Below the pieces are notes generated by a model. It was given only the letters and a program-made list of their open reading frames with translations. It was not told the DNA's origin and made no database searches. Both the position numbers and the translations under genes were made by a program. Shown one piece after another: positions 1 to 64,000 of a stretch of 64,000 bases of DNA. Positions within the stretch are counted from its first letter, which is position 1. Each line of letters opens with the position of its first letter. Origin of the DNA: Planobispora longispora (GTDB lineage Bacteria > Actinomycetota > Actinomycetes > Streptosporangiales > Streptosporangiaceae); the NCBI RefSeq assembly GCF_016863135.1, contig NZ_BOOH01000009.1, forward strand, positions 62,001 through 126,000, given 5' to 3'.

Positions 1-518
1 GTGATCAGGAAGACGCCGAGGACCTTCGCGGTCAGGTTGATGTCGAAGTAGGTGAGGATCGCGTTCAGGGCGAGGCCGAGGGCGGCGAACCAGAGCCAGT
101 GGACGTCCACCCCGGCCAGGCTCTTGAAGGTGTCGTTGGCCGAGTAGGCGAAGAACCCGATGATGGACGCCTCGAAGACCACGTAGGCCATGGTCGCCAG
201 CATCCCGGCGACCATGCCTGCGACCTGGCCGAGGCCGTGGGAGATGTAGCCGTAGAACGCTCCGGCGGAGGTGATGTGCTTGGCCATGGCCACGTACCCG
301 ACGGAGAAGATCGTCAGGACCAGCGTCGCCACGAGGTACGCCGCCGGCACCCCGAGGCCGTTTCCGAAGCCGACGACCATCGGAACGTTGCCGGTCATGG
401 CGGTGATGGGGGCGGCGGTGGCGACCGCCATGAAGATGACGCCGACGAGACCGACGGCGTCCTTGCGGAGCCGGCTGATGCCTTCGGCCGCCTCCGCGGG
501 CCTCTCAGTGATGCTCAA
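1..518 (-). CDS. APC-family amino acid permease, N-terminal part (cut by window edge)
   Basis: Inner-membrane secondary transporter that probably imports amino acids or polyamines; only the first 172 codons are in the window and the gene continues past position 1. The start is TTG at 518 (protein begins M-S-I-T-E-R-P), preceded by AGAAGG with about 10 bases of spacing; no ATG or GTG fits better. A short charged N-terminus is followed by a hydrophobic segment carrying the Gly/Ala/Pro-rich first helix typical of the family (TAAPITAMTGNVP, about residues 29-41). At least three more hydrophobic segments follow before the edge. The APC assignment is safe; the substrate cannot be told from this part. 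Confidence 0.85.
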   Translation of the reverse strand, partial: MSITERPAEAAEGISRLRKDAVGLVGVIFMAVATAAPITAMTGNVPMVVGFGNGLGVPAAYLVATLVLTIFSVGYVAMAKHITSAGAFYGYISHGLGQVAGMVAGMLATMAYVVFEASIIGFFAYSANDTFKSLAGVDVHWLWFAALGLALNAILTYFDINLTAKVLGVFLI

Positions 519-755
519 TCGCGTGCGCCCTTCTGTAACCAGCGCCTGACGGGGGGATGGCGGCGATAATGGCATCAGCGCGGGGCGACGAGATAGTGGC
601 ATTCCCCCTGAAACGCTTACGAGATGTCAGCTTCACCGGGGCGCGCAAGGGCATGTGAAAGCCCTGAAACCTCCGCGAAAGCCGTGCGGTCCCCCGGTGT
701 CGCGGGGCGCGTTCCCGAGGACGGCGCCGGAGCCTCCCGGCGCCGGGCGCGGGTC

Positions 756-1115
756 TCAGGCCGCGGCGTCGAACGCCTCGTGCAGGGTGCCGCAGGTCTC
801 GAAGTGGCGGTCGAGACTGGTGATCGCCAGCAGGCGGGTGATCATTCCCGGCGTGAGGACGAGGATGAGACGGCCCTGGGAGTTCCGCATCTTGGTGAGC
901 GCGCTCACCAGGGTCCCCAGTCCCACCGAGTCGCAGAACGGCACCTGGGTCAGGTCCATCACCAGGCAGGGGTGGCTCCCGGCCTCCAGCACCCGGTCGA
1001 CCTCGGCCCCGAGACGCGGGGCGACGGTCATGTCCAACTCGCCCGTCGCCCGGATCACCGCGCACGGGCCGTTCTTCCAGGTCTGAACGTCGAATGCCGG
1101 AATCATGTTCGTCAC
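756..1115 (-). CDS. STAS-domain anti-sigma factor antagonist
   Basis: Small cytoplasmic protein of the SpoIIAA/RsbV type (119 aa, the usual length for a single STAS domain). Such proteins bind and titrate an anti-sigma kinase when unphosphorylated. The phosphorylation loop is visible as PFCDSVGLGTL, with the candidate phospho-acceptor Ser63 preceded by Asp62. The N-terminal strand (CAVIRATGELDM, residues 18-29) also matches the family. No anti-sigma kinase or sigma factor gene lies within the window, so this is an orphan whose partner must be elsewhere. The start ATG at 1115 has an alternative in-frame ATG three codons later. Confidence 0.9.
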   Translation of the reverse strand: MTNMIPAFDVQTWKNGPCAVIRATGELDMTVAPRLGAEVDRVLEAGSHPCLVMDLTQVPFCDSVGLGTLVSALTKMRNSQGRLILVLTPGMITRLLAITSLDRHFETCGTLHEAFDAAA

Positions 1116-1164
1116 CTCCGTCGGCTGACCACTGCCCCGCCTAGCGGGCGTTATGCGACTTGAA

Positions 1165-2661
1165 TCACTTTTTGCAGATGTTCTGCGTCGCGGTTCTGGC
1201 CGTCGGAGTGGCGACAGGGGAGGCGGAGGGGGTGGGCGCGGCCTCCTTGACGGTGACCTTCTTGACCTGCGGGCGCTTCTCGCCGACGATGACCTCGATC
1301 CGGTCCCCGAGCTCCTCGATCGGGCGGACGTCCGCGCCGGGGAGGGCGGCGGCCAGGGTGCGGGCGGAGTCTTCGCGGCCGGGGCCGTACCGGATGACCG
1401 TCTCCTTGTGGTCCCGGCGCTGGGTGTCCCCGGCGGGCTCGGGCACGAGGAACCCGGCGTCCAGCAGATCCTGCCGGGTGCGCGCGCCGAGACCGGTGAT
1501 CAGGGTGCCGTTGAGGACCTTGACCGCGATCCGGGAGGGCGGCACGGTCAGCGGGGCGGCCGAGGGCGTCGCGGCGGGCGCGGCGGATCCGGACGCGGAC
1601 GGCTTGGGCGCGGGTTTGGTCAGCTCCTCGTCGGCCGCGATCCGCTGGAACAGCTCGCGCGCGGCGGGCTTGTCCCACAGCACCGCGGACTCACCCGTCG
1701 GCGTCCGGTAGTCGACGTCGGCGAGCGGCACGGTGGCGAAGGCCACGTCGTCGGTGGAGACGGTCTTGAGCTGGTCGGCCAGGCCGAGCAGGTTCCCGCG
1801 GAGCGAGTCGTCCACCCGGAGCGTGCTCAACGTCGTGTTGACGAAATTGGTGAGCTTGACCGGGTTGGCCAGCGTGTCACCGCTCAGCGCCTGGTTCAGC
1901 AGGGCCGAGATCACCTGCTGCTGGCGGTCGATCCGGTCGAGGTCGGAGCGGGCGGTGGCCCGGGTGCGGGCGTAGGCGAGGGCCCTGACGCCGTCGAGGG
2001 AGTGGGTGCCCGGCTGGAGCTGCAGGGCGGTCTTCGGGTCGTTGATCGCGACCGGGGTGCAGACCGAGACGCCGCCGAGCGCTTCCACCACGTTGATGAA
2101 GCCGAGCACGTTGACCTCGACGTAGTGGTTGATCATCAGGCCGGTGGCGTTCTGCACCGTGCGCACGGCGAGCTTGGGACCGCCGAGCTGGTAGGCGGCG
2201 TTGATCTTGTGCTCGCCCTTGCCGGGGACGGTCGTCCAGGTGTCGCGGGGGAGGCTGACCACGGTGACCTTGCGGTGGTCCTCCGACAGGTGGATCACCA
2301 TCATGGTGTCGGTGCGCTCGCCGCTCTCGCGGCCCAGCTTGAGCTGGTTCTGCTGCTTGCGGGTGAGGTCGTCGCGCCTGTCCACGCCGACGAGCAGGAT
2401 GTTCATCGCCCCGGTGGACTGCGACCCGGGCACGCCCGCGTCGACACTCTCGATCTTGCTCGCCGCGTAGTTCGGCAGCGACCACGCGGCCCCCGAGCCG
2501 ACCAGGACCAGGCCGGAGAGCGCCCCCGCGACGATCAGGTTGCGCCGCCGGGAACGAGCGCCCCGGGCGGGCCTGCGGCCACGCTTCGGAGCCACCCGGA
2601 CGACGCCGTAGGCGTCGCCGCCCACGTGCACACCCGAGTCCTCGTCTTCCGGGTCGCGCAT
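1165..2661 (-). CDS. LytR-CpsA-Psr (LCP) family phosphotransferase with LytR_C domain
   Basis: LCP enzymes move glycopolymers from a polyprenyl carrier to peptidoglycan on the outer face of the membrane. The 498-aa protein has a basic cytoplasmic N-terminus (to about residue 40), one membrane helix (about 41-63) and an LCP domain (about 86-255). Family motifs are visible: NILLVGVDRR, RTDTMMV, SLPRDT, KINAAY and an Arg/Asp/Gln-rich DRIDRQQQ. A Pro/Ala/Ser linker leads to a LytR_C domain (from about residue 370, RIAVKVLNGT) and a Pro/Thr-rich tail. It is divergent from the GT2 gene starting at 2748. Together with the second LCP gene at 16899-18491 it brackets the surface-polymer genes, which suggests it attaches their product to the wall; that link is inference. 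Confidence 0.93.
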   Translation of the reverse strand: MRDPEDEDSGVHVGGDAYGVVRVAPKRGRRPARGARSRRRNLIVAGALSGLVLVGSGAAWSLPNYAASKIESVDAGVPGSQSTGAMNILLVGVDRRDDLTRKQQNQLKLGRESGERTDTMMVIHLSEDHRKVTVVSLPRDTWTTVPGKGEHKINAAYQLGGPKLAVRTVQNATGLMINHYVEVNVLGFINVVEALGGVSVCTPVAINDPKTALQLQPGTHSLDGVRALAYARTRATARSDLDRIDRQQQVISALLNQALSGDTLANPVKLTNFVNTTLSTLRVDDSLRGNLLGLADQLKTVSTDDVAFATVPLADVDYRTPTGESAVLWDKPAARELFQRIAADEELTKPAPKPSASGSAAPAATPSAAPLTVPPSRIAVKVLNGTLITGLGARTRQDLLDAGFLVPEPAGDTQRRDHKETVIRYGPGREDSARTLAAALPGADVRPIEELGDRIEVIVGEKRPQVKKVTVKEAAPTPSASPVATPTARTATQNICKK

Positions 2662-2747
2662 CAGCCCCCCTACGGGTGTGTCCGGCTCCGACCAGAGTCC
2701 ATCCGGGCTCCAACATGGGTCGATGAGGTACCCGTTCGTACAGTAGC

Positions 2748-3800
2748 GTGAGCGACGCCATGAAGCAGTTCCCCGACTCGCCCGCGCCGGCCCCGTCTTC
2801 CGAGTCTTCCGATTCCGCCAAGACCCGGGTCTGGCCGCCCATCTCCGTCGTCATCCCGGTGCTGAACGAGGAGCGCCATCTGCGGGAGGCGGTGCACCAG
2901 GTCCTGTCCCAGCACTACGAAGGACCCATCGAGGTCGTCCTCGCGATCGGCCCCTCCCAGGACCGCACCCAGGAGGTCGCCGACGCGATCGCGGCGGAGG
3001 ACCCCCGGGTGATCGTGGTCCCCAATCCCACCGGTCGCACGCCCAACGCGCTCAACGCCGCCATCGCCGCCTCCGGTAACGGGATTGTGGCCCGGGTGGA
3101 CGGCCACGCCATGCTGCCGGAGGACTACCTCCGGGTCGCGGTGGAGACGCTGGAGGAGACCGGCGCCGACAACGTGGGCGGCATCATGGCCGCCGAGGGC
3201 GTCACCCCCTTCGAGCGGGCGGTCGCCCGCGCCATGACCTCCAAGATCGGCGTCGGCGGCGCCCGGTTCCACACCGGCGGCACCGCGGGCCCGGCCGACA
3301 CGGTCTATCTCGGGGTGTTCCGCCGCGAGGCGCTGGAGCGGGTCGGCGGCTACGACGAGCACTTCCAGCGCGCCCAGGACTGGGAGATGAACCACCGCAT
3401 CCGCCAGAGCGGCGGCCTGGTCTGGTTCCAGCCCCGCATGCGCGTCTCCTACCGGCCGCGCCCCACCATCAAGGCCCTCGCCAAGCAGTACTTCCACTAC
3501 GGCCGCTGGCGGCGCGTGGTCGCCCGCACCCACGAGGGCACGATCAACATGCGCTACCTGGCCCCGCCGCTGGCGGTCCTGGCCATGCTCGCGGGCCTGC
3601 TGGTCTCCCCGTTCTTCTGGCCGGGCCTGCTGATCCCCGGCGGCTACGTCGCGGCGATCGTCGCCGGCTCGGCGGTGACCGGCAGCGGCCTGCCCCCGGC
3701 CGCGCTGGCACGGCTCCCGCTCGTCTACGCGACCATGCACATCTCCTGGGGCTGGGGCTTCCTCACCAGCCCGCCGAGCCTCGGCAAGCCGACCGGCTGA
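2748..3800 (+). CDS. Family 2 glycosyltransferase with C-terminal membrane helices (ExoA-like)
   Basis: Membrane-associated GT2 enzyme, probably adding a sugar to a lipid-linked envelope glycan. The GT-A domain (about residues 30-250) shows the nucleotide-binding start ISVVIPVLNEE, the stretch ARVDGHAML where the DxD-type metal site falls, a GG acceptor loop and the QDWEMNHRIR motif near the catalytic base. Two or three hydrophobic segments follow (about 265-340). The start is GTG at 2748; an ATG four codons downstream is an alternative. A hexamer TACAGT lies just upstream at 2739-2744. It is divergent from the LCP gene and convergent with the cytidylyltransferase gene, separated from the latter by GC-rich hairpins. 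Donor and acceptor are unknown. Confidence 0.88.
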   Translation: MSDAMKQFPDSPAPAPSSESSDSAKTRVWPPISVVIPVLNEERHLREAVHQVLSQHYEGPIEVVLAIGPSQDRTQEVADAIAAEDPRVIVVPNPTGRTPNALNAAIAASGNGIVARVDGHAMLPEDYLRVAVETLEETGADNVGGIMAAEGVTPFERAVARAMTSKIGVGGARFHTGGTAGPADTVYLGVFRREALERVGGYDEHFQRAQDWEMNHRIRQSGGLVWFQPRMRVSYRPRPTIKALAKQYFHYGRWRRVVARTHEGTINMRYLAPPLAVLAMLAGLLVSPFFWPGLLIPGGYVAAIVAGSAVTGSGLPPAALARLPLVYATMHISWGWGFLTSPPSLGKPTG

Positions 3801-3803
3801 CCC

Positions 3804-3855
3804 GGGCCGGGGACCGTCCCCGGCCCGACGCGGAACCGCGGCCGGCTTCCCGGCC
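3804..3855. terminator. Convergent hairpins between GT2 and cytidylyltransferase genes
   Basis: A perfect 9-bp stem GGGCCGGGG/CCCCGGCCC with a 5-base loop (3804-3826) is followed by a second, 6-bp GGCCGG/CCGGCC hairpin (3840-3855). There is no T-run. They lie just after the plus-strand stop and before the end of the minus-strand gene, so a bidirectional terminator is likely. Confidence 0.55.
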
Positions 3856-3878
3856 GGGGCGCGACCGCGGAGCCGGGA

Positions 3879-4634
3879 TCAGCTCTCCGGCACGCCGGAA
3901 CCGTCGCCGAGGCGCAGGAGCGTCTCGGCGACGAGGACGTCCACCGGGTGGGTGACCTTCATGTTGCGCTCGCTGCCCGGCACGATGTGGATCGGCACGT
4001 CGGGCAGGTAGCGCAGCACCACGCCGCAGTCGTCGGTGGCCTGCCGCCCGCCGAAGGCGGGGTCGGCGAAGGCCCGCTCGTAGGCCTCGCGGATCACCGG
4101 CAGCCGGAAGCACTGCGGCGTCTGGGCGCGCCAGATCCGCGACCGGTCGGGCACCTCGCTGACGACCTCCCCGTACGGTCCCGGCGCGGTCACCACGACC
4201 GTGTCGGAGCTCGGGATCGCCACCTCCACGGCCGCGTGGGTGCGCAGCGCCGCCACGCACTCGGTGATGATGCGCGGCTCCAGCAGCGGGCGCGCGGCGT
4301 CGTGCAGGAGCACGTCGCAGTCCTGCCCCTCCAGCGCCCTCAGCGCCCGCCAGGTGGTCTCCGTACGGCTCGCGCCGCCCTCCAGCACCCGGCCGACCTT
4401 CGCGAACCCGTTGCGCGCGACGAGCCGCCCCGCCTCCTCCGCGAAGCCCGGAGCCATCATCACGACGACCTCGTCGATCTCCGGTGCGGCGTCGAACGCG
4501 GCGATCGCGTGCTCCAGGATCGTCCTGCCGCCGATCTCGATGAGCTGCTTGGGGGTGTCCCGGCCGATCCGCCGGCCGACCCCGCCCGCGAGGACGACTC
4601 CGACGGCGCGGCGATGTGGTTCACGAGCGGTCAA
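3879..4634 (-). CDS. IspD/TarI-family cytidylyltransferase, TarI-like
   Basis: Cytoplasmic CTP-dependent nucleotidyltransferase (251 aa, normal length). The CTP-binding loop reads VLAGGVGRRIG followed by PKQL, and later motifs HDAARPL, SSDTVVV, RAQTPQCF and RNMKVTHPVD are all present. The LAGG form of the first loop and the RAQTPQ motif resemble TarI/Bcs1 (ribitol-5-phosphate cytidylyltransferase) more than IspD, where PAAG and ALTPQ forms are usual. No ispF or other MEP-pathway gene is nearby, and the gene sits among wall-polymer genes, so CDP-ribitol or another CDP-polyol is the better guess. It is divergent from the CDP-alcohol phosphotransferase gene at 4834. An IspD role in isoprenoid synthesis is not excluded. 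Confidence 0.8.
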   Translation of the reverse strand: MTAREPHRRAVGVVLAGGVGRRIGRDTPKQLIEIGGRTILEHAIAAFDAAPEIDEVVVMMAPGFAEEAGRLVARNGFAKVGRVLEGGASRTETTWRALRALEGQDCDVLLHDAARPLLEPRIITECVAALRTHAAVEVAIPSSDTVVVTAPGPYGEVVSEVPDRSRIWRAQTPQCFRLPVIREAYERAFADPAFGGRQATDDCGVVLRYLPDVPIHIVPGSERNMKVTHPVDVLVAETLLRLGDGSGVPES

Positions 4635-4833
4635 GGCGGGCTTCCTCCGGGGTGCGGGGGATCGGGGCGGGAGTCGGTGTAGCGCGAGGGTAGCGCCTCC
4701 GGGCCCGCGCGCCGGGGGCGGGTGGACGCGGGCGGCCGTCGCGTCGTCCGTGATATCGAGTCAGGATCTCGCTACGCTGGGTGCGCACTCCCCGATTCGT
4801 GCGGCGATCCCGTCGGATGCGAAGGAGCTCCGC

Positions 4834-6411
4834 TTGCACGACACCCCATCCTCCCCGCCGTTCCCCCCCGGTTCCGCCACCCCCCGGACCTCCGCCGTCG
4901 TGCTCGCCACCGCCGCCGCGACCACGCTGCGCTGCCCCGACGGCACCCTGCTCGACCGGCTGACCGGCCAGCTCGCCGAGCTCGCCGTCCAGGACGTGCA
5001 CACGGTGGGCGGATCCGGCGACGTCATCCGCGCCTCCGGCGGGGCCTACATGATCGGATCGGACGGGTCGCGCGGGATCGCCGACGACCTGCGCCGGGTC
5101 GCCCGGGTGGCGCGCGACTCCACGGGGCCGGTGGCCGTGCTGGCCGGAGACCTGGTGGCCCACACGGAGGCCCTGGCCGAGCTGCTGGACCACCCCGGCC
5201 GCGGCACCGGCGCGATCGTGGTCGTCGGGGGCGACCCGGACGGCCCGCTGCGCCCGCCGGTCCGGGTCGAGGACGGCCGGCTGGTCGCCGCGGGCAGCTC
5301 GTTCCACCGGGTGACCGGGGCCAACGGCACCTTCCGCGGGGTCCTCCGGGTCGGCGAGGCCGACCTCGGCGGCCTCGCCGCGACCGCCGAGCGGCTGGCC
5401 GAACTGGCCGAGGCGGGGCTCTTCGGCCAGGTGAACGGCTCCGAGGCGGGCGAGCTGCTCCTGGTGGGGCTGATCCGCTCCGGCGTCGCCGTCCGCGCGG
5501 CCGAGCCCGGGGCGCTCCACTGCGACCGGGTGGCCGGGCAGGTCGCCGCCGAGGTGGCCCTCGCCCGGATGGCCGAGGTGGACGTGGGCAGGGCCCGGCT
5601 GGACGCGGCGGTCAAGCGGGACGACGGCTTCTTCACCACCTACTTCGTCAGCTCCTGGTCCCGCGTCCTGGTCGCGCTCGCCGCCTGGTCGCGGCTGACG
5701 CCGAACGCGGTCACCGGGATGTCCGTCGGGCTGGCCGTGCTGGCGGCGGTCTGGTTCTCCGACGGCGGCCGGGCCGCGATGATCACCGGGGCGGTCCTGC
5801 TCTACCTGTCGTTCGTGCTCGACTGCGTGGACGGCCAGCTCGCCCGCTACACCCGGGTGTTCTCCCCGCTCGGCTCGTGGCTGGACGCCACCTCCGACCG
5901 GGTCAAGGAGTACGCCGTCTACGCGGGCCTCGCCTTCGGCGGCGCCGCGGGCGCCGGGAGCGGCGTGTGGAGCTGGGACGTCTGGGGCCTGGCCGTGGCG
6001 GCGCTGATCCTCCAGACGCTCCGCCACATGATCGACTTCTCCTACGAGGGGGCCCGCTCCGACGCCGCGCGGGCCCGTGCGGCGCGGCCCGCGGCGGCCG
6101 TCCCGCTGACCGTCCGGGCCGACACGGGCGACCCGCTGGTCCCGGCGCCGGCGCCGCCCCTGGGCGAGTCCGGCGGCCTCGGGGCGGACGGCCCCGGCGC
6201 GGTGGCGCGGCTCTCGAACCGCCTGGAGCAGGACACCTTCGCCCGCTGGCTGAAGAAGATCGTCATCCTCCCCATCGGGGAGCGCATGGCGCTGATCGCG
6301 GTGACCGCGGCGGCCTCCGACGCGAGAGTGACCTTCGTCGCGCTCCTGAGCTGGGGCGGCCTGGCCGCCCTGTACACGCTCGCCGGCCGGATGGGCAGGT
6401 CCCTCGCATGA
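4834..6411 (+). CDS. CDP-alcohol phosphotransferase with degenerate N-terminal nucleotidyltransferase-like domain
   Basis: Membrane enzyme that should transfer a phospho-alcohol from a CDP-alcohol. The start is TTG at 4834, chosen because GAAGGAG (4821-4827) sits 6 bases upstream. Residues about 15-245 look like a nucleotidyltransferase fold, but the start AVVLATAAATTLRCPDG lacks the Gly-rich CTP loop, so this half is probably not a working transferase. The CDP-alcohol domain follows: the full signature D-x2-DG-x2-AR-x8-G-x3-D-x3-D is intact (D330, D333, A337-R338, G347, D351, D355), within six or so hydrophobic segments. The arrangement recalls the fused inositol-1-phosphate cytidylyltransferase/DIPP synthase of thermophiles. 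Its stop overlaps the next start (ATGA), indicating translational coupling to the DUF5941 protein. Confidence 0.87.
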   Translation: MHDTPSSPPFPPGSATPRTSAVVLATAAATTLRCPDGTLLDRLTGQLAELAVQDVHTVGGSGDVIRASGGAYMIGSDGSRGIADDLRRVARVARDSTGPVAVLAGDLVAHTEALAELLDHPGRGTGAIVVVGGDPDGPLRPPVRVEDGRLVAAGSSFHRVTGANGTFRGVLRVGEADLGGLAATAERLAELAEAGLFGQVNGSEAGELLLVGLIRSGVAVRAAEPGALHCDRVAGQVAAEVALARMAEVDVGRARLDAAVKRDDGFFTTYFVSSWSRVLVALAAWSRLTPNAVTGMSVGLAVLAAVWFSDGGRAAMITGAVLLYLSFVLDCVDGQLARYTRVFSPLGSWLDATSDRVKEYAVYAGLAFGGAAGAGSGVWSWDVWGLAVAALILQTLRHMIDFSYEGARSDAARARAARPAAAVPLTVRADTGDPLVPAPAPPLGESGGLGADGPGAVARLSNRLEQDTFARWLKKIVILPIGERMALIAVTAAASDARVTFVALLSWGGLAALYTLAGRMGRSLA

Positions 6412-7067
6412 CGGGGGCGTCTTCCGCATCCTCCCGCTTCCCCGCGCGGATGACGCCGGTGCCGCGCAGCGCCGTGGCCGCCTACCGCGACGACGGGCCG
6501 GCCTCCCGGATGATGGGCAGGCCGGCGGCCGGTCAGCTGCCGCCGCTGCCGCCCGTGCTCGTCGGCACGTTCGTCGTCGGCGTGCTGCTGGGCGTCGGCG
6601 TGGCCGGGACCGGCGGCCTGACGGCGTTCGCCCCGGCGGTGGCGCTGCTGCTGGCCGGCCCCGGCAGCTCCCACCCGCACGGCGGGCGGCTCGACTGGCT
6701 GGTCCCGCCGATCCTGCGCCTGGCCGAGTACGGCTTCGCCGCGTCGGCCGGGTTCTCCACCGGCGTGCCACCGTGGCTGATCTTCCTGCTCCTCGGCGCG
6801 CTGGCCTTCCACCACTACGACGTCGTCTACCGGATCCGCCAGCGCCTCTACCCGCCGGCCTGGCTGGCCGTGGCCGGGCTCGGCTGGGACGGGCGGATGC
6901 TGCTGCTGGCGCTGGGGGGCCTCACCGAGCGGATGACGCTGCTGTTCGCACTGCTGGCGATCTACCTGTGGCTGCTGTTCGGCTGGGAGAGCCTTACCTG
7001 CTGGCTGGCGACGACGCATCCGGAGACGGACTCCGGCGAGCTCCGCGAGCTCGGCGCGCACGATTGA
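6408..7067 (+). CDS. DUF5941-like membrane protein
   Basis: A 219-aa protein with a disordered N-terminus (about 50 aa) and four to five hydrophobic segments; the conserved-looking motif LDWLVPPILRLAEYGF and the HHYDVVYRIRQR stretch match what I remember of DUF5941. From memory, in Streptomyces this domain forms the C-terminal part of a single CDP-alcohol phosphotransferase polypeptide. Here it is a separate gene whose ATG overlaps the stop of that enzyme by 4 bases. The likely role is as a membrane partner or substrate-handling subunit of the upstream enzyme; no catalytic residues can be named. An alternative in-frame ATG lies 14 codons in. Confidence 0.75.
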   Translation: MTGASSASSRFPARMTPVPRSAVAAYRDDGPASRMMGRPAAGQLPPLPPVLVGTFVVGVLLGVGVAGTGGLTAFAPAVALLLAGPGSSHPHGGRLDWLVPPILRLAEYGFAASAGFSTGVPPWLIFLLLGALAFHHYDVVYRIRQRLYPPAWLAVAGLGWDGRMLLLALGGLTERMTLLFALLAIYLWLLFGWESLTCWLATTHPETDSGELRELGAHD

Positions 7068-7124
7068 GACGCCCGGCGCGCAGATCGGGAACGCCCGGCA
7101 AACCTCGGATTACACGATCAGGGG

Positions 7125-7145
7125 CCAAAGGCAACTAACCTTTGG
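7125..7145 (+). promoter_or_regulatory. Leader hairpin upstream of the nucleotidyltransferase gene
   Basis: A 7-bp perfect stem CCAAAGG/CCTTTGG with a 7-base loop lies in the 123-base gap after the DUF5941 gene, about 45 bases before the TTG start at 7191. It could be a weak attenuator or an mRNA stability element. Confidence 0.35.
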
Positions 7146-7190
7146 GCCAGGAGTGCCCGCCGAGGGTCTCATTGGAACGAGGAGTGCACG

Positions 7191-7925
7191 TTGCTGGGAA
7201 TGGTGCTGGCCGCCGGGGCCGGACGACGCCTGCGGCCGTACACCGACACGCTGCCCAAGGCGCTCGTGCCGGTCGACGGTGACACCACGATCATGGATAT
7301 CTCGCTGCGGAACCTCGCGGCGGCCGACCTCCGCGACGTCGTGGTCATCGTCGGATACCAGGCGCAGGCCGTACACGAGCGCAAGGCCGAGCTGGAGCGG
7401 CGGCACGGCGTGAAGCTCACCCTCGTGCACAACGACAAGGCCGAGGAGTGGAACAACGCCTACTCCCTGTGGTGCGCCCGCGACTACTTCGACCAGGGCG
7501 TGCTGCTGGTCAACGGCGACACCGTGCACCCGGTCTCGGTCGAGCACACGCTCCTGTCGGCCCCGGTCACGAGCGACATCCTGCTCGCGGTGGACGACGT
7601 GAAGAAGCTCGCCGACGAGGAGATGAAGGTCACCCTCGACGAGAACGGCCACCTGAAGCAGATCACCAAGCTGATGGACCCCGCCTCCGCCGCGGGTGAG
7701 TACATCGGCGCGACCCTGATCCGCCCGGGCGTCGGCGCGCGCCTGGCCGACGCGCTCCAGGCCACCTTCGAGCGCGACCCGCAGCTGTACTATGAGGACG
7801 GCTACCAGGAGCTGGTCGCCCGCGGCGAGAAGATCGCGGTCGCCCCCATCGGCGACGTCGCGTGGGTCGAGGTCGACAACCACGACGACCTCGCGAAGGC
7901 GCGGGAGATCGCGTGCCGATACTAG
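7191..7925 (+). CDS. LicC/IPCT-like nucleotidyltransferase (probable CTP:polyol-phosphate cytidylyltransferase)
   Basis: Cytoplasmic nucleotidyltransferase of 244 aa. The start is TTG at 7191 with GAGGAG 6 bases upstream. The nucleotide loop MVLAAGAGRRLRPYTDTLPKAL is intact apart from the usual variation, and the motifs EWNNAYSLWCAR and VNGDTV resemble phosphocholine cytidylyltransferase LicC and the L-myo-inositol-1-phosphate cytidylyltransferases. It overlaps the glycerol-1-phosphate dehydrogenase gene by 13 bases, so the obvious substrate is the product of that enzyme, giving a CDP-glycerol built on sn-glycerol-1-phosphate; this is inference. Choline phosphate, inositol phosphate or a sugar phosphate are alternatives. 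It may also stand in for the degenerate transferase domain of the protein encoded at 4834-6411. Confidence 0.82.
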   Translation: MLGMVLAAGAGRRLRPYTDTLPKALVPVDGDTTIMDISLRNLAAADLRDVVVIVGYQAQAVHERKAELERRHGVKLTLVHNDKAEEWNNAYSLWCARDYFDQGVLLVNGDTVHPVSVEHTLLSAPVTSDILLAVDDVKKLADEEMKVTLDENGHLKQITKLMDPASAAGEYIGATLIRPGVGARLADALQATFERDPQLYYEDGYQELVARGEKIAVAPIGDVAWVEVDNHDDLAKAREIACRY

Positions 7926-8971
7926 CCAGGATGCTGCCCGCCCCGCTGACCATGGAGGTACGGCGGGGCGCCATCGCGCAGCTCGGCTCCCTGCTGGCGG
8001 ACAACCGGGTGGCGACCTCCGGGCGGGTGGCGGTCGCGGTGGGCGCCGGCCAGGGCGACAGGATCGCCTCGGTGATCGCCCCCTCCCTCGGCGAGGCCCA
8101 GGTCTTCCGGGTGGCCGACGGCTCGGTCGACGCGGCGGTGACGCTCGGGGCCGACCTGCGCAAGGGCGCCTACGAGGCGCTCGTCGGCATCGGCGGCGGC
8201 AAGACGATCGACGCGACGAAGTACGCCGCCTCCCTCGCCGGGATCCCGATGGTGGCGGTGGCCACCAACCTGTCGCACGACGGGATCTGCTCGCCGGTGG
8301 CGTCGCTGACCCACGAGAGCGGCAAGGGCTCCTTCGGCGTGCCGATGCCGCTGGCCATCGTCGTCGACCTCGACTTCGTGCACGACGCGCCGCCGTCGCT
8401 GGTCCGCTCCGGGGTCGGCGACGTGGTGAGCAACCTGTCGGCGATCGAGGACTGGCAGCTGGGCAACACCGAGCGGGGCGAGCCGATCGACGGCCTGGCC
8501 TGCTCGATGGCCCGCACCGCGGCGGAGGCGGTGATCGGCAGGCGTGACTCGATCGAGTCCGACGCTTTCCTGACGGTTCTGGCCGAGGCGCTTATCCTGT
8601 CCGGAATGTCGATGGTCATCGCCGGGTCATCCCGTCCCTCCAGCGGGGGAGACCATGAGATCCTTCATGCCGTGGATCAGCTCTTCCCCGGCACATCGAA
8701 CCACGGCGAGCTCGCCGGGATCGGCGCCGCCTTCTGCTTCTTCCTCCGCGAGGACGGACGGAGGCTGAACCAGGTCGTCGACTGCCTGCGCCGGCACGAG
8801 CTGCCGGTCACCCCCGGCGACGTCGGGCTGACCGCCGACCAGTTCACCGCGGCGGTCATGCTGGCGCCCTCGACCCGCCCCGGGCGTTACACGATCCTGG
8901 AGCACCTGCGTCTGTCGGAGTCGGAGATCAGGGATCGGGTGGAGGATTATGTCCGGGCCGTCGGTCGCTGA
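7913..8971 (+). CDS. sn-Glycerol-1-phosphate dehydrogenase (archaeal-type G1PDH/AraM family)
   Basis: NAD(P)H- and metal-dependent reduction of dihydroxyacetone phosphate to sn-glycerol-1-phosphate. The start is GTG at 7913 (GGGAG 5 bases upstream), giving 352 aa, the family's normal length; an ATG six codons later is an alternative. Visible family features are the dinucleotide loop GIGGGKTIDATKY (about 92-104), the signature NLSHDGICSPVASL (about 119-132), GVGDVVSNLSAIEDW with the metal-ligand Asp170, and two later His motifs, GGDHEILH and NHGELAG. These fit G1PDH better than glycerol dehydrogenase or 3-dehydroquinate synthase. Bacterial members are uncommon; B. subtilis AraM is the known example. 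The gene lies between a nucleotidyltransferase and a CDP-alcohol phosphotransferase, overlapping both, so the product probably enters a CDP-alcohol pathway. Confidence 0.88.
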   Translation: MPILARMLPAPLTMEVRRGAIAQLGSLLADNRVATSGRVAVAVGAGQGDRIASVIAPSLGEAQVFRVADGSVDAAVTLGADLRKGAYEALVGIGGGKTIDATKYAASLAGIPMVAVATNLSHDGICSPVASLTHESGKGSFGVPMPLAIVVDLDFVHDAPPSLVRSGVGDVVSNLSAIEDWQLGNTERGEPIDGLACSMARTAAEAVIGRRDSIESDAFLTVLAEALILSGMSMVIAGSSRPSSGGDHEILHAVDQLFPGTSNHGELAGIGAAFCFFLREDGRRLNQVVDCLRRHELPVTPGDVGLTADQFTAAVMLAPSTRPGRYTILEHLRLSESEIRDRVEDYVRAVGR

Positions 8972-9716
8972 GCTGCGCGCGGTCGCCCAGCCGCACTCGA
9001 CCATGGACCGCGCCAGCGGTGAGCACTGGGCCGGCGTGCTCTACATGCGCAAGCTGTCGATCTACGTCACCTGGTTCCTCGCCAAGACGCCGATCACCCC
9101 CAACCAGACCACCTGGCTGATGATCCTGTGCGGTCTGGCGGCGGGCGGCGTCATGGCGCTGCCGGGTCTGTGGGCGGCCGTGGGCGCGGCCCTGCTCATC
9201 CAGGTCTACCTGCTGCTCGACTGCTCCGACGGGGAGCTGGCCCGGTGGACGGGGCGCACCTCCATCACGGGGGTCTACCTCGACCGGGTCGGTCACTACT
9301 TCGCCGAGGCGGCCCTGCTGATCGGGCTGGGCTTCCGCGCCTCCGAGGTCCTCCCCGACTGGTACACCGTGGCGGGCTTCGCCGCGGCGCTCGGCGCGAT
9401 CCTCATCAAGGCGGAGACCGACCTGGTGGACGTGGCCCGGGCCCGCTCCGGGCTGGTGGCCGCGACCGAGGCCTCCGCCGGGCAGTTCCAGTCGCGCGGC
9501 CTGGGCCTGGCAAGGAAGGCCGCGGCGGCGCTGCGCTTCCACCGCATCGTCCAGGCCGTGGAGCTCTCGCTCCTGGTGGTGGCCGCCGCGGTGTGGGACC
9601 TCGTCGCCGGCGGCCTGGCCGCGACCCGGGTGCTGGCGGTGGCCTGCGTGGCGGTGGCCGCCCTCCAGATGGTCCTGCACCTGGTCAGCATCCTGGCGTC
9701 CAGGCGGCTCTCATGA
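8949..9716 (+). CDS. CDP-alcohol phosphotransferase with Asp-to-His change in the signature
   Basis: Integral-membrane enzyme of 255 aa with about six hydrophobic segments. The start ATG at 8949 has GGAGG 4 bases upstream and lies inside the end of the dehydrogenase gene (23-base overlap). The CDP-alcohol signature is present from D91 (D91, D94-G95, A98-R99, G108, D112), but the last Asp, thought to act as the catalytic base in this superfamily, is His116. The neighbouring enzyme at 4834-6411 has the canonical Asp. So the protein may use His as base, act on a different acceptor, or be inactive. Its position suggests it uses the CDP-alcohol made by the two genes just upstream. Confidence 0.85.
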   Translation: MSGPSVAELRAVAQPHSTMDRASGEHWAGVLYMRKLSIYVTWFLAKTPITPNQTTWLMILCGLAAGGVMALPGLWAAVGAALLIQVYLLLDCSDGELARWTGRTSITGVYLDRVGHYFAEAALLIGLGFRASEVLPDWYTVAGFAAALGAILIKAETDLVDVARARSGLVAATEASAGQFQSRGLGLARKAAAALRFHRIVQAVELSLLVVAAAVWDLVAGGLAATRVLAVACVAVAALQMVLHLVSILASRRLS

Positions 9717-9749
9717 GGAACCGGACGGCGTCGCGGTGCGTCGTAGGTG

Positions 9750-9778
9750 CGAACACATCACTGTTCGGTGGGTGTTCG
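9750..9778. promoter_or_regulatory. Cluster of three CGAACA/TGTTCG half-sites
   Basis: CGAACA (9750-9755) is followed by TGTTCG at 9762-9767 and again at 9773-9778, in the gap before the GT2 gene. The spacing permits a dimeric regulator to bind. It is not a standard actinobacterial SOS box, whose half-sites are closer. Regulator unknown. Confidence 0.35.
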
Positions 9779-9814
9779 TTGATGCTTCCGATACGCTTGT
9801 CCTCTGCTAAACCC

Positions 9815-9854
9815 CGGAGCCGCGCCTCTGGCAGTTCCCAGATCCGCGGCTCCG
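9815..9854 (+). terminator. Two-part stem-loop in the gap after the CDP-alcohol genes
   Basis: A perfect 10-bp outer stem CGGAGCCGCG/CGCGGCTCCG, a 2x2 internal loop, a 5-bp inner stem TCTGG/CCAGA and a 6-base loop form a long hairpin. No T-run follows. It may end the upstream transcript or be a structured leader, since a likely promoter for the next gene starts 40 bases on. Confidence 0.5.
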
Positions 9855-9894
9855 TCAGAACAGCCCGTCCCAGCAGACTCGGTGATCATGAAAG

Positions 9895-9900
9895 TATGTT
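9895..9900 (+). promoter_or_regulatory. -10 hexamer TATGTT of a probable leaderless GT2 gene
   Basis: TATGTT ends 6 bases before the GTG at 9907, and no Shine-Dalgarno sequence is present, so transcription probably begins at or next to the start codon. The -35 region is not recognisable. Confidence 0.45.
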
Positions 9901-9906
9901 CCGTAC

Positions 9907-10818
9907 GTGTTCTCGACGCGTCAAGGCGATGACGCGTTGAAGATCTCGTGCGTCATCCTCACCATGGGCAACCGGGTCCCCGAGCTGGGCCGGGCGGTCG
10001 AGTCCGCCCTGCACCAGGACGACGGTGACGTCGAGGTGGTCATCGTCGGCAACGGGGCCGACGTCCCCGAGCTCCCGGTCACCGTGCCGCCGGGCTCGGG
10101 AGCCACGATCAAGACCGTGCGCCTGGCGCACAACGCGGGCATCCCGGCCGGACGCAACCGCGGCGTCGAGGAGTGCTCCGGCGACGTGGTGCTCTTCCTC
10201 GACGACGACGGCTGGTACGGCACCATGGACGTCGTCTCCCACCTGCGTGAGCGTTTCTCCACCGAGCACGACCTCGCGGTCGTCTCCTTCCGGGTGATGG
10301 ACCCCGACGGCGGCGTCGGCCAGCGCCGCCACGTCCCCCGCCTGCGCGCGGGCGACCCCGAGCGGTCCTCCCCGGTCACGACTTTCCTCGGCGGCGCCTG
10401 CGCGATCCGCCGCTCCGCCTTCCTGCAGGTCGGCGGTCTGCCCGAGCGTTTCTTCTACGCGCACGAGGAGACCGACCTGGCCTGGCGGCTGCTGGGCGAG
10501 GGCTACCGGATCGAGTACGACGCCAAGACGATCATGTACCACCCGCAGGTCCCGCCGACCCGGCACGCCGATTTCTACCGTCTCAACGCCCGTAACCGCG
10601 TCTGGCTGGCGCGTCGTAACCTGCCCTGGTCCCTGGCCATCCTCTATCTTCTCAACTGGGTGGTCCTCACCCTGCTCCGCGAGCGCTCTCGCCAGGCCCT
10701 GCGTGCCTGGTTCAAGGGCTTTCGCGAGGGGCTGCGCGAACCGGCGGGTGAGCGTCGTCCCATGGGATGGAACACGGCCTGGCGCATGCTCCGTCTGGGT
10801 CGTCCGCCCATCGTCTGA
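9907..10818 (+). CDS. Family 2 glycosyltransferase
   Basis: Probable membrane-bound glycosyltransferase of 303 aa acting in surface-polymer assembly. The GT-A core starts at KISCVILTMGNR (about residue 12); it has the RNRGVEE loop, the DDDGWYG metal-binding motif (about 99-105) and the HEETDLAWRLLGEG motif around the catalytic region. One hydrophobic segment (SLAILYLLNWVVLTLL, about 239-254) lies near the C-terminus. The GTG at 9907 was chosen because a -10-like hexamer lies at the right distance for a leaderless message; a TTG ten codons later, with AAGG upstream, is a possible alternative. The PfkB-fold gene follows after 28 bases, so the two are probably co-transcribed. Confidence 0.86.
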   Translation: MFSTRQGDDALKISCVILTMGNRVPELGRAVESALHQDDGDVEVVIVGNGADVPELPVTVPPGSGATIKTVRLAHNAGIPAGRNRGVEECSGDVVLFLDDDGWYGTMDVVSHLRERFSTEHDLAVVSFRVMDPDGGVGQRRHVPRLRAGDPERSSPVTTFLGGACAIRRSAFLQVGGLPERFFYAHEETDLAWRLLGEGYRIEYDAKTIMYHPQVPPTRHADFYRLNARNRVWLARRNLPWSLAILYLLNWVVLTLLRERSRQALRAWFKGFREGLREPAGERRPMGWNTAWRMLRLGRPPIV

Positions 10819-10846
10819 TCTTCCGCCTGGAGGATCTTCCGTACGG

Positions 10847-11743
10847 ATGTCGCGAAAGGGCCTCGACGTGGACGTCTACACCCTCGGCGAGGTTTTCGGT
10901 GTCCTGACCAGCGGCCGGATCCGTCATGAGCACGAGGCGCGGCTGGACGTGACCGGAGCCGAGCTCACCGTCGCCATCGGACTGACCAGACTCGGGCACA
11001 CGGTGAGCTGGCTGGGCAAGGTCGGCGCGGACGAACTGGGCGTCAGGATCCTGTCGGTGCTGCGCGGCGAGGGCGTGGACGTCTCCGACGCCCGCGTGGA
11101 CGAGAGCGCCCCGACCGGGATGATCCTCAAGGAGGCGCGGACCGGGCAGGCGTCCAAGCTCACCTACTATCCGACGGCCGTACGGCTGGCGCAGGGGAAC
11201 GTCCCGGTGGACCGGGTCACCCAGGCGAGCATCCTGCACGTCAGCGGCATCACCGCCGCGCTGAACGCGCGTGACGCCATGAACGCCGCGGTGCGGACCG
11301 CCCGGACCGCCGGGGTGCCCGTCTCGGTGTCCGTCGACTACGACGAGCGGCTCTGGCCCGACCTGAAGGAGGCCGAGGAGGTCCTCAACGTGCTGGCCTG
11401 CGCCGCCGACGTGCTGTTCGTCCGGCAGTGCGAGCTGGACCTGGTCAAGCCCGCCCTCGCCGGTGACCGGGAGGTCATCGTGAACCGGGGCACCCGGGGC
11501 GCGAGCGTGCGGGTGAACGGCGTCCGGCACGACGCGCCCGGACTCGGCGCGCCCGTGGTCGATCCCGGCGGTTCGAGCGCCGCGTTCGTCGCCGGCTACC
11601 TCAGCGCGCTGCTGGAGCGCCTGCACCCCGCCGACCGCCTGCGCCGCGGCGCGCTGCTGGCGGCCTTCGCCGCCTCCGGCCCGAGCGACTGGCAGTCACT
11701 GCCCACCAGGGACGAGCTGCCCCTGCTGGACCTCGACAAGTGA
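10847..11743 (+). CDS. PfkB-fold protein without catalytic Asp (probable pseudokinase)
   Basis: The 298-aa protein has the overall PfkB sugar-kinase pattern (similar to 2-keto-3-deoxygluconate kinases: VYTLGEVFGVLTSG near the N-terminus, VSVDYDERLW in the middle). However, the active-site signature, normally D-T-T-G-A-G-D-A-F, reads D239-P-G-G-S-S-A-A-F247. The anion-hole Gly and the catalytic Asp are thus replaced (Ala245 at the Asp position). The N-terminal substrate loop GAELTVAIGL also lacks the usual Asn. Kinase activity is therefore unlikely; a sugar-binding or regulatory role in the cluster is possible. The ATG at 10847 has GGAGG 13 bases upstream; a GTG seven codons later is an alternative. 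Confidence 0.82.
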   Translation: MSRKGLDVDVYTLGEVFGVLTSGRIRHEHEARLDVTGAELTVAIGLTRLGHTVSWLGKVGADELGVRILSVLRGEGVDVSDARVDESAPTGMILKEARTGQASKLTYYPTAVRLAQGNVPVDRVTQASILHVSGITAALNARDAMNAAVRTARTAGVPVSVSVDYDERLWPDLKEAEEVLNVLACAADVLFVRQCELDLVKPALAGDREVIVNRGTRGASVRVNGVRHDAPGLGAPVVDPGGSSAAFVAGYLSALLERLHPADRLRRGALLAAFAASGPSDWQSLPTRDELPLLDLDK

Positions 11744-11774
11744 CCGGCCGGCCGGCCGGGGCCTCCTAAGGCTC

Positions 11775-12512
11775 CTAGGTCTCCTTCGCCTCTTCGAAGG
11801 ACATGGCGACGCGGGCGAAGCCGGCGGTCATCACGGCCCGCTTGGGCAGGCCCAGCTCGCTCAGCTCCCTGGCGACGGGATGGTTGCCGAGGCGGACCAG
11901 CGCGCCCCCGGGGCGGACGCGGATCCCGCGGGGGGACACCGTCCAGGGGATGCGCCGGGTGACGCCGTCCAGGTGGCTGTAGGCGTCGAGGGAGAACGTC
12001 GCGCCGGCGGCGGTCACCGGGACACCGGGTTTGACCAGCATGTCGATCACCAGGCGGTCGTCCTTGCGCACGACGCACCGCTTGTACGGTGAGGACAGGC
12101 GGAGGTCGATGGTGGCCAGCTCCTTGGGGAAACCCCAGATCGTCCGCCCTGCCTCCAGGGTGAACCCCTGGTCGACGGGGAGCCAGTGGACGAACACCCC
12201 GGCTCCGGACCGGCGCAGCCCGGCCAGGCTCTTGACCGGACCCTTCCGGGCCGCGGGCCCGGCCTCGGGCGGCCGGACCATGAAGGTGACCCCGAACTCG
12301 TGGTAGGCGTCCAGGTCACCGTCCACGTAGTCGACGAACGCCAGCGAGCAGACGGTTCTGCCGGGCAGGACCTCGGCGACGTCCATCCCCGAGTACGCGA
12401 TCACCGCTCGGGCCGCGTCGGCTCGCACCAGATATGCGGCGGTGCAGACGGTGGCGTGCCGGATGCGTACCGGCATGGCCACGGCGCGACCTTGGATCAG
12501 ATGGCGTGCCAT
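11775..12512 (-). CDS. Acetoacetate decarboxylase-fold protein
   Basis: Cytoplasmic 245-aa protein of the acetoacetate decarboxylase superfamily. The Schiff-base Lys is visible as Lys130 in the IWGFPKELA motif, and the surrounding beta-rich pattern fits the family over its whole length. Members include true decarboxylases and many enzymes of unknown substrate that use the same Lys for aldol, dehydration or decarboxylation chemistry. Its ATG lies within the 3' end of the upstream GT4 gene (16-base overlap), so the two are translated together and it may act on a small precursor linked to the glycan genes. It is convergent with the PfkB-fold gene. Confidence 0.82.
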   Translation of the reverse strand: MARHLIQGRAVAMPVRIRHATVCTAAYLVRADAARAVIAYSGMDVAEVLPGRTVCSLAFVDYVDGDLDAYHEFGVTFMVRPPEAGPAARKGPVKSLAGLRRSGAGVFVHWLPVDQGFTLEAGRTIWGFPKELATIDLRLSSPYKRCVVRKDDRLVIDMLVKPGVPVTAAGATFSLDAYSHLDGVTRRIPWTVSPRGIRVRPGGALVRLGNHPVARELSELGLPKRAVMTAGFARVAMSFEEAKET

Positions 12513-13627
12513 GGTTCAAGTAGACCAATCTCCCGGCCGCTCGTCACGGTTTTGCCCGCCCATTCCTCCAGCAGGCCGACGAAGCCCGCCGCCTGCTCGG
12601 GCCAGTGGTAACCGCGTGTCGCCTCGGCGTAGCCGCGCGCGCCCATCGCCGCCGCCCTCCCGGGGTCGTCCCGCAGCTCCACCACGGCCTCCACGGCCGC
12701 GTCCACGTCCCCGAAGGGCACGACGACCCCGCAGTCCACCCGGCGGACCAGGTCGGCCGCCGGCGGGAGCGGGGTGGTGACCACCGGCAGCCCCCGGGTC
12801 ATGTACTCCATGACCTTGGCGGGCATCGCCCGCCGGTGGGCCGGGAGGTCGTGCAGGAGCGAGAGCCCGGCGATCGCGCCCTCGGCCATCCGCAGCGCGT
12901 GCCGGTTGGGGACGTGCCCATACCAGTCGAGCACGCCCTCGCGCTGCATGTCCCGCAGCAGCGGCCGGACCTCGGGGTCGGCGGGACCGACCAGGTCCAG
13001 CCTGATCCCGTGCGGACCCAGTCGCCGGGCCAGCTCGACCAGCTCGGTCGCGCCCCTCCCCCGGGAGATCCTGCCCACGTAGACGATCCGGTTCCGGCCC
13101 GGCGGGAGAGGCCGGCGCCGGGGCACGTCCGGGATATTGAGGATCACCGGATGCGGGCCGGCGAACCGCTCCCGGTGCGACTCCTCGGCCAGGATGAGGC
13201 GGAGGTCGCGCTCGGCGCGGGCCTCGAGGCGGCGGACCAGCGCGGGCAGCGCCCGGCGCAGGAACCCGGCAAGGCGGTCGTCGGCCGCGAGCGAGGCGGC
13301 GGCGTCGCCGTGCACGTCCCAGACGGTGACGGGCCGGCGCCGGGGAAGCCGGAGCAGAAGCTCGACGTCGTGGACGAGCAGCAGATCGGCGCCCTCGACG
13401 CCGCGCTTGAGCGCCCGCCTCGCCGCCCTCACGGCCCGCCACCGCCGCCGGCCCGCCGCCCGGGGCACGTCCACGGCCCGGATCCCCGGGGCCGGGGTGA
13501 CATTGAAATCGGTGAAGGGCGCGACATAGGTGATCTCGTGTCCGGCGTCGAGGAGCGCGCGGATCTGCCGATGCATGATCCGGGCGTCTTCGGGGTGGTG
13601 GACGATGGTCCCGACACATACCCGCAT
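12497..13627 (-). CDS. Family 4 glycosyltransferase
   Basis: Retaining GT-B glycosyltransferase of 376 aa. The N-terminal half begins MRVCVGTIVHHPEDARI and carries VWDVHGD. The C-terminal domain has the linker RIVYVGRISRGRGA (about 196-209) and KVMEYMTRGLPVVTT (about 285-299), containing the donor-phosphate-binding Glu. The Glu-rich part is E-Y-M rather than the common E-A-M. The donor is probably a nucleotide sugar and the acceptor a lipid-linked intermediate. It is the first gene of a two-gene unit with the acetoacetate decarboxylase-fold gene. The region from 13628 to 13840 upstream is non-coding and should hold its promoter. Confidence 0.88.
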   Translation of the reverse strand: MRVCVGTIVHHPEDARIMHRQIRALLDAGHEITYVAPFTDFNVTPAPGIRAVDVPRAAGRRRWRAVRAARRALKRGVEGADLLLVHDVELLLRLPRRRPVTVWDVHGDAAASLAADDRLAGFLRRALPALVRRLEARAERDLRLILAEESHRERFAGPHPVILNIPDVPRRRPLPPGRNRIVYVGRISRGRGATELVELARRLGPHGIRLDLVGPADPEVRPLLRDMQREGVLDWYGHVPNRHALRMAEGAIAGLSLLHDLPAHRRAMPAKVMEYMTRGLPVVTTPLPPAADLVRRVDCGVVVPFGDVDAAVEAVVELRDDPGRAAAMGARGYAEATRGYHWPEQAAGFVGLLEEWAGKTVTSGREIGLLEPWHAI

Positions 13628-13840
13628 GCGCGAACCTGCCTTCCGGACGGGTGCGGCTCAGCAGCGATGCTAGGCGTGACCTGGCACGACGGGCGGAAGC
13701 CCGAGTGTCACCCACATGAACGGATCAGGTCATCCAGGGGTCACCCCCACCTCGTACGGCGCCATCGTGGGGCGCACACGGTTCCAGCGACACGACGGAC
13801 CTCGCACCCGGAGGCGGAAGCCGAGAAGATGCGCCGCGGT

Positions 13841-14383
13841 TCACCGGTCGGTCAGGGCGCCGTTCTGGAAGCCGTCCGCCGCACTGCCGGGACTGACCGG
13901 TCGCCCTGCTCGGACCCGCCGTAGCAGGCGCACCCACGACGACCGGCGCGCGGGGCGGCGGCTCAGCGTGCCGGTCGCCGCGCGCTCGGCGTTGTCGAAG
14001 AGATCCTGCATCAGCGCCTCGTGCAGCCAGCGGATCGCCAGCGGCCACATGATCCGCATGCGCCCTCGGAGGGCGCCGTCGATCGTGTGGGTGAGGCGGC
14101 AGCGCTCCGGGCCCTCCGCGGTGACAGTGAACTCGTGGTGGCCGTCGAGTCCCAGTGCCGGGTCGAAGAGGAAGCGGACCCGGCGGCCGGGCTCGTAGGC
14201 GGAGACGCTGTAGCGGATCGGGCCGTGGCCTCCGCGCGAGCCGGGGGCCAGACCGGAGTCGAGGACGAGCCGCGGCCAGGCCGGGGCGGGCCAGAGGCGG
14301 TCGTCGGCGGTGGCCACCCGATCCAGCAGCGCGCCGAGTGTCTCCGCCGACGCGTCGATCGTGCGTTCCTGGATGTTCCGCAT
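13841..14383 (-). CDS. SRPBCC-fold protein
   Basis: A 180-aa protein of the polyketide-cyclase/START-like (SRPBCC) superfamily, which binds hydrophobic ligands in a central cavity. The start ATG at 14383 is supported by GGAGG on the minus strand just upstream. The pattern RTIDASAETLGALLDRV at the start, RVRFLFDP and HEFTVTAEGPERCRLTH in the middle, and a long C-terminal helix fit the family. The C-terminus (from about 145) is Arg-rich and probably disordered. Its ribosome-binding site lies inside a perfect 32-bp palindrome, so a repressor bound there would block the gene. The biological role is unknown. Confidence 0.75.
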   Translation of the reverse strand: MRNIQERTIDASAETLGALLDRVATADDRLWPAPAWPRLVLDSGLAPGSRGGHGPIRYSVSAYEPGRRVRFLFDPALGLDGHHEFTVTAEGPERCRLTHTIDGALRGRMRIMWPLAIRWLHEALMQDLFDNAERAATGTLSRRPARRSSWVRLLRRVRAGRPVSPGSAADGFQNGALTDR

Positions 14384-14385
14384 CT

Positions 14386-14417
14386 CGTTCCTCCATACGC
14401 CAGCGTATGGAGGAACG
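14386..14417. promoter_or_regulatory. Perfect 32-bp palindrome (15+2+15), probable operator
   Basis: Left arm CGTTCCTCCATACGC (14386-14400), centre CA, right arm GCGTATGGAGGAACG (14403-14417), with no mismatch. It covers the ribosome-binding site of the SRPBCC gene. The core CATACGC..GCGTATG resembles TetR-family operators. No TetR gene is in the window. Confidence 0.7.
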
Positions 14418-14483
14418 GTACTGCGCCGGGCCGCAGAGCCGTGGGCCGGGGTACGGCCACCGCCGCCTTCGCGCGGCCCACGC

Positions 14484-15035
14484 TCACTCCGAGCGGGTGT
14501 CCAGACCCTGGAGCGCATCGAGTCGCCGGGCGGCGGTGAGCATGTGGCTGCTGACGCCGAGCAGCGACGGTACGGACTCCAGCGAACGCTGCGCGTCGAG
14601 CAGGAGCCGGCGGCGTTCCGGATCGTCGAGCCAGTCGTCGACGTCGCCGTACAGCCAGAAGGCGCCCTCCAGCCCGTACCGATCGGCCTCGGGGAGCCCG
14701 GCGTCGGCGAACTCCCCCGGAACCTCGTCCGGGTCGTGGAGGTAGGCGGGGAAGCCCTGACCGGGGGAGATCATGATCCCGTCCTCCAGGGCCGCGTGGG
14801 CGGCCTGCCGCTGCCGATCCTGGGAGTAGACACCCAGGTAGACCGTGTCGTGGACGGCCGCGTAGCGGTTGATGGTCGCCGCCGCGACCAGGCCGCCGGG
14901 CCGTACCGCGCGCCGGGCCTCGGTCAGCGCCCGCACCCGGTCGGCGCGCTCGGCCAGGTGGTAGAGAGGACCCAGGAGCAGCACCGCGTCCACGCTCGCG
15001 TCCGGCACCGGCAAGTGGCGGGCGGGCCGGGTCAC
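14484..15035 (-). pseudogene. 5'-truncated SAM-dependent methyltransferase
   Basis: The reading frame matches the C-terminal two thirds of a class I methyltransferase: it opens with ARHLPVPDASVDAVLLLGPLYHL (normally motif II/III) and continues with EARRAVRPGGLVAAA. The first 85-90 residues of such enzymes, including the glycine-rich SAM-binding motif I, are missing because the frame runs into the 3' end of the acyltransferase gene. A GTG at 15035 overlaps the acyltransferase stop (GTGA), so a 183-aa fragment may still be translated. Without motif I it should not bind SAM. A deletion that fused the two genes end to end is the simplest explanation. Confidence 0.75.
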
Positions 15036-16660
15036 CGGGGCGCCGGGGTGTTCTCCTTGGCGGGGTCGGGGGTGTCCTTGGCCGCGGGAGGGGCGGAGGG
15101 GCGGCGGTAGAGCCAGACCAGACGGGGCTCCAGCAGCCACTTGAAGAGCTTGCGGGTCTCGGGCAGGCACAGGACGATGGCCAGCGCCACCGAGCTGGAC
15201 ATGATGGCCAGCACGCCCAGCGGGCCGTACAGCCAGGAGAAGCTCAGCCAGCCCTGGTCCTTGGCGATGAGGACCACGACGCCGTGCAGCAGGTAGGCGT
15301 AGAGCGTGCGGGTGCCGAGGTCGGAGAACCAGGTCTCACGCCGGGGGACCAGCGCCAGCAGCGCGAACGTCAGGACCAGGGCCGCGGCCAGTATGGCCCC
15401 GCGCACGCCGAGGCCGATCCACCAGTCCATGTCCATCTTCTTGAAGCTGTAGCGGAAGTAGACCGGCTTGAGGTCGACGTGCGGGGCGATGAAGACGGCC
15501 ACGGCGACGGCGCCCGCCATCACGACGCCCGCCGTGATCCTGATCCAGAGCGGCTTGAGCAGGTCGAAATGCTCCGGTTTGAGCATCATGCCGAGCACGT
15601 AGAACGGCAGCAGCCCGAAGAAGCGGTCGAGGCTGAAGTCACCGGAGATCTCGGAGAATCCGGCCATCATGTAGATGACGATGGCGACCAGAAGGGGCTG
15701 CCGCATGCGGGTCCAGATGGGGGAGGAGATCCGCCAGAGCACCAGGGCCAGGAGATACCAGTTCAGCCAGGCCGGGTCGATGATCGTCAGAGTCCACTTC
15801 TGGCCCAGCCCGTAGCGGAGCAGCGCGTAGCCGATCTCCACGATCACGTACGGCACCAGCATGGTGTCGACGAGTTTGTTGATCTTCGCGTTGGAGTTCC
15901 AGAAGTTCCGTCCCAGGTATCCGCTGATCAGCACGAACGCCGGCATGTGGAACGTGTAGATGAACAGGTAGGCGGACTTGGCCGAGTGGGCCTCGAAGGT
16001 GGGCACCAGCGAGTGGCCCGCCACGACCAGGGCGATCAGGACGAACTTGACGTTGTCGAGGTACGGCTCGCGCTTCTTCTTGGCCGGAGGCGGCTCGGGC
16101 GCCTCCTCGGGGTTCCGGTCCTCCTCGGGGAACCGTCCCCAGGCCCCGCCCCACGACGAGTGGTCCGGCTCCCGCGGCTGGTCCCAGAACGAGGGTTCGG
16201 GCTCCCGCGCGGCGCGCCGGGGCGCGGCGGGCGCCTGCGCCGGCGGCGACACGGGCGAGGGGGCGGGCGCCGGCGGCGGCACGGGGGCGGGCGCCTGCGC
16301 GGGGGAGGTCTCCCAGTAGGAGAAGGGCCGCTCCGGCTGCTGGTCGGGGAGGCCGCCGACGTCCAGCGGGCCGGACGGCCGGGGCTCCTGGTAGACCGGG
16401 TAGCCCCAGGCGGTGACCTCGCCGGGGGTCTCCTCGTCGCGATCCCCCCGGCGGGTCCGGCCGGAGAGGGTCGGCCCGGCGTCCGGCAGCTCGGGCCAGG
16501 AGGGCTGGGGCGGCTGGGGGACCGAGGGCTGCGCGTGCTCGGGCATCGGCCACGGGGCGGGCGTCCGGCCCGGCCCGTCGGCGGGCCTGCCGTGGGCGCC
16601 GCCGGACGAGCCGTCGTCCCAGGGGGCCGGAGCCGGGAAGGGGGATCGGGTGTCGCTCAC
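15032..16660 (-). CDS. Acyltransferase-3 family membrane protein with long Pro-rich N-terminus
   Basis: Integral-membrane O-acyltransferase, likely acetylating a surface glycan. Residues 1 to about 190 are Pro/Ala/Glu-rich and probably disordered in the cytoplasm. The membrane domain starts at PYLDNVKFVLIALVVAGHSL, the conserved family start, whose His is the candidate catalytic residue; about ten hydrophobic segments follow, with FHMPAFVLISGYL typical of fucose-4-O-acetylase-like members. The start is GTG at 16660. The C-terminal tail (PPAAKDTPDPAKENT) abuts the truncated methyltransferase and may not be the original end. It lies downstream of the second LCP gene on the same strand, 238 bases away. 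Confidence 0.87.
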   Translation of the reverse strand: MSDTRSPFPAPAPWDDGSSGGAHGRPADGPGRTPAPWPMPEHAQPSVPQPPQPSWPELPDAGPTLSGRTRRGDRDEETPGEVTAWGYPVYQEPRPSGPLDVGGLPDQQPERPFSYWETSPAQAPAPVPPPAPAPSPVSPPAQAPAAPRRAAREPEPSFWDQPREPDHSSWGGAWGRFPEEDRNPEEAPEPPPAKKKREPYLDNVKFVLIALVVAGHSLVPTFEAHSAKSAYLFIYTFHMPAFVLISGYLGRNFWNSNAKINKLVDTMLVPYVIVEIGYALLRYGLGQKWTLTIIDPAWLNWYLLALVLWRISSPIWTRMRQPLLVAIVIYMMAGFSEISGDFSLDRFFGLLPFYVLGMMLKPEHFDLLKPLWIRITAGVVMAGAVAVAVFIAPHVDLKPVYFRYSFKKMDMDWWIGLGVRGAILAAALVLTFALLALVPRRETWFSDLGTRTLYAYLLHGVVVLIAKDQGWLSFSWLYGPLGVLAIMSSSVALAIVLCLPETRKLFKWLLEPRLVWLYRRPSAPPAAKDTPDPAKENTPAPR

Positions 16661-16898
16661 GAGGGAAACGCTCAGCTATCTGTCGGAGATTGAAAAGGTC
16701 GTCGGACACACAGGCGAGGACGGCTCCGGAGCGGCCGTGCGAGATTCGCCGAACCGACTCGACCACCTTAAACCGGCGGCGCCATGCCTGTCGCACTCGT
16801 CCGGTCCTTTGGACCGGTTAACGGGAAATCGTGATTCTCGGCGGCCGGGCCGCGCGTCCGGCGCGGTCCGGCCCGTCGCCGGTTCGGTCGATCACCCG

Positions 16899-18491
16899 TC
16901 ACTGGCAGGGGTTGGTCGTGTGGTCGACGACGCTGTCCTTGAGGGACTTGGGGATGCTGGGCACCCGGACGCCCTTCCAATCGGCGCCGATGACGAGCTG
17001 GACGACCGGGCCGCTGAGGGTGGCCGCCTCCGCCGGCGCCGCCGGGTACGGGCTCACGGTGGCGGGCTTGATCTTGCCCGCGGTCGGGTCGAGCCGCTCC
17101 CCGGAGAGCCGGGGGCCCAGGGTGTCGGCGTAGACCGTGCCCTCGGCGTCCTTCTTGGCGTACCGGATGGCGGTGGTGGGCGCCGGGGTGCGGGTGTTGC
17201 CGACGTGGGTCACCACGAAGCCCTGCTCGGCCAGCTTGCCGGCGACCTCGGTGGCCAGTCCCGGCTTGCCGGTGCCGTTGATGACCTGGACCCTGACCTG
17301 CTCGTTCTTGACGGTCGGCCGGGCCGGGGCGGTGGCGGTGGCGCTGGCCTTCGGGGCGGGGGTCACCTCGACGTCGGTTCGGATCGCCTCGAACAGGTTG
17401 CCGGCGTCCGGCTGCCTCCACTCGACCTGCGCGGGCTTGGGGTCGTACGGCTTCGTGGGCACGGTGATGGCCTGCAGGCTCTTCTCGGTCAGCGTGCTCG
17501 CGCTCCGGGCGATCTCCAGGATCCGGCTGGTGTTGAGGTTGCGGTCCATCGTGACCGAGGCGGCGGCCGCGTTCAGGAACGAGGTCAGCTTGCCGACGTC
17601 GGTGAGCAGGGAGGAGCTGGTGGCCTGCTTCATCACCTGGGTCATGAAGACCTGCTGCCGCTTGATCCGGCCGAGGTCGCTGCCGTCGCCGAACGCGTAG
17701 CGGGCGCGCACGTACGCCAGGGCGGTCTCGCCGCCGACGACCTGCTTGCCCTTCTTGAGGTCGAGCTTGGCCTTCTTGTCGAACACGTCCTTGGGCACGC
17801 AGATCTCGATGCCGCCGAGGGCGTCGACGATGCCCTTGAACCCGGCGAAGTCGACCTTGACGAAGTGGTTGATGCGGATCTGGGTCAGCGTCTCGATCGT
17901 CTTCCAGGTGCAGGCGACCCCGCCGTCGTTGAAGGTCGCGTTGATCTGCTTGATCCCGCCGGGGATGATCACTCCGGTCTTGGCGTGCTTGCACTCGGGG
18001 GCCTGGACCATCGAGTCGCGCGGAAAGCTGATCAGCGTCACCTTGTCCCGGTTCGGGGAGAGGTGGAGCAGCATGATCGTGTCGGTCCGCTCGCCCTCGT
18101 TCTGCATGTACTGGCCGTACTTCTTGTTGGCCGCGCCGGCGCGGGTGTCGGAGCCGACGAGGAGCACGTTGAGCGCGCCGGTCTCGGGCGGGCGGTTCGC
18201 GCCGAGCACCTTCTCGGGGTCCTCGCGCCTGATGTTGTCCCCGATGCCGCGGTAGAGCTTGTACGCGCCCAGGGTGACGGCCACCATGACGATGGTCATC
18301 ACGACGCTGATCCAGCCGCCCACGCTGAGCCGCACGGCCGTCCGGCCCCTGCCCCGGGGGGAACGGCCGCCCGGAGCGTAGTCCTGCGGTGGCGGACCGT
18401 CGTCGCCGCCCGCGCGGCGGGAACCCCGGCGGCCCGGACTGGTCGTCTCGGTCCGGCGGTCCTCCACGGCGACATGCCGATGGTCGCTCAT
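16899..18491 (-). CDS. LytR-CpsA-Psr (LCP) family phosphotransferase with LytR_C domain
   Basis: Second LCP ligase of the region (530 aa), same role as the first: moving a polyprenyl-linked glycopolymer to peptidoglycan at the outer membrane face. A charged N-terminus (about 1-60) leads to one membrane helix (about 63-85); the LCP domain (about 105-300) shows NVLLVGSDTR, RTDTIMLLHL, SFPRDS, IKQINATF and DLGRIKRQQ. A Cys pair within the domain suggests a disulphide. LytR_C follows from about residue 385 (VRVQVINGTGKPG). The start ATG has GAGGAG upstream. It is more diverged from the LCP protein at 1165-2661 than a recent duplicate would be, so the two may serve different polymers. Confidence 0.93.
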   Translation of the reverse strand: MSDHRHVAVEDRRTETTSPGRRGSRRAGGDDGPPPQDYAPGGRSPRGRGRTAVRLSVGGWISVVMTIVMVAVTLGAYKLYRGIGDNIRREDPEKVLGANRPPETGALNVLLVGSDTRAGAANKKYGQYMQNEGERTDTIMLLHLSPNRDKVTLISFPRDSMVQAPECKHAKTGVIIPGGIKQINATFNDGGVACTWKTIETLTQIRINHFVKVDFAGFKGIVDALGGIEICVPKDVFDKKAKLDLKKGKQVVGGETALAYVRARYAFGDGSDLGRIKRQQVFMTQVMKQATSSSLLTDVGKLTSFLNAAAASVTMDRNLNTSRILEIARSASTLTEKSLQAITVPTKPYDPKPAQVEWRQPDAGNLFEAIRTDVEVTPAPKASATATAPARPTVKNEQVRVQVINGTGKPGLATEVAGKLAEQGFVVTHVGNTRTPAPTTAIRYAKKDAEGTVYADTLGPRLSGERLDPTAGKIKPATVSPYPAAPAEAATLSGPVVQLVIGADWKGVRVPSIPKSLKDSVVDHTTNPCQ

Positions 18492-18664
18492 GCGATCTCC
18501 TCGCTCGGCGGCAACGTGCTGCGCTGTTCAAGCGCGCTCATTGCGCCCAAAGAGTAGGTCACGTGGCGAGTTCGGGGTGCCATGATGGGCTGAATTTGGC
18601 CATGGCCGTCCCCCGGTTGCCGTCGTGATGATCTGGCCGCCCAGCATACTCAAATTCGGACATT

Positions 18665-20191
18665 TCATGGAATGTTCTTGGAAGAAGCGTTACCTGGGAG
18701 AAGGCTGAGAGCCAGGCAGGCGGCGGGAACGGCCGGCAGGACGTACCGGTAGTCGAACTCCGCGACCGCCGGGGGGACCGCCAGCAGCACCACCGCCGTG
18801 GCCCAGGGCAGCACCCACATCGCGGTGCCCGCCTCCGCGGTGCCCCCTTCCGCAGCGCCCTTCCGGCCCCGCCACCGCCGCAGGCCCGCCAGCGCCGGCG
18901 CGGCCGCCAGGATCACCAGCAGCGCCGCGCCCGGCAGCCGCACCGCGTCCTGGTAGGCCCGCATCCACCCGGCGTACGGCTCGGCGATCACCGTGGTGAT
19001 CGGTCCCCGCTCGTAGCGCTGCGCGAACTCCGCCCCGACCGTGGCCGGATAGCGGCCCGGCGGCGGGGGCGGAGCCGCCGGGAACCGGTAGTAGCCGTAG
19101 ACCTCCGCGTCCGGGTAGACGGGACGGCCCCAGGTGAAGGACCGGGCCAGCTCGGAGAGCGCCGAGCCCAGGTAGTCGAGGGGCTGGCTCCGGATGGCCA
19201 GCGACGCGAACCTCCCGGCGAGGGCGTCGGTCTCCTCGGTGAAGGTGATGCCGGGCAGCTTCACCAGCGGGGAGTCGGGACTCCAGATGTACTCCTGCGC
19301 CACCGGCCGCCGCTCCGGCGGCCGGGGGTCGCAGAGCACGGCCAGGTCCGGCGGCGGGTCCATCACCGCGCAGTCGGCGAACGTCATCGTCTTGGAGTAC
19401 AGGAACACCCCGTTCGCCCCCACCAGGCCGACCCGCTCGTAGGTGGCGTGGAACCAGGCCCCGTACCCCAGGATCGGGACCGTGGCCGCGGCGAGCATCA
19501 CCCCGGCCGTCAGGACCCGGCCGCGCTCCCGGTAGATCAGCCAGGCCGCGAAGACCGCCACCATGGGCAGGCCGACGGTCCTGGTGAGCGTCGCCGCCGC
19601 GAGCAGCAGGCCGATCCCGCAGGCCGTACGCCGTCCCAGGCGGGGGGAGACGGCGAGGCAGGCCGCGGCCACGACCAGCACGGTGAACAGGGTGTCGGAG
19701 ACCAGCAGGTGCTCCAGCTCGATCTGGTAGGCGTCCAGCAGCACCGGGACGGAGGCGAGCGCCGCGGCCCAGCCGGCGGCGCGCAACCGGCGGGCGGTGA
19801 GGTAGACCAGCGCGCCCGTCAGGAGTCCCAGCAGATGCTGGGCCAGGGAGACGACGGCGAAGCTGTGGAACGGCTCCAGCAGCCGCAGGAACACCGGGTA
19901 TCCGGCCGGGCGGACGAGGTCGGGACGGAGCTTCAGCGCGGTGACCACGTAGGTGTAGGAGTCGGGGAACCAGAGCGCCGGCCGGTAGCCCAGCATCGTG
20001 ACCACCCGCAGCGCGGCCCCGAGCGCCAGCACTCCCAGGAACCACCGGTGCTCGCGGACGCGCGCCGCCCACGGCCGTCCGTGCGCCAGCGCGGCCCACG
20101 ACCGTCGCGTCCGTTCGCGGACGCGTTCCGCCCACCGCCTCCCGGAGCGCGGACGCGCCGCCGTACCCGGAACCGCCCGGAGCCCGCCCAC
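18665..20191 (-). CDS. Polytopic membrane glycosyltransferase, GT-C (ArnT/GT39-like)
   Basis: A 508-aa protein with about ten hydrophobic segments and, after the first one, the short loop ALWFPDSYTYV that holds the acidic Asp expected of GT-C enzymes (about residue 77). These enzymes take sugars from polyprenyl-phosphate donors on the outer face of the membrane. A large extracytoplasmic part with several Pro-rich loops lies in the second half (about 270-420). The start is GTG at 20191 with AGGGAG 6 bases upstream. It is divergent from another large membrane protein gene at 20299. Donor and acceptor are unknown; the GT-C assignment rests on topology and the Asp loop only. Confidence 0.75.
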   Translation of the reverse strand: MGGLRAVPGTAARPRSGRRWAERVRERTRRSWAALAHGRPWAARVREHRWFLGVLALGAALRVVTMLGYRPALWFPDSYTYVVTALKLRPDLVRPAGYPVFLRLLEPFHSFAVVSLAQHLLGLLTGALVYLTARRLRAAGWAAALASVPVLLDAYQIELEHLLVSDTLFTVLVVAAACLAVSPRLGRRTACGIGLLLAAATLTRTVGLPMVAVFAAWLIYRERGRVLTAGVMLAAATVPILGYGAWFHATYERVGLVGANGVFLYSKTMTFADCAVMDPPPDLAVLCDPRPPERRPVAQEYIWSPDSPLVKLPGITFTEETDALAGRFASLAIRSQPLDYLGSALSELARSFTWGRPVYPDAEVYGYYRFPAAPPPPPGRYPATVGAEFAQRYERGPITTVIAEPYAGWMRAYQDAVRLPGAALLVILAAAPALAGLRRWRGRKGAAEGGTAEAGTAMWVLPWATAVVLLAVPPAVAEFDYRYVLPAVPAACLALSLLPGNASSKNIP

Positions 20192-20293
20192 TCACCGCTC
20201 CCTTCGCACGTCCCGCGTACGCTACCGGCTTTCCGGCGGCCGGGACGCACGGCCGGGCGGATCGCGGCGAACCGTGCCGGGGGCTGCCGCTAC

Positions 20294-20335
20294 CCTCGGT
20301 GGCAATCATGGGAACCTCGGTGGCAATCATGGGAA
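20294..20335 (+). repeat. 21-bp tandem duplication containing the start codons
   Basis: Two identical 21-bp units (20294-20314 and 20315-20335) each contain a GTG and an ATG in the frame of the downstream membrane protein. The insertion adds exactly seven codons and leaves four possible in-frame starts. Confidence 0.85.
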
Positions 20336-22566
20336 CCGGCCTGCCGGATCGCGGGCGGAGGCCCTCGGCGGGGCGGGTGCTCGCCGTGGCGTCGGCCCTG
20401 CCCGCGCTCGCCCTGGCGGGCTGGCTGGCCGCCGGGCTCCCGCTGCTCCTGCTCGGCTGGTTCCGGCCGCTCGCCGCGGTCCCGCTGGGCCTGGCCGCGG
20501 CCGGGCTGCTGTGCCGGTACGGCCTGCGCCGCCCGCCCGGGATCCCCGCCGCGAGCGGATGGCAGGCGGCCGCGGTGGTCGCGGCCGCCCTCGGCTCGGG
20601 GATCTTCAACGCCGTCTTCCACAGCGAGCAGCTCATCGTCCGGCGCGACCCCGCCACCTACGCGCAGTACGCCGTCTGGCTGGCCACCCGCGGCTCACTC
20701 CCGATCCCGTACGGCGAGGCCGCCTTCGGCGGTCCCGACCCGGCGCTCCGCTTCGGCAGCGTGGGCTTCTACGACCACGGCGGCGCGGTCGTGCCGCAGT
20801 TCATGCCGGGGCCGCCGATGGTCCACGCGATCGGCCACTGGCTGGGAGGGGCGCCGGGGCTGCTGCTGACCCCGCCGGTGCTGGGCGCCCTGGCGGTGCT
20901 CGTTTTCGCCGGGACCGTCGCCCGGCTGGCCGGGGCCCGCTGGGCGGCGCTCGCCGCGCCGGCGTTCGCGGTGAGCCTGCCGATCCTCTACACCTCGCGG
21001 ACCGCCTTCAGCGAGATCCCGTCCCTGATCCTGCTCTTCGGCGGGATGTCCCTGCTGCTCGACGCGCGTGCCCGGCTGCGCGCGGCCCGGCGGGCGGCGC
21101 CGTCCGGCACGGCGGAGACGCCCGCCGTCCCGGCCCGCGACGCGACGGCCGGGGCGGCGGTGGCCGGACTGGTCTTCGGGCTCGCCATCCTGGTCAGGAT
21201 CGACGGCCTGCGGGACGTGCTGCCCGTGCTGGTCTACGCGGGGGCTCTGGTCGCCCTGCGCAGGGCCGAGAGCCGGGCGCAGGCGGCGTCGGGCGTCCGG
21301 AGGGCCGGCGGATCCGGCGCTTCTGCCCCGGAGACGTCGAGTGCCCGCGGGGACGGCAGGCTCGGCGTGCCGCTGCTGGCCGGGTTGCTGGCGGGCGCCG
21401 GCCTCGGCCTGCTCGCCGCCGTCCTGCTCGCCGCGCCGTACCTGGACTACCTCTCCGGCTCCCTGGTCCCCCTGCTGGCCGTCTGCGCCGCCGTCCTGCT
21501 CCTCACGGTGATCGCCGCCGCGCTCGCCCCCCGGCTCGCGGCCCCGCTGCGGAGGCTCGCCCGGATCCGGCGGCTGCCCGGTCTGGCGGGGGGCGCGGTC
21601 GTGCTCGTCATGGGCCTGTTCGCGATCCGGCCGCTGCTGCAGACCGTGACCCGCCACGCGACCACCCCCGAAGACCTGCTGACCTCGGACTTCATCGAGA
21701 AGACCCAGGCGGCGAACGGGTTGCCGTCGGACGGGACCCGGCTCTACTACGAGGACGCGCTGCACTGGGTGGCCTGGTACATCGGGCCTCCGGCGGTGGT
21801 GCTCGCCACGCTCGCGGGGGCCGTGCTGGTCCGCGGGCTGGTCAGGGGGATCGCCTCCGAATGGCTCCTCCCACTGATGATCATCGGCTGGACGACGGTC
21901 ACCACGCTCTACCGCCCGGCCATCACCCCCGACCACCCCTTCGCCGCCCGGCGGCTGGTCCCGGTGATCATTCCCGGGCTGGTGCTGCTCGCCGTCTGGG
22001 CGGTGCGCCGGATCGGGGAGAGGGCCCGGAGACGGGGGTACGGCGAGCCGACCGCCGCCGCGTCCGGCCGACCGGTCGCCGCCCGTCTCCGCCGCGCCGC
22101 GACCCCGGCCCGTCTCACCGCCCTCGGCGCGGTGCTCCTGCTCGTCCCACCGGCCGCGACCTCCATCGGGACCGCCTTCACCCCGGTCGGCCGGGGAGAG
22201 CGGGCGGCGGTCGAGGCCATGTGCGCCGCCCTCCCGGAGAACGCCTCGGTCCTGCTGGTGGAGCGGGTCACCGCCGACCGGCTCACCCAGCTCGTCCGGG
22301 GCGTGTGCGGCGTGCCCGCCGCCGGGGTCGAGGTCGCCCCGGACGCCGACCTCCCGGCGCCGGACGACGTCACCCGCCTGATCGGCCGCGTCCGGGCGGC
22401 GGGCCGGGTCCCGGTCCTGCTCGCCGCCGAGCCGGGCCAGCTGGCGCCGTACGGCACGCCGGTCCAGGTGATGGCCCTGCGCACCCGCCAGGACGAGCGC
22501 TCCCTGGTCAAGGCCCCCGACGGCACGTGGTCCCTCAGGATCGACGTATGGATGGCCGCGGGGTGA
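20299..22566 (+). CDS. Large polytopic membrane protein, GT-C-like
   Basis: A 755-aa protein with about twelve hydrophobic segments. The loop after the second or third helix (VRRDPATYAQYAVWLATRG) has the Asp and Tyr expected in GT39/GT83-type glycosyltransferases, followed by long hydrophobic repeats and a soluble C-terminal domain (about 620-755). A role in moving sugars from polyprenyl donors is likely but not proven. The start is uncertain: GTG 20299, ATG 20308, GTG 20320 and ATG 20329 are all in frame because of a 21-bp tandem repeat. No Shine-Dalgarno sequence is seen before any of them. The gene is divergent from the GT-C gene ending at 18665. Confidence 0.72.
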   Translation: MAIMGTSVAIMGTGLPDRGRRPSAGRVLAVASALPALALAGWLAAGLPLLLLGWFRPLAAVPLGLAAAGLLCRYGLRRPPGIPAASGWQAAAVVAAALGSGIFNAVFHSEQLIVRRDPATYAQYAVWLATRGSLPIPYGEAAFGGPDPALRFGSVGFYDHGGAVVPQFMPGPPMVHAIGHWLGGAPGLLLTPPVLGALAVLVFAGTVARLAGARWAALAAPAFAVSLPILYTSRTAFSEIPSLILLFGGMSLLLDARARLRAARRAAPSGTAETPAVPARDATAGAAVAGLVFGLAILVRIDGLRDVLPVLVYAGALVALRRAESRAQAASGVRRAGGSGASAPETSSARGDGRLGVPLLAGLLAGAGLGLLAAVLLAAPYLDYLSGSLVPLLAVCAAVLLLTVIAAALAPRLAAPLRRLARIRRLPGLAGGAVVLVMGLFAIRPLLQTVTRHATTPEDLLTSDFIEKTQAANGLPSDGTRLYYEDALHWVAWYIGPPAVVLATLAGAVLVRGLVRGIASEWLLPLMIIGWTTVTTLYRPAITPDHPFAARRLVPVIIPGLVLLAVWAVRRIGERARRRGYGEPTAAASGRPVAARLRRAATPARLTALGAVLLLVPPAATSIGTAFTPVGRGERAAVEAMCAALPENASVLLVERVTADRLTQLVRGVCGVPAAGVEVAPDADLPAPDDVTRLIGRVRAAGRVPVLLAAEPGQLAPYGTPVQVMALRTRQDERSLVKAPDGTWSLRIDVWMAAG

Positions 22567-22624
22567 GCTTCCGCACCCCGTGCCGGTGAAGGACCTGCCG
22601 GCTTCCCGCTACTTCCTTCGGCGG

Positions 22625-22650
22625 TTCCTACCGGGGTAGTACCATAGGAA
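22625..22650. promoter_or_regulatory. Inverted repeat at the toxin-antitoxin promoter
   Basis: TTCCTA (22625-22630) and TAGGAA (22645-22650) form an inverted repeat with 14 bases between. The -10-like hexamer TACCAT (22640-22645) overlaps it and ends 6 bases before the antitoxin ATG. This is where an RHH antitoxin would autorepress. Confidence 0.5.
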
Positions 22651-22651
22651 T

Positions 22652-22924
22652 ATGGCCGTAAGAAAAATCTCGGTGTCCCTTCCGGAAGAAGTGGCGGAAG
22701 CCGTCAGCGTGGCCGCTGAACGTGCGGGCCTCAGCGTGTCCGCCTGGGTGACCAGGGCAGCGGCCCATTCGGCGAGAGTCGAGGCGGGCTTGGCCGCGGT
22801 CACCGAATGGGAAAGGGAACACGGGGCCATCACGGCGGCCGACCTGTCCCGTGCGGCGGCGGTGCTCGCCGACGCCGATGCCCAGATGTTCGGGGGCGTG
22901 GATGAGGAGCGTATCGCCGGATGA
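22652..22924 (+). CDS. Ribbon-helix-helix antitoxin
   Basis: A 90-aa protein whose first 45 residues (RKISVSLPEEVAEAV, then AERAGLSVSAWVTRAA) form a typical ribbon-helix-helix DNA-binding unit. The C-terminal part (about 46-90) is an amphipathic tail that would bind the toxin. Its stop overlaps the start of the PIN-domain gene (ATGA), the classic type II toxin-antitoxin arrangement. The message is probably leaderless because a -10 hexamer lies 6 bases before the ATG. It should bind the inverted repeat in its own promoter. Confidence 0.85.
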   Translation: MAVRKISVSLPEEVAEAVSVAAERAGLSVSAWVTRAAAHSARVEAGLAAVTEWEREHGAITAADLSRAAAVLADADAQMFGGVDEERIAG

Positions 22925-23328
22925 GAGCGGTAGCCCCCCGTTCCGCGCTCGTATACGACGCGGGAGCCCTCATCGCGGCAGAGGCCGACAAAGCCGCCCT
23001 CTGGCATCTTCACCGGCAGGCGCTGGACGAGAAGCGCCGCATCATCGTTCCCGTTCCCGTGCTCGCTCAGGTCTGGCGGGGCTCTGCACGCCAGGCATCG
23101 CTGGCACGCCTGCTGTTCGGTTGCGAGATCGTGGAGATGGCGGAGGTCGTGGGGCGCGAAGCAGGCGTGCTGTGCGGGAAGGCACGCACCTCGGACGTGG
23201 TGGACGCCACCGTGGCCGTCATGGCGATCCGGACCACTGCGAGCATCCTCACCTCGGATCCGGGAGACATCGCCGTACTCCTCGACGCCGCCCGCCCGGC
23301 CGTCCGGCCCGCGCTGATCCCCGTATGA
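22921..23328 (+). CDS. PIN-domain toxin (VapC-like)
   Basis: A 135-aa PIN-domain ribonuclease-type toxin. The acidic active-site residues are visible: Asp13 in VYDAGALIAAE, Glu21 (or Glu46-region position), Asp92 and Asp95 in SDVVDATVAV, and Asp114 in ILTSDPGDI. PIN toxins cleave tRNA or other RNAs with Mg2+ when freed from the antitoxin. The gene is translationally coupled to the antitoxin. The module sits between cell-envelope genes and has no obvious link to them. Confidence 0.87.
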   Translation: MRAVAPRSALVYDAGALIAAEADKAALWHLHRQALDEKRRIIVPVPVLAQVWRGSARQASLARLLFGCEIVEMAEVVGREAGVLCGKARTSDVVDATVAVMAIRTTASILTSDPGDIAVLLDAARPAVRPALIPV

Positions 23329-23412
23329 CGGACTCACGGCCGGGAAACCGACGGGAGCCGAGGGGCGTCGGTCGAGAAGACGGTGGGATAGCCGTTCTCT
23401 GAGGGGGTTTGG

Positions 23413-23418
23413 CATAGT
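23413..23418 (+). promoter_or_regulatory. -10 hexamer CATAGT before the first FtsX-like gene
   Basis: CATAGT ends 6 bases before ATG 23425. The same TTTGG.ATAGTCG context recurs before the paralogue at 24542, so the promoter was duplicated along with the gene. Confidence 0.45.
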
Positions 23419-23424
23419 CGATCC

Positions 23425-24387
23425 ATGGCCTTCCGCGATCACCAGGAATCCTCCTCCGGGTACGAGGAGCTCTCCTTCGGCGGTGGCGACCCGGACCGGG
23501 AGCCCGGGGTCCGGGAGCGGCTCCGGACATGGCTGGAAGACCGGCGGCGGAGGCACGCCCGGCTGCTGACCGCCTGCGCCGTGGTGCTGGCGCTGCTCGG
23601 GGCGGCCGGGGCCGGGGGACGGTATCTCTACGAGCGTTCCCGCGAGCCGCTGCCCCCGCCCGACGCCCCGCTCTCCGCGCAGATGCGTATCGTGGCCCAC
23701 CTCTGCGGCCAGCGGGTGGAGGCGTGGACCTGTCCTGACATGGGCGAGGTGACGGATGCCGAGGGCCGGGCGATCGCCGAGCACATGCGGGCGATGCCCG
23801 AGTTGGAGGACGTCGCCTTCGTGAGCAAGGAGGAGGACGGCCGCAGGGCGCTGGCCTACTACACCGCCATCGGTGAACCGGAGCGGGCGGACGAGCTGTT
23901 CTTCCACGCCAGCGTCGAGGCCGTGCTCCGCCGCGGCGGGGACTTCGAGAAGGTCGCGGCCCGGCTGCGCGAGAGCCCCGGGGTCGTGGCGGTGCTCCGG
24001 GAGCTCCCGGACGTCTGGGCGGGCAAAGCCGACCTCGCCGTCGCCCTGTGCGTGGAGGGGGAGCGGCTGGCGCGGGGATGCCGGGAGGGCCGGACGGCCG
24101 GAACCGGGATCCCGGCGACCGAGAGGGAGAAGAAGGCGGTTCTCGACCGGCTGTGGGACCTGCCCGGCGTCGAGACGGTCTACTTGCAGGGCAGGGAGGA
24201 CGTCCTGCGGCTCAAGCGGCAGTACGAGCCGCAGGACCCGGCCGAGCACGTGCCTCTCGGGGCGGAGCGCACACGCGAGACCTTCTACGTGAAACTCTCC
24301 GACCCCGCCGGTCTCGCCGCGATCGCCGGGGCGGTCAAGCACCTGCCCGGCGTCGGAGGCGTGTTCCCCATCGGGCTCTCGGGATGA
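23425..24387 (+). CDS. Membrane-anchored protein with two FtsX extracellular-like domains (copy 1)
   Basis: A 320-aa protein with a cytoplasmic N-terminus (about 1-48), one membrane helix (about 49-68) and an extracytoplasmic remainder. Two successive segments resemble the FtsX extracellular domain: the first (about 85-200) holds MRAMPELEDVAFVSKEE and ARLRESPGVVAVLRELP, the second (about 235-320) holds LWDLPGVETVYLQGRE, TFYVKLSD and VKHLPGVGGV. Real FtsX is a four-helix permease that links FtsE to peptidoglycan hydrolases; here the permease helices are absent and no ftsE is near. It may bind a hydrolase or its regulator from outside. A Cys pair in each half could form disulphides. Function is inference. 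Confidence 0.7.
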   Translation: MAFRDHQESSSGYEELSFGGGDPDREPGVRERLRTWLEDRRRRHARLLTACAVVLALLGAAGAGGRYLYERSREPLPPPDAPLSAQMRIVAHLCGQRVEAWTCPDMGEVTDAEGRAIAEHMRAMPELEDVAFVSKEEDGRRALAYYTAIGEPERADELFFHASVEAVLRRGGDFEKVAARLRESPGVVAVLRELPDVWAGKADLAVALCVEGERLARGCREGRTAGTGIPATEREKKAVLDRLWDLPGVETVYLQGREDVLRLKRQYEPQDPAEHVPLGAERTRETFYVKLSDPAGLAAIAGAVKHLPGVGGVFPIGLSG

Positions 24388-24506
24388 CACCCACTCCGCC
24401 GGGGTGAACGCTCCCCGGCCGGGGACTCCCGTCTTCCCGACCGGGATCGCGGGTCCCGGGCCGGAGCGGGCGGACGCCGGGGTGGTGGAGGGGCTGCCGG
24501 GTGTGG

Positions 24507-24535
24507 GTGACGTCGAGTAGACGATTTGGGATAGT
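24507..24535 (+). promoter_or_regulatory. Promoter GTGACG-17-GATAGT before the second FtsX-like gene
   Basis: A -35-like GTGACG (24507-24512), a 17-base spacer and GATAGT (24530-24535) lie 6 bases before ATG 24542. The transcript would start at the ATG. Confidence 0.5.
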
Positions 24536-24541
24536 CGCCTC

Positions 24542-25501
24542 ATGCCGTTTCCTGAGCACGCGGGGCCGTCTTCCGGGGATGAGGAGCTCTCCTTCGGCGG
24601 CGGGCCCGATCGGGAGCCGTGGCTGCGGAACCGGGTGGAGGGGTGGCTGCGGGCGCACTCCCGGCTGGCGGCGGTCTGCGTCGTCGCGGCGGTGGTGCTC
24701 GGGGCGGCCGGGATCGGCGGCCGGTACCTCCACGAGCGGTCCCGCGAACCGCTGCCCCCGCCGGCGTCGGCGTTCCCGGAGCAGGTGCGGTTCATGGTCA
24801 TTCTGTGCGGCGGTTACGGGCCGGGGGAGGGTCGTGGCCGCTGTCCCGGGCGGAGGAAGGCCGGGGAGGCCGAGTACACGGCGGTGGCGGAGCGCATGCG
24901 GGCGATGCCCGAGCTGGCCGAGGCCTTCTACGTGAGCGGGGAGGGGCACGGGAAGCCGACGGTCCGCCGCGCCGTCATGGGTGAGGAGGCGGCGGAGGGC
25001 GTTCCCTTCACCCCCCATCTGCGGGGCACGTTGCGCCGGGACGCCGACTTCGCCGCGGTGGCCGCGCGGGTGGACGCGTTCCCGGAGGTCGAGGCGGTGG
25101 TCCGGGAGTTTCCGGATGTCTGGTCGGGCAAGGCGGATCTTGCGGTCCGGCTGTGCGCGACGGCCGACCGGCTGGAGGAGGAGTGCGCGCGGAACCGGCC
25201 CGGCGGAACCGCGGGCGCCGCCACCGACGCGGAGAAGGAGGCGGTTCTCGACCGGCTGTGGGATCTGCCCGGCGTCGAGACGGTCTACCTGCAGGATCGC
25301 GACCACCTCGCCCGGATGCTGCGGCGCCACGGGCCGCAGGGCGCGGACGGGGAGACGGCTCCCCCGCCGGAGCAGCTGTACGAGACCTTCTACGTGAAAC
25401 TCTCCCGCCGCGCCGAGCCCGCGGAGGCGGACAGGACGGCCGAGGCGCTGGAGTCCCTGCCCGGCGTCGGGGAGGTGCTCCCCGTCATGCCCGCGGGATA
25501 G
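24542..25501 (+). CDS. Membrane-anchored protein with two FtsX extracellular-like domains (copy 2)
   Basis: Tandem paralogue of the preceding gene (319 aa) with the same plan: DEELSFGGG-type cytoplasmic start, one membrane helix (about 43-62), the shared SREPLPPP stem, and two FtsX-extracellular-like segments (AERMRAMPELAEAFYVS; later LWDLPGVETVYLQDRD, TFYVKLS and ESLPGVGEVLPV). The second domain is far more alike between the two copies than the first, where copy 2 has an inserted Gly/Arg-rich loop. Each gene has its own leaderless-type promoter, so they can be expressed separately. Possible partners are NlpC/P60 hydrolases such as RipC, by analogy with FtsX; none is in the window. Confidence 0.7.
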   Translation: MPFPEHAGPSSGDEELSFGGGPDREPWLRNRVEGWLRAHSRLAAVCVVAAVVLGAAGIGGRYLHERSREPLPPPASAFPEQVRFMVILCGGYGPGEGRGRCPGRRKAGEAEYTAVAERMRAMPELAEAFYVSGEGHGKPTVRRAVMGEEAAEGVPFTPHLRGTLRRDADFAAVAARVDAFPEVEAVVREFPDVWSGKADLAVRLCATADRLEEECARNRPGGTAGAATDAEKEAVLDRLWDLPGVETVYLQDRDHLARMLRRHGPQGADGETAPPPEQLYETFYVKLSRRAEPAEADRTAEALESLPGVGEVLPVMPAG

Positions 25502-25651
25502 GGCCGGACGGGGCCGCCGGGCGGAAAAGGATCGGCGCCGGGAGGAAGAGGGATCGGCGCCGCCGCGTCCGGCGGCCGTCCTCGGGTGATCGAAAGCCTC
25601 GTGCGGATGGCCGAACCGGGTGATGTGGGTACGGCTTCCGGCTGGGCAGAG

Positions 25652-25657
25652 TATCCT
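25652..25657 (+). promoter_or_regulatory. -10 hexamer TATCCT of a probable leaderless GT2 gene
   Basis: TATCCT ends 8 bases before GTG 25666, with no Shine-Dalgarno sequence between. Confidence 0.45.
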
Positions 25658-25665
25658 CGCCCGTC

Positions 25666-26595
25666 GTGAGCACGCCCGAGACCCCCGAGAGTGGATCAGC
25701 TGTGGACGCAACGCCGTACGTCACGATCGTCCTGCCCTGTTACAACGAGCAGGACCACGTCATCGACGAGGTCGAGCGCATCTGCCGGGCCATGGACGAC
25801 AGCGGCTACACCTACGAGCTCGTGGCCGTGGACGACTGCTCCACCGACGAGACCCTCGCCCGCCTGAAGGAGGCCGCGCCGCGGTTCCCGAACATGCGGA
25901 TCAGGGCGTTCCACCGCAACGGCGGCTCGGGCACCGTGCGCAGGATCGGCACGCAGGAGGCGCGCGGCGAGATCGTCGTGTGGACCGACGCGGACATGAC
26001 CTATCCGAACGAGCGCATCCCCGAGCTGGTGCAGATCCTGGAGAAGGACGCCACGATCGACCAGGTCGTGGGCGCGCGGACCACCGAGGAGGGCTCGCAC
26101 AAGTTCCTGCGGGTCCCGGCCAAGTGGTTCATCCGCAAGGTCGCCGAGCGGCTGGCCGGGCAGAAGATCCCCGATCTCAACTCCGGGCTGCGCGCCTTCC
26201 GCAAGTCGGTCGCCCGGCCGTACCTGCGGCTGCTGCCCCCCGGGTTCTCCTGCGTCACGACGATCACGCTGTCGTTCCTGTCGAACCAGCACGACGTCTA
26301 CTACCTGCCGATCGAGTACAGCAAGCGGGCGGGCACGTCGAAGTTCAGCTTCGTCTCCGACGCCTACCGCTACATCCTGCAGGTGTTGCGGATGGTGATG
26401 TACTTCAACCCGCTCAAGGTGCTCATGCCGCCGGCGATCTGGCTGGTCGGCATCGGCATCGCCAAGGGGATCTACGACAACGTCAAGACCCCGTTCTACC
26501 TGGCCAACAACACCATCATCATCTTCGTGACCGGGCTGCTGATCGGGTCGCTGGCGCTGCTGGCCGACCTCATCGTGCGCTCCAGGAGCGAGTAG
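25666..26595 (+). CDS. Family 2 glycosyltransferase, polyprenyl-phosphate glycosyl type
   Basis: A 309-aa protein resembling dolichyl-/polyprenyl-phosphate mannosyltransferases. Visible are VTIVLPCYNEQ (about 19-29), VAVDDCSTDET (about 55-65), the metal-binding WTDADMTYP (about 106-114) and the NSGLRAFRKS region. Two hydrophobic segments at the C-terminus (about 240-260 and 284-304) anchor it. Such enzymes make the lipid-phosphate sugars used by GT-C transferases like those at 18.7-22.6 kb. It is the first gene of a plus-strand run with the GT4 gene, which begins 3 bases after its stop. Confidence 0.88.
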   Translation: MSTPETPESGSAVDATPYVTIVLPCYNEQDHVIDEVERICRAMDDSGYTYELVAVDDCSTDETLARLKEAAPRFPNMRIRAFHRNGGSGTVRRIGTQEARGEIVVWTDADMTYPNERIPELVQILEKDATIDQVVGARTTEEGSHKFLRVPAKWFIRKVAERLAGQKIPDLNSGLRAFRKSVARPYLRLLPPGFSCVTTITLSFLSNQHDVYYLPIEYSKRAGTSKFSFVSDAYRYILQVLRMVMYFNPLKVLMPPAIWLVGIGIAKGIYDNVKTPFYLANNTIIIFVTGLLIGSLALLADLIVRSRSE

Positions 26596-26597
26596 CC

Positions 26598-27683
26598 GTG
26601 CGGATCGCGATCGTCGGGCCGACCTTCCCCTACAAGGGCGGCGGGGCCGCGCACACCACGGAGCTGGCCCACCGCCTCGCGGCCGCCGGGCACGACGTCG
26701 TCATCGAGTCGTGGAAGGCGCAGTATCCGTCGTTCCTCTACCCGGGGCGGCAGACCGTGGACAGCCCGGACGGCGAGCCGTACCCGCGGTCCTTCCGCCG
26801 GCTCGACTGGCGCCGCCCCGACGGCTGGGTCGAGTGCGGGCGCCGGCTGCGCACCGCCGACCTGGTGATCCTCGCCGTGCTCAGCCCGGTGCAGGTACCG
26901 CCCTATCTCGGCATCCTGTACGGCCTGCGCCGTCACGCCCCGGTGGTGGCGCTGTGCCACAACGTGCTCCCGCACGAGCGCAAGCCGTACGACGCGCCGC
27001 TGATGAAGGCGCTGCTGCGCCGAGTGGACGGGGTGCTCGCCCACTCCGAGGCGCAGGCGGCGCTGGCCCGGGAGCTGGCGCCCGCGCCGGTGACCGTGGC
27101 CCAGATGGCCCCGCACCTGCCGGCCAGGGCCGTGACGCGCCCCGAGCCGATCGGGGCGCGGGGGCGGCTGCTGTTCTTCGGGCTGGTCCGTCCGTACAAG
27201 GGGCTCGACCTGCTGATCCGCGCGCTGCCGGAGGGCGTCTCGCTCCGGGTCGCGGGGGAGTTCTGGGGCGGCCTGGAGGAGACCGAGGCGCTCGTCGCCG
27301 GGCTGGGCCTGGGCGACCGGGTGGAGCTGCGGCCCGGATACGTCGCGGCCGAGGACGTGCCCGCGCTGTTCGAGGACGTGGACGCGCTCGTGCTGCCCTA
27401 CCGGAGCGGCACGGCCAGCCAGCAGGTCTGGCTCGGCCACGAGCAGGGCGTGCCGGTGATCGCCACCCGGGTCGGGACGCTGGGCGAGCACGTCACCGAC
27501 GGGGTGGACGGGCTGCTGGCAGAGCCGGGGTCGGTGGAGGCGCTGCGCGAGGCGCTGACGCGCTTCTACCGGCCGGGCGAGCCCGAGCGGCTGCGCGCCG
27601 GGGTCAAGGCCGTGGACCCCGAGCCCTACTGGGCGGCGTACGTCGAGGCGCTGGTCTCGGCGGGGTCGGGCGCCGGGCGCTGA
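26598..27683 (+). CDS. Family 4 glycosyltransferase
   Basis: GT-B enzyme of 361 aa. Start GTG at 26598, three bases after the previous stop. Family features are the N-terminal IAIVGPTFPYKGGGAAHTT (about 3-21), LLFFGLVRPYKGLDLL (about 190-205) at the start of the donor domain, and YRSGTASQQVWLGHEQGVPVIATRVG with the Glu (about 272-298). The acceptor and the sugar are unknown. Its last 58 bases overlap the end of the convergent membrane protein gene on the other strand, so read-through of either would make antisense RNA. Confidence 0.88.
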   Translation: MRIAIVGPTFPYKGGGAAHTTELAHRLAAAGHDVVIESWKAQYPSFLYPGRQTVDSPDGEPYPRSFRRLDWRRPDGWVECGRRLRTADLVILAVLSPVQVPPYLGILYGLRRHAPVVALCHNVLPHERKPYDAPLMKALLRRVDGVLAHSEAQAALARELAPAPVTVAQMAPHLPARAVTRPEPIGARGRLLFFGLVRPYKGLDLLIRALPEGVSLRVAGEFWGGLEETEALVAGLGLGDRVELRPGYVAAEDVPALFEDVDALVLPYRSGTASQQVWLGHEQGVPVIATRVGTLGEHVTDGVDGLLAEPGSVEALREALTRFYRPGEPERLRAGVKAVDPEPYWAAYVEALVSAGSGAGR

Positions 27684-28582
27684 GCCCCGCGGCCCAGCAG
27701 GAACCCGATCCCCGCCCAGGCCACGTCGGCGAAGGTGAAGGCCAGCCGGGAGATCACCGCGGCGACGATGGCGTTGCCCTCGCCGATCGTCGGCGCGAGG
27801 ACCAGCACCATCGCGCCCTCGCGCACGCCCACCCCGGCCGGGATGAACGCGAACAGCAGCCCGGTGGCCCAGGCGAAGGCGTAGGCCCCGGCGCCCAGCA
27901 GGTAGAACGAGAAGTCGCCGGTCAGGTCGCCGATGACCAGCCACAGGTGCAGGCCGTACACCAGCCAGCCGGCGATCGTCCACGCCGTGACCTCCAGCAG
28001 GGCGCGGCCGGAGAGCACCTCGTCGAAGGGCTCCCGGCGGGCGAGCCGCAGCGCCTGGTTCAGCCCCCAGGTGAGGATCCTCGGGTGCAGGCAGACGAGG
28101 ATCACCGGGATGATCAGCGCGAGGTACCACGTCCGCTCGGCCACCTCCCGGGCGGTGAACGGGAGCGTGGCGGCGGCGAGGCCGACCGCGCAGCCGAGCG
28201 AGATCACCAGGCCGATCGAGGTGCCGCCGAAGGTGCGCCGGGGCGGGCAGCCGTGGTCGCGGCCCAGCTCCATCATCGCGGCGTAGGCCCAGACCGACCC
28301 CGGGACGTACTTGCCGAGCTGGCCCACGAACAGCACGCGGGCGGCCGTGCGGAGCGGGAACGCGGAGCCGAGCCCGGCCAGGACCCGCTGCCAGGCGACC
28401 ATCATGATCCAGATGCCGATCATCACCACGGCGATGGATCCGGCCACCGACCACCACGACAGCTTGGCGAGGGAGGAGACGGTGTCGTCCCAGTTGCGGG
28501 CCAGGCCGTACCCGACGAAGGCGAGGGCGACCAGTGCCAGCAGGACGCGGAGCAGACGGCTCGATCGCAGGCGGCTGAGCAT
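27626..28582 (-). CDS. AglD/UPF0104-like membrane protein (lysylphosphatidylglycerol synthase TM region)
   Basis: A 318-aa membrane protein with about eight hydrophobic segments. The conserved motif LFVGQLGKYVPGSVWAY (about 84-100) and the late FIPAGVGVREGAMV (about 246-259) identify the family. Members are found as the membrane part of MprF and of archaeal AglD, and as stand-alone proteins beside glycosyltransferases, where a flippase or lipid-handling role is proposed but not proven. It is encoded opposite to the surrounding glycosyltransferases, shares a divergent promoter region with the methyltransferase gene at 28650, and has a paralogue at 29486-30547. Confidence 0.85.
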   Translation of the reverse strand: MLSRLRSSRLLRVLLALVALAFVGYGLARNWDDTVSSLAKLSWWSVAGSIAVVMIGIWIMMVAWQRVLAGLGSAFPLRTAARVLFVGQLGKYVPGSVWAYAAMMELGRDHGCPPRRTFGGTSIGLVISLGCAVGLAAATLPFTAREVAERTWYLALIIPVILVCLHPRILTWGLNQALRLARREPFDEVLSGRALLEVTAWTIAGWLVYGLHLWLVIGDLTGDFSFYLLGAGAYAFAWATGLLFAFIPAGVGVREGAMVLVLAPTIGEGNAIVAAVISRLAFTFADVAWAGIGFLLGRGAQRPAPDPAETSASTYAAQ

Positions 28583-28616
28583 TCGCCAAGGGTACGACGT
28601 TGCGGTTACCCGGTGG

Positions 28617-28642
28617 TAGGGTTTCGCCGCGCCGGTACCCTA
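28617..28642. promoter_or_regulatory. Inverted repeat and -10 hexamer in the divergent methyltransferase promoter
   Basis: TAGGGT (28617-28622) and ACCCTA (28637-28642) form an inverted repeat with 14 bases between. The hexamer TACCCT (28636-28641) ends 8 bases before GTG 28650 and may be the -10 box of a leaderless message. Confidence 0.4.
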
Positions 28643-28649
28643 GGGCCCC

Positions 28650-29489
28650 GTGAGCACGAAACGAGTGGCGCAGCTTGAGTACTCCGAGTTCCAGGCGGCG
28701 ATGCTGGACGAGGAGAAGCGCCGCAGGAAGGCCGCGAAGATCGTGGCGGTGCTCGGCCACTTCCTCGGCCGGGACGAGGACGTCCTCGCGGGCCTGACCG
28801 TCGCCGACATCGGCTGCTCGGCCGGGTTCATCGCCGACGAGCTGGCGAACGCGGGCGCGGCCCGGACCTTCGGCGTGGACATCGACGTGCCCGGCCTGCG
28901 CAAGGCGGCCGCGCGCTTCGGCGAGCGGGTGGAGTTCGTGTGCGCCGACGGCACCGCGCTGCCCTTCCCCGACGGCTCGATCGACGTGCTGGTCTTCAAC
29001 CACATCTACGAGCACGTGGTCGACCCCGACGCGATCATGGCCGAGATGCGCCGGGTGCTCGCCGACGACGGCGTGCTCTACCTGGGGCTGGGCAACCGGC
29101 TCGGGGTCATGGAGCCCCACTACAAGCTCCCCTTCCTGTCCTACCTGCCGCCCGCCCTGGCCGACCGCTACGTCCGCCTGTCCGGCCGGGCCGACAGCTA
29201 CTACGAGCGCTACCGGACCCGGCGCGGCCTGCGGAAGATGGCCCGGGGCTTCCGGGTCTGGGACTACACCTTCCCGGTGCTGGCCACCCCGGCGGCCTTC
29301 GCGGGCTCGGAGCTGTTCCCGGGCGTGATCGGGCGCGTGGCCGGGGGCGTGCTGTCCCGGCTGCCCCGCGCCGTGCTGCGCGCGCTGCTGCCGGTGGTGC
29401 CGACCTACCTGTGGGTGGCCACCAAGGGCGCCCGCCGCCCGGCCGGGCCCGTCCTGCCCCAGCCTCCCGACCCCGTCCAGACCCGGTGA
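28650..29489 (+). CDS. Class I SAM-dependent methyltransferase
   Basis: A 279-aa methyltransferase. Motif I is VADIGCSAGFIADELA (about 51-66), followed by the acidic strand GVDIDVPG and the motif IDVLVFNHIYEHVV (about 111-124), then LYLGLGNRLGVMEPHYKLPF, a stretch seen in methyltransferases acting on glycans or lipids. A hydrophobic patch near the C-terminus may touch the membrane. The start is GTG at 28650, probably leaderless. Its stop overlaps the GTG of the next gene (GTGA), which couples it to the AglD-like membrane protein and suggests a lipid-linked substrate. Confidence 0.87.
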   Translation: MSTKRVAQLEYSEFQAAMLDEEKRRRKAAKIVAVLGHFLGRDEDVLAGLTVADIGCSAGFIADELANAGAARTFGVDIDVPGLRKAAARFGERVEFVCADGTALPFPDGSIDVLVFNHIYEHVVDPDAIMAEMRRVLADDGVLYLGLGNRLGVMEPHYKLPFLSYLPPALADRYVRLSGRADSYYERYRTRRGLRKMARGFRVWDYTFPVLATPAAFAGSELFPGVIGRVAGGVLSRLPRAVLRALLPVVPTYLWVATKGARRPAGPVLPQPPDPVQTR

Positions 29490-30547
29490 ATCCCGTCCCC
29501 CCGGATCCCGAGCCTCCCGCGTCCGCGGAGTCCGCGCCCGCGGGCCCCGCGCGCCCGTCCCGGGCCAGGCGGCTGCTCCGGATCGTGTTCCTGCTGGCGG
29601 CCCTGGGGTTCGGGACGTGGGCGGTGGCGGGCCAGTGGGACGCCGTGCGCGCCGGGTTCGCCCGGCTGTCCTGGCTCTCCCTCGTGCTCTCGCTGCTCGC
29701 CGTGGTCGCGGCCCTGGGCGGCGGCATGCTGACCTGGCGGGCGCTGCTGGCCGACCTCGGCTCGCCGCTCCCGCTCCGCCCGGCGGCCAGGGTCTTCTTC
29801 GTCGGCCAGCTCGGCAAATACATCCCCGGCTCGCTCTGGCCGGTCATCGCCCAGATGGAGATGGGACGCGAACTGGGGATCCCCCGATCGCGCAGCGCGG
29901 CGGCGTTCTTCCTGACGATGCCGGTCCAGCTCGGCAGCGGGCTGCTGGTCTCGGGGGTGACGCTGCTGGCGGCCCGGCCGGGGGCGGCGGCGCCGTACGC
30001 CTGGATGTTCCTGCTCATCCCGGTCCTCGCGGTGGCGTTCGAGCCCCGGGTGATCAACGCGGTGATCGGGTTCGGGCTGCGGAAGCTCGGGCGCGAGCCG
30101 CTGGAGCGCCCGCTGACCCGGCGCGGCATGCTCACCGCGCTGGGCTGGGCGCTGCTCGGCTGGACCGCGTACGGCCTGCACCTGGCCGCGATCGTCCGCG
30201 AACTGGACCCCGCGGGCGTCTCGGGCGTCTCGGCCGTCGCGTTCTCCGTCGGGGCGTTCGCGCTGTCGTGGTGCCTGGGGATCATGACGTTCGTGGTGCC
30301 CGCCGGGGCGGGAGTGCGCGAAGTGGCCATGGTGGCCGTGCTGGCGCCCGTCCTGGACTCCGGATCCGCGATCGCGGCGGCGCTCTGCTCCCGGGTGACG
30401 ATCGTCCTCGGAGACCTGGCGTGCGCGGCCGCGGCGGGTCTGGCGGCCCGCCGCCCGGCCGGCCTCGGGCGCGAGCCGGACGGCGACCCGGACGGCGACC
30501 CGGACGGCGCTGCGGGACGCGGTCCCACCGATCGAGAAGGCGTGTGA
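29486..30547 (+). CDS. AglD/UPF0104-like membrane protein, second copy
   Basis: Paralogue of the protein encoded at 27626-28582 (353 aa, about eight hydrophobic segments) with the same two motifs: FFVGQLGKYIPGSLWPV (about 108-124) and FVVPAGAGVREVAMV (about 271-285). The start is GTG at 29486, overlapping the methyltransferase stop. The N-terminus is Pro-rich, and the C-terminus carries a short Asp/Pro/Gly repeat encoded by a 12-bp tandem repeat (30476-30508). The two copies flank the methyltransferase gene on opposite strands, as if an ancestral gene had been duplicated and inverted. A role in moving or presenting a polyprenyl-linked glycan is likely by context. Confidence 0.85.
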   Translation: MNPVPPDPEPPASAESAPAGPARPSRARRLLRIVFLLAALGFGTWAVAGQWDAVRAGFARLSWLSLVLSLLAVVAALGGGMLTWRALLADLGSPLPLRPAARVFFVGQLGKYIPGSLWPVIAQMEMGRELGIPRSRSAAAFFLTMPVQLGSGLLVSGVTLLAARPGAAAPYAWMFLLIPVLAVAFEPRVINAVIGFGLRKLGREPLERPLTRRGMLTALGWALLGWTAYGLHLAAIVRELDPAGVSGVSAVAFSVGAFALSWCLGIMTFVVPAGAGVREVAMVAVLAPVLDSGSAIAAALCSRVTIVLGDLACAAAAGLAARRPAGLGREPDGDPDGDPDGAAGRGPTDREGV

Positions 30548-30637
30548 TTCGGCCCACGTTCCGGACCGTTCTGGCAATAGGGTGAAGCGGAGAGGGGACC
30601 GCCGGTCCCGCGTGGTCCTTGAGGGGAGCGATCCTTC

Positions 30638-31759
30638 GTGACGCCTCGTGTGCTCGTTGACGCGGCCGCGGTGCCGGCCGATCGCGGCGCGCTGATCAGG
30701 TATGTCGACGGACTCGTCGCCGCGCTCGGGCGGGCGGGCGCGGATGTGGCGGTGGTCTGCCAGCGTGCCGACGCCGAGCGGTACAGCCGGCTGGCGCCCT
30801 CGGCCCGCATCCTGTCCGGACCGCCCGCGATCACCAACCGGGCCACCCGGCTGGCCTGGGAGCAGACCGGGCTCCCGGTCGTCGCCGAGCAGACCGGGGC
30901 CCAGGTGATCCACGCCCCCTACTACTCGATCCCCCTCGACACCCGCCTGCCGGTCGTGGTGACCGTGCACGACGTCACCTGGTTCACCGAGCCCTCGCAG
31001 CACAGCGTGGACAAGGCCTCCTTCTTCAGGAACGCCACCCGCACCGCCGTCCGGCGCGCCAGCCGGGTGATCGTCCCGTCCAAGGCGACCAGGGACGAGC
31101 TGGTCCGGGTGCTCGGCACCGACCCCACCAGGATCGACGTGGCCTACCACGGGGCGGATCCGAAGCTGTTCCACCGGCCGTCCGAGCAGGAGGTCAAGCA
31201 CGTCGCCGACCGGCTCGGCCTGCACGGCACGCCGTACGTCGCCTTCCTCGGGGCGCTGGAGCCCCGCAAGAACGTGCCGAACCTGATCCGCGGCTTCGCC
31301 AAGGCCGTCGCGGGCGTCTCCGAGCCGCCCGCGCTGGTGCTGGCCGGAGGGGTGCACGACACCGAGGTGGACGCCGCGGTCGCCGAGGTGTCGTCGTCCG
31401 TCCGCGTGATCCGCCCCGGCTACATCCCCTTCGGCGACCTGTCCGGCTTCCTCGGCGGAGCCCTCGTGGTGGCCTACCCCTCCCGGGGCGAGGGCTTCGG
31501 GCTGCCGGTCCTGGAGGCCATGGCCTGCGGCGCCCCGGTGCTCACCACGCACTGCGCCTCCCTGCCGGAGGTGGGCGGGGACGCGGTCGCCTACACCGAG
31601 CCCGACGTGGAGGGAATCGCCACCGGGCTGCGGGCGCTGCTGGAGTCGCCGGAACGCCGTGAGGCGCTCTCCTCCGCCGGGATGACCCGGGCGAGAGAGT
31701 TCACCTGGGAGAGCTCGGCCGCGGCACATATGCTGGCTTACCAACGAGCCGTCGAATAG
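30638..31759 (+). CDS. Family 4 glycosyltransferase (mannosyltransferase-like)
   Basis: GT-B enzyme of 373 aa. Features are VHDVTWFTEPSQHS (about 109-122), VAFLGALEPRKNVPNLI (about 199-215), and YPSRGEGFGLPVLEAMACG (about 284-302) with the E-x7-E-type donor site. The pattern resembles mannosyltransferases of the PimB/MtfB group. The start is GTG at 30638 behind GAGGGGAGCG. The NDP-sugar pyrophosphorylase gene starts 17 bases after it, so the transferase could use the GDP-mannose that gene may help supply. Confidence 0.88.
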   Translation: MTPRVLVDAAAVPADRGALIRYVDGLVAALGRAGADVAVVCQRADAERYSRLAPSARILSGPPAITNRATRLAWEQTGLPVVAEQTGAQVIHAPYYSIPLDTRLPVVVTVHDVTWFTEPSQHSVDKASFFRNATRTAVRRASRVIVPSKATRDELVRVLGTDPTRIDVAYHGADPKLFHRPSEQEVKHVADRLGLHGTPYVAFLGALEPRKNVPNLIRGFAKAVAGVSEPPALVLAGGVHDTEVDAAVAEVSSSVRVIRPGYIPFGDLSGFLGGALVVAYPSRGEGFGLPVLEAMACGAPVLTTHCASLPEVGGDAVAYTEPDVEGIATGLRALLESPERREALSSAGMTRAREFTWESSAAAHMLAYQRAVE

Positions 31760-31764
31760 TGGGT

Positions 31765-31770
31765 TAATCT
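31765..31770 (+). promoter_or_regulatory. -10 hexamer TAATCT before the NDP-sugar pyrophosphorylase
   Basis: TAATCT ends 6 bases before GTG 31777. No Shine-Dalgarno sequence is present, so a leaderless message from this internal promoter is likely. Confidence 0.45.
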
Positions 31771-31776
31771 CACCGG

Positions 31777-32871
31777 GTGACAGAGACCTCTGTGCGGGAA
31801 CTGGAGGCGGTTCTCCTTGTCGGCGGGCAGGGGACACGCCTGCGCCCGCTGACGATCGGCACGCCCAAACCGCTGCTTCCCACGGCAGGGGTGCCCTTCC
31901 TCGCTCACCAGCTGGCGCGCGCCCGCTCGTTCGGCGTCCGCCGCGTCGTCTTCGCCACCTCCTACCGCGCGGAGATGTTCTCCGACGCGTTCGGGGACGG
32001 CTCGGCGTTCGGACTCTCCCTCGTGTACATGACCGAGGAGACCCCGCTCGGCACCGGAGGCGCGATCCGCAACGCGGCCGAGGCGCTGACCTGCGGGCCG
32101 GACGCGCCCGTGCTGGTGCTCAACGGCGACATCCTGTCCGGGCACGACATCGGCGACCAGGTCGCCCGGCACGTCGCCCGGGAGGCCGCCCTCACCCTGC
32201 ACCTGACCGAGGTGGACGACCCCTCGCGTTTCGGCTGCGTGCCGACCGACGACGAGGGCTGGGTGACCGCCTTCCTGGAGAAGACCCCGAACCCGGTCAC
32301 CAACCGGATCAACGCGGGCTGCTACGTCTTCACCCGCTCGGTGATCGACACGATCCCGGAGGGCGAGGTCGTCTCGGTCGAGCGGGAGACCTTCCCCGGG
32401 CTGATCGAGGCCGGGGCCCGGGTGCTCGGCTACCCCGACGCCTCCTACTGGCTCGACGTGGGCACCCCGGCCGCGTTCGTCCAGGGCTCCCGCGACCTGG
32501 TCCTCGGTCGCCTGTCCTCGCCCGCCCTGCCCGGCCCGACGGGTGACCTCCTCGCCCTGCCCGGAGCCGTGATCTCGTCCGAGGCCAAGGTGGCCGGCGG
32601 ATCGACGGTGGGGTCCCGCGCGGTGGTGGAGGCGGGGGCCAAGGTCACCGGGAGCGTCCTGGGCGACGACTGCGTGGTCGAGTCCGGGGCGACCGTGGCC
32701 GACTCGGTCGTCGGGGCCGGCGCGCGCGTGGCCTCGGGCGCGGTCCTGCGGGACGCGGTGATCGGGGACGGCGCGGTGGTCGGTCCCGGCAACGAGCTCC
32801 TCGAGGGCGCTCGCGTCTGGCCGGGCGTCGCGCTGCCCGGATGCGCGATCCGCTTCTCCAGCGACGTCTGA
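31777..32871 (+). CDS. NDP-sugar pyrophosphorylase, mannose-1-phosphate guanylyltransferase-like
   Basis: Cytoplasmic nucleotidyltransferase of 364 aa joining a sugar-1-phosphate to a nucleotide. The N-terminal domain (about 8-240) has the signature LVGGQGTRLRPLT, the PKPLLP loop and NGDILSG. The C-terminal part (about 260-364) is a left-handed beta-helix with repeated hexapeptides (VVEAGAKVTGSV, VVESGATVADSV). Length, domain order and neighbourhood (fbi and manB genes) match the mycobacterial Rv3264c protein, described as a GDP-mannose pyrophosphorylase. With phosphomannomutase (50567) and the isomerase (52118) it would complete GDP-mannose synthesis. The nucleotide specificity is not directly visible. 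Confidence 0.85.
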   Translation: MTETSVRELEAVLLVGGQGTRLRPLTIGTPKPLLPTAGVPFLAHQLARARSFGVRRVVFATSYRAEMFSDAFGDGSAFGLSLVYMTEETPLGTGGAIRNAAEALTCGPDAPVLVLNGDILSGHDIGDQVARHVAREAALTLHLTEVDDPSRFGCVPTDDEGWVTAFLEKTPNPVTNRINAGCYVFTRSVIDTIPEGEVVSVERETFPGLIEAGARVLGYPDASYWLDVGTPAAFVQGSRDLVLGRLSSPALPGPTGDLLALPGAVISSEAKVAGGSTVGSRAVVEAGAKVTGSVLGDDCVVESGATVADSVVGAGARVASGAVLRDAVIGDGAVVGPGNELLEGARVWPGVALPGCAIRFSSDV

Positions 32872-32878
32872 GCCACCG

Positions 32879-33883
32879 GTGAACCCGCCGTACGGCCCGC
32901 CGTCCGGAGGACCGGCCGGCATCGCGGCCCCCGAGCCGCGCGCTCCCGGCGTGCCGGCCGAGACCCGCGCCGCCTCGGCCCCGCCGGCCGCGGAGCGGCG
33001 CTGGCGGCCGGAGGGGTCCCTGGACGTCCTGCTGACCCTGCGCCCGCACCGGCGCGGGGGCGGGGATCCCACCTGGCGCCGGACGCCCGACGGGGCGATC
33101 TGGCGGACCTGCCGGACCCCCGACGGGCCGGGCACGCTCCGGGTCGGCGCGCGGGGCGGGGAGATCCTGGCCTCGGCCTGGGGGCGGGGCGCGCCGTGGC
33201 TGCTGGAGACGCTGCCGTCGCTGCTCGGCGCGGACGACGACGTCGCGGGGTTCACGCCGGGGCACGGGGTGGTGCGGGACGCGGCCCGCCGTCATCCGGG
33301 GCTGCGGATCGGGCGGACCTCGCGGGTGCTGGAGGCCCTGGTCCCCGCCGTGCTGGAGCAGAAGGTCGTGCTCGAGGAGGCCCGGCGGGCGTGGCGGTGG
33401 CTGGTGTCCCGGTACGGCGAGCCCGCGCCGGGCCCCGCCCCCGAGGGCATGCGGGTCTTCCCCGCCCCCGAGGTGTGGCGGTCGATCCCGGCGTGGGACT
33501 GGCACCGGGCCGGGGCGGAGGCCGTACGGGCTAAGACGGTCATGAATGCCGCGTGGCACGCGGAGAAGCTGGAGGCGGCCGCCGGCAGCGCGGAGCTGGA
33601 CCGGCTGCTGCGGGCCCTGCCCGGAATCGGGGTCTGGACGTCGGCGGAGGTGCGTCAGCGCTCACACGGAGACCCCGACGCGGTCTCGGTGGGCGACTAC
33701 CACCTGCCGTCGCTGGTCGGCTGGTCGCTGACCGGGCGGCGCACCGACGACGCGGGGATGTTGCGGCTGCTGGCCCCCTACCGCGGGCACCGCCACCGGG
33801 TCGGCCGCCTGCTGGCGCTGGGCGGCGAACGGCCGCCCGCCCGCGGGCCGCGGGCGCGGATACGGGACTACCGCTCGTTCTGA
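32879..33883 (+). CDS. DNA-3-methyladenine glycosylase, AlkA/HhH-GPD family
   Basis: Base-excision repair glycosylase of 334 aa. The helix-hairpin-helix is LRALPGIGVWTSAEV (about 242-256) and the catalytic Asp is Asp273 in SVGDYHL. The N-terminal region (about 45-130) is the AlkA-like beta domain; the first 40 residues are Pro/Ala-rich. It should remove alkylated bases from DNA. The start is GTG at 32879, 8 bases after the pyrophosphorylase stop, so it may be expressed from that promoter, although its role is unrelated. No adaptive-response regulator is nearby. Confidence 0.85.
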   Translation: MNPPYGPPSGGPAGIAAPEPRAPGVPAETRAASAPPAAERRWRPEGSLDVLLTLRPHRRGGGDPTWRRTPDGAIWRTCRTPDGPGTLRVGARGGEILASAWGRGAPWLLETLPSLLGADDDVAGFTPGHGVVRDAARRHPGLRIGRTSRVLEALVPAVLEQKVVLEEARRAWRWLVSRYGEPAPGPAPEGMRVFPAPEVWRSIPAWDWHRAGAEAVRAKTVMNAAWHAEKLEAAAGSAELDRLLRALPGIGVWTSAEVRQRSHGDPDAVSVGDYHLPSLVGWSLTGRRTDDAGMLRLLAPYRGHRHRVGRLLALGGERPPARGPRARIRDYRSF

Positions 33884-33996
33884 GTCCGTCCCGGGGAGGC
33901 CGCGGCGCGTCCGGTCACGCCCGATGCGATCCGTGGCGCCGCCGCGTCATCCGGACGGGGCATCACGTCCGCCGCGGTGGGGGCGCCGGGTCCCCG

Positions 33997-34002
33997 TAGG
34001 AT
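33997..34002 (+). promoter_or_regulatory. -10 hexamer TAGGAT before the isochorismatase-fold gene
   Basis: TAGGAT ends 6 bases before ATG 34009. The AGGA inside it could also serve as a weak ribosome-binding site, so leaderless expression is less certain here. Confidence 0.35.
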
Positions 34003-34008
34003 CTGGGC

Positions 34009-34614
34009 ATGGTTCTCGACCCGCGGCACACCGCCGTCCTGGCCCTGCACTGGCAGGTCAACGTCATCAAGCCGGAGGGGTTCTTCGGCGGGATGCTGGC
34101 CGGGCCGGTGGCCCGCAGCGGCGTCGTGGAACGGGCCGCGCGCTTCCACGACGCGGTGGCCGCGCTGGGCGTGCCGGTCGTGTTCACCCGCTTCACCGTG
34201 CCGGAGGGCGAGGGCGGCCTGGTGCGCAACACCCGGTTCATGCAGGCCGTCGGAGACGCCCAGGAGGCCTTCCGGCCGGACGCTCCGGGCGCGCAGGTGA
34301 TCCCCGAGATGCTGAAGCAGGCGGAGGCCGGGCACGTCGTGGACAACCAGCGGCTGTCCGGGCTGGCGGGCGACGAGCTGCCCGGCTGGCTGGCCGGGCG
34401 CGGGATCCGCACCCTGCTGGTCACCGGAGTCGCCACCAACCTCACGGTCGAGCAGACCGCCAGGCACGGCACCGACCTGGGGTTCCACGTGCACCCGATC
34501 GCGGACTGCGTCGCGGCCGCGGCCGAGGAGGTCCACGCCGCGTCACTGGCGAATCTGGAACTGGCCACGGCGGGCTGCCTGACCGCCGACCGGGCGCTGG
34601 CCGGACTCGGCTGA
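34009..34614 (+). CDS. Isochorismatase-fold protein lacking the catalytic triad
   Basis: A 201-aa cysteine-hydrolase-fold protein of normal length. The family's three catalytic residues are all changed: the first-strand Asp (usually in VIDMQ) is His14 in LALHWQV; the Lys is Asn113 in VVDNQRLSG; the nucleophile Cys (usually TNVCVE) is Thr146 in TNLTVEQTAR. The flanking framework (TGVATN, TARHGTDLGF) is well kept, so the fold is under selection. It may bind a small amide or a pteridine-like ligand, or use a different mechanism as in the Cys-less PhzD-type isochorismatases, though those keep other catalytic residues. The neighbouring fbiC gene gives no clear link. Confidence 0.85.
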   Translation: MVLDPRHTAVLALHWQVNVIKPEGFFGGMLAGPVARSGVVERAARFHDAVAALGVPVVFTRFTVPEGEGGLVRNTRFMQAVGDAQEAFRPDAPGAQVIPEMLKQAEAGHVVDNQRLSGLAGDELPGWLAGRGIRTLLVTGVATNLTVEQTARHGTDLGFHVHPIADCVAAAAEEVHAASLANLELATAGCLTADRALAGLG

Positions 34615-34714
34615 CGGGAGCGCCTTCTCCGAGTCCGGTCCCGTGAGGACGCCCGGCAGGCGACCTGCTTCGCCGGGCGCGTCCGCTTCGCCGACACGGC
34701 GGCCGGGCGCCGGG

Positions 34715-34912
34715 TCAGCCGGCGACCGGTCGCGGGTGGTGGGCGGCCACCTTCGTGCGGGCGGAGGCCGCGGGCGCGGGGCTGCCGCTCGTTCTGAGGC
34801 CGTGGAACGGGTCGGGCTCGCTGGGTTGCCAGTCACGACCGTCGCGCGTGTCGGCTCCGATCAGCGGGACGAGGACGGCGAGGGCGACGAGGGCGAGGAC
34901 GAACCAGATCAT
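34715..34912 (-). CDS. Small single-helix membrane protein
   Basis: A 65-aa protein. ATG at 34912 has GGAGAT on the minus strand 4 bases upstream. The N-terminal MIWFVLALVALAVLVPLI is a membrane helix or uncleaved signal anchor; after it come the conserved-looking DTRDGRDWQPSEPDPF and a basic tail. Proteins of this type (a short helix followed by a D-x-R-D-x-x-D-W motif) are common in actinomycetes but have no known function that I recall. It lies between convergent and divergent genes, with its own promoter region in the 170 bases before fbiC. Confidence 0.65.
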   Translation of the reverse strand: MIWFVLALVALAVLVPLIGADTRDGRDWQPSEPDPFHGLRTSGSPAPAASARTKVAAHHPRPVAG

Positions 34913-35069
34913 TTCTATCTCCTGGGAGGGGTTCCGGTTGGATGTCTCTAATCTATGCAGGCGCAAGCATTTACGTCTATCGAGACTTTCTTCAGTGTTC
35001 CCTTTAGTAGATCTGAACTATGCGATCGACCGCCCGCCCCCGGGTGCCGGACCGGTGAGCGAAGCCCCG

Positions 35070-35082
35070 TAATGTGCGCACA
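35070..35082 (+). promoter_or_regulatory. -10 hexamer TAATGT and palindrome at the fbiC start
   Basis: TAATGT (35070-35075) ends 6 bases before ATG 35082, which suggests a leaderless message. The overlapping perfect 10-bp palindrome TGTGCGCACA (35073-35082) reaches the start codon and could be an operator. Confidence 0.45.
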
Positions 35083-37679
35083 TGAGCGCACACCCCACCG
35101 AAGCCGCGATGCGCCGCGCCCTGGCCAGGGCCCGCGACGGCAAAGCCCTCGACCAGGCCGAAGCCACCGTCCTGCTGCACGCCAGGGACGCGGACCTCGA
35201 CGCCCTGGTCGGCTATGCGGGGCGGGTCAGGGACGCGGGTCTGGAGGCCGCCGGGCGTCCGGGGGTCATCACCTACAGCCGCAAGGTGTTCATCCCGCTG
35301 ACCCGGCTCTGCCGCGACCGCTGCGGCTACTGCACCTTCGCCACCGCCCCGCACAAGCTCGACAGCCCGTTCCTCAGCCCCGACGAGGTCCTGGAGATCG
35401 CCCGGCAGGGCGCCGCGATGGGGTGCAAGGAGGCGCTGTTCACGCTGGGCGACCGGCCGGAGGACCGCTGGCACCAGGCCCGCGAGTGGCTGGACGCGCA
35501 CGGCTACGACGACACGCTCTCCTACGTGCGGGCGATGGCGATCCGGGTGCTGGAGGAGACCGGACTGCTGCCGCACCTCAACCCGGGGGTCATGACCTGG
35601 CGCGACCTGCAGCGCCTCAAGCCGGTCGCGCCCTCGATGGGCATGATGCTGGAGACGACCTCACGGCGCCTGTTCGAGGAGAAGGGGCAGCCGCACTACG
35701 GCTCCCCGGACAAGGACCCCGCCGTACGGCTGCGCGTGCTGGAGGACGCGGGGCGCTCCAACGTGCCCTTCACCAGCGGCATTCTGATCGGCATCGGCGA
35801 GACGGTCGGGGAACGGGCCGATTCGCTGTTCGCGCTGCGGAAGGTCTCCCGGGAGTACGGCGGGCTCCAGGAGGTCATCGTCCAGAACTTCCGCGCCAAG
35901 CCCGACACCGCGATGCGCGGCATGCCGGACGCGGACCTGCAGGAGCTGGCCGCCACGATCGCGGTGGCCCGCCTGGTGCTGGGGCCGAAGGCGCGGGTGC
36001 AGGCGCCGCCGAACCTGGTGGGGGCCGAGTACGACCTGATGATCCGGGCCGGGATCGACGACTGGGGCGGGGTGTCCCCGCTCACCCCCGACCACGTCAA
36101 CCCCGAGCGCCCCTGGCCGCAGATCGACGACCTCGCCGCCCGCACCGCCGCCTCCGGGTTCGCGCTGCGGGAACGGCTGACGGTCTACCCCGAGTACGTG
36201 CTCGCCGGAGAGCCGTGGCTCGACCCCCGGGTGAGCGCCCACGTCGCGGCCCTCGCCGACCCGGAGACCGGGCTCGCCCGCGAGGACGCCGAGCTCGTCG
36301 GCCGCCCCTGGCAGGAGCCCGACGGCGGCTTCACCTCCGTGGGCCGCACCGATCTGCACACGGCGGTCGACGCCGAGGGGCGCACCGCCGACCGCCGCGA
36401 CGACTTCGACCACGTCTACGGCGACTGGGACGCCCTGAGGGACCGTCTCCCGGGCGCCGGGGAGACGGTCGCGCTGCGGCTGGGGGAGGTCGGCCAGGCG
36501 CTGCGGCGGGCGGAGAGCGATCCCGCCGGGCTGACCGAGGCGCAGGCGCTGACCCTGCTCGGGCTGGCCGGGGACCACGACGGCGCCGGAGCCGACGACG
36601 CGGCCCTGGACGAGCTGTGCCGGATCGCCGACGGCCTGCGCGCGCAGGCCGTGGGGGACGACGTCACCTACGTCGTCAACCGGAACATCAACTTCACCAA
36701 CGTCTGCTACACCGGCTGCCGGTTCTGCGCCTTCGCGCAGCGCCGTACCGACGCCGACGCCTACACTCTCTCGCTGGAGGAGGTGGCGGACCGGGCGCAG
36801 GAGGGCTGGGAGGCCGGGGCGACCGAGGTGTGCATGCAGGGCGGCATCCACCCGGACCTGCCCGGCACCGCCTACTTCGACATCGCCAGGGCGGTCAAGG
36901 CGCGGATCCCGGAGATGCACGTCCACGCGTTCTCCCCGATGGAGGTCGTCAACGGCGCGAGCCGGACGAACCTGTCCATCGAGGACTGGCTGATCGCCGC
37001 CAGGGAGGCCGGGGTCGACTCGTTGCCCGGGACCGCGGCGGAGATCCTCGACGACGACGTGCGCTGGGTGCTGACCAAGGGCAAGCTGCCCGCCGCGGAG
37101 TGGGTGGAGATCATCTCGACCGCCCACCGGCTGGGCATCCCGACGACCTCCACGATGATGTACGGCCACGTGGACACCCACGCCCACTGGGTCCGGCACA
37201 TCCGCCTCATCCGCCGCATCCAGGAGGAGACCGGCGGGTTCACCGAGTTCGTGCTGCTGCCGTTCGTGCACCACAGCGCGCCCATCTACCTGGCCGGGAT
37301 CGCCCGTCCGGGCCCGACCGCGCGGGAGAACCGGGCCGTGCACGCGCTGGCCCGCATCCTGCTGCACGGCGCGATCGCCAACATCCAGTGCTCCTGGGTG
37401 AAGCTCCGCGACGACCTGTGCCGTCAGGTGCTCCAGGGCGGGGTCAACGACCTGGGCGGCACGCTGATGGAGGAGACGATCAGCCGGATGGCCGGGTCGG
37501 AGAACGGTTCGTTCAAGACGATCACCGAGATCGCGGAGATGGTCGCCCCGACCGGCCGGCCGCTCCGGCAGCGGACCACCTCCTACGGGGCGCCGAGTGC
37601 GGAACGGCTGGCCGCGGCGGCGGTGAGCGACGGAGTTTGTCAAAGCGTGCGTAACTTTGTCCCGCTAGACCGTCTATAA
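35082..37679 (+). CDS. fbiC: FO synthase (7,8-didemethyl-8-hydroxy-5-deazariboflavin synthase)
   Basis: Dual radical-SAM enzyme (865 aa) that condenses a ribityl-aminouracil with tyrosine to make the deazaflavin FO, the chromophore of cofactor F420. The N-terminal CofG half has the iron-sulphur motif C77-R-D-R-C81-G-Y-C84; the C-terminal CofH half has C542-Y-T-G-C546-R-F-C549. The fused form is usual in actinobacteria. The start ATG at 35082 is supported by a -10 hexamer at leaderless distance. fbiA and fbiB, which complete F420, are 3.2 kb downstream on the other strand, separated by a substrate-binding/VWA gene. Confidence 0.97.
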
Positions 37680-37695
37680 CATGTTCTATACATAC
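37671..37695 (+). promoter_or_regulatory. AT-rich promoter region with AACATGTT palindrome
   Basis: Directly after the fbiC stop the sequence turns AT-rich: CTATAACATGTTCTATACAT contains the palindrome AACATGTT flanked by TATA on both sides. It is the likely promoter or operator of the gene starting at 37754. Confidence 0.4.
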
Positions 37696-37753
37696 TTGCG
37701 CTCTGCAAGGGGTTCATTGGGAGAATCGTCACCCCCTGACGAGAGGTCCAAGC

Positions 37754-39511
37754 GTGTCCACCCCCGGTCGGCACCGCGTGGCCGCCGGCGCCGAGAGGCG
37801 CCGTCGGCAGGCGCGCCAACGTCTCACGCTCATCGTGGCCGCGGTGACGGTCGCCCTGGCGGGGGCCGTGGTGCTCACGCTGGAGCAGGTGGACGGCCCC
37901 TGCTCCGGTGACTCGGTCCTGGTCGACGTCGCCGCCGCGGTGGACATCGCGCCGACCGTGATGGAGGTGGCCGAGCGGTTCAACGCCGCCCGGGTCGAGG
38001 CCGAAGGCCGGTGCGTCCTGGTGCAGGTCACCGAGCAACCGCCGGCCACCGTGCTGCGGACGCTGATCGGGGGCACCGCGGGCGTGCTCGCGGCGCGCCC
38101 CGACGGGTGGATCTCCGACTCCTCGGCCTGGATCCGGCTCGCCCGCAAGCAGGGCGCGGAGGACATGGCGGGCACCGAGACGGTGGTGGCCACCTCGCCG
38201 CTGGTCTTCGCCACCCGCAAGTCCCTCGCCGACCGTTTCGCGGTCGGCAGGACCGAGATGAACTGGAGGATGGTCTTCCCGGCGACCACCCGGGGCCGGA
38301 TCGCGCCCAACGAGAACGAGCCCGACGTGGTCCGCGTCCCGGACCCGTCGCTCGCCGGGGCCGGCATCGCCACCGTGGCCGCCGCCCGGGACGTGGTGGG
38401 CACCGGGCCCGAGGCCGACCAGGCGCTCACCGCGTTCGTCCGCTGGGCCCAGGCGGGAGCCGCGCCCGACTACCGGAGCATGGTCGAGGCGATCGACCAG
38501 CGCTCCTTCTGGCAGCGGCCGGTGGTGATCGTCCCCGAGCAGTCGGTGTGGTTCCACAACCGGCGGCCGTCCGCCGACCCGCTCGTCGCGCTCCACCCCC
38601 GCGAGGGGACCATCAACCTCGACTATCCCTACGTGGTCACCTCCGGCGACCCGGCCAAGGCGAGCGGGTCGCGGGCCTTCGCCTCCTGGCTCCGCTCCCC
38701 GGAGACCCAGGAGGCGGTACGGCGGGCGGGCTTCCGCTCGGCCGACGGCACCAAGGCCCCCTACTCGCCCGGACCGGAGATCCCGACCGACATCCCCCGG
38801 ACCCGCCCCACCATCGTGCCCGCCCGGGTCGACGAGGCGCTGGAGGCGTGGAGCAGGCTGGCCCCGCCGACCAACATCCTGGTGCTGGCCGACACCTCCC
38901 GGCGCATGGCCGAACCGATCAAGGGGGAGCGCGGCAAGACGAAGCTGTCCGTGGCGCTCGACGCCGCCCGCCTGGGCCTGCAGCTGTTCCCCGACTCGAC
39001 CCACATGGGCATGTGGGAGTTCGCCGACGGCAAGGGCTCCGGCGACGACCAGCGGGAGCGGGTGAAGATCGGCCCGATCAACGAGCCGGACGGCGGGCAG
39101 GTCATCCGGCGCAGCCGGCTGGAGGAGCTCACCCGGACCGTGCGCGCCGACCGCGACCGGTCGAGCTCGCTGAACGACTCGGTCCTGGCCGGGTTCCGCG
39201 AGGTGACCAACGCCTACGACGAGCAGATGAACAACACCCTCCTGATCATCACCTCGGGCAAGGACGACGGCAGGGGGATCTCCAGCACGGAGCTGCTGCG
39301 GACGCTCCGCGACGAGTGGGACCCGCAGTACCCCGTCCAGATCGTCGTCCTGGCCTTCGGCGACGACGTCGACCGGGACACGCTCTCCCAGGTGGCCACG
39401 GCCACCAACGGCTCCCTGCACGTCGCCACGGAACCCGGCGAGATCATCGACGTCTTCCTGTCCGCCCTGGCCCGCCGCCTGTGCCACCCCACCTGCCGCA
39501 AGGCGTCCTGA
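37754..39511 (+). CDS. Membrane-anchored substrate-binding protein with C-terminal VWA domain
   Basis: A 585-aa surface protein. A basic N-terminus and one helix (about 25-44) anchor it; residues about 50-340 look like an extracellular solute-binding protein, and about 373-560 form a von Willebrand A domain. The metal-site motif reads D380-T-S-R-R, so the second Ser of D-x-S-x-S is missing; binding of Mg2+ is doubtful. A Cys pair at the end (CHPTC) may be oxidised. The start is GTG at 37754 with GAGAGG upstream. Actinobacterial proteins of this plan have no settled function. It lies between fbiC and the fbiAB pair and is convergent with fbiB. Confidence 0.82.
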   Translation: MSTPGRHRVAAGAERRRRQARQRLTLIVAAVTVALAGAVVLTLEQVDGPCSGDSVLVDVAAAVDIAPTVMEVAERFNAARVEAEGRCVLVQVTEQPPATVLRTLIGGTAGVLAARPDGWISDSSAWIRLARKQGAEDMAGTETVVATSPLVFATRKSLADRFAVGRTEMNWRMVFPATTRGRIAPNENEPDVVRVPDPSLAGAGIATVAAARDVVGTGPEADQALTAFVRWAQAGAAPDYRSMVEAIDQRSFWQRPVVIVPEQSVWFHNRRPSADPLVALHPREGTINLDYPYVVTSGDPAKASGSRAFASWLRSPETQEAVRRAGFRSADGTKAPYSPGPEIPTDIPRTRPTIVPARVDEALEAWSRLAPPTNILVLADTSRRMAEPIKGERGKTKLSVALDAARLGLQLFPDSTHMGMWEFADGKGSGDDQRERVKIGPINEPDGGQVIRRSRLEELTRTVRADRDRSSSLNDSVLAGFREVTNAYDEQMNNTLLIITSGKDDGRGISSTELLRTLRDEWDPQYPVQIVVLAFGDDVDRDTLSQVATATNGSLHVATEPGEIIDVFLSALARRLCHPTCRKAS

Positions 39512-39566
39512 CCCCACGGCCGGAGCCCGCGAACCTCTCGGTCCGCCATCGCCGGCATGCCGGCTT

Positions 39567-39604
39567 CCGGTAAAACGCGGAAATCGATCTCCGCGTTTTA
39601 CCGG
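39567..39604. terminator. Bidirectional terminator, 15-bp perfect stem
   Basis: CCGGTAAAACGCGGA (39567-39581), an 8-base loop and the exact complement (39590-39604). The A-run and T-run within the stem serve both strands. The stop codon of fbiB (minus strand) lies inside the right arm, so the last codons of fbiB are part of its own terminator. Confidence 0.8.
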
Positions 39605-40920
39605 GTGACGATGAAGTCGGCGGCCTTCCTGGGGGCGCGGTCGCGGGGCGGGGCGGCGGGGCGGCCGATGGCGACGGCGCCCATGGGGTCCCAGGCGTCC
39701 GGGAGGTCGAGCACCTCGCGGACCACCTCGCGGCAGAACATCGTGGACGACACCCAGGCCGAGCCGAGGCCCTCGACCGCGAGCTGGACCAGGAAGTTCT
39801 GCACGCCCGCACCGGTCGCGACCACGAACATCTCCCGCTCGGCGGCGTTGCGGCGCCCGTCGCGGTAGGTGTGCGAGCCCTCCATGACCAGGCAGGGGAT
39901 CGCCAGGTAGGGCGCGTTGCGCAGCACGTCGCCGCGCCTGACCCGCTTGGCGATCGACTCCTCGGAGAAGCCGTCGCCGCGCAGGTCGGCGATCCACGCC
40001 TCGCGCATGGCGTCGAGCAGCTTCTCGCGGATCTGCGCCGACTCCAGCAGCACGAACCGCCACGGCGTCGTGTGGTGCGGGGCGGGCGCGGCGATCGCGG
40101 CGTCCACCGCGCGGCGGACCTTGGCGCCGTCGACCGGCGCGGGGGAGAACTCGCGGATGGTACGGCGGGCGAAGACCACGTCGCGGGAGCCGTACCGGAA
40201 CATGTCGTCCTCGGACTGGCGGACCAGCTCGCGGATGCCGGGGCCGTCCTCCTGGGTGGTGTACTCGGTCATGCCCCGGATCACCGCCACCGGGGTCTGC
40301 GCCAGCTTGCCCTTGACCAGGTCGCCCGCGGCGGCGAACTCGTCGGCGATGGCGGTCAGGGTGACCTCCAGCGCGTTGCCGTGGTCGTCGGACAGGCCCC
40401 GGTAGTCGAGCATGGGGGGCACTCCGGCGACGCCGATGGCGAGGTCGGTCTGGCCGTTGCGCCAGGGGCGGCCGAAGGTGTCGGAGACGACCACGCCCAC
40501 CCAGACGCCGAGGCGCTCGGCGATGCCCGCGCGCAGGGTGCGGGCGGAGGCGTCGGGGTCGGCGGGCAGCAGCACGACGGTGCCCGGCTCGGTGTTGGAG
40601 GCGTCCACCCCGGCGGCGGCCATGACGAAGCCGTGGGAGGTCTGGGCGATCACGGTCTCGCCGCGCCGGGCGACGACCCGCTCGGTCTCGGCCGCGATCG
40701 CCTCGGCGCGGCCGTCGCCCCGGCGGGTCCGGCCCTCGGCCTTGCTCATCACCTTGGAGGTGACCACGAGGACGTCGCCGTCGCGCAGGTCGGGGCAGGC
40801 GGCGACGATCAGCTCGGCGAGGTCGTCGCCCTCCCGCACCTCGGGGATGCCGTTGACCGCGAAGACCTCGATGCGGACCTCGGCGGGGTCGTCCTTCCGG
40901 AATCGGCGGATCCTGCTCAT
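39598..40920 (-). CDS. fbiB: Bifunctional F420 gamma-glutamyl ligase / dehydro-F420-0 reductase
   Basis: A 440-aa two-domain protein. The N-terminal CofE domain (about 1-245) adds glutamates to F420-0 with GTP; visible motifs are [13 protein letters not shown] and [18 protein letters not shown]. The C-terminal nitroreductase-fold domain (about 255-440; [27 protein letters not shown]) binds FMN and reduces dehydro-F420-0. The start ATG at 40920 overlaps the fbiA stop (ATGA), so both are made from one message. The fused form is typical of actinobacteria. Its end coincides with a strong hairpin terminator shared with the convergent substrate-binding/VWA gene. Confidence 0.96.
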
Positions 40921-41900
40921 CGCGCGTCCTCCGGAGCCGGGGCCGCCGGGGTCCCGGCCGGGGTCCGGGCGATCTCGGCGGCCAGGTCGAGCGCGGCGCG
41001 TGCGATGGCGGCGGCGGACTCGACGTCGTGCATGATCAGCGGGCGGGCCTGGACCCGGACGCCGTCCAGGGCGACCCCGGCGTCCTCTTCGGCGACCAGC
41101 CAGCCGTTGATCAGCGGCGAGCCGTACAGCTCCAGGACGGCCTGGGCGGTGGTGTCCACCCCGATCGCGGTCAGGCAGGCGTCGGCCATGCCGCGGACCG
41201 GGGCGCCGCCGACGATCGGGGAGACGCCGACGACGGTCTTGCCCTCCAGCGCCTCGCGGATTCCCTTGATCTGCAGGATCGTGCCGATGCTGACCACCGG
41301 GTTGGAGGGCGGGAGGATCACGGCGTCGGCGTCGGCGATCGCCTGGAGCACGCCGGGGGCGGGCCGGGCCTCGTCGGCGCCGACCAGAATGATCTGCTCG
41401 GCCGGGAGCGAGGCGCGCAGGCGGACCCACCACTCCTGGAAGTGCACGGCCCGGCGGCCCCGCTCATCGGTGATCACGACGTGGGTCTCGGTCCGGTCGT
41501 CGCTCATCGGGATCAGCCGCACGCCCGGCTCCCACCGCGCGCACAGCGCCTCGGTGACCGCCGAGAGCGGGTAGCCGGCGTCGAGCATCTGGGTGCGGAC
41601 GATGTGGGTGGCGAAGTCGCGGTCGCCCAGGCCGAACCACTGCGGCTCGACGCCGTAGGCGGCCAGCTCCTCCTTGACGGCGTGCGACTCCTTGTCGCGT
41701 CCCCAGCCCTGCTCCTCGTTGATGCCGCCGCCGAGGGTGTACATCACCGTGTCGAGGTCGGGGCAGACCCTCAGCCCGAAGAGGGTGATGTCGTCACCGG
41801 TGTTGCCGATGACCGTGATGTCGGCGTCGGGGGCCGCGGCGCGGAGGCCGCGCAGGAAACGGGCGCCGCCGATTCCGCCGGCGAGGGACACGATGCGCAT
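40917..41900 (-). CDS. fbiA: 2-phospho-L-lactate/phosphoenolpyruvate transferase of F420 synthesis
   Basis: A 327-aa enzyme (CofD family) that transfers the phosphoenolpyruvyl or phospholactyl group from the guanosine-activated form to FO, making dehydro-F420-0 or F420-0. The start ATG at 41900 opens [19 protein letters not shown], the family's nucleotide-binding start; [19 protein letters not shown] (about 34-52) and [12 protein letters not shown] are also typical. It is the first gene of the fbiA-fbiB unit. A TATAAC hexamer on the minus strand (42042-42037) is a possible -10 box, giving a leader of about 130 bases. Confidence 0.96.
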
Positions 41901-42211
41901 GGCGACCAGTCTCCCACTGGCGGATGACGGGACTGCTCGGAGGGGCGCGGGAAGATCCGCGCGAAGGATCCCGGGGGAGCGGGCGAAGGGGCGCGGGCGG
42001 CGCGGGAGAGGGGGCGCCGGGGCCATCTTGTCGTGATCGTTATATGGGCTGTCTGCGCTGGCAGGGTTGCCTCACCCTGTGCCCAAATTGTTCCCAGATG
42101 TGGTTGATGGGATACTTGTGCAATTAATGAGCTTACCGGGTCCACTGAAACCAAAGTCGGGCATGTGTAAAACTTGGCCCGGGTTTACCCGAGGACCCTC
42201 TGGGGGTAGTT
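41901..42211. promoter_or_regulatory. Divergent promoter region between fbiA and the Tyr/Gln-rich membrane protein gene
   Basis: This 311-base gap has no gene. Its right half (about 42030-42180) is much more AT-rich than the surroundings. It holds TATAAC (minus strand, 42042-42037) for fbiA and TGTAAA (about 42169-42174) toward the plus-strand gene, plus the small hairpin CGGGT/ACCCG around 42182-42193. A GGGGG run precedes GTG 42212. Confidence 0.4.
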
Positions 42212-44269
42212 GTGATCAATGTCGAGGCTGGCCGACTCCGTGAACCGGCCGCGTGGCTCATGGTCGCCGCGTCGTCCATCGGCGTCCTTGTGGACATCAA
42301 GCAACTGCTCTTCGGCGAGTCGACGTTCGGCGGCGGATCCTTCGCGCTCCGCGCGGCCGTGTACCTGCCCCAGCTGGTCTCGCCGGTGACCATCGCCCTG
42401 CTCGTCGGGGCGGTCCTGCTGGCGGGCAACGTCGGCCCGGCGATCGCCCGGCTGAAGATCATGGTCTACGTGGCGGTGGGCACGCTCGCACTCGCGGTGC
42501 TCTTCGGCACGATCGGGTTGCTGGGCGGGCTGTTCGGCGGCGCGACCGATTTCCTGGAGAAGGTCGAGTTCCTCCTGCGGAGCCTCCCGCTGCTCGGACT
42601 GGGCGCGCTGGCGCTGCTCTACCTGCTTCCCAAGGCGATCCCCGCCAGGGCCGGGACCGGCGGGGTCCCCTTCACGGCGGCCCCGGCGGGCTTCCGTCCC
42701 GACGGCGGCCTCGGCGGCCTCGGCGGGCACCCGCAGGAGTACCAGCAGCCCTACGCCCCCAACGCCGGGGGACCGGTCCCCGGCCAGCCGCAGCAGGCGC
42801 CCTTCCACGGTCAGCCGCAGCAGGCCCCCTTCCCCGGCCCGCAGGCCGCTCCCGCCTTCCCGCAGGAGCCCGCGGCCGGAGGATTCCCGCAGGAGCCCGC
42901 GACGACGGCCTTCCGGCAGCAGGAGCCGGCCGCTCCGGCTCCCGCCCAGCCCTACAGCCCTCCCGCGCTCCCGCCCGCGCCGGCTCACTCCACCCCCGAG
43001 TCGTACGGCGCCCAGCATTCCGGCTACGGCCAGGCCCCGGCGGAGCCCGCGGAGCAGCAGCCCTACACCCCCAGCCCGTACGTCGCGGCGGACGTCCAGC
43101 CCCCGGCCCCGGTCAAGCCGTACGAGCCGCCGGCCGGCGTCTACGGCGCGCCGATCGAGCAGGCGCAGCCGGTCCAGCACGGGTACGCCGAGCCGCAGCA
43201 GGCCTACTCCTCGCAGGCGGAGCAGGCCTACGCCCCGCAGGCCGACCCGCAGATCTCCCCCTACCAGCCGTCTTCGACGGAGCCGCAGCTCTCCGGCTAC
43301 GCCTCCCCGTCCGACTCCTCCTTCTCGGCGCCCTACACGCCGTCGCCGACGGACCCGCGGGCTTCGCAGCAGCTGCCGTCCTACGGGTCGCAGGAGGCTT
43401 ACGGATCGCAGGAGCAGTACGGATCGCAGGAGTCCTACGGGTCCTCGCACGAGCAGCAGGCCCCGTACTACCCGGCGCAGCCCGAGGCCGCCCCGGCGCA
43501 GCCGTACACGCCCGCGGACAGCCAGCCCCGCCTGCCCTTCGACAGCCAGGCGTCCTTCCCGCAGCCGCCGGACAACTACGGCCAGCCGCTGACCGGGTAC
43601 TCCGGCGCGGAGTTCGCGCGGCAGGCGGCGGAGGCGGCTCCGCAGTACCCCGACGCGGCCCCGCAGTACCCGGATGCGGCCCCGCACTACTCGGTGCCCG
43701 ATCCGATGGACGCCCGCTCCCAGCAGATCGCCCACGCCTACCAGCAGGCGGAGAGCTACCAGCAGCAGGCGTACGGCGCCGCGGAACCCTCCTACGGGGC
43801 CGAGCCCCAGTACGGCGGCACCGAGCCGCAGCTGCGCCTGCCGGAGTACACCGCCTCCCAGCCGGGCACGGGCTACGACCAGCAGTCTTCGGGCTACGAC
43901 CAGCAAGCCCCGGCCTACGACCAGCAAGCCCCGGCCTACGACCAGCAGTCTTCGGGCTACGACTCCTCCTTCGGGCAGGCGCAGCCTCCGCAGACCGCGC
44001 CGCAGTGGGAGACGCCGCCCGCCGACGCGACGCTCCGCTTCGACCCGGGCGCCTACCGGGCGGACCCGCTCGGCGGCCCGGCCCCGGCGGCTCACTCCGC
44101 TCCGGCGGCGTCGTCCTGGGAGTCGCCCCAGCCCATCGACCCCACGGCGATCTACACGCCGGAGCGTTCGGGACAGGCAATGGGTGAGGAAACCGGTGAT
44201 AGAGAAAGGGTGGGCCCCGGTCAGGAGCAGAGCACGTCCTGGTACGGTTCCGACCGCAGGGAGCACTGA
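42212..44269 (+). CDS. Membrane protein with long Tyr/Gln/Pro-rich low-complexity domain
   Basis: A 685-aa protein in two parts. Residues 1 to about 150 contain four hydrophobic segments and form a small membrane domain. Residues about 150-685 are almost free of hydrophobic or charged clusters and rich in Gln, Pro, Tyr, Ala, Ser and Gly. Repeated units include Y-G-S-Q-E-x (four times, about residue 391 on), P-Q-Y-P-D-A, and Y-D-Q-Q-(SSG/APA) (four times, about 555-582). The start is GTG at 42212. The composition resembles phase-separating Tyr-rich domains and is likely cytoplasmic. The gene is next to whiB; its function is unknown. Confidence 0.75.
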   Translation: MINVEAGRLREPAAWLMVAASSIGVLVDIKQLLFGESTFGGGSFALRAAVYLPQLVSPVTIALLVGAVLLAGNVGPAIARLKIMVYVAVGTLALAVLFGTIGLLGGLFGGATDFLEKVEFLLRSLPLLGLGALALLYLLPKAIPARAGTGGVPFTAAPAGFRPDGGLGGLGGHPQEYQQPYAPNAGGPVPGQPQQAPFHGQPQQAPFPGPQAAPAFPQEPAAGGFPQEPATTAFRQQEPAAPAPAQPYSPPALPPAPAHSTPESYGAQHSGYGQAPAEPAEQQPYTPSPYVAADVQPPAPVKPYEPPAGVYGAPIEQAQPVQHGYAEPQQAYSSQAEQAYAPQADPQISPYQPSSTEPQLSGYASPSDSSFSAPYTPSPTDPRASQQLPSYGSQEAYGSQEQYGSQESYGSSHEQQAPYYPAQPEAAPAQPYTPADSQPRLPFDSQASFPQPPDNYGQPLTGYSGAEFARQAAEAAPQYPDAAPQYPDAAPHYSVPDPMDARSQQIAHAYQQAESYQQQAYGAAEPSYGAEPQYGGTEPQLRLPEYTASQPGTGYDQQSSGYDQQAPAYDQQAPAYDQQSSGYDSSFGQAQPPQTAPQWETPPADATLRFDPGAYRADPLGGPAPAAHSAPAASSWESPQPIDPTAIYTPERSGQAMGEETGDRERVGPGQEQSTSWYGSDRREH
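43382..43435 (+). repeat. 18-bp tandem repeat, Y-G-S-Q-E-x
   Basis: Three full 18-bp units encode YGSQEA, YGSQEQ and YGSQES; a fourth, partial unit (YGSS) follows. Confidence 0.85.
43874..43957 (+). repeat. 21-bp tandem repeat, Y-D-Q-Q
   Basis: Four 21-bp units encode YDQQSSG, YDQQAPA, YDQQAPA and YDQQSSG. The two inner copies are identical at the base level, a sign of recent expansion. Confidence 0.88.
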
Positions 44270-44274
44270 ACACT

Positions 44275-44299
44275 CCAGGTGATCGTCACGATCACCTGG
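44275..44299 (+). terminator. Hairpin after the Tyr/Gln-rich protein gene
   Basis: An 11-bp perfect stem CCAGGTGATCG/CGATCACCTGG with a 3-base loop begins 6 bases after the stop codon. No T-run follows. Confidence 0.65.
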
Positions 44300-44374
44300 A
44301 AGGGCCGCCGCAGTCGCAGGCATGCGATTCAGGACCGGGGAGAGCGGGTCTTTCCCCGGATACCGGCATGCCGC

Positions 44375-44404
44375 TTGACGTCACGCCGGGTACACGCGTG
44401 TAAT
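44375..44404 (+). promoter_or_regulatory. whiB promoter
   Basis: TTGACG (44375-44380) and TGTAAT (44399-44404) are separated by 18 bases and match a housekeeping-type promoter. The start of transcription would lie near 44411, giving a leader of about 105 bases. Confidence 0.6.
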
Positions 44405-44424
44405 TAGGCGCACGCGTGAAATTA
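44393..44424. repeat. Direct repeats CACGCGTG(T/A)AATTA over the whiB promoter
   Basis: CACGCGTG followed by TAATTA (44393-44406) recurs as CACGCGTG plus AAATTA (44411-44424), an 18-bp period. The first lies inside the palindrome ACACGCGTGT and overlaps the -10 box. A weaker third copy, GCGTGTTGTTA, starts at 44428. These are probable binding sites for a regulator of whiB. Confidence 0.55.
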
Positions 44425-44437
44425 CAAGCGTGTTGTT

Positions 44438-44470
44438 ACGCCTCCCTCCGGGTGGGTAAGGGGGAGGCGT
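44438..44470 (+). promoter_or_regulatory. Hairpin in the whiB leader
   Basis: A 9-bp perfect stem ACGCCTCCC/GGGAGGCGT with a 15-base loop lies in the untranslated leader, 45 bases before the start codon. Confidence 0.5.
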
Positions 44471-44515
44471 TCATAAGGGGGGCTCCATTGCGGGCGGGCG
44501 GCAGGGAGGTGTGCA

Positions 44516-44776
44516 GTGGCCGACCTGGTCATCGCACAGGACAGCATCGCTGAAGAGCAGCTTGGCTGGCAGGAACGCGCGCTGTGCGCGCAGACCGATC
44601 CGGAGGCGTTCTTCCCGGAAAAGGGAGGATCGACCCGGGAGGCCAAGAAAGTATGCCGTTCGTGTGAGGTTCGTGCTGAGTGTCTGGAATATGCACTTGA
44701 GCATGATGAGCGGTTCGGCATCTGGGGTGGGCTTTCCGAGCGGGAACGCCGCCGGATCAAGCGTCAGGCCGTCTGA
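44516..44776 (+). CDS. whiB: WhiB developmental transcription factor
   Basis: An 86-aa iron-sulphur regulator. The four cluster-binding Cys are Cys24, Cys47, Cys50 and Cys56, and the sigma-contacting turn reads GIWGG (68-72) followed by the basic ERERRRIKRQ tail that binds DNA. The region from LGWQERALCAQTDPE on matches Streptomyces WhiB and mycobacterial WhiB2/WhmD closely. WhiB acts with WhiA to switch aerial hyphae to sporulation septation. The start is GTG at 44516, with a purine-rich GGCAGGGAGG upstream. It is expressed from its own promoter and ends in an intrinsic terminator at 44846-44875, so it is monocistronic. Confidence 0.95.
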   Translation: MADLVIAQDSIAEEQLGWQERALCAQTDPEAFFPEKGGSTREAKKVCRSCEVRAECLEYALEHDERFGIWGGLSERERRRIKRQAV

Positions 44777-45127
44777 GAGGGCGACGCCTGGCAGGTGAAG
44801 GTCATCCGGGACGTCCGGCGAGGACACCTGGCGATATCTCGATGAGGTCACGCGGCTGACGCCGCGTGGCCTTTTCCGTCTTCCCCGGCCTTGTTCCATC
44901 CCGTCCTGTTCCCTCCCCGTCCTCTCCCGCCCGGGACTTCATCCGCGGCGGGAACGACGGGGAGGCGCGGGCGACGGCGAGGGACGGCTGCGGATAGCCA
45001 GATGACCGGGGATAACACGGGATAGCAGGGGATTTCGTCTGGCTGGACTTTATTCGGGATATATCGCCGGATATAAGGTGCCGTATGGTAGTCGTCCTGA
45101 TCACCCCCCTCGCGAACCCCGGGACGC
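44777..45127. other. Gene-free region between whiB and the giant GT2 gene
   Basis: No coding sequence is supported here. It holds the whiB terminator, a C/T-rich stretch (44875-44940), repeated GGGATA-type words around 44990-45035, and an AT-rich tract with two ATAT-containing half-sites (about 45055-45080) that is the likely promoter of the gene starting at 45128. Confidence 0.5.
44846..44875 (+). terminator. Intrinsic terminator of whiB
   Basis: GGTCACGCGGC, a 4-base TGAC loop and GCCGCGTGGCC form an 11-bp stem with one T-G wobble, followed by TTTT. Confidence 0.8.
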
Positions 45128-48055
45128 ATGCCCAGCACCGACTCCTCCCCCCTCCGCCACACCGTCACCGCGATCGTCGTCTCCCACGACGGGACCCGCT
45201 GGCTGCGGGAGACGCTCGACGCGCTGTTCCGGCAGACCCGGCCGGTGGACCGGATCGTCGGGGCGGACAACGGCAGCCGTGACGGCAGCGCCGCGCTGCT
45301 GAGGGAGGTCCTCGGCCCGCAGGCGGTGCTCACCCTCCCGCGCTCCACCGGCTTCGGCGAGGCCGTCGCGGAGGTGCTCGACCGGCTGGACCCCGCGGGC
45401 GGGCGCGAGTGGATCTGGCTGCTCCACGACGACTGCGCCCCGGACGCGTGGGCCCTGGAGACCCTGCTCGACGCCGCCGACGCCGACCCCCGCACCGGGG
45501 TGCTCGGGCCCAAGCTCCGCGACTGGCTGGACCGGCGGATCCTGCTGGAGGTCGGCGTCACCGTCGACCGCACGGGCCGCCGCGACACCGGGCTGGAGCC
45601 CCGCGAGTTCGACCAGGGACAGTATGACGGCGTCCGGGACGTGCTCTCCGTCTCCACCGCCGGGATGCTGATCCGCCGTGACGTCTGGGAGGAGGTCGGC
45701 GGGCTCGACCCGTTCCTGTCGATCTTCCGGGACGACCTGGACCTGTGCTGGCGGGTCAGGTCGGCCGGGTACCGGGTGCGCAACGTCACCCGCGCGATCG
45801 CCTGGCACGCCGAGGCCGCCCACCGGCGCCGCCGCCGCATCACCGTCAGCGGCGACCACCCCCGCCGTCTGGACCGCCGCAACGCGATCTTCGTGGTCCT
45901 GGCGAACCTGCCGTTCTGGCCGATGATGTGGGCGCTGCTGCGCAACGCCGCCGGATCGTCCTTCCGCGCCCTCCTGTTCCTGCTGGCCAAGCAGCCCGCC
46001 AACGCTCTGGACGAGATCGTCGCGCTCGGCTCGGTGCTCGCCCATCCGGTACGGATGATCAAAGCCCGCAGAGCCAGGGCCCCGGGCAGGAAGGAGAACC
46101 ACCTCGCGGTCAGGCGGCTGCTCACGCCGCCGGGCGCGGGTTACCGGCGGCTGGTGGACCGGGTCCAGAGCTACCTGGCCGGGTCGGGGTTCGTGGAGTC
46201 CACCGGACGGCACCAGGCGGCGGGCCCGGCGGAGGAGGGCGACGAACTGCTCGCCGACGACGCCGGGAACGCCGGGATGATGTGGCGGGTCCTGCGCAAC
46301 CCGGGCACGGTGCTCTTCCTGGTCCTCCTCGTGATCACGTTGGTGGCCGGGCGCGGCCTGGTCGGCGGGGCCCGGCTGGGCGGCGGCGCGCTCGTCCCGG
46401 TGATCGGAGGGGCGGGGGACCTGTGGGCCCTCTACACCGAGGGGCGGCACGGGGCGGGCCCGGGAGGCGAGGGTTGGGCCCCGCCGTACGTCGCGGTGCT
46501 GGCCATGCTCTCCACGGTGCTGTTCGGCCAGACCTGGCTGGCGGTCTCCCTGCTGCTGCTCGGCTGCGTCCCGCTGGCCGGGGCCGCGGCCTACGCGGCG
46601 ACCCGGTCGCTGGTCCCCGGCCGGTCGGCCCGCGTCTGGCTGGCGTCCTCCTACGCCCTGCTCCCGGTCGCCACCGGGACGATCGCCGCCGGGAGGCTCG
46701 GCACCGCCGTCGTCTTCGTCCTGCTGCCGGCCTACGCGGCCCTGGGCGTCACGGTGTTCACCGGCGAGGGCCGCCAGGCCCGCCGCGCCGCCTGGGCCCT
46801 CGGTCTCCTCCTCGCGACCGGCACGGCCTTCGTCCCGCTCGTCTATCCCCTCATGCTGCTTCTCGGAGTCCTGGCCACGCTGGCCTTCCCCCGCAGGGGA
46901 GCCGGCCTCTCGGCGGCGATCGTGTTCGGCGTGCCGGCGGCGCTGCTGCTGCCCTGGCTGGCCGAGGTGGTCGCGGATCCCGGGCGGCTCCTGCTGGAGG
47001 CCGGACTCCACCGGCCCGACCTGACCGACCCGGCGCTGCCCGCGGCCTCCCTGCTCCTGCTGAGTCCCGGCGGTCCCGGGACGCCGCCGCTCTGGGCGAC
47101 CGGCGGCCTCGTCGCCGCCTGCCTGGCGGCCCTGCTCGCGCGCGGGAACCGGACGGCCGTCGCGATCGGCTGGGGCGTGGCCCTGCTGGGGCTGCTGGCA
47201 GCCGTACTGGTCAGCCGGATCCCGGTCGCCTCGGTCAACGGCGACGCCGTGGGTCCCGCCTGGCCCGGCGTCCCGCTGGCGGTGGCCGCCCTCGGGATGC
47301 TGACGGCGGCCGCGCTCACCGCGGGCCGCGTCCGCGGACTCCTCGGAGCCCGCGGGACCAGAGGGGGCCGCGGAGCTCGCGGAGCCCGGGGAGCCCGCGC
47401 CGCCGGGCCGCGCCGGGCCGCCGCGCTGCTGGTCGTGGCCGCCGCGGTCGCCACGCCGCTGCTCGCGGCGGGCCTGTGGGCCGCCTCCGGCGTGACCGGG
47501 CCGGTCAGCGGGGACGTGCGCGAGGTGATGCCCGCCTCGGCCGCCGCCGCCTCACGGAGCGGGGAACGCATCCTGCTCCTGCGCTCCGAAGGCCGCGGCG
47601 GGGGTCTGGTCTTCACCGTCCTGCGCGGCCGTACCCCGATCATCGGGGAGGCCGACATCCCCTCGCCCGCCGGCCCCCGCGAGCTGGTCGGCGTGGCCGC
47701 GGCCGGGCTGGTCTCGGGCCGGGGCGGCGACGACGCCCGGGTGCTGGCCGCCCACGGCGTGCGGCTCGTGGTGGTGGCCGCGCCGGTGGACCCGGCGGTC
47801 GGCCGCGCCCTGGACTCCCAGCCCGCGCTGGCCAGGGTGAGCCTGTCCGAGCGGGGCGGGGTGTGGCGGCTCACCCAGCCCATCGCGACCCCGGCGGCCC
47901 CGCAGGAGGACCCCTGGCGGGTCCGCTGGCTCTGGGCCCAGGCGCTGATGACGCTGCTGGTCGCGATCCTGGCCGCGCCCGGCTCGCGAGCCGCCGACCG
48001 CGAGGTCGTCCCGCGGGAACCGCCCGAGACAACGAGGGAGCTGGCGCCCCGGTGA
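45128..48055 (+). CDS. Giant family 2 glycosyltransferase with polytopic membrane domain
   Basis: A 975-aa protein. The GT-A domain (about 1-300) has VTAIVVSHDGTRWLRET, GADNGSRDGS, LLHDDCAP with the metal-binding acidic residues and FRDDLDLCWRVRSAGYRV. From about 390 to 830 there are ten or more hydrophobic segments; the last 130 residues before a final helix lie outside the membrane. Orthologues sit at the same place beside whiB and a DUF5719 gene in Streptomyces. It should make or export a surface glycan; no substrate is known. Its stop overlaps the start of the DUF5719 gene (GTGA), so the two products are likely partners. The start ATG at 45128 has only weak ribosome-binding sequence. Confidence 0.85.
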   Translation: MPSTDSSPLRHTVTAIVVSHDGTRWLRETLDALFRQTRPVDRIVGADNGSRDGSAALLREVLGPQAVLTLPRSTGFGEAVAEVLDRLDPAGGREWIWLLHDDCAPDAWALETLLDAADADPRTGVLGPKLRDWLDRRILLEVGVTVDRTGRRDTGLEPREFDQGQYDGVRDVLSVSTAGMLIRRDVWEEVGGLDPFLSIFRDDLDLCWRVRSAGYRVRNVTRAIAWHAEAAHRRRRRITVSGDHPRRLDRRNAIFVVLANLPFWPMMWALLRNAAGSSFRALLFLLAKQPANALDEIVALGSVLAHPVRMIKARRARAPGRKENHLAVRRLLTPPGAGYRRLVDRVQSYLAGSGFVESTGRHQAAGPAEEGDELLADDAGNAGMMWRVLRNPGTVLFLVLLVITLVAGRGLVGGARLGGGALVPVIGGAGDLWALYTEGRHGAGPGGEGWAPPYVAVLAMLSTVLFGQTWLAVSLLLLGCVPLAGAAAYAATRSLVPGRSARVWLASSYALLPVATGTIAAGRLGTAVVFVLLPAYAALGVTVFTGEGRQARRAAWALGLLLATGTAFVPLVYPLMLLLGVLATLAFPRRGAGLSAAIVFGVPAALLLPWLAEVVADPGRLLLEAGLHRPDLTDPALPAASLLLLSPGGPGTPPLWATGGLVAACLAALLARGNRTAVAIGWGVALLGLLAAVLVSRIPVASVNGDAVGPAWPGVPLAVAALGMLTAAALTAGRVRGLLGARGTRGGRGARGARGARAAGPRRAAALLVVAAAVATPLLAAGLWAASGVTGPVSGDVREVMPASAAAASRSGERILLLRSEGRGGGLVFTVLRGRTPIIGEADIPSPAGPRELVGVAAAGLVSGRGGDDARVLAAHGVRLVVVAAPVDPAVGRALDSQPALARVSLSERGGVWRLTQPIATPAAPQEDPWRVRWLWAQALMTLLVAILAAPGSRAADREVVPREPPETTRELAPR

Positions 48056-49494
48056 AGCACCTGATCGACAACCGGTTCGGCCCGCTGGCCCTGGTGCTGG
48101 CGGCCATGCTCGCCCTGTACGGCGTGGCCGCGGTCACCCGGCCCGCCCCGGCCGCCGAGCCGGCGCCCGGTCCGCGGAAGGTCCCCGTGGCCGCCGTGAC
48201 GACCGTCTGCCCCGACCCGGCCGGAGCGCAGATCGGCGTCGTCACGCCGCCGGGGGGCGAGGTCGTCGCCCCGGGCGAGGCGCGGATCGAGGCCGCGGAC
48301 AAGGTCCTGGACACCCTGAACGAGCCGGGGCGGCTCTGGCACGAGACGGCGCCCGACGGGACCGGCCCGGTGACGGTGACCGCCACCGGGAGCAGCGCGG
48401 CGGGGCTGGAGTCGGCCCAGACGCGCAGGGAGACCTCCGGCAGGCACCGGGGGCTGGCCGGGACGCGATGCGCGGAGCCGGCCGCGAGCACCTGGCTGGT
48501 CGGACCGGGGCCGGCCGCCGCCGACGTCACGCTGCACCTGGCCAACGCCGACCTCGCCACGGCCGTCGTGGAGATCCTGGTCTACTCGGGCGAGGGGCAG
48601 GTGGTCGGCGAGGCCGGAGGCATCCTCACGCTGGGCCCCGGCGAGAGCCGCACCCTCGACCTCGCGGACCTGGCCCCCTCCCCCCTCGTCATGGCCGTGG
48701 AGGTACGGACCGGTCCGGGCCGCGTCACCGCCGCGGCCCGCGCCGTCATGCGCGGGGGCAAGGGCGTCGACTGGCTGCCCGCCGCCGCGCCCCCGGCCAC
48801 GCGCGTCGTGGTGCCGGCCGTGCCCGGCGGCGGGGGCGGGCGCGAGCTGCTGGTCGCCACCCCGGCCGAGGTGGACACCCTGGTCGAGGTCAAAGCCCTC
48901 ACCCCGGACGGGACCTACGCGCTCAAGGGCCGCGAGCTGGTCGAGGTGCCCGCCGGGTCCGTCGCGACGGTCGATCTGTCCGAGGGCGTCGGCGGCCAGC
49001 CCGCCGCGCTCGTCCTCACCTCCGACACGCCGATCGTGGCCGGGGTGGTCGCCACCGGGACGGGAAAGGAACCCGACGTGGCCTTCACCGCCGGGACGGC
49101 CCCGATCGACCTGGGCAGCGTCGTGGCCGACAACCGCACGGGCAAGAAGAAGAGCTCCCGGCTGCTGCTGGCCGCGCCGGACACGGCCGGCAAGGTGAGC
49201 GTGCAGGTGCTGCCGCGCTCGGGGGAGGCGCCCGAGCCGTTCGAGCTGGCCGTCGCCGCCGCCCGCGTCGAGGAGGTCGAACTGCCCGAGATGGACGGCG
49301 CCTTCGCGGTGGTGGTGCTGCCGCTGCCGGGATCGGGGCCGGTGTACGGCGGGCGGGTGATGGACGAGAAGATCGAGGACGGGCTCGCGCTGACCGTCCA
49401 GCCGCTGGCGGCGGCCCGCATGTGGGCGCTGGTCCCGCCGGTCGGCGAGTCCGCGGCGGTCGTCCTGCCCCGGGACGTGTCAGACGCCCCCTGA
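48052..49494 (+). CDS. DUF5719-family extracytoplasmic protein
   Basis: A 480-aa protein with one N-terminal membrane helix (about 12-30, followed by A-rich and Pro-rich sequence) and an otherwise beta-rich extracytoplasmic chain. Repeating stretches such as LHLANADLATAVVEILVYSGEGQ and SRTLDLADLAP are typical of this domain. The start is GTG at 48052, inside the stop of the giant GT2. Because this pair is conserved in actinobacteria, the protein probably helps that enzyme at the cell surface. No catalytic residues are evident. It is convergent with the metallopeptidase-fold gene, with a GC-rich imperfect hairpin between them (49500-49530). Confidence 0.8.
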   Translation: MKHLIDNRFGPLALVLAAMLALYGVAAVTRPAPAAEPAPGPRKVPVAAVTTVCPDPAGAQIGVVTPPGGEVVAPGEARIEAADKVLDTLNEPGRLWHETAPDGTGPVTVTATGSSAAGLESAQTRRETSGRHRGLAGTRCAEPAASTWLVGPGPAAADVTLHLANADLATAVVEILVYSGEGQVVGEAGGILTLGPGESRTLDLADLAPSPLVMAVEVRTGPGRVTAAARAVMRGGKGVDWLPAAAPPATRVVVPAVPGGGGGRELLVATPAEVDTLVEVKALTPDGTYALKGRELVEVPAGSVATVDLSEGVGGQPAALVLTSDTPIVAGVVATGTGKEPDVAFTAGTAPIDLGSVVADNRTGKKKSSRLLLAAPDTAGKVSVQVLPRSGEAPEPFELAVAAARVEEVELPEMDGAFAVVVLPLPGSGPVYGGRVMDEKIEDGLALTVQPLAAARMWALVPPVGESAAVVLPRDVSDAP

Positions 49495-49528
49495 CCGGGC
49501 GCCGGCCGGCCGGGAGCCCGGCGGCCGG

Positions 49529-49987
49529 TCAGTCGCGGTCGCCGCCGTACCCCGGGTCCACGGACTCGGGGGAGAGGCCGAGGAGCCCGGCGACCTGCTC
49601 CACCACGGTGTCGTGCACCATCGCGCCGAGCTGGTCGCGGTCGCCGGCGCGGGCCTCCAGCGGGCGGCGGTAGACGATGACGACGGCGGGGCGCTTGCCG
49701 TCGGCGGGCTCGGCCCGGCCGAACGGGATGGGCTCGCCGGTGAGCAGGCCGGGGCCGTCGCCCAGATCGGCCGCCGGCGGCACCTCCTCGACCGCGAACT
49801 CCACGGAGGCCAGCTGCCGGCCCCAGCGGGGCTTGAGGCGGTCCACGGCGTCCAGGACGAGGTCGTCGAAGCGTTCGCTGCGGGCCTTGGCGATCGGCAC
49901 GTGAGAGGGCGCCAGGGGGCCGCGCATGCCCCGCCCGTGGCGGTCGCGCCTGCGGGGGGAGCGGGGTCTTCCGGGTGCCGGGCTCAC
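49529..49987 (-). CDS. Metallopeptidase-fold protein without zinc motif
   Basis: A 152-aa protein similar to the small zincin-like family found beside phosphomannomutase genes in actinobacteria (Rv3259 type). The body (RFDDLVLDAVDRLKP to IVYRRPLEAR) fits, but where true zincins carry H-E-x-x-H, the sequence reads VHDTVVEQVAGLLGL, so two zinc ligands are missing. This seems to be the form usual in actinobacteria, so it is probably not a peptidase. The first 30 residues are Arg/Pro-rich and may be disordered. It is divergent from DUF3499. Confidence 0.78.
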   Translation of the reverse strand: MSPAPGRPRSPRRRDRHGRGMRGPLAPSHVPIAKARSERFDDLVLDAVDRLKPRWGRQLASVEFAVEEVPPAADLGDGPGLLTGEPIPFGRAEPADGKRPAVVIVYRRPLEARAGDRDQLGAMVHDTVVEQVAGLLGLSPESVDPGYGGDRD

Positions 49988-50135
49988 GAGCCCAGCTTAG
50001 GGTGTGTTTCCTAGATCGTCTTGCCTGGCGGAGCCGTACGGGAGGAAAGGGAGGAAACGTCGTGACAGGTGTCCGAATTGTGGCGACACGCTCGTTAAGA
50101 GCGCTCAGATAGTGGCGCCCCGGACGCTTACCGGA

Positions 50136-50141
50136 TACGGT
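50136..50141 (+). promoter_or_regulatory. -10 hexamer TACGGT before DUF3499
   Basis: TACGGT ends 7 bases before GTG 50149, with no Shine-Dalgarno sequence; probable leaderless message for the DUF3499-manB run. Confidence 0.45.
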
Positions 50142-50148
50142 CACCACC

Positions 50149-50517
50149 GTGAGCCCCGTCCGCCGCTGTTCCCGCACCGCGTGCAGTCAGCCTGCCGTTT
50201 TCACGCTCACGTACGTCTACGCCGATTCGACCGCTGTTCTCGGGCCCTTGGCAACGTACGCCGAGCCGCACTGCTACGACCTGTGTGCCGAACACGCCGA
50301 GCGGCTGACCGCACCGCGCGGCTGGGAGGTGGTCCGCCTGCCCACGGAGGGCGTGCCGCCGAGCACGGACGACCTCGAGGCCCTCGCCAACGCGGTGCGC
50401 GAGGCCGCCAGGCCCGCCCCGGCGGGGGGCGCCGAGCCGGTCGGCCAGGCCGTCGAGATCGGGCGGCGCGGACATCTGCGGGTGCTCCGTTCGGCGCAAC
50501 CTCAGCGTGACCGCTGA
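50149..50517 (+). CDS. DUF3499 protein
   Basis: A 122-aa actinobacterial protein of unknown function (Rv3258c type). Paired Cys at the start (RRCSRTACSQPA; Cys7, Cys12) and CYDLCAEHAERL further on suggest a zinc site of the treble-clef kind. The C-terminal third is disordered. The start is GTG at 50149, probably leaderless. The position directly before phosphomannomutase is conserved in actinobacteria, so a link to mannose metabolism or its control has been suspected; nothing in the sequence proves it. Confidence 0.85.
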   Translation: MSPVRRCSRTACSQPAVFTLTYVYADSTAVLGPLATYAEPHCYDLCAEHAERLTAPRGWEVVRLPTEGVPPSTDDLEALANAVREAARPAPAGGAEPVGQAVEIGRRGHLRVLRSAQPQRDR

Positions 50518-50566
50518 ACCCTCTAGGGTGGGTTCGGCAGAAACGACACCGAGGGGCGGAGCTGGA

Positions 50567-51943
50567 GTGGGCGACCTCGCCAGGATCTTCAAGGCGTACG
50601 ACGTGCGCGGCGTCGTGCCGGACGAATTCGACGAGGCGACCGCGGAGGCGGTCGGAGCCGCCTTCGTCGAGGTGATCGGGGCGGGCAAGCTCGTGCTGGC
50701 CCACGACATGCGCTCCTCGTCCGAGCCGCTGGCCGCCGCGTTCGCCCGGGGGGCGACGGCGCGGGGCGCCGACGTGGTCCACGCGGGCCTGGGCTCCACC
50801 GACCTGCTCTACTACGCCAGCGGCAGCCTCGGGCTGCCCGGCGTGATGTTCACCGCCAGCCACAACCCGGCCCGCTACAACGGGATGAAGATGTGCCGCG
50901 CGGGCGCCGTCCCGATCGGCGGCGACACCGGGCTCACCGAGATCCGCGACCGGGCCGCCGAGATCCTGGCCTCGGGCGCCGCCGGCACGGGCGCTGTGAG
51001 CTCCGGCACGGCCGCCGGGGGATCGGTCGAGCGCCGGGACCTGCTCCGGGGCTACGCCGACCACCTGCGCGGCCTGGTCGACCTGTCCGGCATCCGGCCG
51101 CTGAAGGTCGTGGTGGACGCCGGCAACGGCATGGGCGGGCACACCGTCGGGGCCGTCTTCGCGGGGCTGCCCGTCGAGCTGGTCCCGCTCTACTTCGAGC
51201 TGGACGGCTCCTTCCCCAACCACGAGGCCAACCCGCTCGAGCCGGAGAACCTGCGCGACCTGCAGAAGGCCGTCGTCGAGACCGGCGCGGACATCGGCCT
51301 GGCCTTCGACGGCGACGCCGACCGCTGCTGGGTCGTGGACGAGCACGGCGCGTCGGTCTCCCCGTCCGCCGTCACCGCGCTGGTCGCGGCGCGGGAGCTG
51401 GTCAAGCACCCGGGCTCGGTGATCATCCACAATCTGATCACCTCGCGGAGCGTCCCCGAGATCGTCGCCGAGCGCGGCGGCACGCCGGTGAGAACCCGGG
51501 TGGGCCACTCCTTCATCAAGGCCGAGATGGCCAGGACCGGCGCCGTCTTCGGCGGCGAGCACTCCGCCCACTACTACTTCCGGGACTTCTGGTTCGCCGA
51601 CTCCGGCATGCTGGCCGCGCTGCACGTGCTGGCCGCGCTGGGCGAGCAGGACCGGCCGCTCTCGGAGGTGCTGGCCGAATACACCCGCTACGCCGCCTCC
51701 GGTGAGATCAACAGCACCGTCGCCGACCAGGCCGCCGCGGCGGCCCGGGTCCGGGAGGCCTTCGCCGCCCGCGACGGGGTCACCTTCGACGAGCTGGACG
51801 GTCTGACCGTGTCCGGCCCCGGATGGTGGTTCAATCTTCGTCCGTCCAACACCGAGCCGCTGCTCCGGCTGAACGCCGAGGCGGCCGACGAGAATCAGAT
51901 GGCGGCCGTCAGGGACGAGGTCCTGGCCGTCGTGAGGAGCTGA
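50567..51943 (+). CDS. manB: Phosphomannomutase/phosphoglucomutase
   Basis: Cytoplasmic alpha-D-phosphohexomutase (458 aa) that interconverts hexose-6-phosphate and hexose-1-phosphate, feeding GDP-mannose synthesis. All four family motifs are present: the phosphoserine loop TASHNP with Ser98, the metal loop DGDADR (248-253), the sugar loop GEHSAHYYF and the phosphate loop RPSNTEP. The start is GTG at 50567 with GGAG 5 bases upstream; an in-frame GTG-led extension to 50507 would overlap DUF3499. The Trm112-like and isomerase genes follow almost without gaps, so the four form an operon. Confidence 0.95.
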
Positions 51944-51947
51944 CCGA

Positions 51948-52121
51948 GTGAAGATCGACGACTGGCTGCTGGAGATCCTGGCCTGCCCCAGTTGCAAGTC
52001 CCCCCTGCGCGCCGAACCGGAGACGGACGAGCTGGCCTGCACCTCCACCGCCTGCGGGCTGGTCTATCCGGTCCGCGACGACATCCCGGTGCTGCTGGTG
52101 GACGAGGCACGGAAGCCGTGA
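51948..52121 (+). CDS. Trm112-like small zinc protein
   Basis: A 57-aa protein with two Cys pairs (Cys13, Cys16 in [11 protein letters not shown]; Cys31, Cys36 in ACTSTACG) that make a zinc ribbon, and the closing [15 protein letters not shown] typical of the family. Trm112 proteins activate methyltransferases, and bacterial versions are often encoded beside sugar-nucleotide genes. The start is GTG at 51948, 4 bases after the manB stop; its stop overlaps the start of the isomerase gene (GTGA). Confidence 0.88.
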
Positions 52122-53224
52122 CCTGGGACGCCGACCGGCTCGACGACTCCGCCGGGCTGAGTGACGGCGATCCCGGCGGGATGTTGCGGGCGGTCGCGGG
52201 TTCGGCGGCGCAGATACGCACCTCCTACCGGGCCGCCCGCGAGGCGGGCGTGCCGTCGCTGGCCGAGGGCGGCCGTCCCCGGGCCATCGTGGTCGCGGGG
52301 ATGGGCGGCTCGGGCATCGCCGGAGAGGTCCTGGAGGCGGTGTGCGGCAACGGCGCGCCGCTGCCGATCGTGACGGTGCGCTCCTACCGGCTCCCGGGCT
52401 GGGTCGGGGTGGCCGACCTGGTCGTCGCCGTGTCCTGCTCGGGGACCACCGAGGAGACGATCGCGATGGCGACCGACGCGGTGCGCCGCGGGTGCCGCCT
52501 GCTGGCGGTGGGAGCCGCCGGCTCGCCGCTGGAGGAGGTCGCCCGGCAGGCGGGCGCGTCCTTCGTGCCCATCGCGACCAACGGGCAGCCGCGCGCCGGG
52601 ATGTGGGCGCTGTCGGTCCCGCTGATCGTGGCGGCCGCCGGCATGGGCCTGGTCGAGGCGGACGAGTCCGTGTTCGAGACGACGGCCGCGCGCCTGGAGG
52701 AGATCGCCCACCGCTGCCGCCCGGCGAGCGAGTCGTTCATCAACCCCGGCAAGTCGCTGGCCGCGGAGATGGCCGAGACGGTGCCGATGATCTGGGGGTC
52801 CTCCCGGCTGGCCGCGGTCGCGGCCTACCGCTGGGCCTGCCAGCTCAACGAGAACGCCAAATACCCGGCGATCTGGGGCGAGATCCCGGAGGCCAACCAC
52901 AACCAGGTGGTGACCTTCGACGGGCCGCTGGCCGAGCGGGACATCTTCGCCGACGAGGCGGGGCGGACGCTCCGGCTGTTCGTCCTGCGCGACCTGGAGG
53001 AGCACCCGCAGGCCGCCCGGCGGCGCGAGGTGTCGGTGCGGCTGGCGCAGGATCGGGGCGTGCCGGTCACCGAGATCACCGCGGAGGGGCTGCACCCGCT
53101 GGAGCGGCTGGCCACGCTGATCGGGGTGGGCGACTACGCGAGTACGTACCTCGCCCTCGGGTACGGCATCGATCCGACCCCGGTATCAGCGATCAATGAA
53201 CTCAAGGCCAGAATCTCCCAATAG
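52118..53224 (+). CDS. SIS-domain phosphoglucose/phosphomannose isomerase
   Basis: A 368-aa isomerase with two SIS domains, of the bifunctional PGI/PMI type (Rv3256c-like). [16 protein letters not shown] (about 58-73) and [14 protein letters not shown] (about 102-115) are the phosphosugar-binding loops, and [11 protein letters not shown] with its Glu and His (about 262-272) fits the catalytic base region. It should supply mannose-6-phosphate to the mutase encoded just before it. The start GTG at 52118 overlaps the Trm112 stop. The final [14 protein letters not shown] is the conserved family end. Confidence 0.88.
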
Positions 53225-53268
53225 GATCCTGTCTTGATTTTTCCTGAATTGATGGAGTGGAGGCTGCC

Positions 53269-54207
53269 GTGAGCGCGAGCGGCGGTACAAAGGCGATCGT
53301 CGCGGCATTGGCCGCAAACCTGTCAATCGCCGCGGCGAAGTTCGTGGCCTTCGTCTTCACCGGTTCGTCGTCGATGCTCGCGGAGTCCATCCACTCCGTG
53401 GCCGACTCGGGCAACCAGGCGCTGCTGCTGCTCGGCGGCAAGCGGGCGGCCCGCGAGCGCACCCCCGAGCACCCCTTCGGCTACGGTCGCGAGCGCTACT
53501 TCTACGCCTTCGTGGTGGCGGTGGTGCTGTTCACCATCGGTGCGGTGTTCTCGCTGTACGAGGGCTGGCACAAGATCTCCCACCCGGAGAACATCAAGTC
53601 TCCGCAGTGGGCCTTCGGCGTGCTGATCTTCGCGATCATCGCCGAGACCATCTCCTTCCGCACCGCGATCAAGGAGTCGAACGCGGTCCGCGGCAACCAG
53701 TCCTGGATCGCGTTCATCCGGCGGTCGAAGTCCCCCGAGCTGCCGGTCATCGTCCTGGAGGACCTCGGCGCGCTGCTCGGCCTGATCTTCGCGCTGTTCG
53801 GCGTGACCATGGCCGTCGTCACCGAGAACGGTGTGTGGGACGGCGTCGGCACCCTGATGATCGGTGTCCTGCTCGCGGTCATCGCGGTCATCCTGGCGAT
53901 CGAGACCAAGTCGCTGCTCATCGGCGAGGGCGCCGGCCCCGAGGTCGAGAGGAAGATCTGCGACGCCCTGCAGGGCGCTCCCGAGATCACCCGGATCATC
54001 CACATGCGCACGCTGCACCTGGGCCCGGAGGAGATCCTGGTCGCCGCCAAGATCGCGGTGGAGCACGACGACACGGCCGCCGACATCGCCCGCGGCATCG
54101 ACGAGGCCGAGCGCCGCGTCCGCGAGGCCGTGCCGGAGGCCCGCGTCATCTACCTGGAGCCCGACCTGTACCGGACCGGCGCCACCGCCGGCTCCGGCCC
54201 CGCCTGA
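53269..54207 (+). CDS. Cation diffusion facilitator transporter
   Basis: A 312-aa efflux transporter for Zn2+ or a similar divalent metal, with about six membrane helices (about 8-210) and a soluble C-terminal domain (about 225-300). The metal site in helix 2 shows AESIHSVADSGNQ with the H-x3-D pair. The second half-site in helix 5 is VLEDLGALLGL, where E-D replaces the H-x3-D common in YiiP, as in the SLC30A9-like subgroup. The start GTG at 53269 is chosen for GGAGG 5 bases upstream; a GTG four codons earlier is possible. It follows the isomerase gene by 44 bases. Confidence 0.88.
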   Translation: MSASGGTKAIVAALAANLSIAAAKFVAFVFTGSSSMLAESIHSVADSGNQALLLLGGKRAARERTPEHPFGYGRERYFYAFVVAVVLFTIGAVFSLYEGWHKISHPENIKSPQWAFGVLIFAIIAETISFRTAIKESNAVRGNQSWIAFIRRSKSPELPVIVLEDLGALLGLIFALFGVTMAVVTENGVWDGVGTLMIGVLLAVIAVILAIETKSLLIGEGAGPEVERKICDALQGAPEITRIIHMRTLHLGPEEILVAAKIAVEHDDTAADIARGIDEAERRVREAVPEARVIYLEPDLYRTGATAGSGPA

Positions 54208-54226
54208 CCTCCGGATCCTTCCGGCC

Positions 54227-54260
54227 GGACGCCGTACCGCCCGCGGGTGGTACGGCGTCC
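54227..54260. terminator. Bidirectional terminator, 12-bp perfect stem
   Basis: GGACGCCGTACC and GGTACGGCGTCC around a 10-base loop, itself partly palindromic, between the convergent transporter and response-regulator genes. Confidence 0.7.
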
Positions 54261-54282
54261 GCCGTCGAGGGGCCGCGCCGGT

Positions 54283-55020
54283 TCAGGAACGCGGCAGGAC
54301 GAGGCCCGTCTCGTAGGCGTGGATCACCGCCTGGGTGCGGTCGCGCAGGCCGAGCTTGGCCAGCAGCCGGGCGACGTGGGTCTTCACCGTGTGCTCGGTG
54401 ACCACCAGCGCGGCGGCGATCTCGGCGTTGGACAGGCCCTGGGCGATCAGGCGGAGGACCTCGCTCTCACGCGGGGTCAGGGGGTCGCCGTCCGCCCGGG
54501 GCCGCCGCCGCTGCCGGGCGAACTCCGAGATCAGCCGCCGGGTGATCCTCGGGGCGAGCAGCGCGTCGCCCCGGGCCACCGTGCGGACCGCCTCGGCCAG
54601 GTCGTTCGCCCGGACGTCCTTGAGCAGGAACCCGCTCGCCCCCGCGGTGAGCGCGTCATACACGTAGTCGTCCAGGTCGAACGTAGTGATCATGATGATC
54701 CTGGTCGCCTCGGTCTCCAGGATCCTGCGGGCCGCCTCGATCCCGCCCATCTCCGGCATCCGGATGTCCAGCAGGGCGACGTCCGGACGGGTGTCCCGGG
54801 CCAGCAGCACGGCCTGCGCGCCGTCCGGGGCGGTGCCCACCACGGTGATGTCGGGCTGGGCGTCGAGCACCGCCGCGAACCCGCGCAGCACGATCGGCTG
54901 ATCGTCGGCGACGAGCACGCGGATCGGCCCGGCCGGAGCCCCGGGCCCCGCGTCCGAGCTCATCCCGGAGGCCGGGCGGCCGGCGGCGGATCCGGCCGGA
55001 GAACGGTCGGCGGCGGTCAT
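54283..55020 (-). CDS. NarL/LuxR-family response regulator
   Basis: A 245-aa two-component regulator. The receiver domain (about 33-150) has the acidic pair VADDQ, the phospho-acceptor Asp85 in LLDIRMPE, and the Lys in FLLKDVRA. The LuxR-type helix-turn-helix (about 178-240; LTPRESEVLRLIAQGLSN, then TEHTVKTHVARLLAKL) binds DNA. The ATG at 55020 overlaps the kinase stop (ATGA); a second ATG at 54963, after a Pro/Ala-rich stretch, may be the true start since homologues lack this extension. Confidence 0.93.
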   Translation of the reverse strand: MTAADRSPAGSAAGRPASGMSSDAGPGAPAGPIRVLVADDQPIVLRGFAAVLDAQPDITVVGTAPDGAQAVLLARDTRPDVALLDIRMPEMGGIEAARRILETEATRIIMITTFDLDDYVYDALTAGASGFLLKDVRANDLAEAVRTVARGDALLAPRITRRLISEFARQRRRPRADGDPLTPRESEVLRLIAQGLSNAEIAAALVVTEHTVKTHVARLLAKLGLRDRTQAVIHAYETGLVLPRS

Positions 55021-56198
55021 TCCAGGGGGAGTCCCGTCTGGATCAGGAAGCCGCCGTTCGGGCCCGCTCCGGCGGTGAACCAGCCGCCGAGGGCGAGCGC
55101 CCGCTCGCGCATCCCGACCAGCCCGTGCCCGCCGTCGGTCTCCCCGGCCTTCTCGGAGGGGCCGGGGCCGTTGTCGGCGATGCGCAGGACCAGCAGGCCG
55201 GGGCGGTAGACCAGCTCGATGGAGACGCGGGCCCCGGGCGCGTGGACGCGGGCGTTGGTCAGCGCCTCCTGGACGATCCGGTAGGCCGAGACGTCCACGG
55301 CCTGCGGCACCTCGACCTGCTCGCCGACCACGTCCAGGTCGACCTCGCCGTCGTGCTGCCCGATCAGCTCGGGCAGCCGCGCCAGCCCCGGTTGCGGCGC
55401 GGTCTCCGGGGCGGAGGGGATGTCGGCGCGGAGCACGCCGAGCAGGCGGCGCATCTCGGTGAGGGTGCCGCGGGCGCTCGCCGCGATCTCGGCGAACTCC
55501 TGCTTCGCCCGCTCGTCGAGGTCGGGGATGGTGTAGGGCGCGGTCTCGGCCTGGACGGCGACCATCGAGATCGAGTGGGCCACGATGTCGTGCATCTCCC
55601 GGGCGATCCTCGCCCGCTCGGCCATCGCCGCCTGCTCGCGCAGGGTCTCCAGGTTGTCCGCCCGCACCTCCTTGATCTCCGTACGGCTCCGCCGCACGTC
55701 CGCCACGAGCGCCGTCGCCAGGGTCACGCTCAGCAGGACGATCACCATGAAGCCCAGGTCCCGCAGGGACGAATACGAAGCCGAGGAGAAGAACACGAAA
55801 ACCGCGACGGCGCCGAGGAGGAGCACGCCGACGCCCGCCGTCAGGGCCCAGGCGGCCCCGCGGCCGATCCGGCGCAGGATCGTGTAGAAGGAGAGAACAC
55901 CCGCGATCACGACGGCGACGGGAGGCTCGCGCACGCCCGTCAGCACCAGCCCGGCGGCCCCGATGAGGGTCAGCGTGACGGCCAGCCACGGCTGGGGGCG
56001 GCGGATCGCCAGCGGGGCCGTGGCCAGCAGGGCGGGCAGCGTGGCCAGGGACGAGTGGTCCGCCGCGACCTCCAGGAACGCGGTCATCGCGAGGGCGGCG
56101 GCCACGACGAGGTCGGTGAGCGGTGACGAGACGACGCGCCCGATGTCGAAGGCGGCCACCTGCTCTTCGGCCCGGCTCAGCTTGGTGGTGACGTTCAT
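55017..56198 (-). CDS. HisKA_3-type sensor histidine kinase
   Basis: A 393-aa membrane sensor kinase, partner of the response regulator below it. Five or six hydrophobic segments (about 26-165) with little extracytoplasmic sequence form the sensor. The phospho-acceptor is His203 in AREMHDIVAHSISM, followed by HATPase motifs (EALTNARVHAPGA, ADNGPGP, HGLVGMRERA). The start at 56198 is supported by AGGAGG 9 bases upstream. Kinases with a purely membrane-embedded sensor often respond to envelope stress; that is inference here. Confidence 0.92.
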   Translation of the reverse strand: MNVTTKLSRAEEQVAAFDIGRVVSSPLTDLVVAAALAMTAFLEVAADHSSLATLPALLATAPLAIRRPQPWLAVTLTLIGAAGLVLTGVREPPVAVVIAGVLSFYTILRRIGRGAAWALTAGVGVLLLGAVAVFVFFSSASYSSLRDLGFMVIVLLSVTLATALVADVRRSRTEIKEVRADNLETLREQAAMAERARIAREMHDIVAHSISMVAVQAETAPYTIPDLDERAKQEFAEIAASARGTLTEMRRLLGVLRADIPSAPETAPQPGLARLPELIGQHDGEVDLDVVGEQVEVPQAVDVSAYRIVQEALTNARVHAPGARVSIELVYRPGLLVLRIADNGPGPSEKAGETDGGHGLVGMRERALALGGWFTAGAGPNGGFLIQTGLPLE

Positions 56199-56239
56199 GG
56201 GATGAATCCTCCTGATTCCCCCGGAGGCTGTCGTCACTC

Positions 56240-56644
56240 CTAGGAGCGATCTGGCAGGCGGCGGTCCACGTGGCCGGCGGGCTCGGCGCCGTAGCCGGGC
56301 CGGACGGGGCCGGTGCGGCCCTGGAGCAGGCGCAGGGCCTTCTCCTTCTCGAAGTCCAGGGCGCGGCGCGGAGCCTGCAGGCGGCCGATCCGCAGGCCCA
56401 GATCCCGTACGGCCTGCGCGACGGCGGGCTCGCTCAGCACGCGCAGGGCGAAGGCCAGCTCACCGGGGGAGATGTCGAAGCGCCGCTCCAGCTCCACGCC
56501 CTGGGCCACGGCGGACAGCTCCTCGGAGCCGAACCGGCGGTGCGCCCCCTGCTCCCGGACCGGGGGGAGCAGGCCCAGCGACTCGCGGTAGCGCAGCATC
56601 CTGGGGGACATGCCCAGCCGCTTCGCGGCCTCGGTGATTCGCAT
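56240..56644 (-). CDS. MerR-family transcriptional regulator
   Basis: A 134-aa regulator with an N-terminal winged helix (about 1-70; MRITEAAKRLGMSPRMLRYRE and ESLGLLPPVREQGAHRRF) and a short coiled helix, ending in a disordered Arg/Pro-rich tail. It lacks the Cys residues of metal sensors. The message is probably leaderless: TAGAAT lies 7 bases before the ATG within an inverted repeat, the probable operator. It is divergent from the adenosylhomocysteinase gene and may influence it. Confidence 0.88.
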   Translation of the reverse strand: MRITEAAKRLGMSPRMLRYRESLGLLPPVREQGAHRRFGSEELSAVAQGVELERRFDISPGELAFALRVLSEPAVAQAVRDLGLRIGRLQAPRRALDFEKEKALRLLQGRTGPVRPGYGAEPAGHVDRRLPDRS

Positions 56645-56645
56645 T

Positions 56646-56663
56646 CTGACAATTCTATGTCAG
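56646..56663. promoter_or_regulatory. Inverted repeat CTGACA-6-TGTCAG at the MerR promoter
   Basis: Two 6-bp arms flank ATTCTA, which is TAGAAT (a -10 box) on the minus strand at 56657-56652. The position next to the MerR start codon points to autoregulation. Confidence 0.6.
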
Positions 56664-56740
56664 TTTAGGCACGGGAAAAGTGCGTCCGGTGGTCCAGCGA
56701 GTTTAGACTCGCATGCGTCGACTTCCGGGTAGAGGGGTAA

Positions 56741-58174
<1,434 letters not shown>

Positions 58175-58212
58175 GCCGTCAGGCCGTAGCCGACACGAGA
58201 CCGAATGCGCCG

Positions 58213-58239
58213 GGGCCCTCGCAGACCTTGCGGGGGCCC
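58213..58239 (+). terminator. Hairpin after ahcY
   Basis: GGGCCCTCGCA, a 5-base loop and TGCGGGGGCCC form an 11-bp stem with one wobble pair; no T-run. It would separate the two hydrolase genes. Confidence 0.55.
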
Positions 58240-58367
58240 TCGGCCCATCCGAGGCGCGCGGGGCCCCACGGCCCTTCCCGGGCCGTTGCGGACCGCCGTC
58301 CCGGCCCACGGGTCCACCGGGACGGCGCAGGGCTCACAGGGCCGTCGAGGGCTGTCAGGGGGAAGAC

Positions 58368-59609
58368 GTGGACAACGCGCTGAGGGAGGCCGGGGAGCGC
58401 CGGATCGACTGGGCGACGCGGGCGATGCCGGTGCTCACCGCGATCGGGGCGCGGTTCGCGGCCGACCGGCCGCTGGAGGGCCTGCGGATCGCCGCGTGCC
58501 TGCACGTGACCGCGGAGACCGCGGTGCTGATGGGCGCCCTGCGGGCCGGGGGCGCGGAGATCGCGCTGGCGGCCTCGAACCCCCTGTCCACCCAGGACGA
58601 CGTCGCCGAGGCGCTGGGTGAGTACGGGATCGCCGTCCACGCCCGGGCGGGGGTCGACCGGGACACCTACTACCGGCACATCCACCGGGCGCTCGACATC
58701 GCCCCGGAGATCGTCCTGGACGACGGCTGCGACCTGGTGAACATCCTGCACACCGAGCGGACCGAGCTGCTCGACGGGGTCGCCGGGGGATGCGAGGAGA
58801 CCACGACCGGCATCATCAGGCTCCGGCAGATGGCCGCGGAGAAGGCGCTGCGGTTCCCGATGGTCGCGGTCAACGACACCCGCACCAAGCGGATGTTCGA
58901 CAACCGGTACGGCACCGGCCAGTCCACCCTCGACGGCATCATGCGCGCCACGAACACCCTGCTGGCGGGCAAGACCGTGGTGGTCGCCGGGTTCGGCTAC
59001 TGCGGCCGGGGCGTGGCCGAGCGGGCCAGGGGGCTGGGCGCCCGGGTGGTGGTCACCGAGATCGACCCGGTCAAGGCCCTGGACGCCTCGCTGCAGGGGT
59101 ACGAGGTGCGGCCGATGGCCGGGGCCGCGCCCGTGGGGGACGTGTTCGTCACGGTCACCGGGAACCGGGACGTGATCAGGGGCGAGCACCTGGCCGCGAT
59201 GAAGGACGGCGCGATCCTGGCCAACGCGGGCCACTTCGACGTCGAGATCGACGTGCGCGCCCTGGAGGAGCTGGCGCAGGCCGTCCACCACGGGGTGCGC
59301 CCGAACACCGACGAGTACGTCCTGGCCGACGGCCGCAGGCTCCTGCTGCTGGCCGAGGGGCGCCTGGTCAACCTGACGGCGGCGGAGGGGCATCCGGCCG
59401 CGGTCATGGACATGTCCTTCTCCGCGCAGGCGCTCGCGGTGGCGTGGCTGGCCCGGGAGCGCCCGCGGCTGGAGGCCGGGGTCTACGACGTCCCCGAGGA
59501 GGTGGACGTGGAGGTGGCGCGCCTGAAGCTGGCGGCGACCGGGATCGAGGTGGACGAGCTGACCGGCGAGCAGGAGCGGTATCTCCACTCCTGGCGGGCC
59601 GGATCCTAG
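58368..59609 (+). CDS. Short-type adenosylhomocysteinase family protein
   Basis: A 413-aa homologue of the preceding enzyme, lacking its insertion and its KPDHYRY C-terminus; it ends in EQERYLHSWRAGS as do the enzymes of Thermotoga and archaea. The NAD loop reads VAGFGYCGRGVAERARGLGA (about 205-224) and the ANAGHFDVEID motif is kept, as are CEETTTGIIRL and VNDTRTKRMFDNRYGTGQS. Some archaeal relatives hydrolyse S-inosylhomocysteine. This enzyme may therefore act on a different nucleoside thioether or in another methyl cycle. GTG at 58368 is the start; a purine-rich CAGGGGGAAGAC precedes it. Confidence 0.9.
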   Translation: MDNALREAGERRIDWATRAMPVLTAIGARFAADRPLEGLRIAACLHVTAETAVLMGALRAGGAEIALAASNPLSTQDDVAEALGEYGIAVHARAGVDRDTYYRHIHRALDIAPEIVLDDGCDLVNILHTERTELLDGVAGGCEETTTGIIRLRQMAAEKALRFPMVAVNDTRTKRMFDNRYGTGQSTLDGIMRATNTLLAGKTVVVAGFGYCGRGVAERARGLGARVVVTEIDPVKALDASLQGYEVRPMAGAAPVGDVFVTVTGNRDVIRGEHLAAMKDGAILANAGHFDVEIDVRALEELAQAVHHGVRPNTDEYVLADGRRLLLLAEGRLVNLTAAEGHPAAVMDMSFSAQALAVAWLARERPRLEAGVYDVPEEVDVEVARLKLAATGIEVDELTGEQERYLHSWRAGS

Positions 59610-59729
59610 GATCCGCCTCCCGGCTGGGACCCGGCCCCGCCCGGCCGAGGCTCGGCCTCCGGCGAGGACCCGGCCCGGGTCTGGGCCCGGTCTCCGGTCA
59701 GGACCCGGTCCCGGCCGCCCGCACGGGGC

Positions 59730-60374
59730 CTACGACGCTCCCTGGATCTTGAGCATGCGGCGGATCTCGGCGGCCTGCGTGGAGCTGACGTCGTTCGCGA
59801 GCTCCCAGATCTTGATGTCCGACCCGCCGCCGATGACCTGCTGGGACATCGTGATCGCCCCCTGGTGGTGGGCGATCATCAGCTGGAGGAAGAGCCGGTC
59901 GAAGTCCTCGCCCGAGGCGGACTTCAGGGCCTCCATCTGCTCGGGGGAGGCCATCCCGGGCATGCTCCCGTGCCCGACGTGGTGGCCGGGAACCCGCTGT
60001 CCCTGCTGCTGCAGCCAGGAGGTCATGAACTGGATCTCCGGCGCCTGGGCGTCCTTGATGCGCGAGGCGAGACCCTTCAGCTCCGCCGACCCGGCGCGGG
60101 AGGGGGCCAGCAGCGCCATGTCCAGGGCCTGCCGGTGATGGACGATCATGTCCTGGACGTACTTCACGTCCACGGCGTTGACGACCTGGGCGGGCACGAG
60201 CGTGGCGGCCTCCTCGGGGGCGGCCGTCCGGGCGGGCTCGCCGGGCCTGCCGGGGACGAGGATCGGCGCGGTCGACCCGGCGGCGGGCCGCCGCTCGGGC
60301 TCGGCGGTGCAGGCGGACAGGGACACGACGAGCGAGAGGGTGGCGATGGCCACGGGGATGAGCGCCGCGCGCAC
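59730..60374 (-). CDS. DUF305 lipoprotein
   Basis: A 214-aa exported protein with a signal peptide and lipobox LSAC (Cys at about 22). Two DUF305 repeats of paired-His motifs follow: YVQDMIVHHRQALDMA (about 72-87) and LFLQLMIAHHQGAITMSQ (about 166-183). The His/Met-rich linker between them (HHVGHGSMPGM) suggests copper or another metal as the ligand. Proteins of this family are ferritin-like four-helix bundles. It is convergent with the short hydrolase gene. Confidence 0.88.
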   Translation of the reverse strand: MRAALIPVAIATLSLVVSLSACTAEPERRPAAGSTAPILVPGRPGEPARTAAPEEAATLVPAQVVNAVDVKYVQDMIVHHRQALDMALLAPSRAGSAELKGLASRIKDAQAPEIQFMTSWLQQQGQRVPGHHVGHGSMPGMASPEQMEALKSASGEDFDRLFLQLMIAHHQGAITMSQQVIGGGSDIKIWELANDVSSTQAAEIRRMLKIQGAS

Positions 60375-60685
60375 CCGGCCTCCTTCGGGGTGGGGTCCGT
60401 GCCCTGCAACCTAACCCCAGAGGATCCGGCGGGTAAAGACGGGCGGTCCAGAAGGTTCCCGCGGCGGGGCGCCGACGGCGGACGCGGGCTCTGCCAGGGC
60501 TTCCCACGCCGCTCGGAGATCATCGTGTCGCGCGGCCGTAAACCGTATAACTGTCAACTGCCAGGGTAAAGGTGTCAAAGTAGATGTTTCTCCTTACAGG
60601 GTGATGTCTGGTTCTTCTGACGGGTGAGGCTGACAATTTGGGTCGTTTCTGCGCGCTTTTTCTCCTTTCTCCCAGGAGGCCCCGA
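60375..60685. promoter_or_regulatory. Divergent promoter region between the DUF305 lipoprotein and LVIVD-propeller genes
   Basis: The 311-base gap has no supported gene. Its right part is AT-richer than the surroundings and has a direct repeat of TGTCAA (60552-60557 and 60573-60578, 21 bases apart), followed by TACAGG (60595-60600). A pyrimidine-rich leader ends in AGGAGG (60674-60679), 6 bases before GTG 60686. Confidence 0.4.
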
Positions 60686-62074
60686 GTGCTCACCCTCCGA
60701 AGAACCGGCCGCGCCCTCGTGACGGCCGCGGCCGCCATCGCGTTACTCGCGCCCGCCGTGCCGGCCCAGGCGGCGGAGATCCCGCCGCCGGACCAGATCG
60801 TCACCAGCCCCAACGTCTCCCACGTGAAGACGGTGGCCAAGCCCGAGGGGCTGACGACCACCATCAACACCGACATCGCCTTCCAGGACGGTTACGCCTA
60901 CGTCGGCAACTACGGCGGCTTCGCCATCTACGACGTCCGCGACCCGAAGCAGGCCAAGGTCGTCAGCACCGTCGTCTGCCCCGGCTCGCAGATGGACGTG
61001 TCGGTCTACGGCGACCTCCTCTTCAGCGCCGTCGACTCCTCCCGCAACAACGACTCCTGCAGCAGCACCGCGCAGGACGCGTCGATCAAGGAGTCGTGGG
61101 AGGGCGTCCGGATCTTCGACATCAGCGACAAGGCCAACCCGAGGTACATCAAGTCCGTCGAGACCAACTGCGGCTCGCACACCCTGACCCTGGTCCCGGG
61201 CAAGGGCTGGGACCGGCGGCGCAACGTCTACCTCTACGTCTCCTCCTACCGGCCGGCCGCCAACTTCCCGGACTGCCAGCCGCCGCATGACAAGATCTCC
61301 GTCATCAAGGTGCCGCTCAGGAACCCGGAGGCCGCCGCCGTCGCCGCCACCCCCGTGGTCTTCCCCGACGGCGGCAACGAGACCCAGCCGGGCCTGCTGC
61401 TGCCCACCAGCGGCTGCCACGACATCACCGTCTACGCCGAGAAGGACATCGCCGCGGGCGCCTGCATGGGCGACGGCGTGCTCTTCGACATCTCCGACCG
61501 GCTGAACCCGGTGGTGACGGCCCGGGTCACCGACCCGAACTTCGCGTTCTGGCACTCGGCGACGTTCAACAACTCGGCCACCAAGGTCGTCTTCACCGAC
61601 GAGCTGGGCGGCGGCAGCGGAGCCACCTGCAACGAGGCCACCGGCCCGAACCGGGGCGCCGACGCCATCTACGACATCGTCAAGGGCCAGCTCGTCTTCA
61701 AGAGCTACTTCAAGATCTCCCGCCACCAGGCCGACAACGAGAACTGCGTCGCCCACAACGGCTCGCTGATCCCGGTCAAGGGCAAGGACATCATGGTCCA
61801 GGCCTGGTACCAGGGCGGCATCTCGATCTGGGACTTCACCGACTCGACCAGCCCGAGGGAGATCGGGTTCTTCGAGCGCGGGCCGGAGACCACCCCCGGC
61901 GGGGGCGGCATCTGGTCGGCCTACTACTACAACGGTTACATCTACGGCAGCGACTTCCACAAGGGACTCGACATCGTCTCGATCAAGGACAGGCTCACCG
62001 ACCCGGCGCGCAGGGTCCGCGTGAACCGGCTGAACGTGCAGACGCAGGAGTCCTACCACGGCCACCACTGGTAA
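60686..62074 (+). CDS. Secreted LVIVD-repeat beta-propeller protein
   Basis: A 462-aa exported protein. The start GTG at 60686 is chosen for AGGAGG 6 bases upstream and gives a clean signal peptide (RRTGRALVTAAAAIALLAPAVPAQA, cleaved after Ala-Gln-Ala near residue 32 by inspection). The mature chain has LVIVD-like blades such as GGFAIYDVRDPKQAKVV, EGVRIFDISDKANPRYI, GVLFDISDRLNPVVTA and GGISIWDFTDSTSPREI, so it forms a propeller. Four or more Cys may pair outside the cell. The function of these actinobacterial proteins is unknown. A perfect 14-bp hairpin ends the gene. Confidence 0.87.
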   Translation: MLTLRRTGRALVTAAAAIALLAPAVPAQAAEIPPPDQIVTSPNVSHVKTVAKPEGLTTTINTDIAFQDGYAYVGNYGGFAIYDVRDPKQAKVVSTVVCPGSQMDVSVYGDLLFSAVDSSRNNDSCSSTAQDASIKESWEGVRIFDISDKANPRYIKSVETNCGSHTLTLVPGKGWDRRRNVYLYVSSYRPAANFPDCQPPHDKISVIKVPLRNPEAAAVAATPVVFPDGGNETQPGLLLPTSGCHDITVYAEKDIAAGACMGDGVLFDISDRLNPVVTARVTDPNFAFWHSATFNNSATKVVFTDELGGGSGATCNEATGPNRGADAIYDIVKGQLVFKSYFKISRHQADNENCVAHNGSLIPVKGKDIMVQAWYQGGISIWDFTDSTSPREIGFFERGPETTPGGGGIWSAYYYNGYIYGSDFHKGLDIVSIKDRLTDPARRVRVNRLNVQTQESYHGHHW

Positions 62075-62091
62075 CCGGCCGCGGCGGACAT

Positions 62092-62122
62092 GAGGGGGCG
62101 GCGGGCATCCCGCCGCCCCCTC
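62092..62122. terminator. Bidirectional terminator, 14-bp perfect stem
   Basis: GAGGGGGCGGCGGG and CCCGCCGCCCCCTC with a 3-base loop lie between the convergent propeller and RDD genes. No T-run. Confidence 0.7.
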
Positions 62123-62138
62123 GGCGTGCTCGCGGGTC

Positions 62139-63005
62139 TCAGGCGGGCGGCGCGAAACCCCCGCCCGCGGGGCCGTGCGGCCGGGCGGGCCGCCCGGGCA
62201 CGGCGGCGTAGGACGGCTGGACGGGGAGGTACGGCGCCGCGGCGGCGGTGCGAGCGGAGGCGCGGCGCAGCAGCCGCTGCAGATGACGCTCGCGGCGCTC
62301 GGCCAGGACGGCCGAGATGTAGGCGTGCGGCGGCACACCCGGCGGCGGGGGCGGGGAGACGAAGGCGGCCATCCGGGCCGCGACCCGCGTCCCCATCTCG
62401 TGCTGGACGGCGGGGGAGAGATCGCGCTGGCGCGCGAGGTACTGCCGGGCGGTGTGGATCAGGTCCTCCGGCAGCTGGGACAGCTCCAGCCGCGCCGCCC
62501 ACCCGGCCAGCTGCGGCGGCATCTGCGGGGGCGGGCCCGCGTTCCGCGGGCCGCGCTCGGAGATCACCATCGTCCCGGCGAAGACGTCGCCGAGCCGCTT
62601 GCCCTTGGGGGAGACGAGCGAGCAGATGACGGCCGGGCCGCCGCTCAGGGTGTAGACCTCGACGAATCCCGCCAGCGCCCGGAAGAGCGCCTGCCGGAAC
62701 AGCTCGGGGCTGCCGTCGTCTCCCACCACCCGCAGCCCGAAGGCGAGCTTGCCCAGGGTGCGCCCGCGGGTCAGCGTCTCCGTCAGCACCGGGTATCCGA
62801 CGAACACCAGCACCGTGAACAGGATCAGGAGCGCCGTCAGCAGCGCGGAGTCCACGACGGTGATGGTGCTGGACAGGAGGAAGTAGACGGCGATCATCGC
62901 CACCGTCTGGACGAGGAAGTCGAGCAGGAATGCCGCCACCCTGATCGGCAACTGCGCGATCTGCACATCGACGACGACCGCGTCACCAGTTACCAGATCG
63001 GACAC
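62139..63005 (-). CDS. RDD-family membrane protein
   Basis: A 288-aa protein with an RDD domain (about 15-155; RVAAFLLDFLVQTV and GRTLGKLAFGLRVVGDDG) of three hydrophobic segments, followed by a cytoplasmic C-terminal region rich in Pro and Ala. The start is taken as GTG at 63005 because a longer ATG-initiated frame to 63092 would run over the start of the divergent SpoIIM gene. RDD proteins are proposed ion transporters or membrane partners; this divergent RDD/SpoIIM pair recurs in actinobacteria, usually next to MoxR and DUF58 genes. Confidence 0.87.
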   Translation of the reverse strand: MSDLVTGDAVVVDVQIAQLPIRVAAFLLDFLVQTVAMIAVYFLLSSTITVVDSALLTALLILFTVLVFVGYPVLTETLTRGRTLGKLAFGLRVVGDDGSPELFRQALFRALAGFVEVYTLSGGPAVICSLVSPKGKRLGDVFAGTMVISERGPRNAGPPPQMPPQLAGWAARLELSQLPEDLIHTARQYLARQRDLSPAVQHEMGTRVAARMAAFVSPPPPPGVPPHAYISAVLAERRERHLQRLLRRASARTAAAAPYLPVQPSYAAVPGRPARPHGPAGGGFAPPA

Positions 63006-63072
63006 ACCGTCGACCTTACCGTCTGCCGCGAACCGCGGAGATGCCGCGTGGCGGTTTCCGGAGCGCGGACAA

Positions 63073-63078
63073 TAGGCT
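63073..63078 (+). promoter_or_regulatory. -10 hexamer TAGGCT before the SpoIIM-family gene
   Basis: TAGGCT ends 6 bases before GTG 63085; probable leaderless message. Confidence 0.45.
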
Positions 63079-63084
63079 CGGAAC

Positions 63085-64000
63085 GTGGACATCGATGCAT
63101 TCGTGACCGCCCATCAGCCGACATGGGACCGCCTGGAGCAGCTGGTGAAGCGGCGCCGGTCCCTCGACGGGGCCGAGATCGACGAGCTGGTCGAGCTCTA
63201 CCAGCGGGTCGCGACGCACCTGTCCATCGTGCGCTCGTCGTCACGCGACCCTCTGCTGGTCGGGCGGCTCTCGTCCCTGGTCGCCAGGGCCCGCTCGGCC
63301 GTCACGGGGGCGCACGCCCCCGCCTGGCGGGAGTTCGCCAGGTTCTGGACGGTCTCCTTCCCGGTCGTCGCCTACCGGGCCTGGCGCTGGTGGCTGGGGG
63401 CGACGCTCGTCTCGACGGCGATCGCCGTGATCATGGGGGCGTGGGTGGTGAGCAGCCCCGAGGTGCAGGCGGCCGTCGGCACCCCCGAGGAGATCCGCCA
63501 GCTCGTCGAGCACGACTTCGCCGACTACTACAGCGAGAACCCCGCGGGCTCCTTCGCCGCGCAGGTGTGGGTGAACAACGCCTGGGTGGCGGCGCAGTGC
63601 ATCGCGTTCTCCGTCCTGCTGGGCGTCCCCATCCTGTACGTCCTGCTGATGAACGCGCTCAACGTCGGGGTCACCGGAGGCGTGATGATCGCGGCGGGCA
63701 AGGGCGACGTCTTCTTCGGGCTGATCACCCCGCACGGACTGCTGGAGCTCACCGCCGTGTTCCTCGCGGCCGGGGTGGGCCTGCGGCTCGGCTGGACCGC
63801 GATCGATCCGGGACCGCGACCGCGCGGGCAGGCGCTGGGCGAGCAGGGGCGCGCGGTCGTGAGCGCCGCGCTCGGCCTGGTCGTCGTGCTGCTCGTCTCG
63901 GGCCTGATCGAGGCGCTGGTCACACCCTCCCCGCTGCCCACCTGGGCGCGCATCGGCATCGGGGTGGCCGCCGAGGTCGTCTTCATCGCCTACATCGTGT
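63085..64000 (+). CDS. Stage II sporulation protein M-like membrane protein (cut by window edge)
   Basis: The first 305 codons of a SpoIIM/DUF95 protein. A helical cytoplasmic N-terminus (about 1-95; AHQPTWDRLEQLVKRR, RSSSRDPLLVGRLSSLVARAR) precedes four hydrophobic segments, with VWVNNAWVAAQCIAFSVLLGVP and GLITPHGLLELTAVFLAAG carrying the family's Asn-Asn and His-Gly-Leu-Glu motifs. In Bacillus, SpoIIM works in peptidoglycan removal during engulfment; actinobacterial members are common and their role is unproven. The start GTG at 63085 is supported by a -10 hexamer. The gene runs off the right edge. Confidence 0.92.
   Translation, partial: MDIDAFVTAHQPTWDRLEQLVKRRRSLDGAEIDELVELYQRVATHLSIVRSSSRDPLLVGRLSSLVARARSAVTGAHAPAWREFARFWTVSFPVVAYRAWRWWLGATLVSTAIAVIMGAWVVSSPEVQAAVGTPEEIRQLVEHDFADYYSENPAGSFAAQVWVNNAWVAAQCIAFSVLLGVPILYVLLMNALNVGVTGGVMIAAGKGDVFFGLITPHGLLELTAVFLAAGVGLRLGWTAIDPGPRPRGQALGEQGRAVVSAALGLVVVLLVSGLIEALVTPSPLPTWARIGIGVAAEVVFIAYIV

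Follow-up and report, generated by a model that had tools for sequence, protein, structure and literature searches.

Two genes, in the following termed A and B, lie in tandem on one strand of the window, i.e. of the whole stretch of 64,000 nucleotides of Planobispora longispora DNA which was analysed, at exactly the place where a preliminary description of this DNA had located them (Table 1). Their products share 49-51% identity and have the same architecture. A presumably cytosolic N-terminus, which in A bears the family motif EELSFG..DREP ahead of the transmembrane core, is followed by one predicted membrane helix and by two copies of the extracellular domain (ECD) of FtsX, here designated D1 and D2. 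The motifs by which this domain had originally been recognised are all present, but not all of them occur in each half as had been described, since MPEL..VS is found in D1 and FYVKLS as well as LPGV in D2. Between the two genes a short stretch, judged from its letters, is possibly the relic of a third copy of the ECD gene. When aligned locally to the 3' end of B, it scores better than 500 out of 500 shuffles, although this alignment is short and the evidence hence weak.

Table 1. Features of the tandem ECD genes (positions are those of the window).
Feature	Position	Strand	Description	Evidence
-10-like hexamer CATAGT of gene A	23413..23418	+	6 nt upstream of ATG	
Gene A	23425..24387	+	320 aa; predicted single-pass membrane protein, two FtsX ECDs	ORF, Pfam, AlphaFold2, Foldseek
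A transmembrane core (predicted)	23563..23628	+	~residues 47-68	Sequence; model helix 27-72
A FtsX_ECD domain 1 (D1)	23665..24012	+	Conserved pair C94/C103	Pfam 25.1 bits alone; tree
A FtsX_ECD domain 2 (D2)	24016..24384	+	Conserved pair C209/C219	Pfam 29.2 bits alone; Foldseek; tree
Possible relic, C-terminal end of third copy, between A and B	24389..24520	+	Frame ends PERADAGVVEGLPGVGDVE-stop	
-10-like hexamer GATAGT of gene B	24530..24535	+	6 nt upstream of ATG	
Gene B	24542..25501	+	319 aa; paralogue of A, same architecture	
B transmembrane core (predicted)	24665..24730	+	~residues 42-63	Sequence, aligned to A
B FtsX_ECD domain 1 (D1), diverged	24776..25117	+		Pfam 16.3 bits alone, under cut-off; family alignment and tree
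B FtsX_ECD domain 2 (D2)	25121..25498	+		Pfam 27.4 bits alone; D2 clade in tree

The Pfam family FtsX_ECD (PF18075) matches two stretches in each protein (E 1.2e-12 for A, 2.6e-9 for B). When the halves are scored separately, A-D1, A-D2 and B-D2 exceed the gathering cut-off of 23.5 bits and B-D1 remains below it (Table 1). The earlier assumption of an FtsX ECD in every half is thus borne out by the profile in three cases out of four, while B-D1 was assigned by means of the family alignment and a tree. A search of the PDB with a profile made from 26 family members retrieved FtsX chains only, with profile positions 93-183 matching pneumococcal FtsX (6mk7/6hfx/6he6; 5e-7) and positions 224-300 matching mycobacterial FtsX (4n8n; 3e-4). 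For A, AlphaFold2 predicts (mean pLDDT 78.9) one long N-terminal helix followed by two units of the type beta-alpha-beta-(lower lobe)-beta-alpha-beta. If the whole model is submitted to Foldseek, the top three PDB matches are FtsX ECDs (probability 1.00), and with a model of A-D2 alone ranks 1 to 9 are all occupied by FtsX. The TM-scores to the solved isolated FtsX domains are moderate (about 0.5-0.7), which means that the fold is clear while its details are not. In addition, B yields a match to AsnC_trans_reg (26.2 bits). As this match spans 24 residues of B-D1 which are aligned as FtsX ECD in the family, we read it as a partial match to a ferredoxin-like fold and rejected the assignment. Pfam, the PDB profile search, the model of A, Foldseek and the tree consequently agree with the preliminary description in that A and B each carry, by homology and predicted structure, two FtsX ECDs on one membrane helix.

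In previous studies FtsX has been treated as inseparable from the ATP-driven switch of cell wall hydrolases whose membrane half it forms. With FtsX from M. tuberculosis (8idb/4n8n) and S. pneumoniae (6mk7/6hee) the proteins A and B share a transmembrane helix which precedes the ECD as well as the beta-alpha-beta / lower lobe / beta-alpha-beta fold of the latter, and with FtsX of their own genome they share a cysteine pair at the equivalent position. In contrast to FtsX, they lack TM2-4, the permease domain and FtsE, contain the ECD twice per chain, possess a conserved cytosolic EELSFG tail and belong to a family from which a functionally important phenylalanine cluster (see below) is mostly missing. 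Instead of the four transmembrane helices and the permease of a genuine FtsX there is one N-terminal helix, and Pfam detects no permease domain in either protein. The matches to NCBIfam NF038346 (FtsX_actino) are weak and partial, being limited to the ECD (30.8 bits for A and 24.2 bits for B at a cut-off of 250); A and B are not FtsX permeases. No FtsE gene is present in their neighbourhood, where the adjoining genes are of the VapBC type or code for glycosyltransferases. The canonical FtsX of this genome (1.7e-44 to M. tuberculosis FtsX) is encoded on another contig, next to genes for an FtsE-like ABC ATPase and SmpB, both named by reading their sequences. Since a complete FtsEX exists elsewhere in the genome, A and B are additional proteins, and the absence of permease helices and of an FtsE partner, as formerly stated, is confirmed.

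Within the taxonomic family, 71 of 343 genomes, representing 16 of 68 genera, contain strong matches to the 26-member profile, often in several copies. Of the matches listed from outside this taxonomic family when 297 genomes sampled across the class were searched, all are single-domain and none comprises two domains. We regard A and B as members of a lineage-restricted protein family which occurs only in a single group of spore-forming soil bacteria. Its members conserve the cytosolic EELSFG..DREP segment, a linker rich in PP behind the helix and, between the two domains, the motif W-x-G-K-A-D, a subset of them having other N-termini. Each domain contains two cysteines, and all four are invariant in the family alignment, suggesting one disulphide per domain. 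In the own genome the EELSFG DNA pattern is limited to A and B, with a third match reading EELWFG. In a tree of 51 rows the D1 domains form a clade of their own (98/98), as do the D2 domains (100/100), and neither clade includes FtsX or solo ECDs. The separate clades indicate that the domain was duplicated once, before the genes were duplicated. TM1 and ECD of the own FtsX match family positions 46-185 (E 3.3e-18). The sequences, the predicted structure and the tree show that the family arose from FtsX, or from a solo FtsX-ECD protein, which kept the first transmembrane helix together with the ECD, lost the remaining permease and had its ECD duplicated once within the chain. The preliminary description knew of no characterised system of such design. 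In the literature searched, to which subscription papers largely do not belong, FtsX appears only within FtsEX and a free-standing doubled ECD is not described. The domain as such is already known; for its free-standing doubled form, with a single origin, wide occurrence and a lost binding surface, we found no description in these papers.

Both genes are preceded by a -10-like hexamer at the same distance from the start codon (Table 1), in line with the former claim that the promoters had been duplicated as well. An NANNNT hexamer ending 6-7 nt before the start codon is present in 37 of 41 EELSFG-type genes, compared to 4.5% at displaced control positions. For this count candidate starts were searched, which lends it a slight lean to success, and the control was granted an equal number of candidates. 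In several family genes TTGAC is found about 18 nt further upstream. The position of the hexamer corresponds to the geometry of leaderless transcripts and its conservation suggests that each gene is expressed from its own, probably leaderless, promoter.

The structure of M. tuberculosis FtsEX with RipC reveals the hydrolase to be held between two ECDs, one of each FtsX, via a phenylalanine cluster consisting of F61, F110, F113 and F122, whose mutation abolishes binding (PMC10694151). In the tandem family this cluster is mostly missing. All 17 FtsX and solo ECDs in the comparison have F61, as do 7 of 31 D1 domains but none of the 31 D2 domains. The corresponding position is hydrophobic in 52% of D1 and is occupied by H in A-D1, A in A-D2, I in B-D1 and R in B-D2. 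F113 is mostly lost, with the alignment being gapped around F110/F113, and the F122 position is hydrophobic in 97% of D1 and 77% of D2. As the fold is retained while the phenylalanine cluster is mostly absent, much of the known hydrolase grip is gone, from which we predict that the partner of A and B should differ from the RipC type.

We give an even chance to the view that A and B are passive, membrane-tethered extracellular binding modules with a diverged partner. According to their predicted topology the short conserved tail would reside in the cytosol and the two presumably disulphide-stabilised ECDs outside. By analogy to the FtsX dimer, the two ECDs of one chain would substitute for its ECD pair, act without ATP and hold a protein of the cell wall side at the membrane. 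Compared with the RipC-type hydrolase gripped by FtsX, this partner is probably diverged; a wall enzyme or the regulator of one would still be conceivable. If a doubled outer domain functioned without ATPase or permease, the ECD would prove to be a self-sufficient recognition module, and such small two-domain proteins would allow asking what an ECD pair does without FtsE.

The preliminary description had envisaged a decoy, a bridge between hydrolases or a sporulation-specific regulator. None of our results ties the genes to sporulation. As a dominant-negative or modulating decoy of FtsEX, the doubled ECD would bind the coiled-coil NlpC/P60 hydrolase of FtsX and thereby limit or localise wall cleavage. 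The fold is indeed that of the FtsX ECD, and the isolated ECD of M. tuberculosis FtsX is reported, in earlier work cited by PMC10694151, to be able to act on RipC without further help. Furthermore, the genome contains ten NlpC/P60 genes, at least two of which code, by eye, for long helical RipC-type N-terminal regions, and D1 has remained hydrophobic at the F122 and, in part, at the F61 position. Yet F61 itself, kept in all FtsX and solo ECDs compared, is missing from 24 of 31 D1 and 31 of 31 D2 domains, and no hydrolase gene was recognised near A and B or at the other family loci inspected. We consider a decoy of this kind unlikely. A decoy or bridge relying on the interface between FtsX and its hydrolase is weakened, most severely for D2, where the RipC-binding cluster is least conserved, and the hydrolase bridge was downgraded as leading model.

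Many copies of the ECD gene have the gene of a 755-aa membrane protein on one side and that of a GT2 glycosyltransferase on the other, in the otherwise conserved order PMT-like / 755-aa membrane protein / ECD / GT2 / GT4 / LPG_synthase_TM / methyltransferase, with the methyltransferase gene having served as locus marker across genomes. This gap is an accessory site. In the window it extends from 22566 to 25666, and across the taxonomic family it is empty or harbours VapBC-type genes (L098, L102, L104, L107), a Phd-like antitoxin gene (L114, by reading), large inserts or one to three ECD genes. The loci were selected by ECD matches, and the presence of the gene in the slot is not an occupancy rate. 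Genes for an RHH antitoxin and a PIN toxin (VapBC type; 22652-23328) directly precede A in the window. At the Planobispora rosea locus L037 the homologous pair instead separates A from a second, fragmented ECD gene, and a C-terminal piece of the 755-aa protein is duplicated there. No Rfam match is present in 22000-26500. Copies outside the slot are single genes in unrelated contexts, which led us to discard the search for an operon partner among their neighbours. Together with the frequently empty slot, these contexts imply that genome context points to no partner.

The ECD proteins have diverged much faster than the proteins encoded around them. Compared to P. siamensis, A shows 76% and GT2 97% identity, and outside the genus the ECD proteins retain 29-57% identity to A, in contrast to mostly 60-97% for the neighbours. 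The dN/dS ratios were counted by the simple Nei-Gojobori method, which is prone to overestimation in GC-rich genes, and amount to 0.33-0.47 for A orthologues and 0.54-0.80 for the faster-evolving B; some pairs come close to 0.9, with 0.94 for one Planomonospora pair. For other genes of the locus they are 0.15 (GT2), 0.29 (MT) and 0.43 (755-aa protein). The values of its orthologues show that A is kept as a coding gene.

Rapid evolution, restriction to one lineage, the presence of zero to three copies at one site plus scattered ones elsewhere and a slot in which toxin-antitoxin genes occur as well would all suit a decoy or immunity protein, whose sacrificial FtsX-like surface would absorb a protein directed against FtsX or its hydrolase, be it a bacteriocin or the product of a phage or competitor. 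Rapid evolution and accessory slots, however, have other causes too, and neither PADLOC nor PHROGs returned any match to a defence or phage family. Moreover, we know of no attacker of FtsX in these bacteria, and such a role in conflict appears quite doubtful to us. The position of many members within an otherwise conserved gene order could also denote a component of an envelope-glycan pathway, acting as accessory subunit of the neighbouring glycosyltransferases. This view had to be downgraded and now seems rather improbable, as the identical order is found without the ECD gene in many relatives (in L083 the flanking genes are merely ~70 bp apart), members elsewhere reside in unrelated contexts and each ECD gene possesses its own promoter. 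Finally, that A and B are drifting paralogues with little current function is hardly to be believed: the fragmented second copy in P. rosea (L037/L068), the possible third-copy relic and the high ratios of B and of the Planomonospora pair, which possibly reflect relaxed constraint, are opposed by intact frames, by cysteines and motifs invariant across deep divergence, by the lower ratios of A orthologues and by the conserved promoter geometry.

The own genome additionally encodes a solo single-ECD membrane protein (C16:276963-277640; L002:587-1851 with upstream region), the gene of which overlaps the end of an ECF-type sigma gene by 4 nt (ATGA). An ECF-type sigma gene is situated directly upstream in 13 of the 14 solo-ECD loci compared (see also L120-L133), and the solo protein is possibly an FtsX-domain sensor or anti-sigma factor for the ECF sigma factor. 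Like A and B, these proteins exhibit one predicted helix and an ECD without permease and occur in the same taxonomic family. Unlike them, they have a single ECD, keep F61 (14/14) and are encoded immediately downstream of the sigma gene. A sigma factor was dismissed as partner of the tandem family, as no such gene is present next to A and B or, according to a search with the own sigma factor, at 20 other tandem-ECD loci.

With respect to A and B as binding modules with a diverged partner, a more far-reaching version can be put forward tentatively, although we would sooner expect it to fail. The family would then be an ATP-independent, single-chain substitute for the FtsX ECD dimer directed at a new extracellular target, be it a wall enzyme not of the RipC type or a hostile protein which is absorbed. 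As in the same bacteria a single ECD would also have become the external sensor for an ECF sigma factor, the outer domain of FtsX would be a reusable extracellular recognition module outside FtsEX. In one relative (L055:10238-11176) the EELSFG/transmembrane region is replaced, by reading of the sequence, with a lipobox-like VASC start. The doubled-ECD design may thus also exist as a lipoprotein, and anchoring seems to matter more than the kind of anchor.
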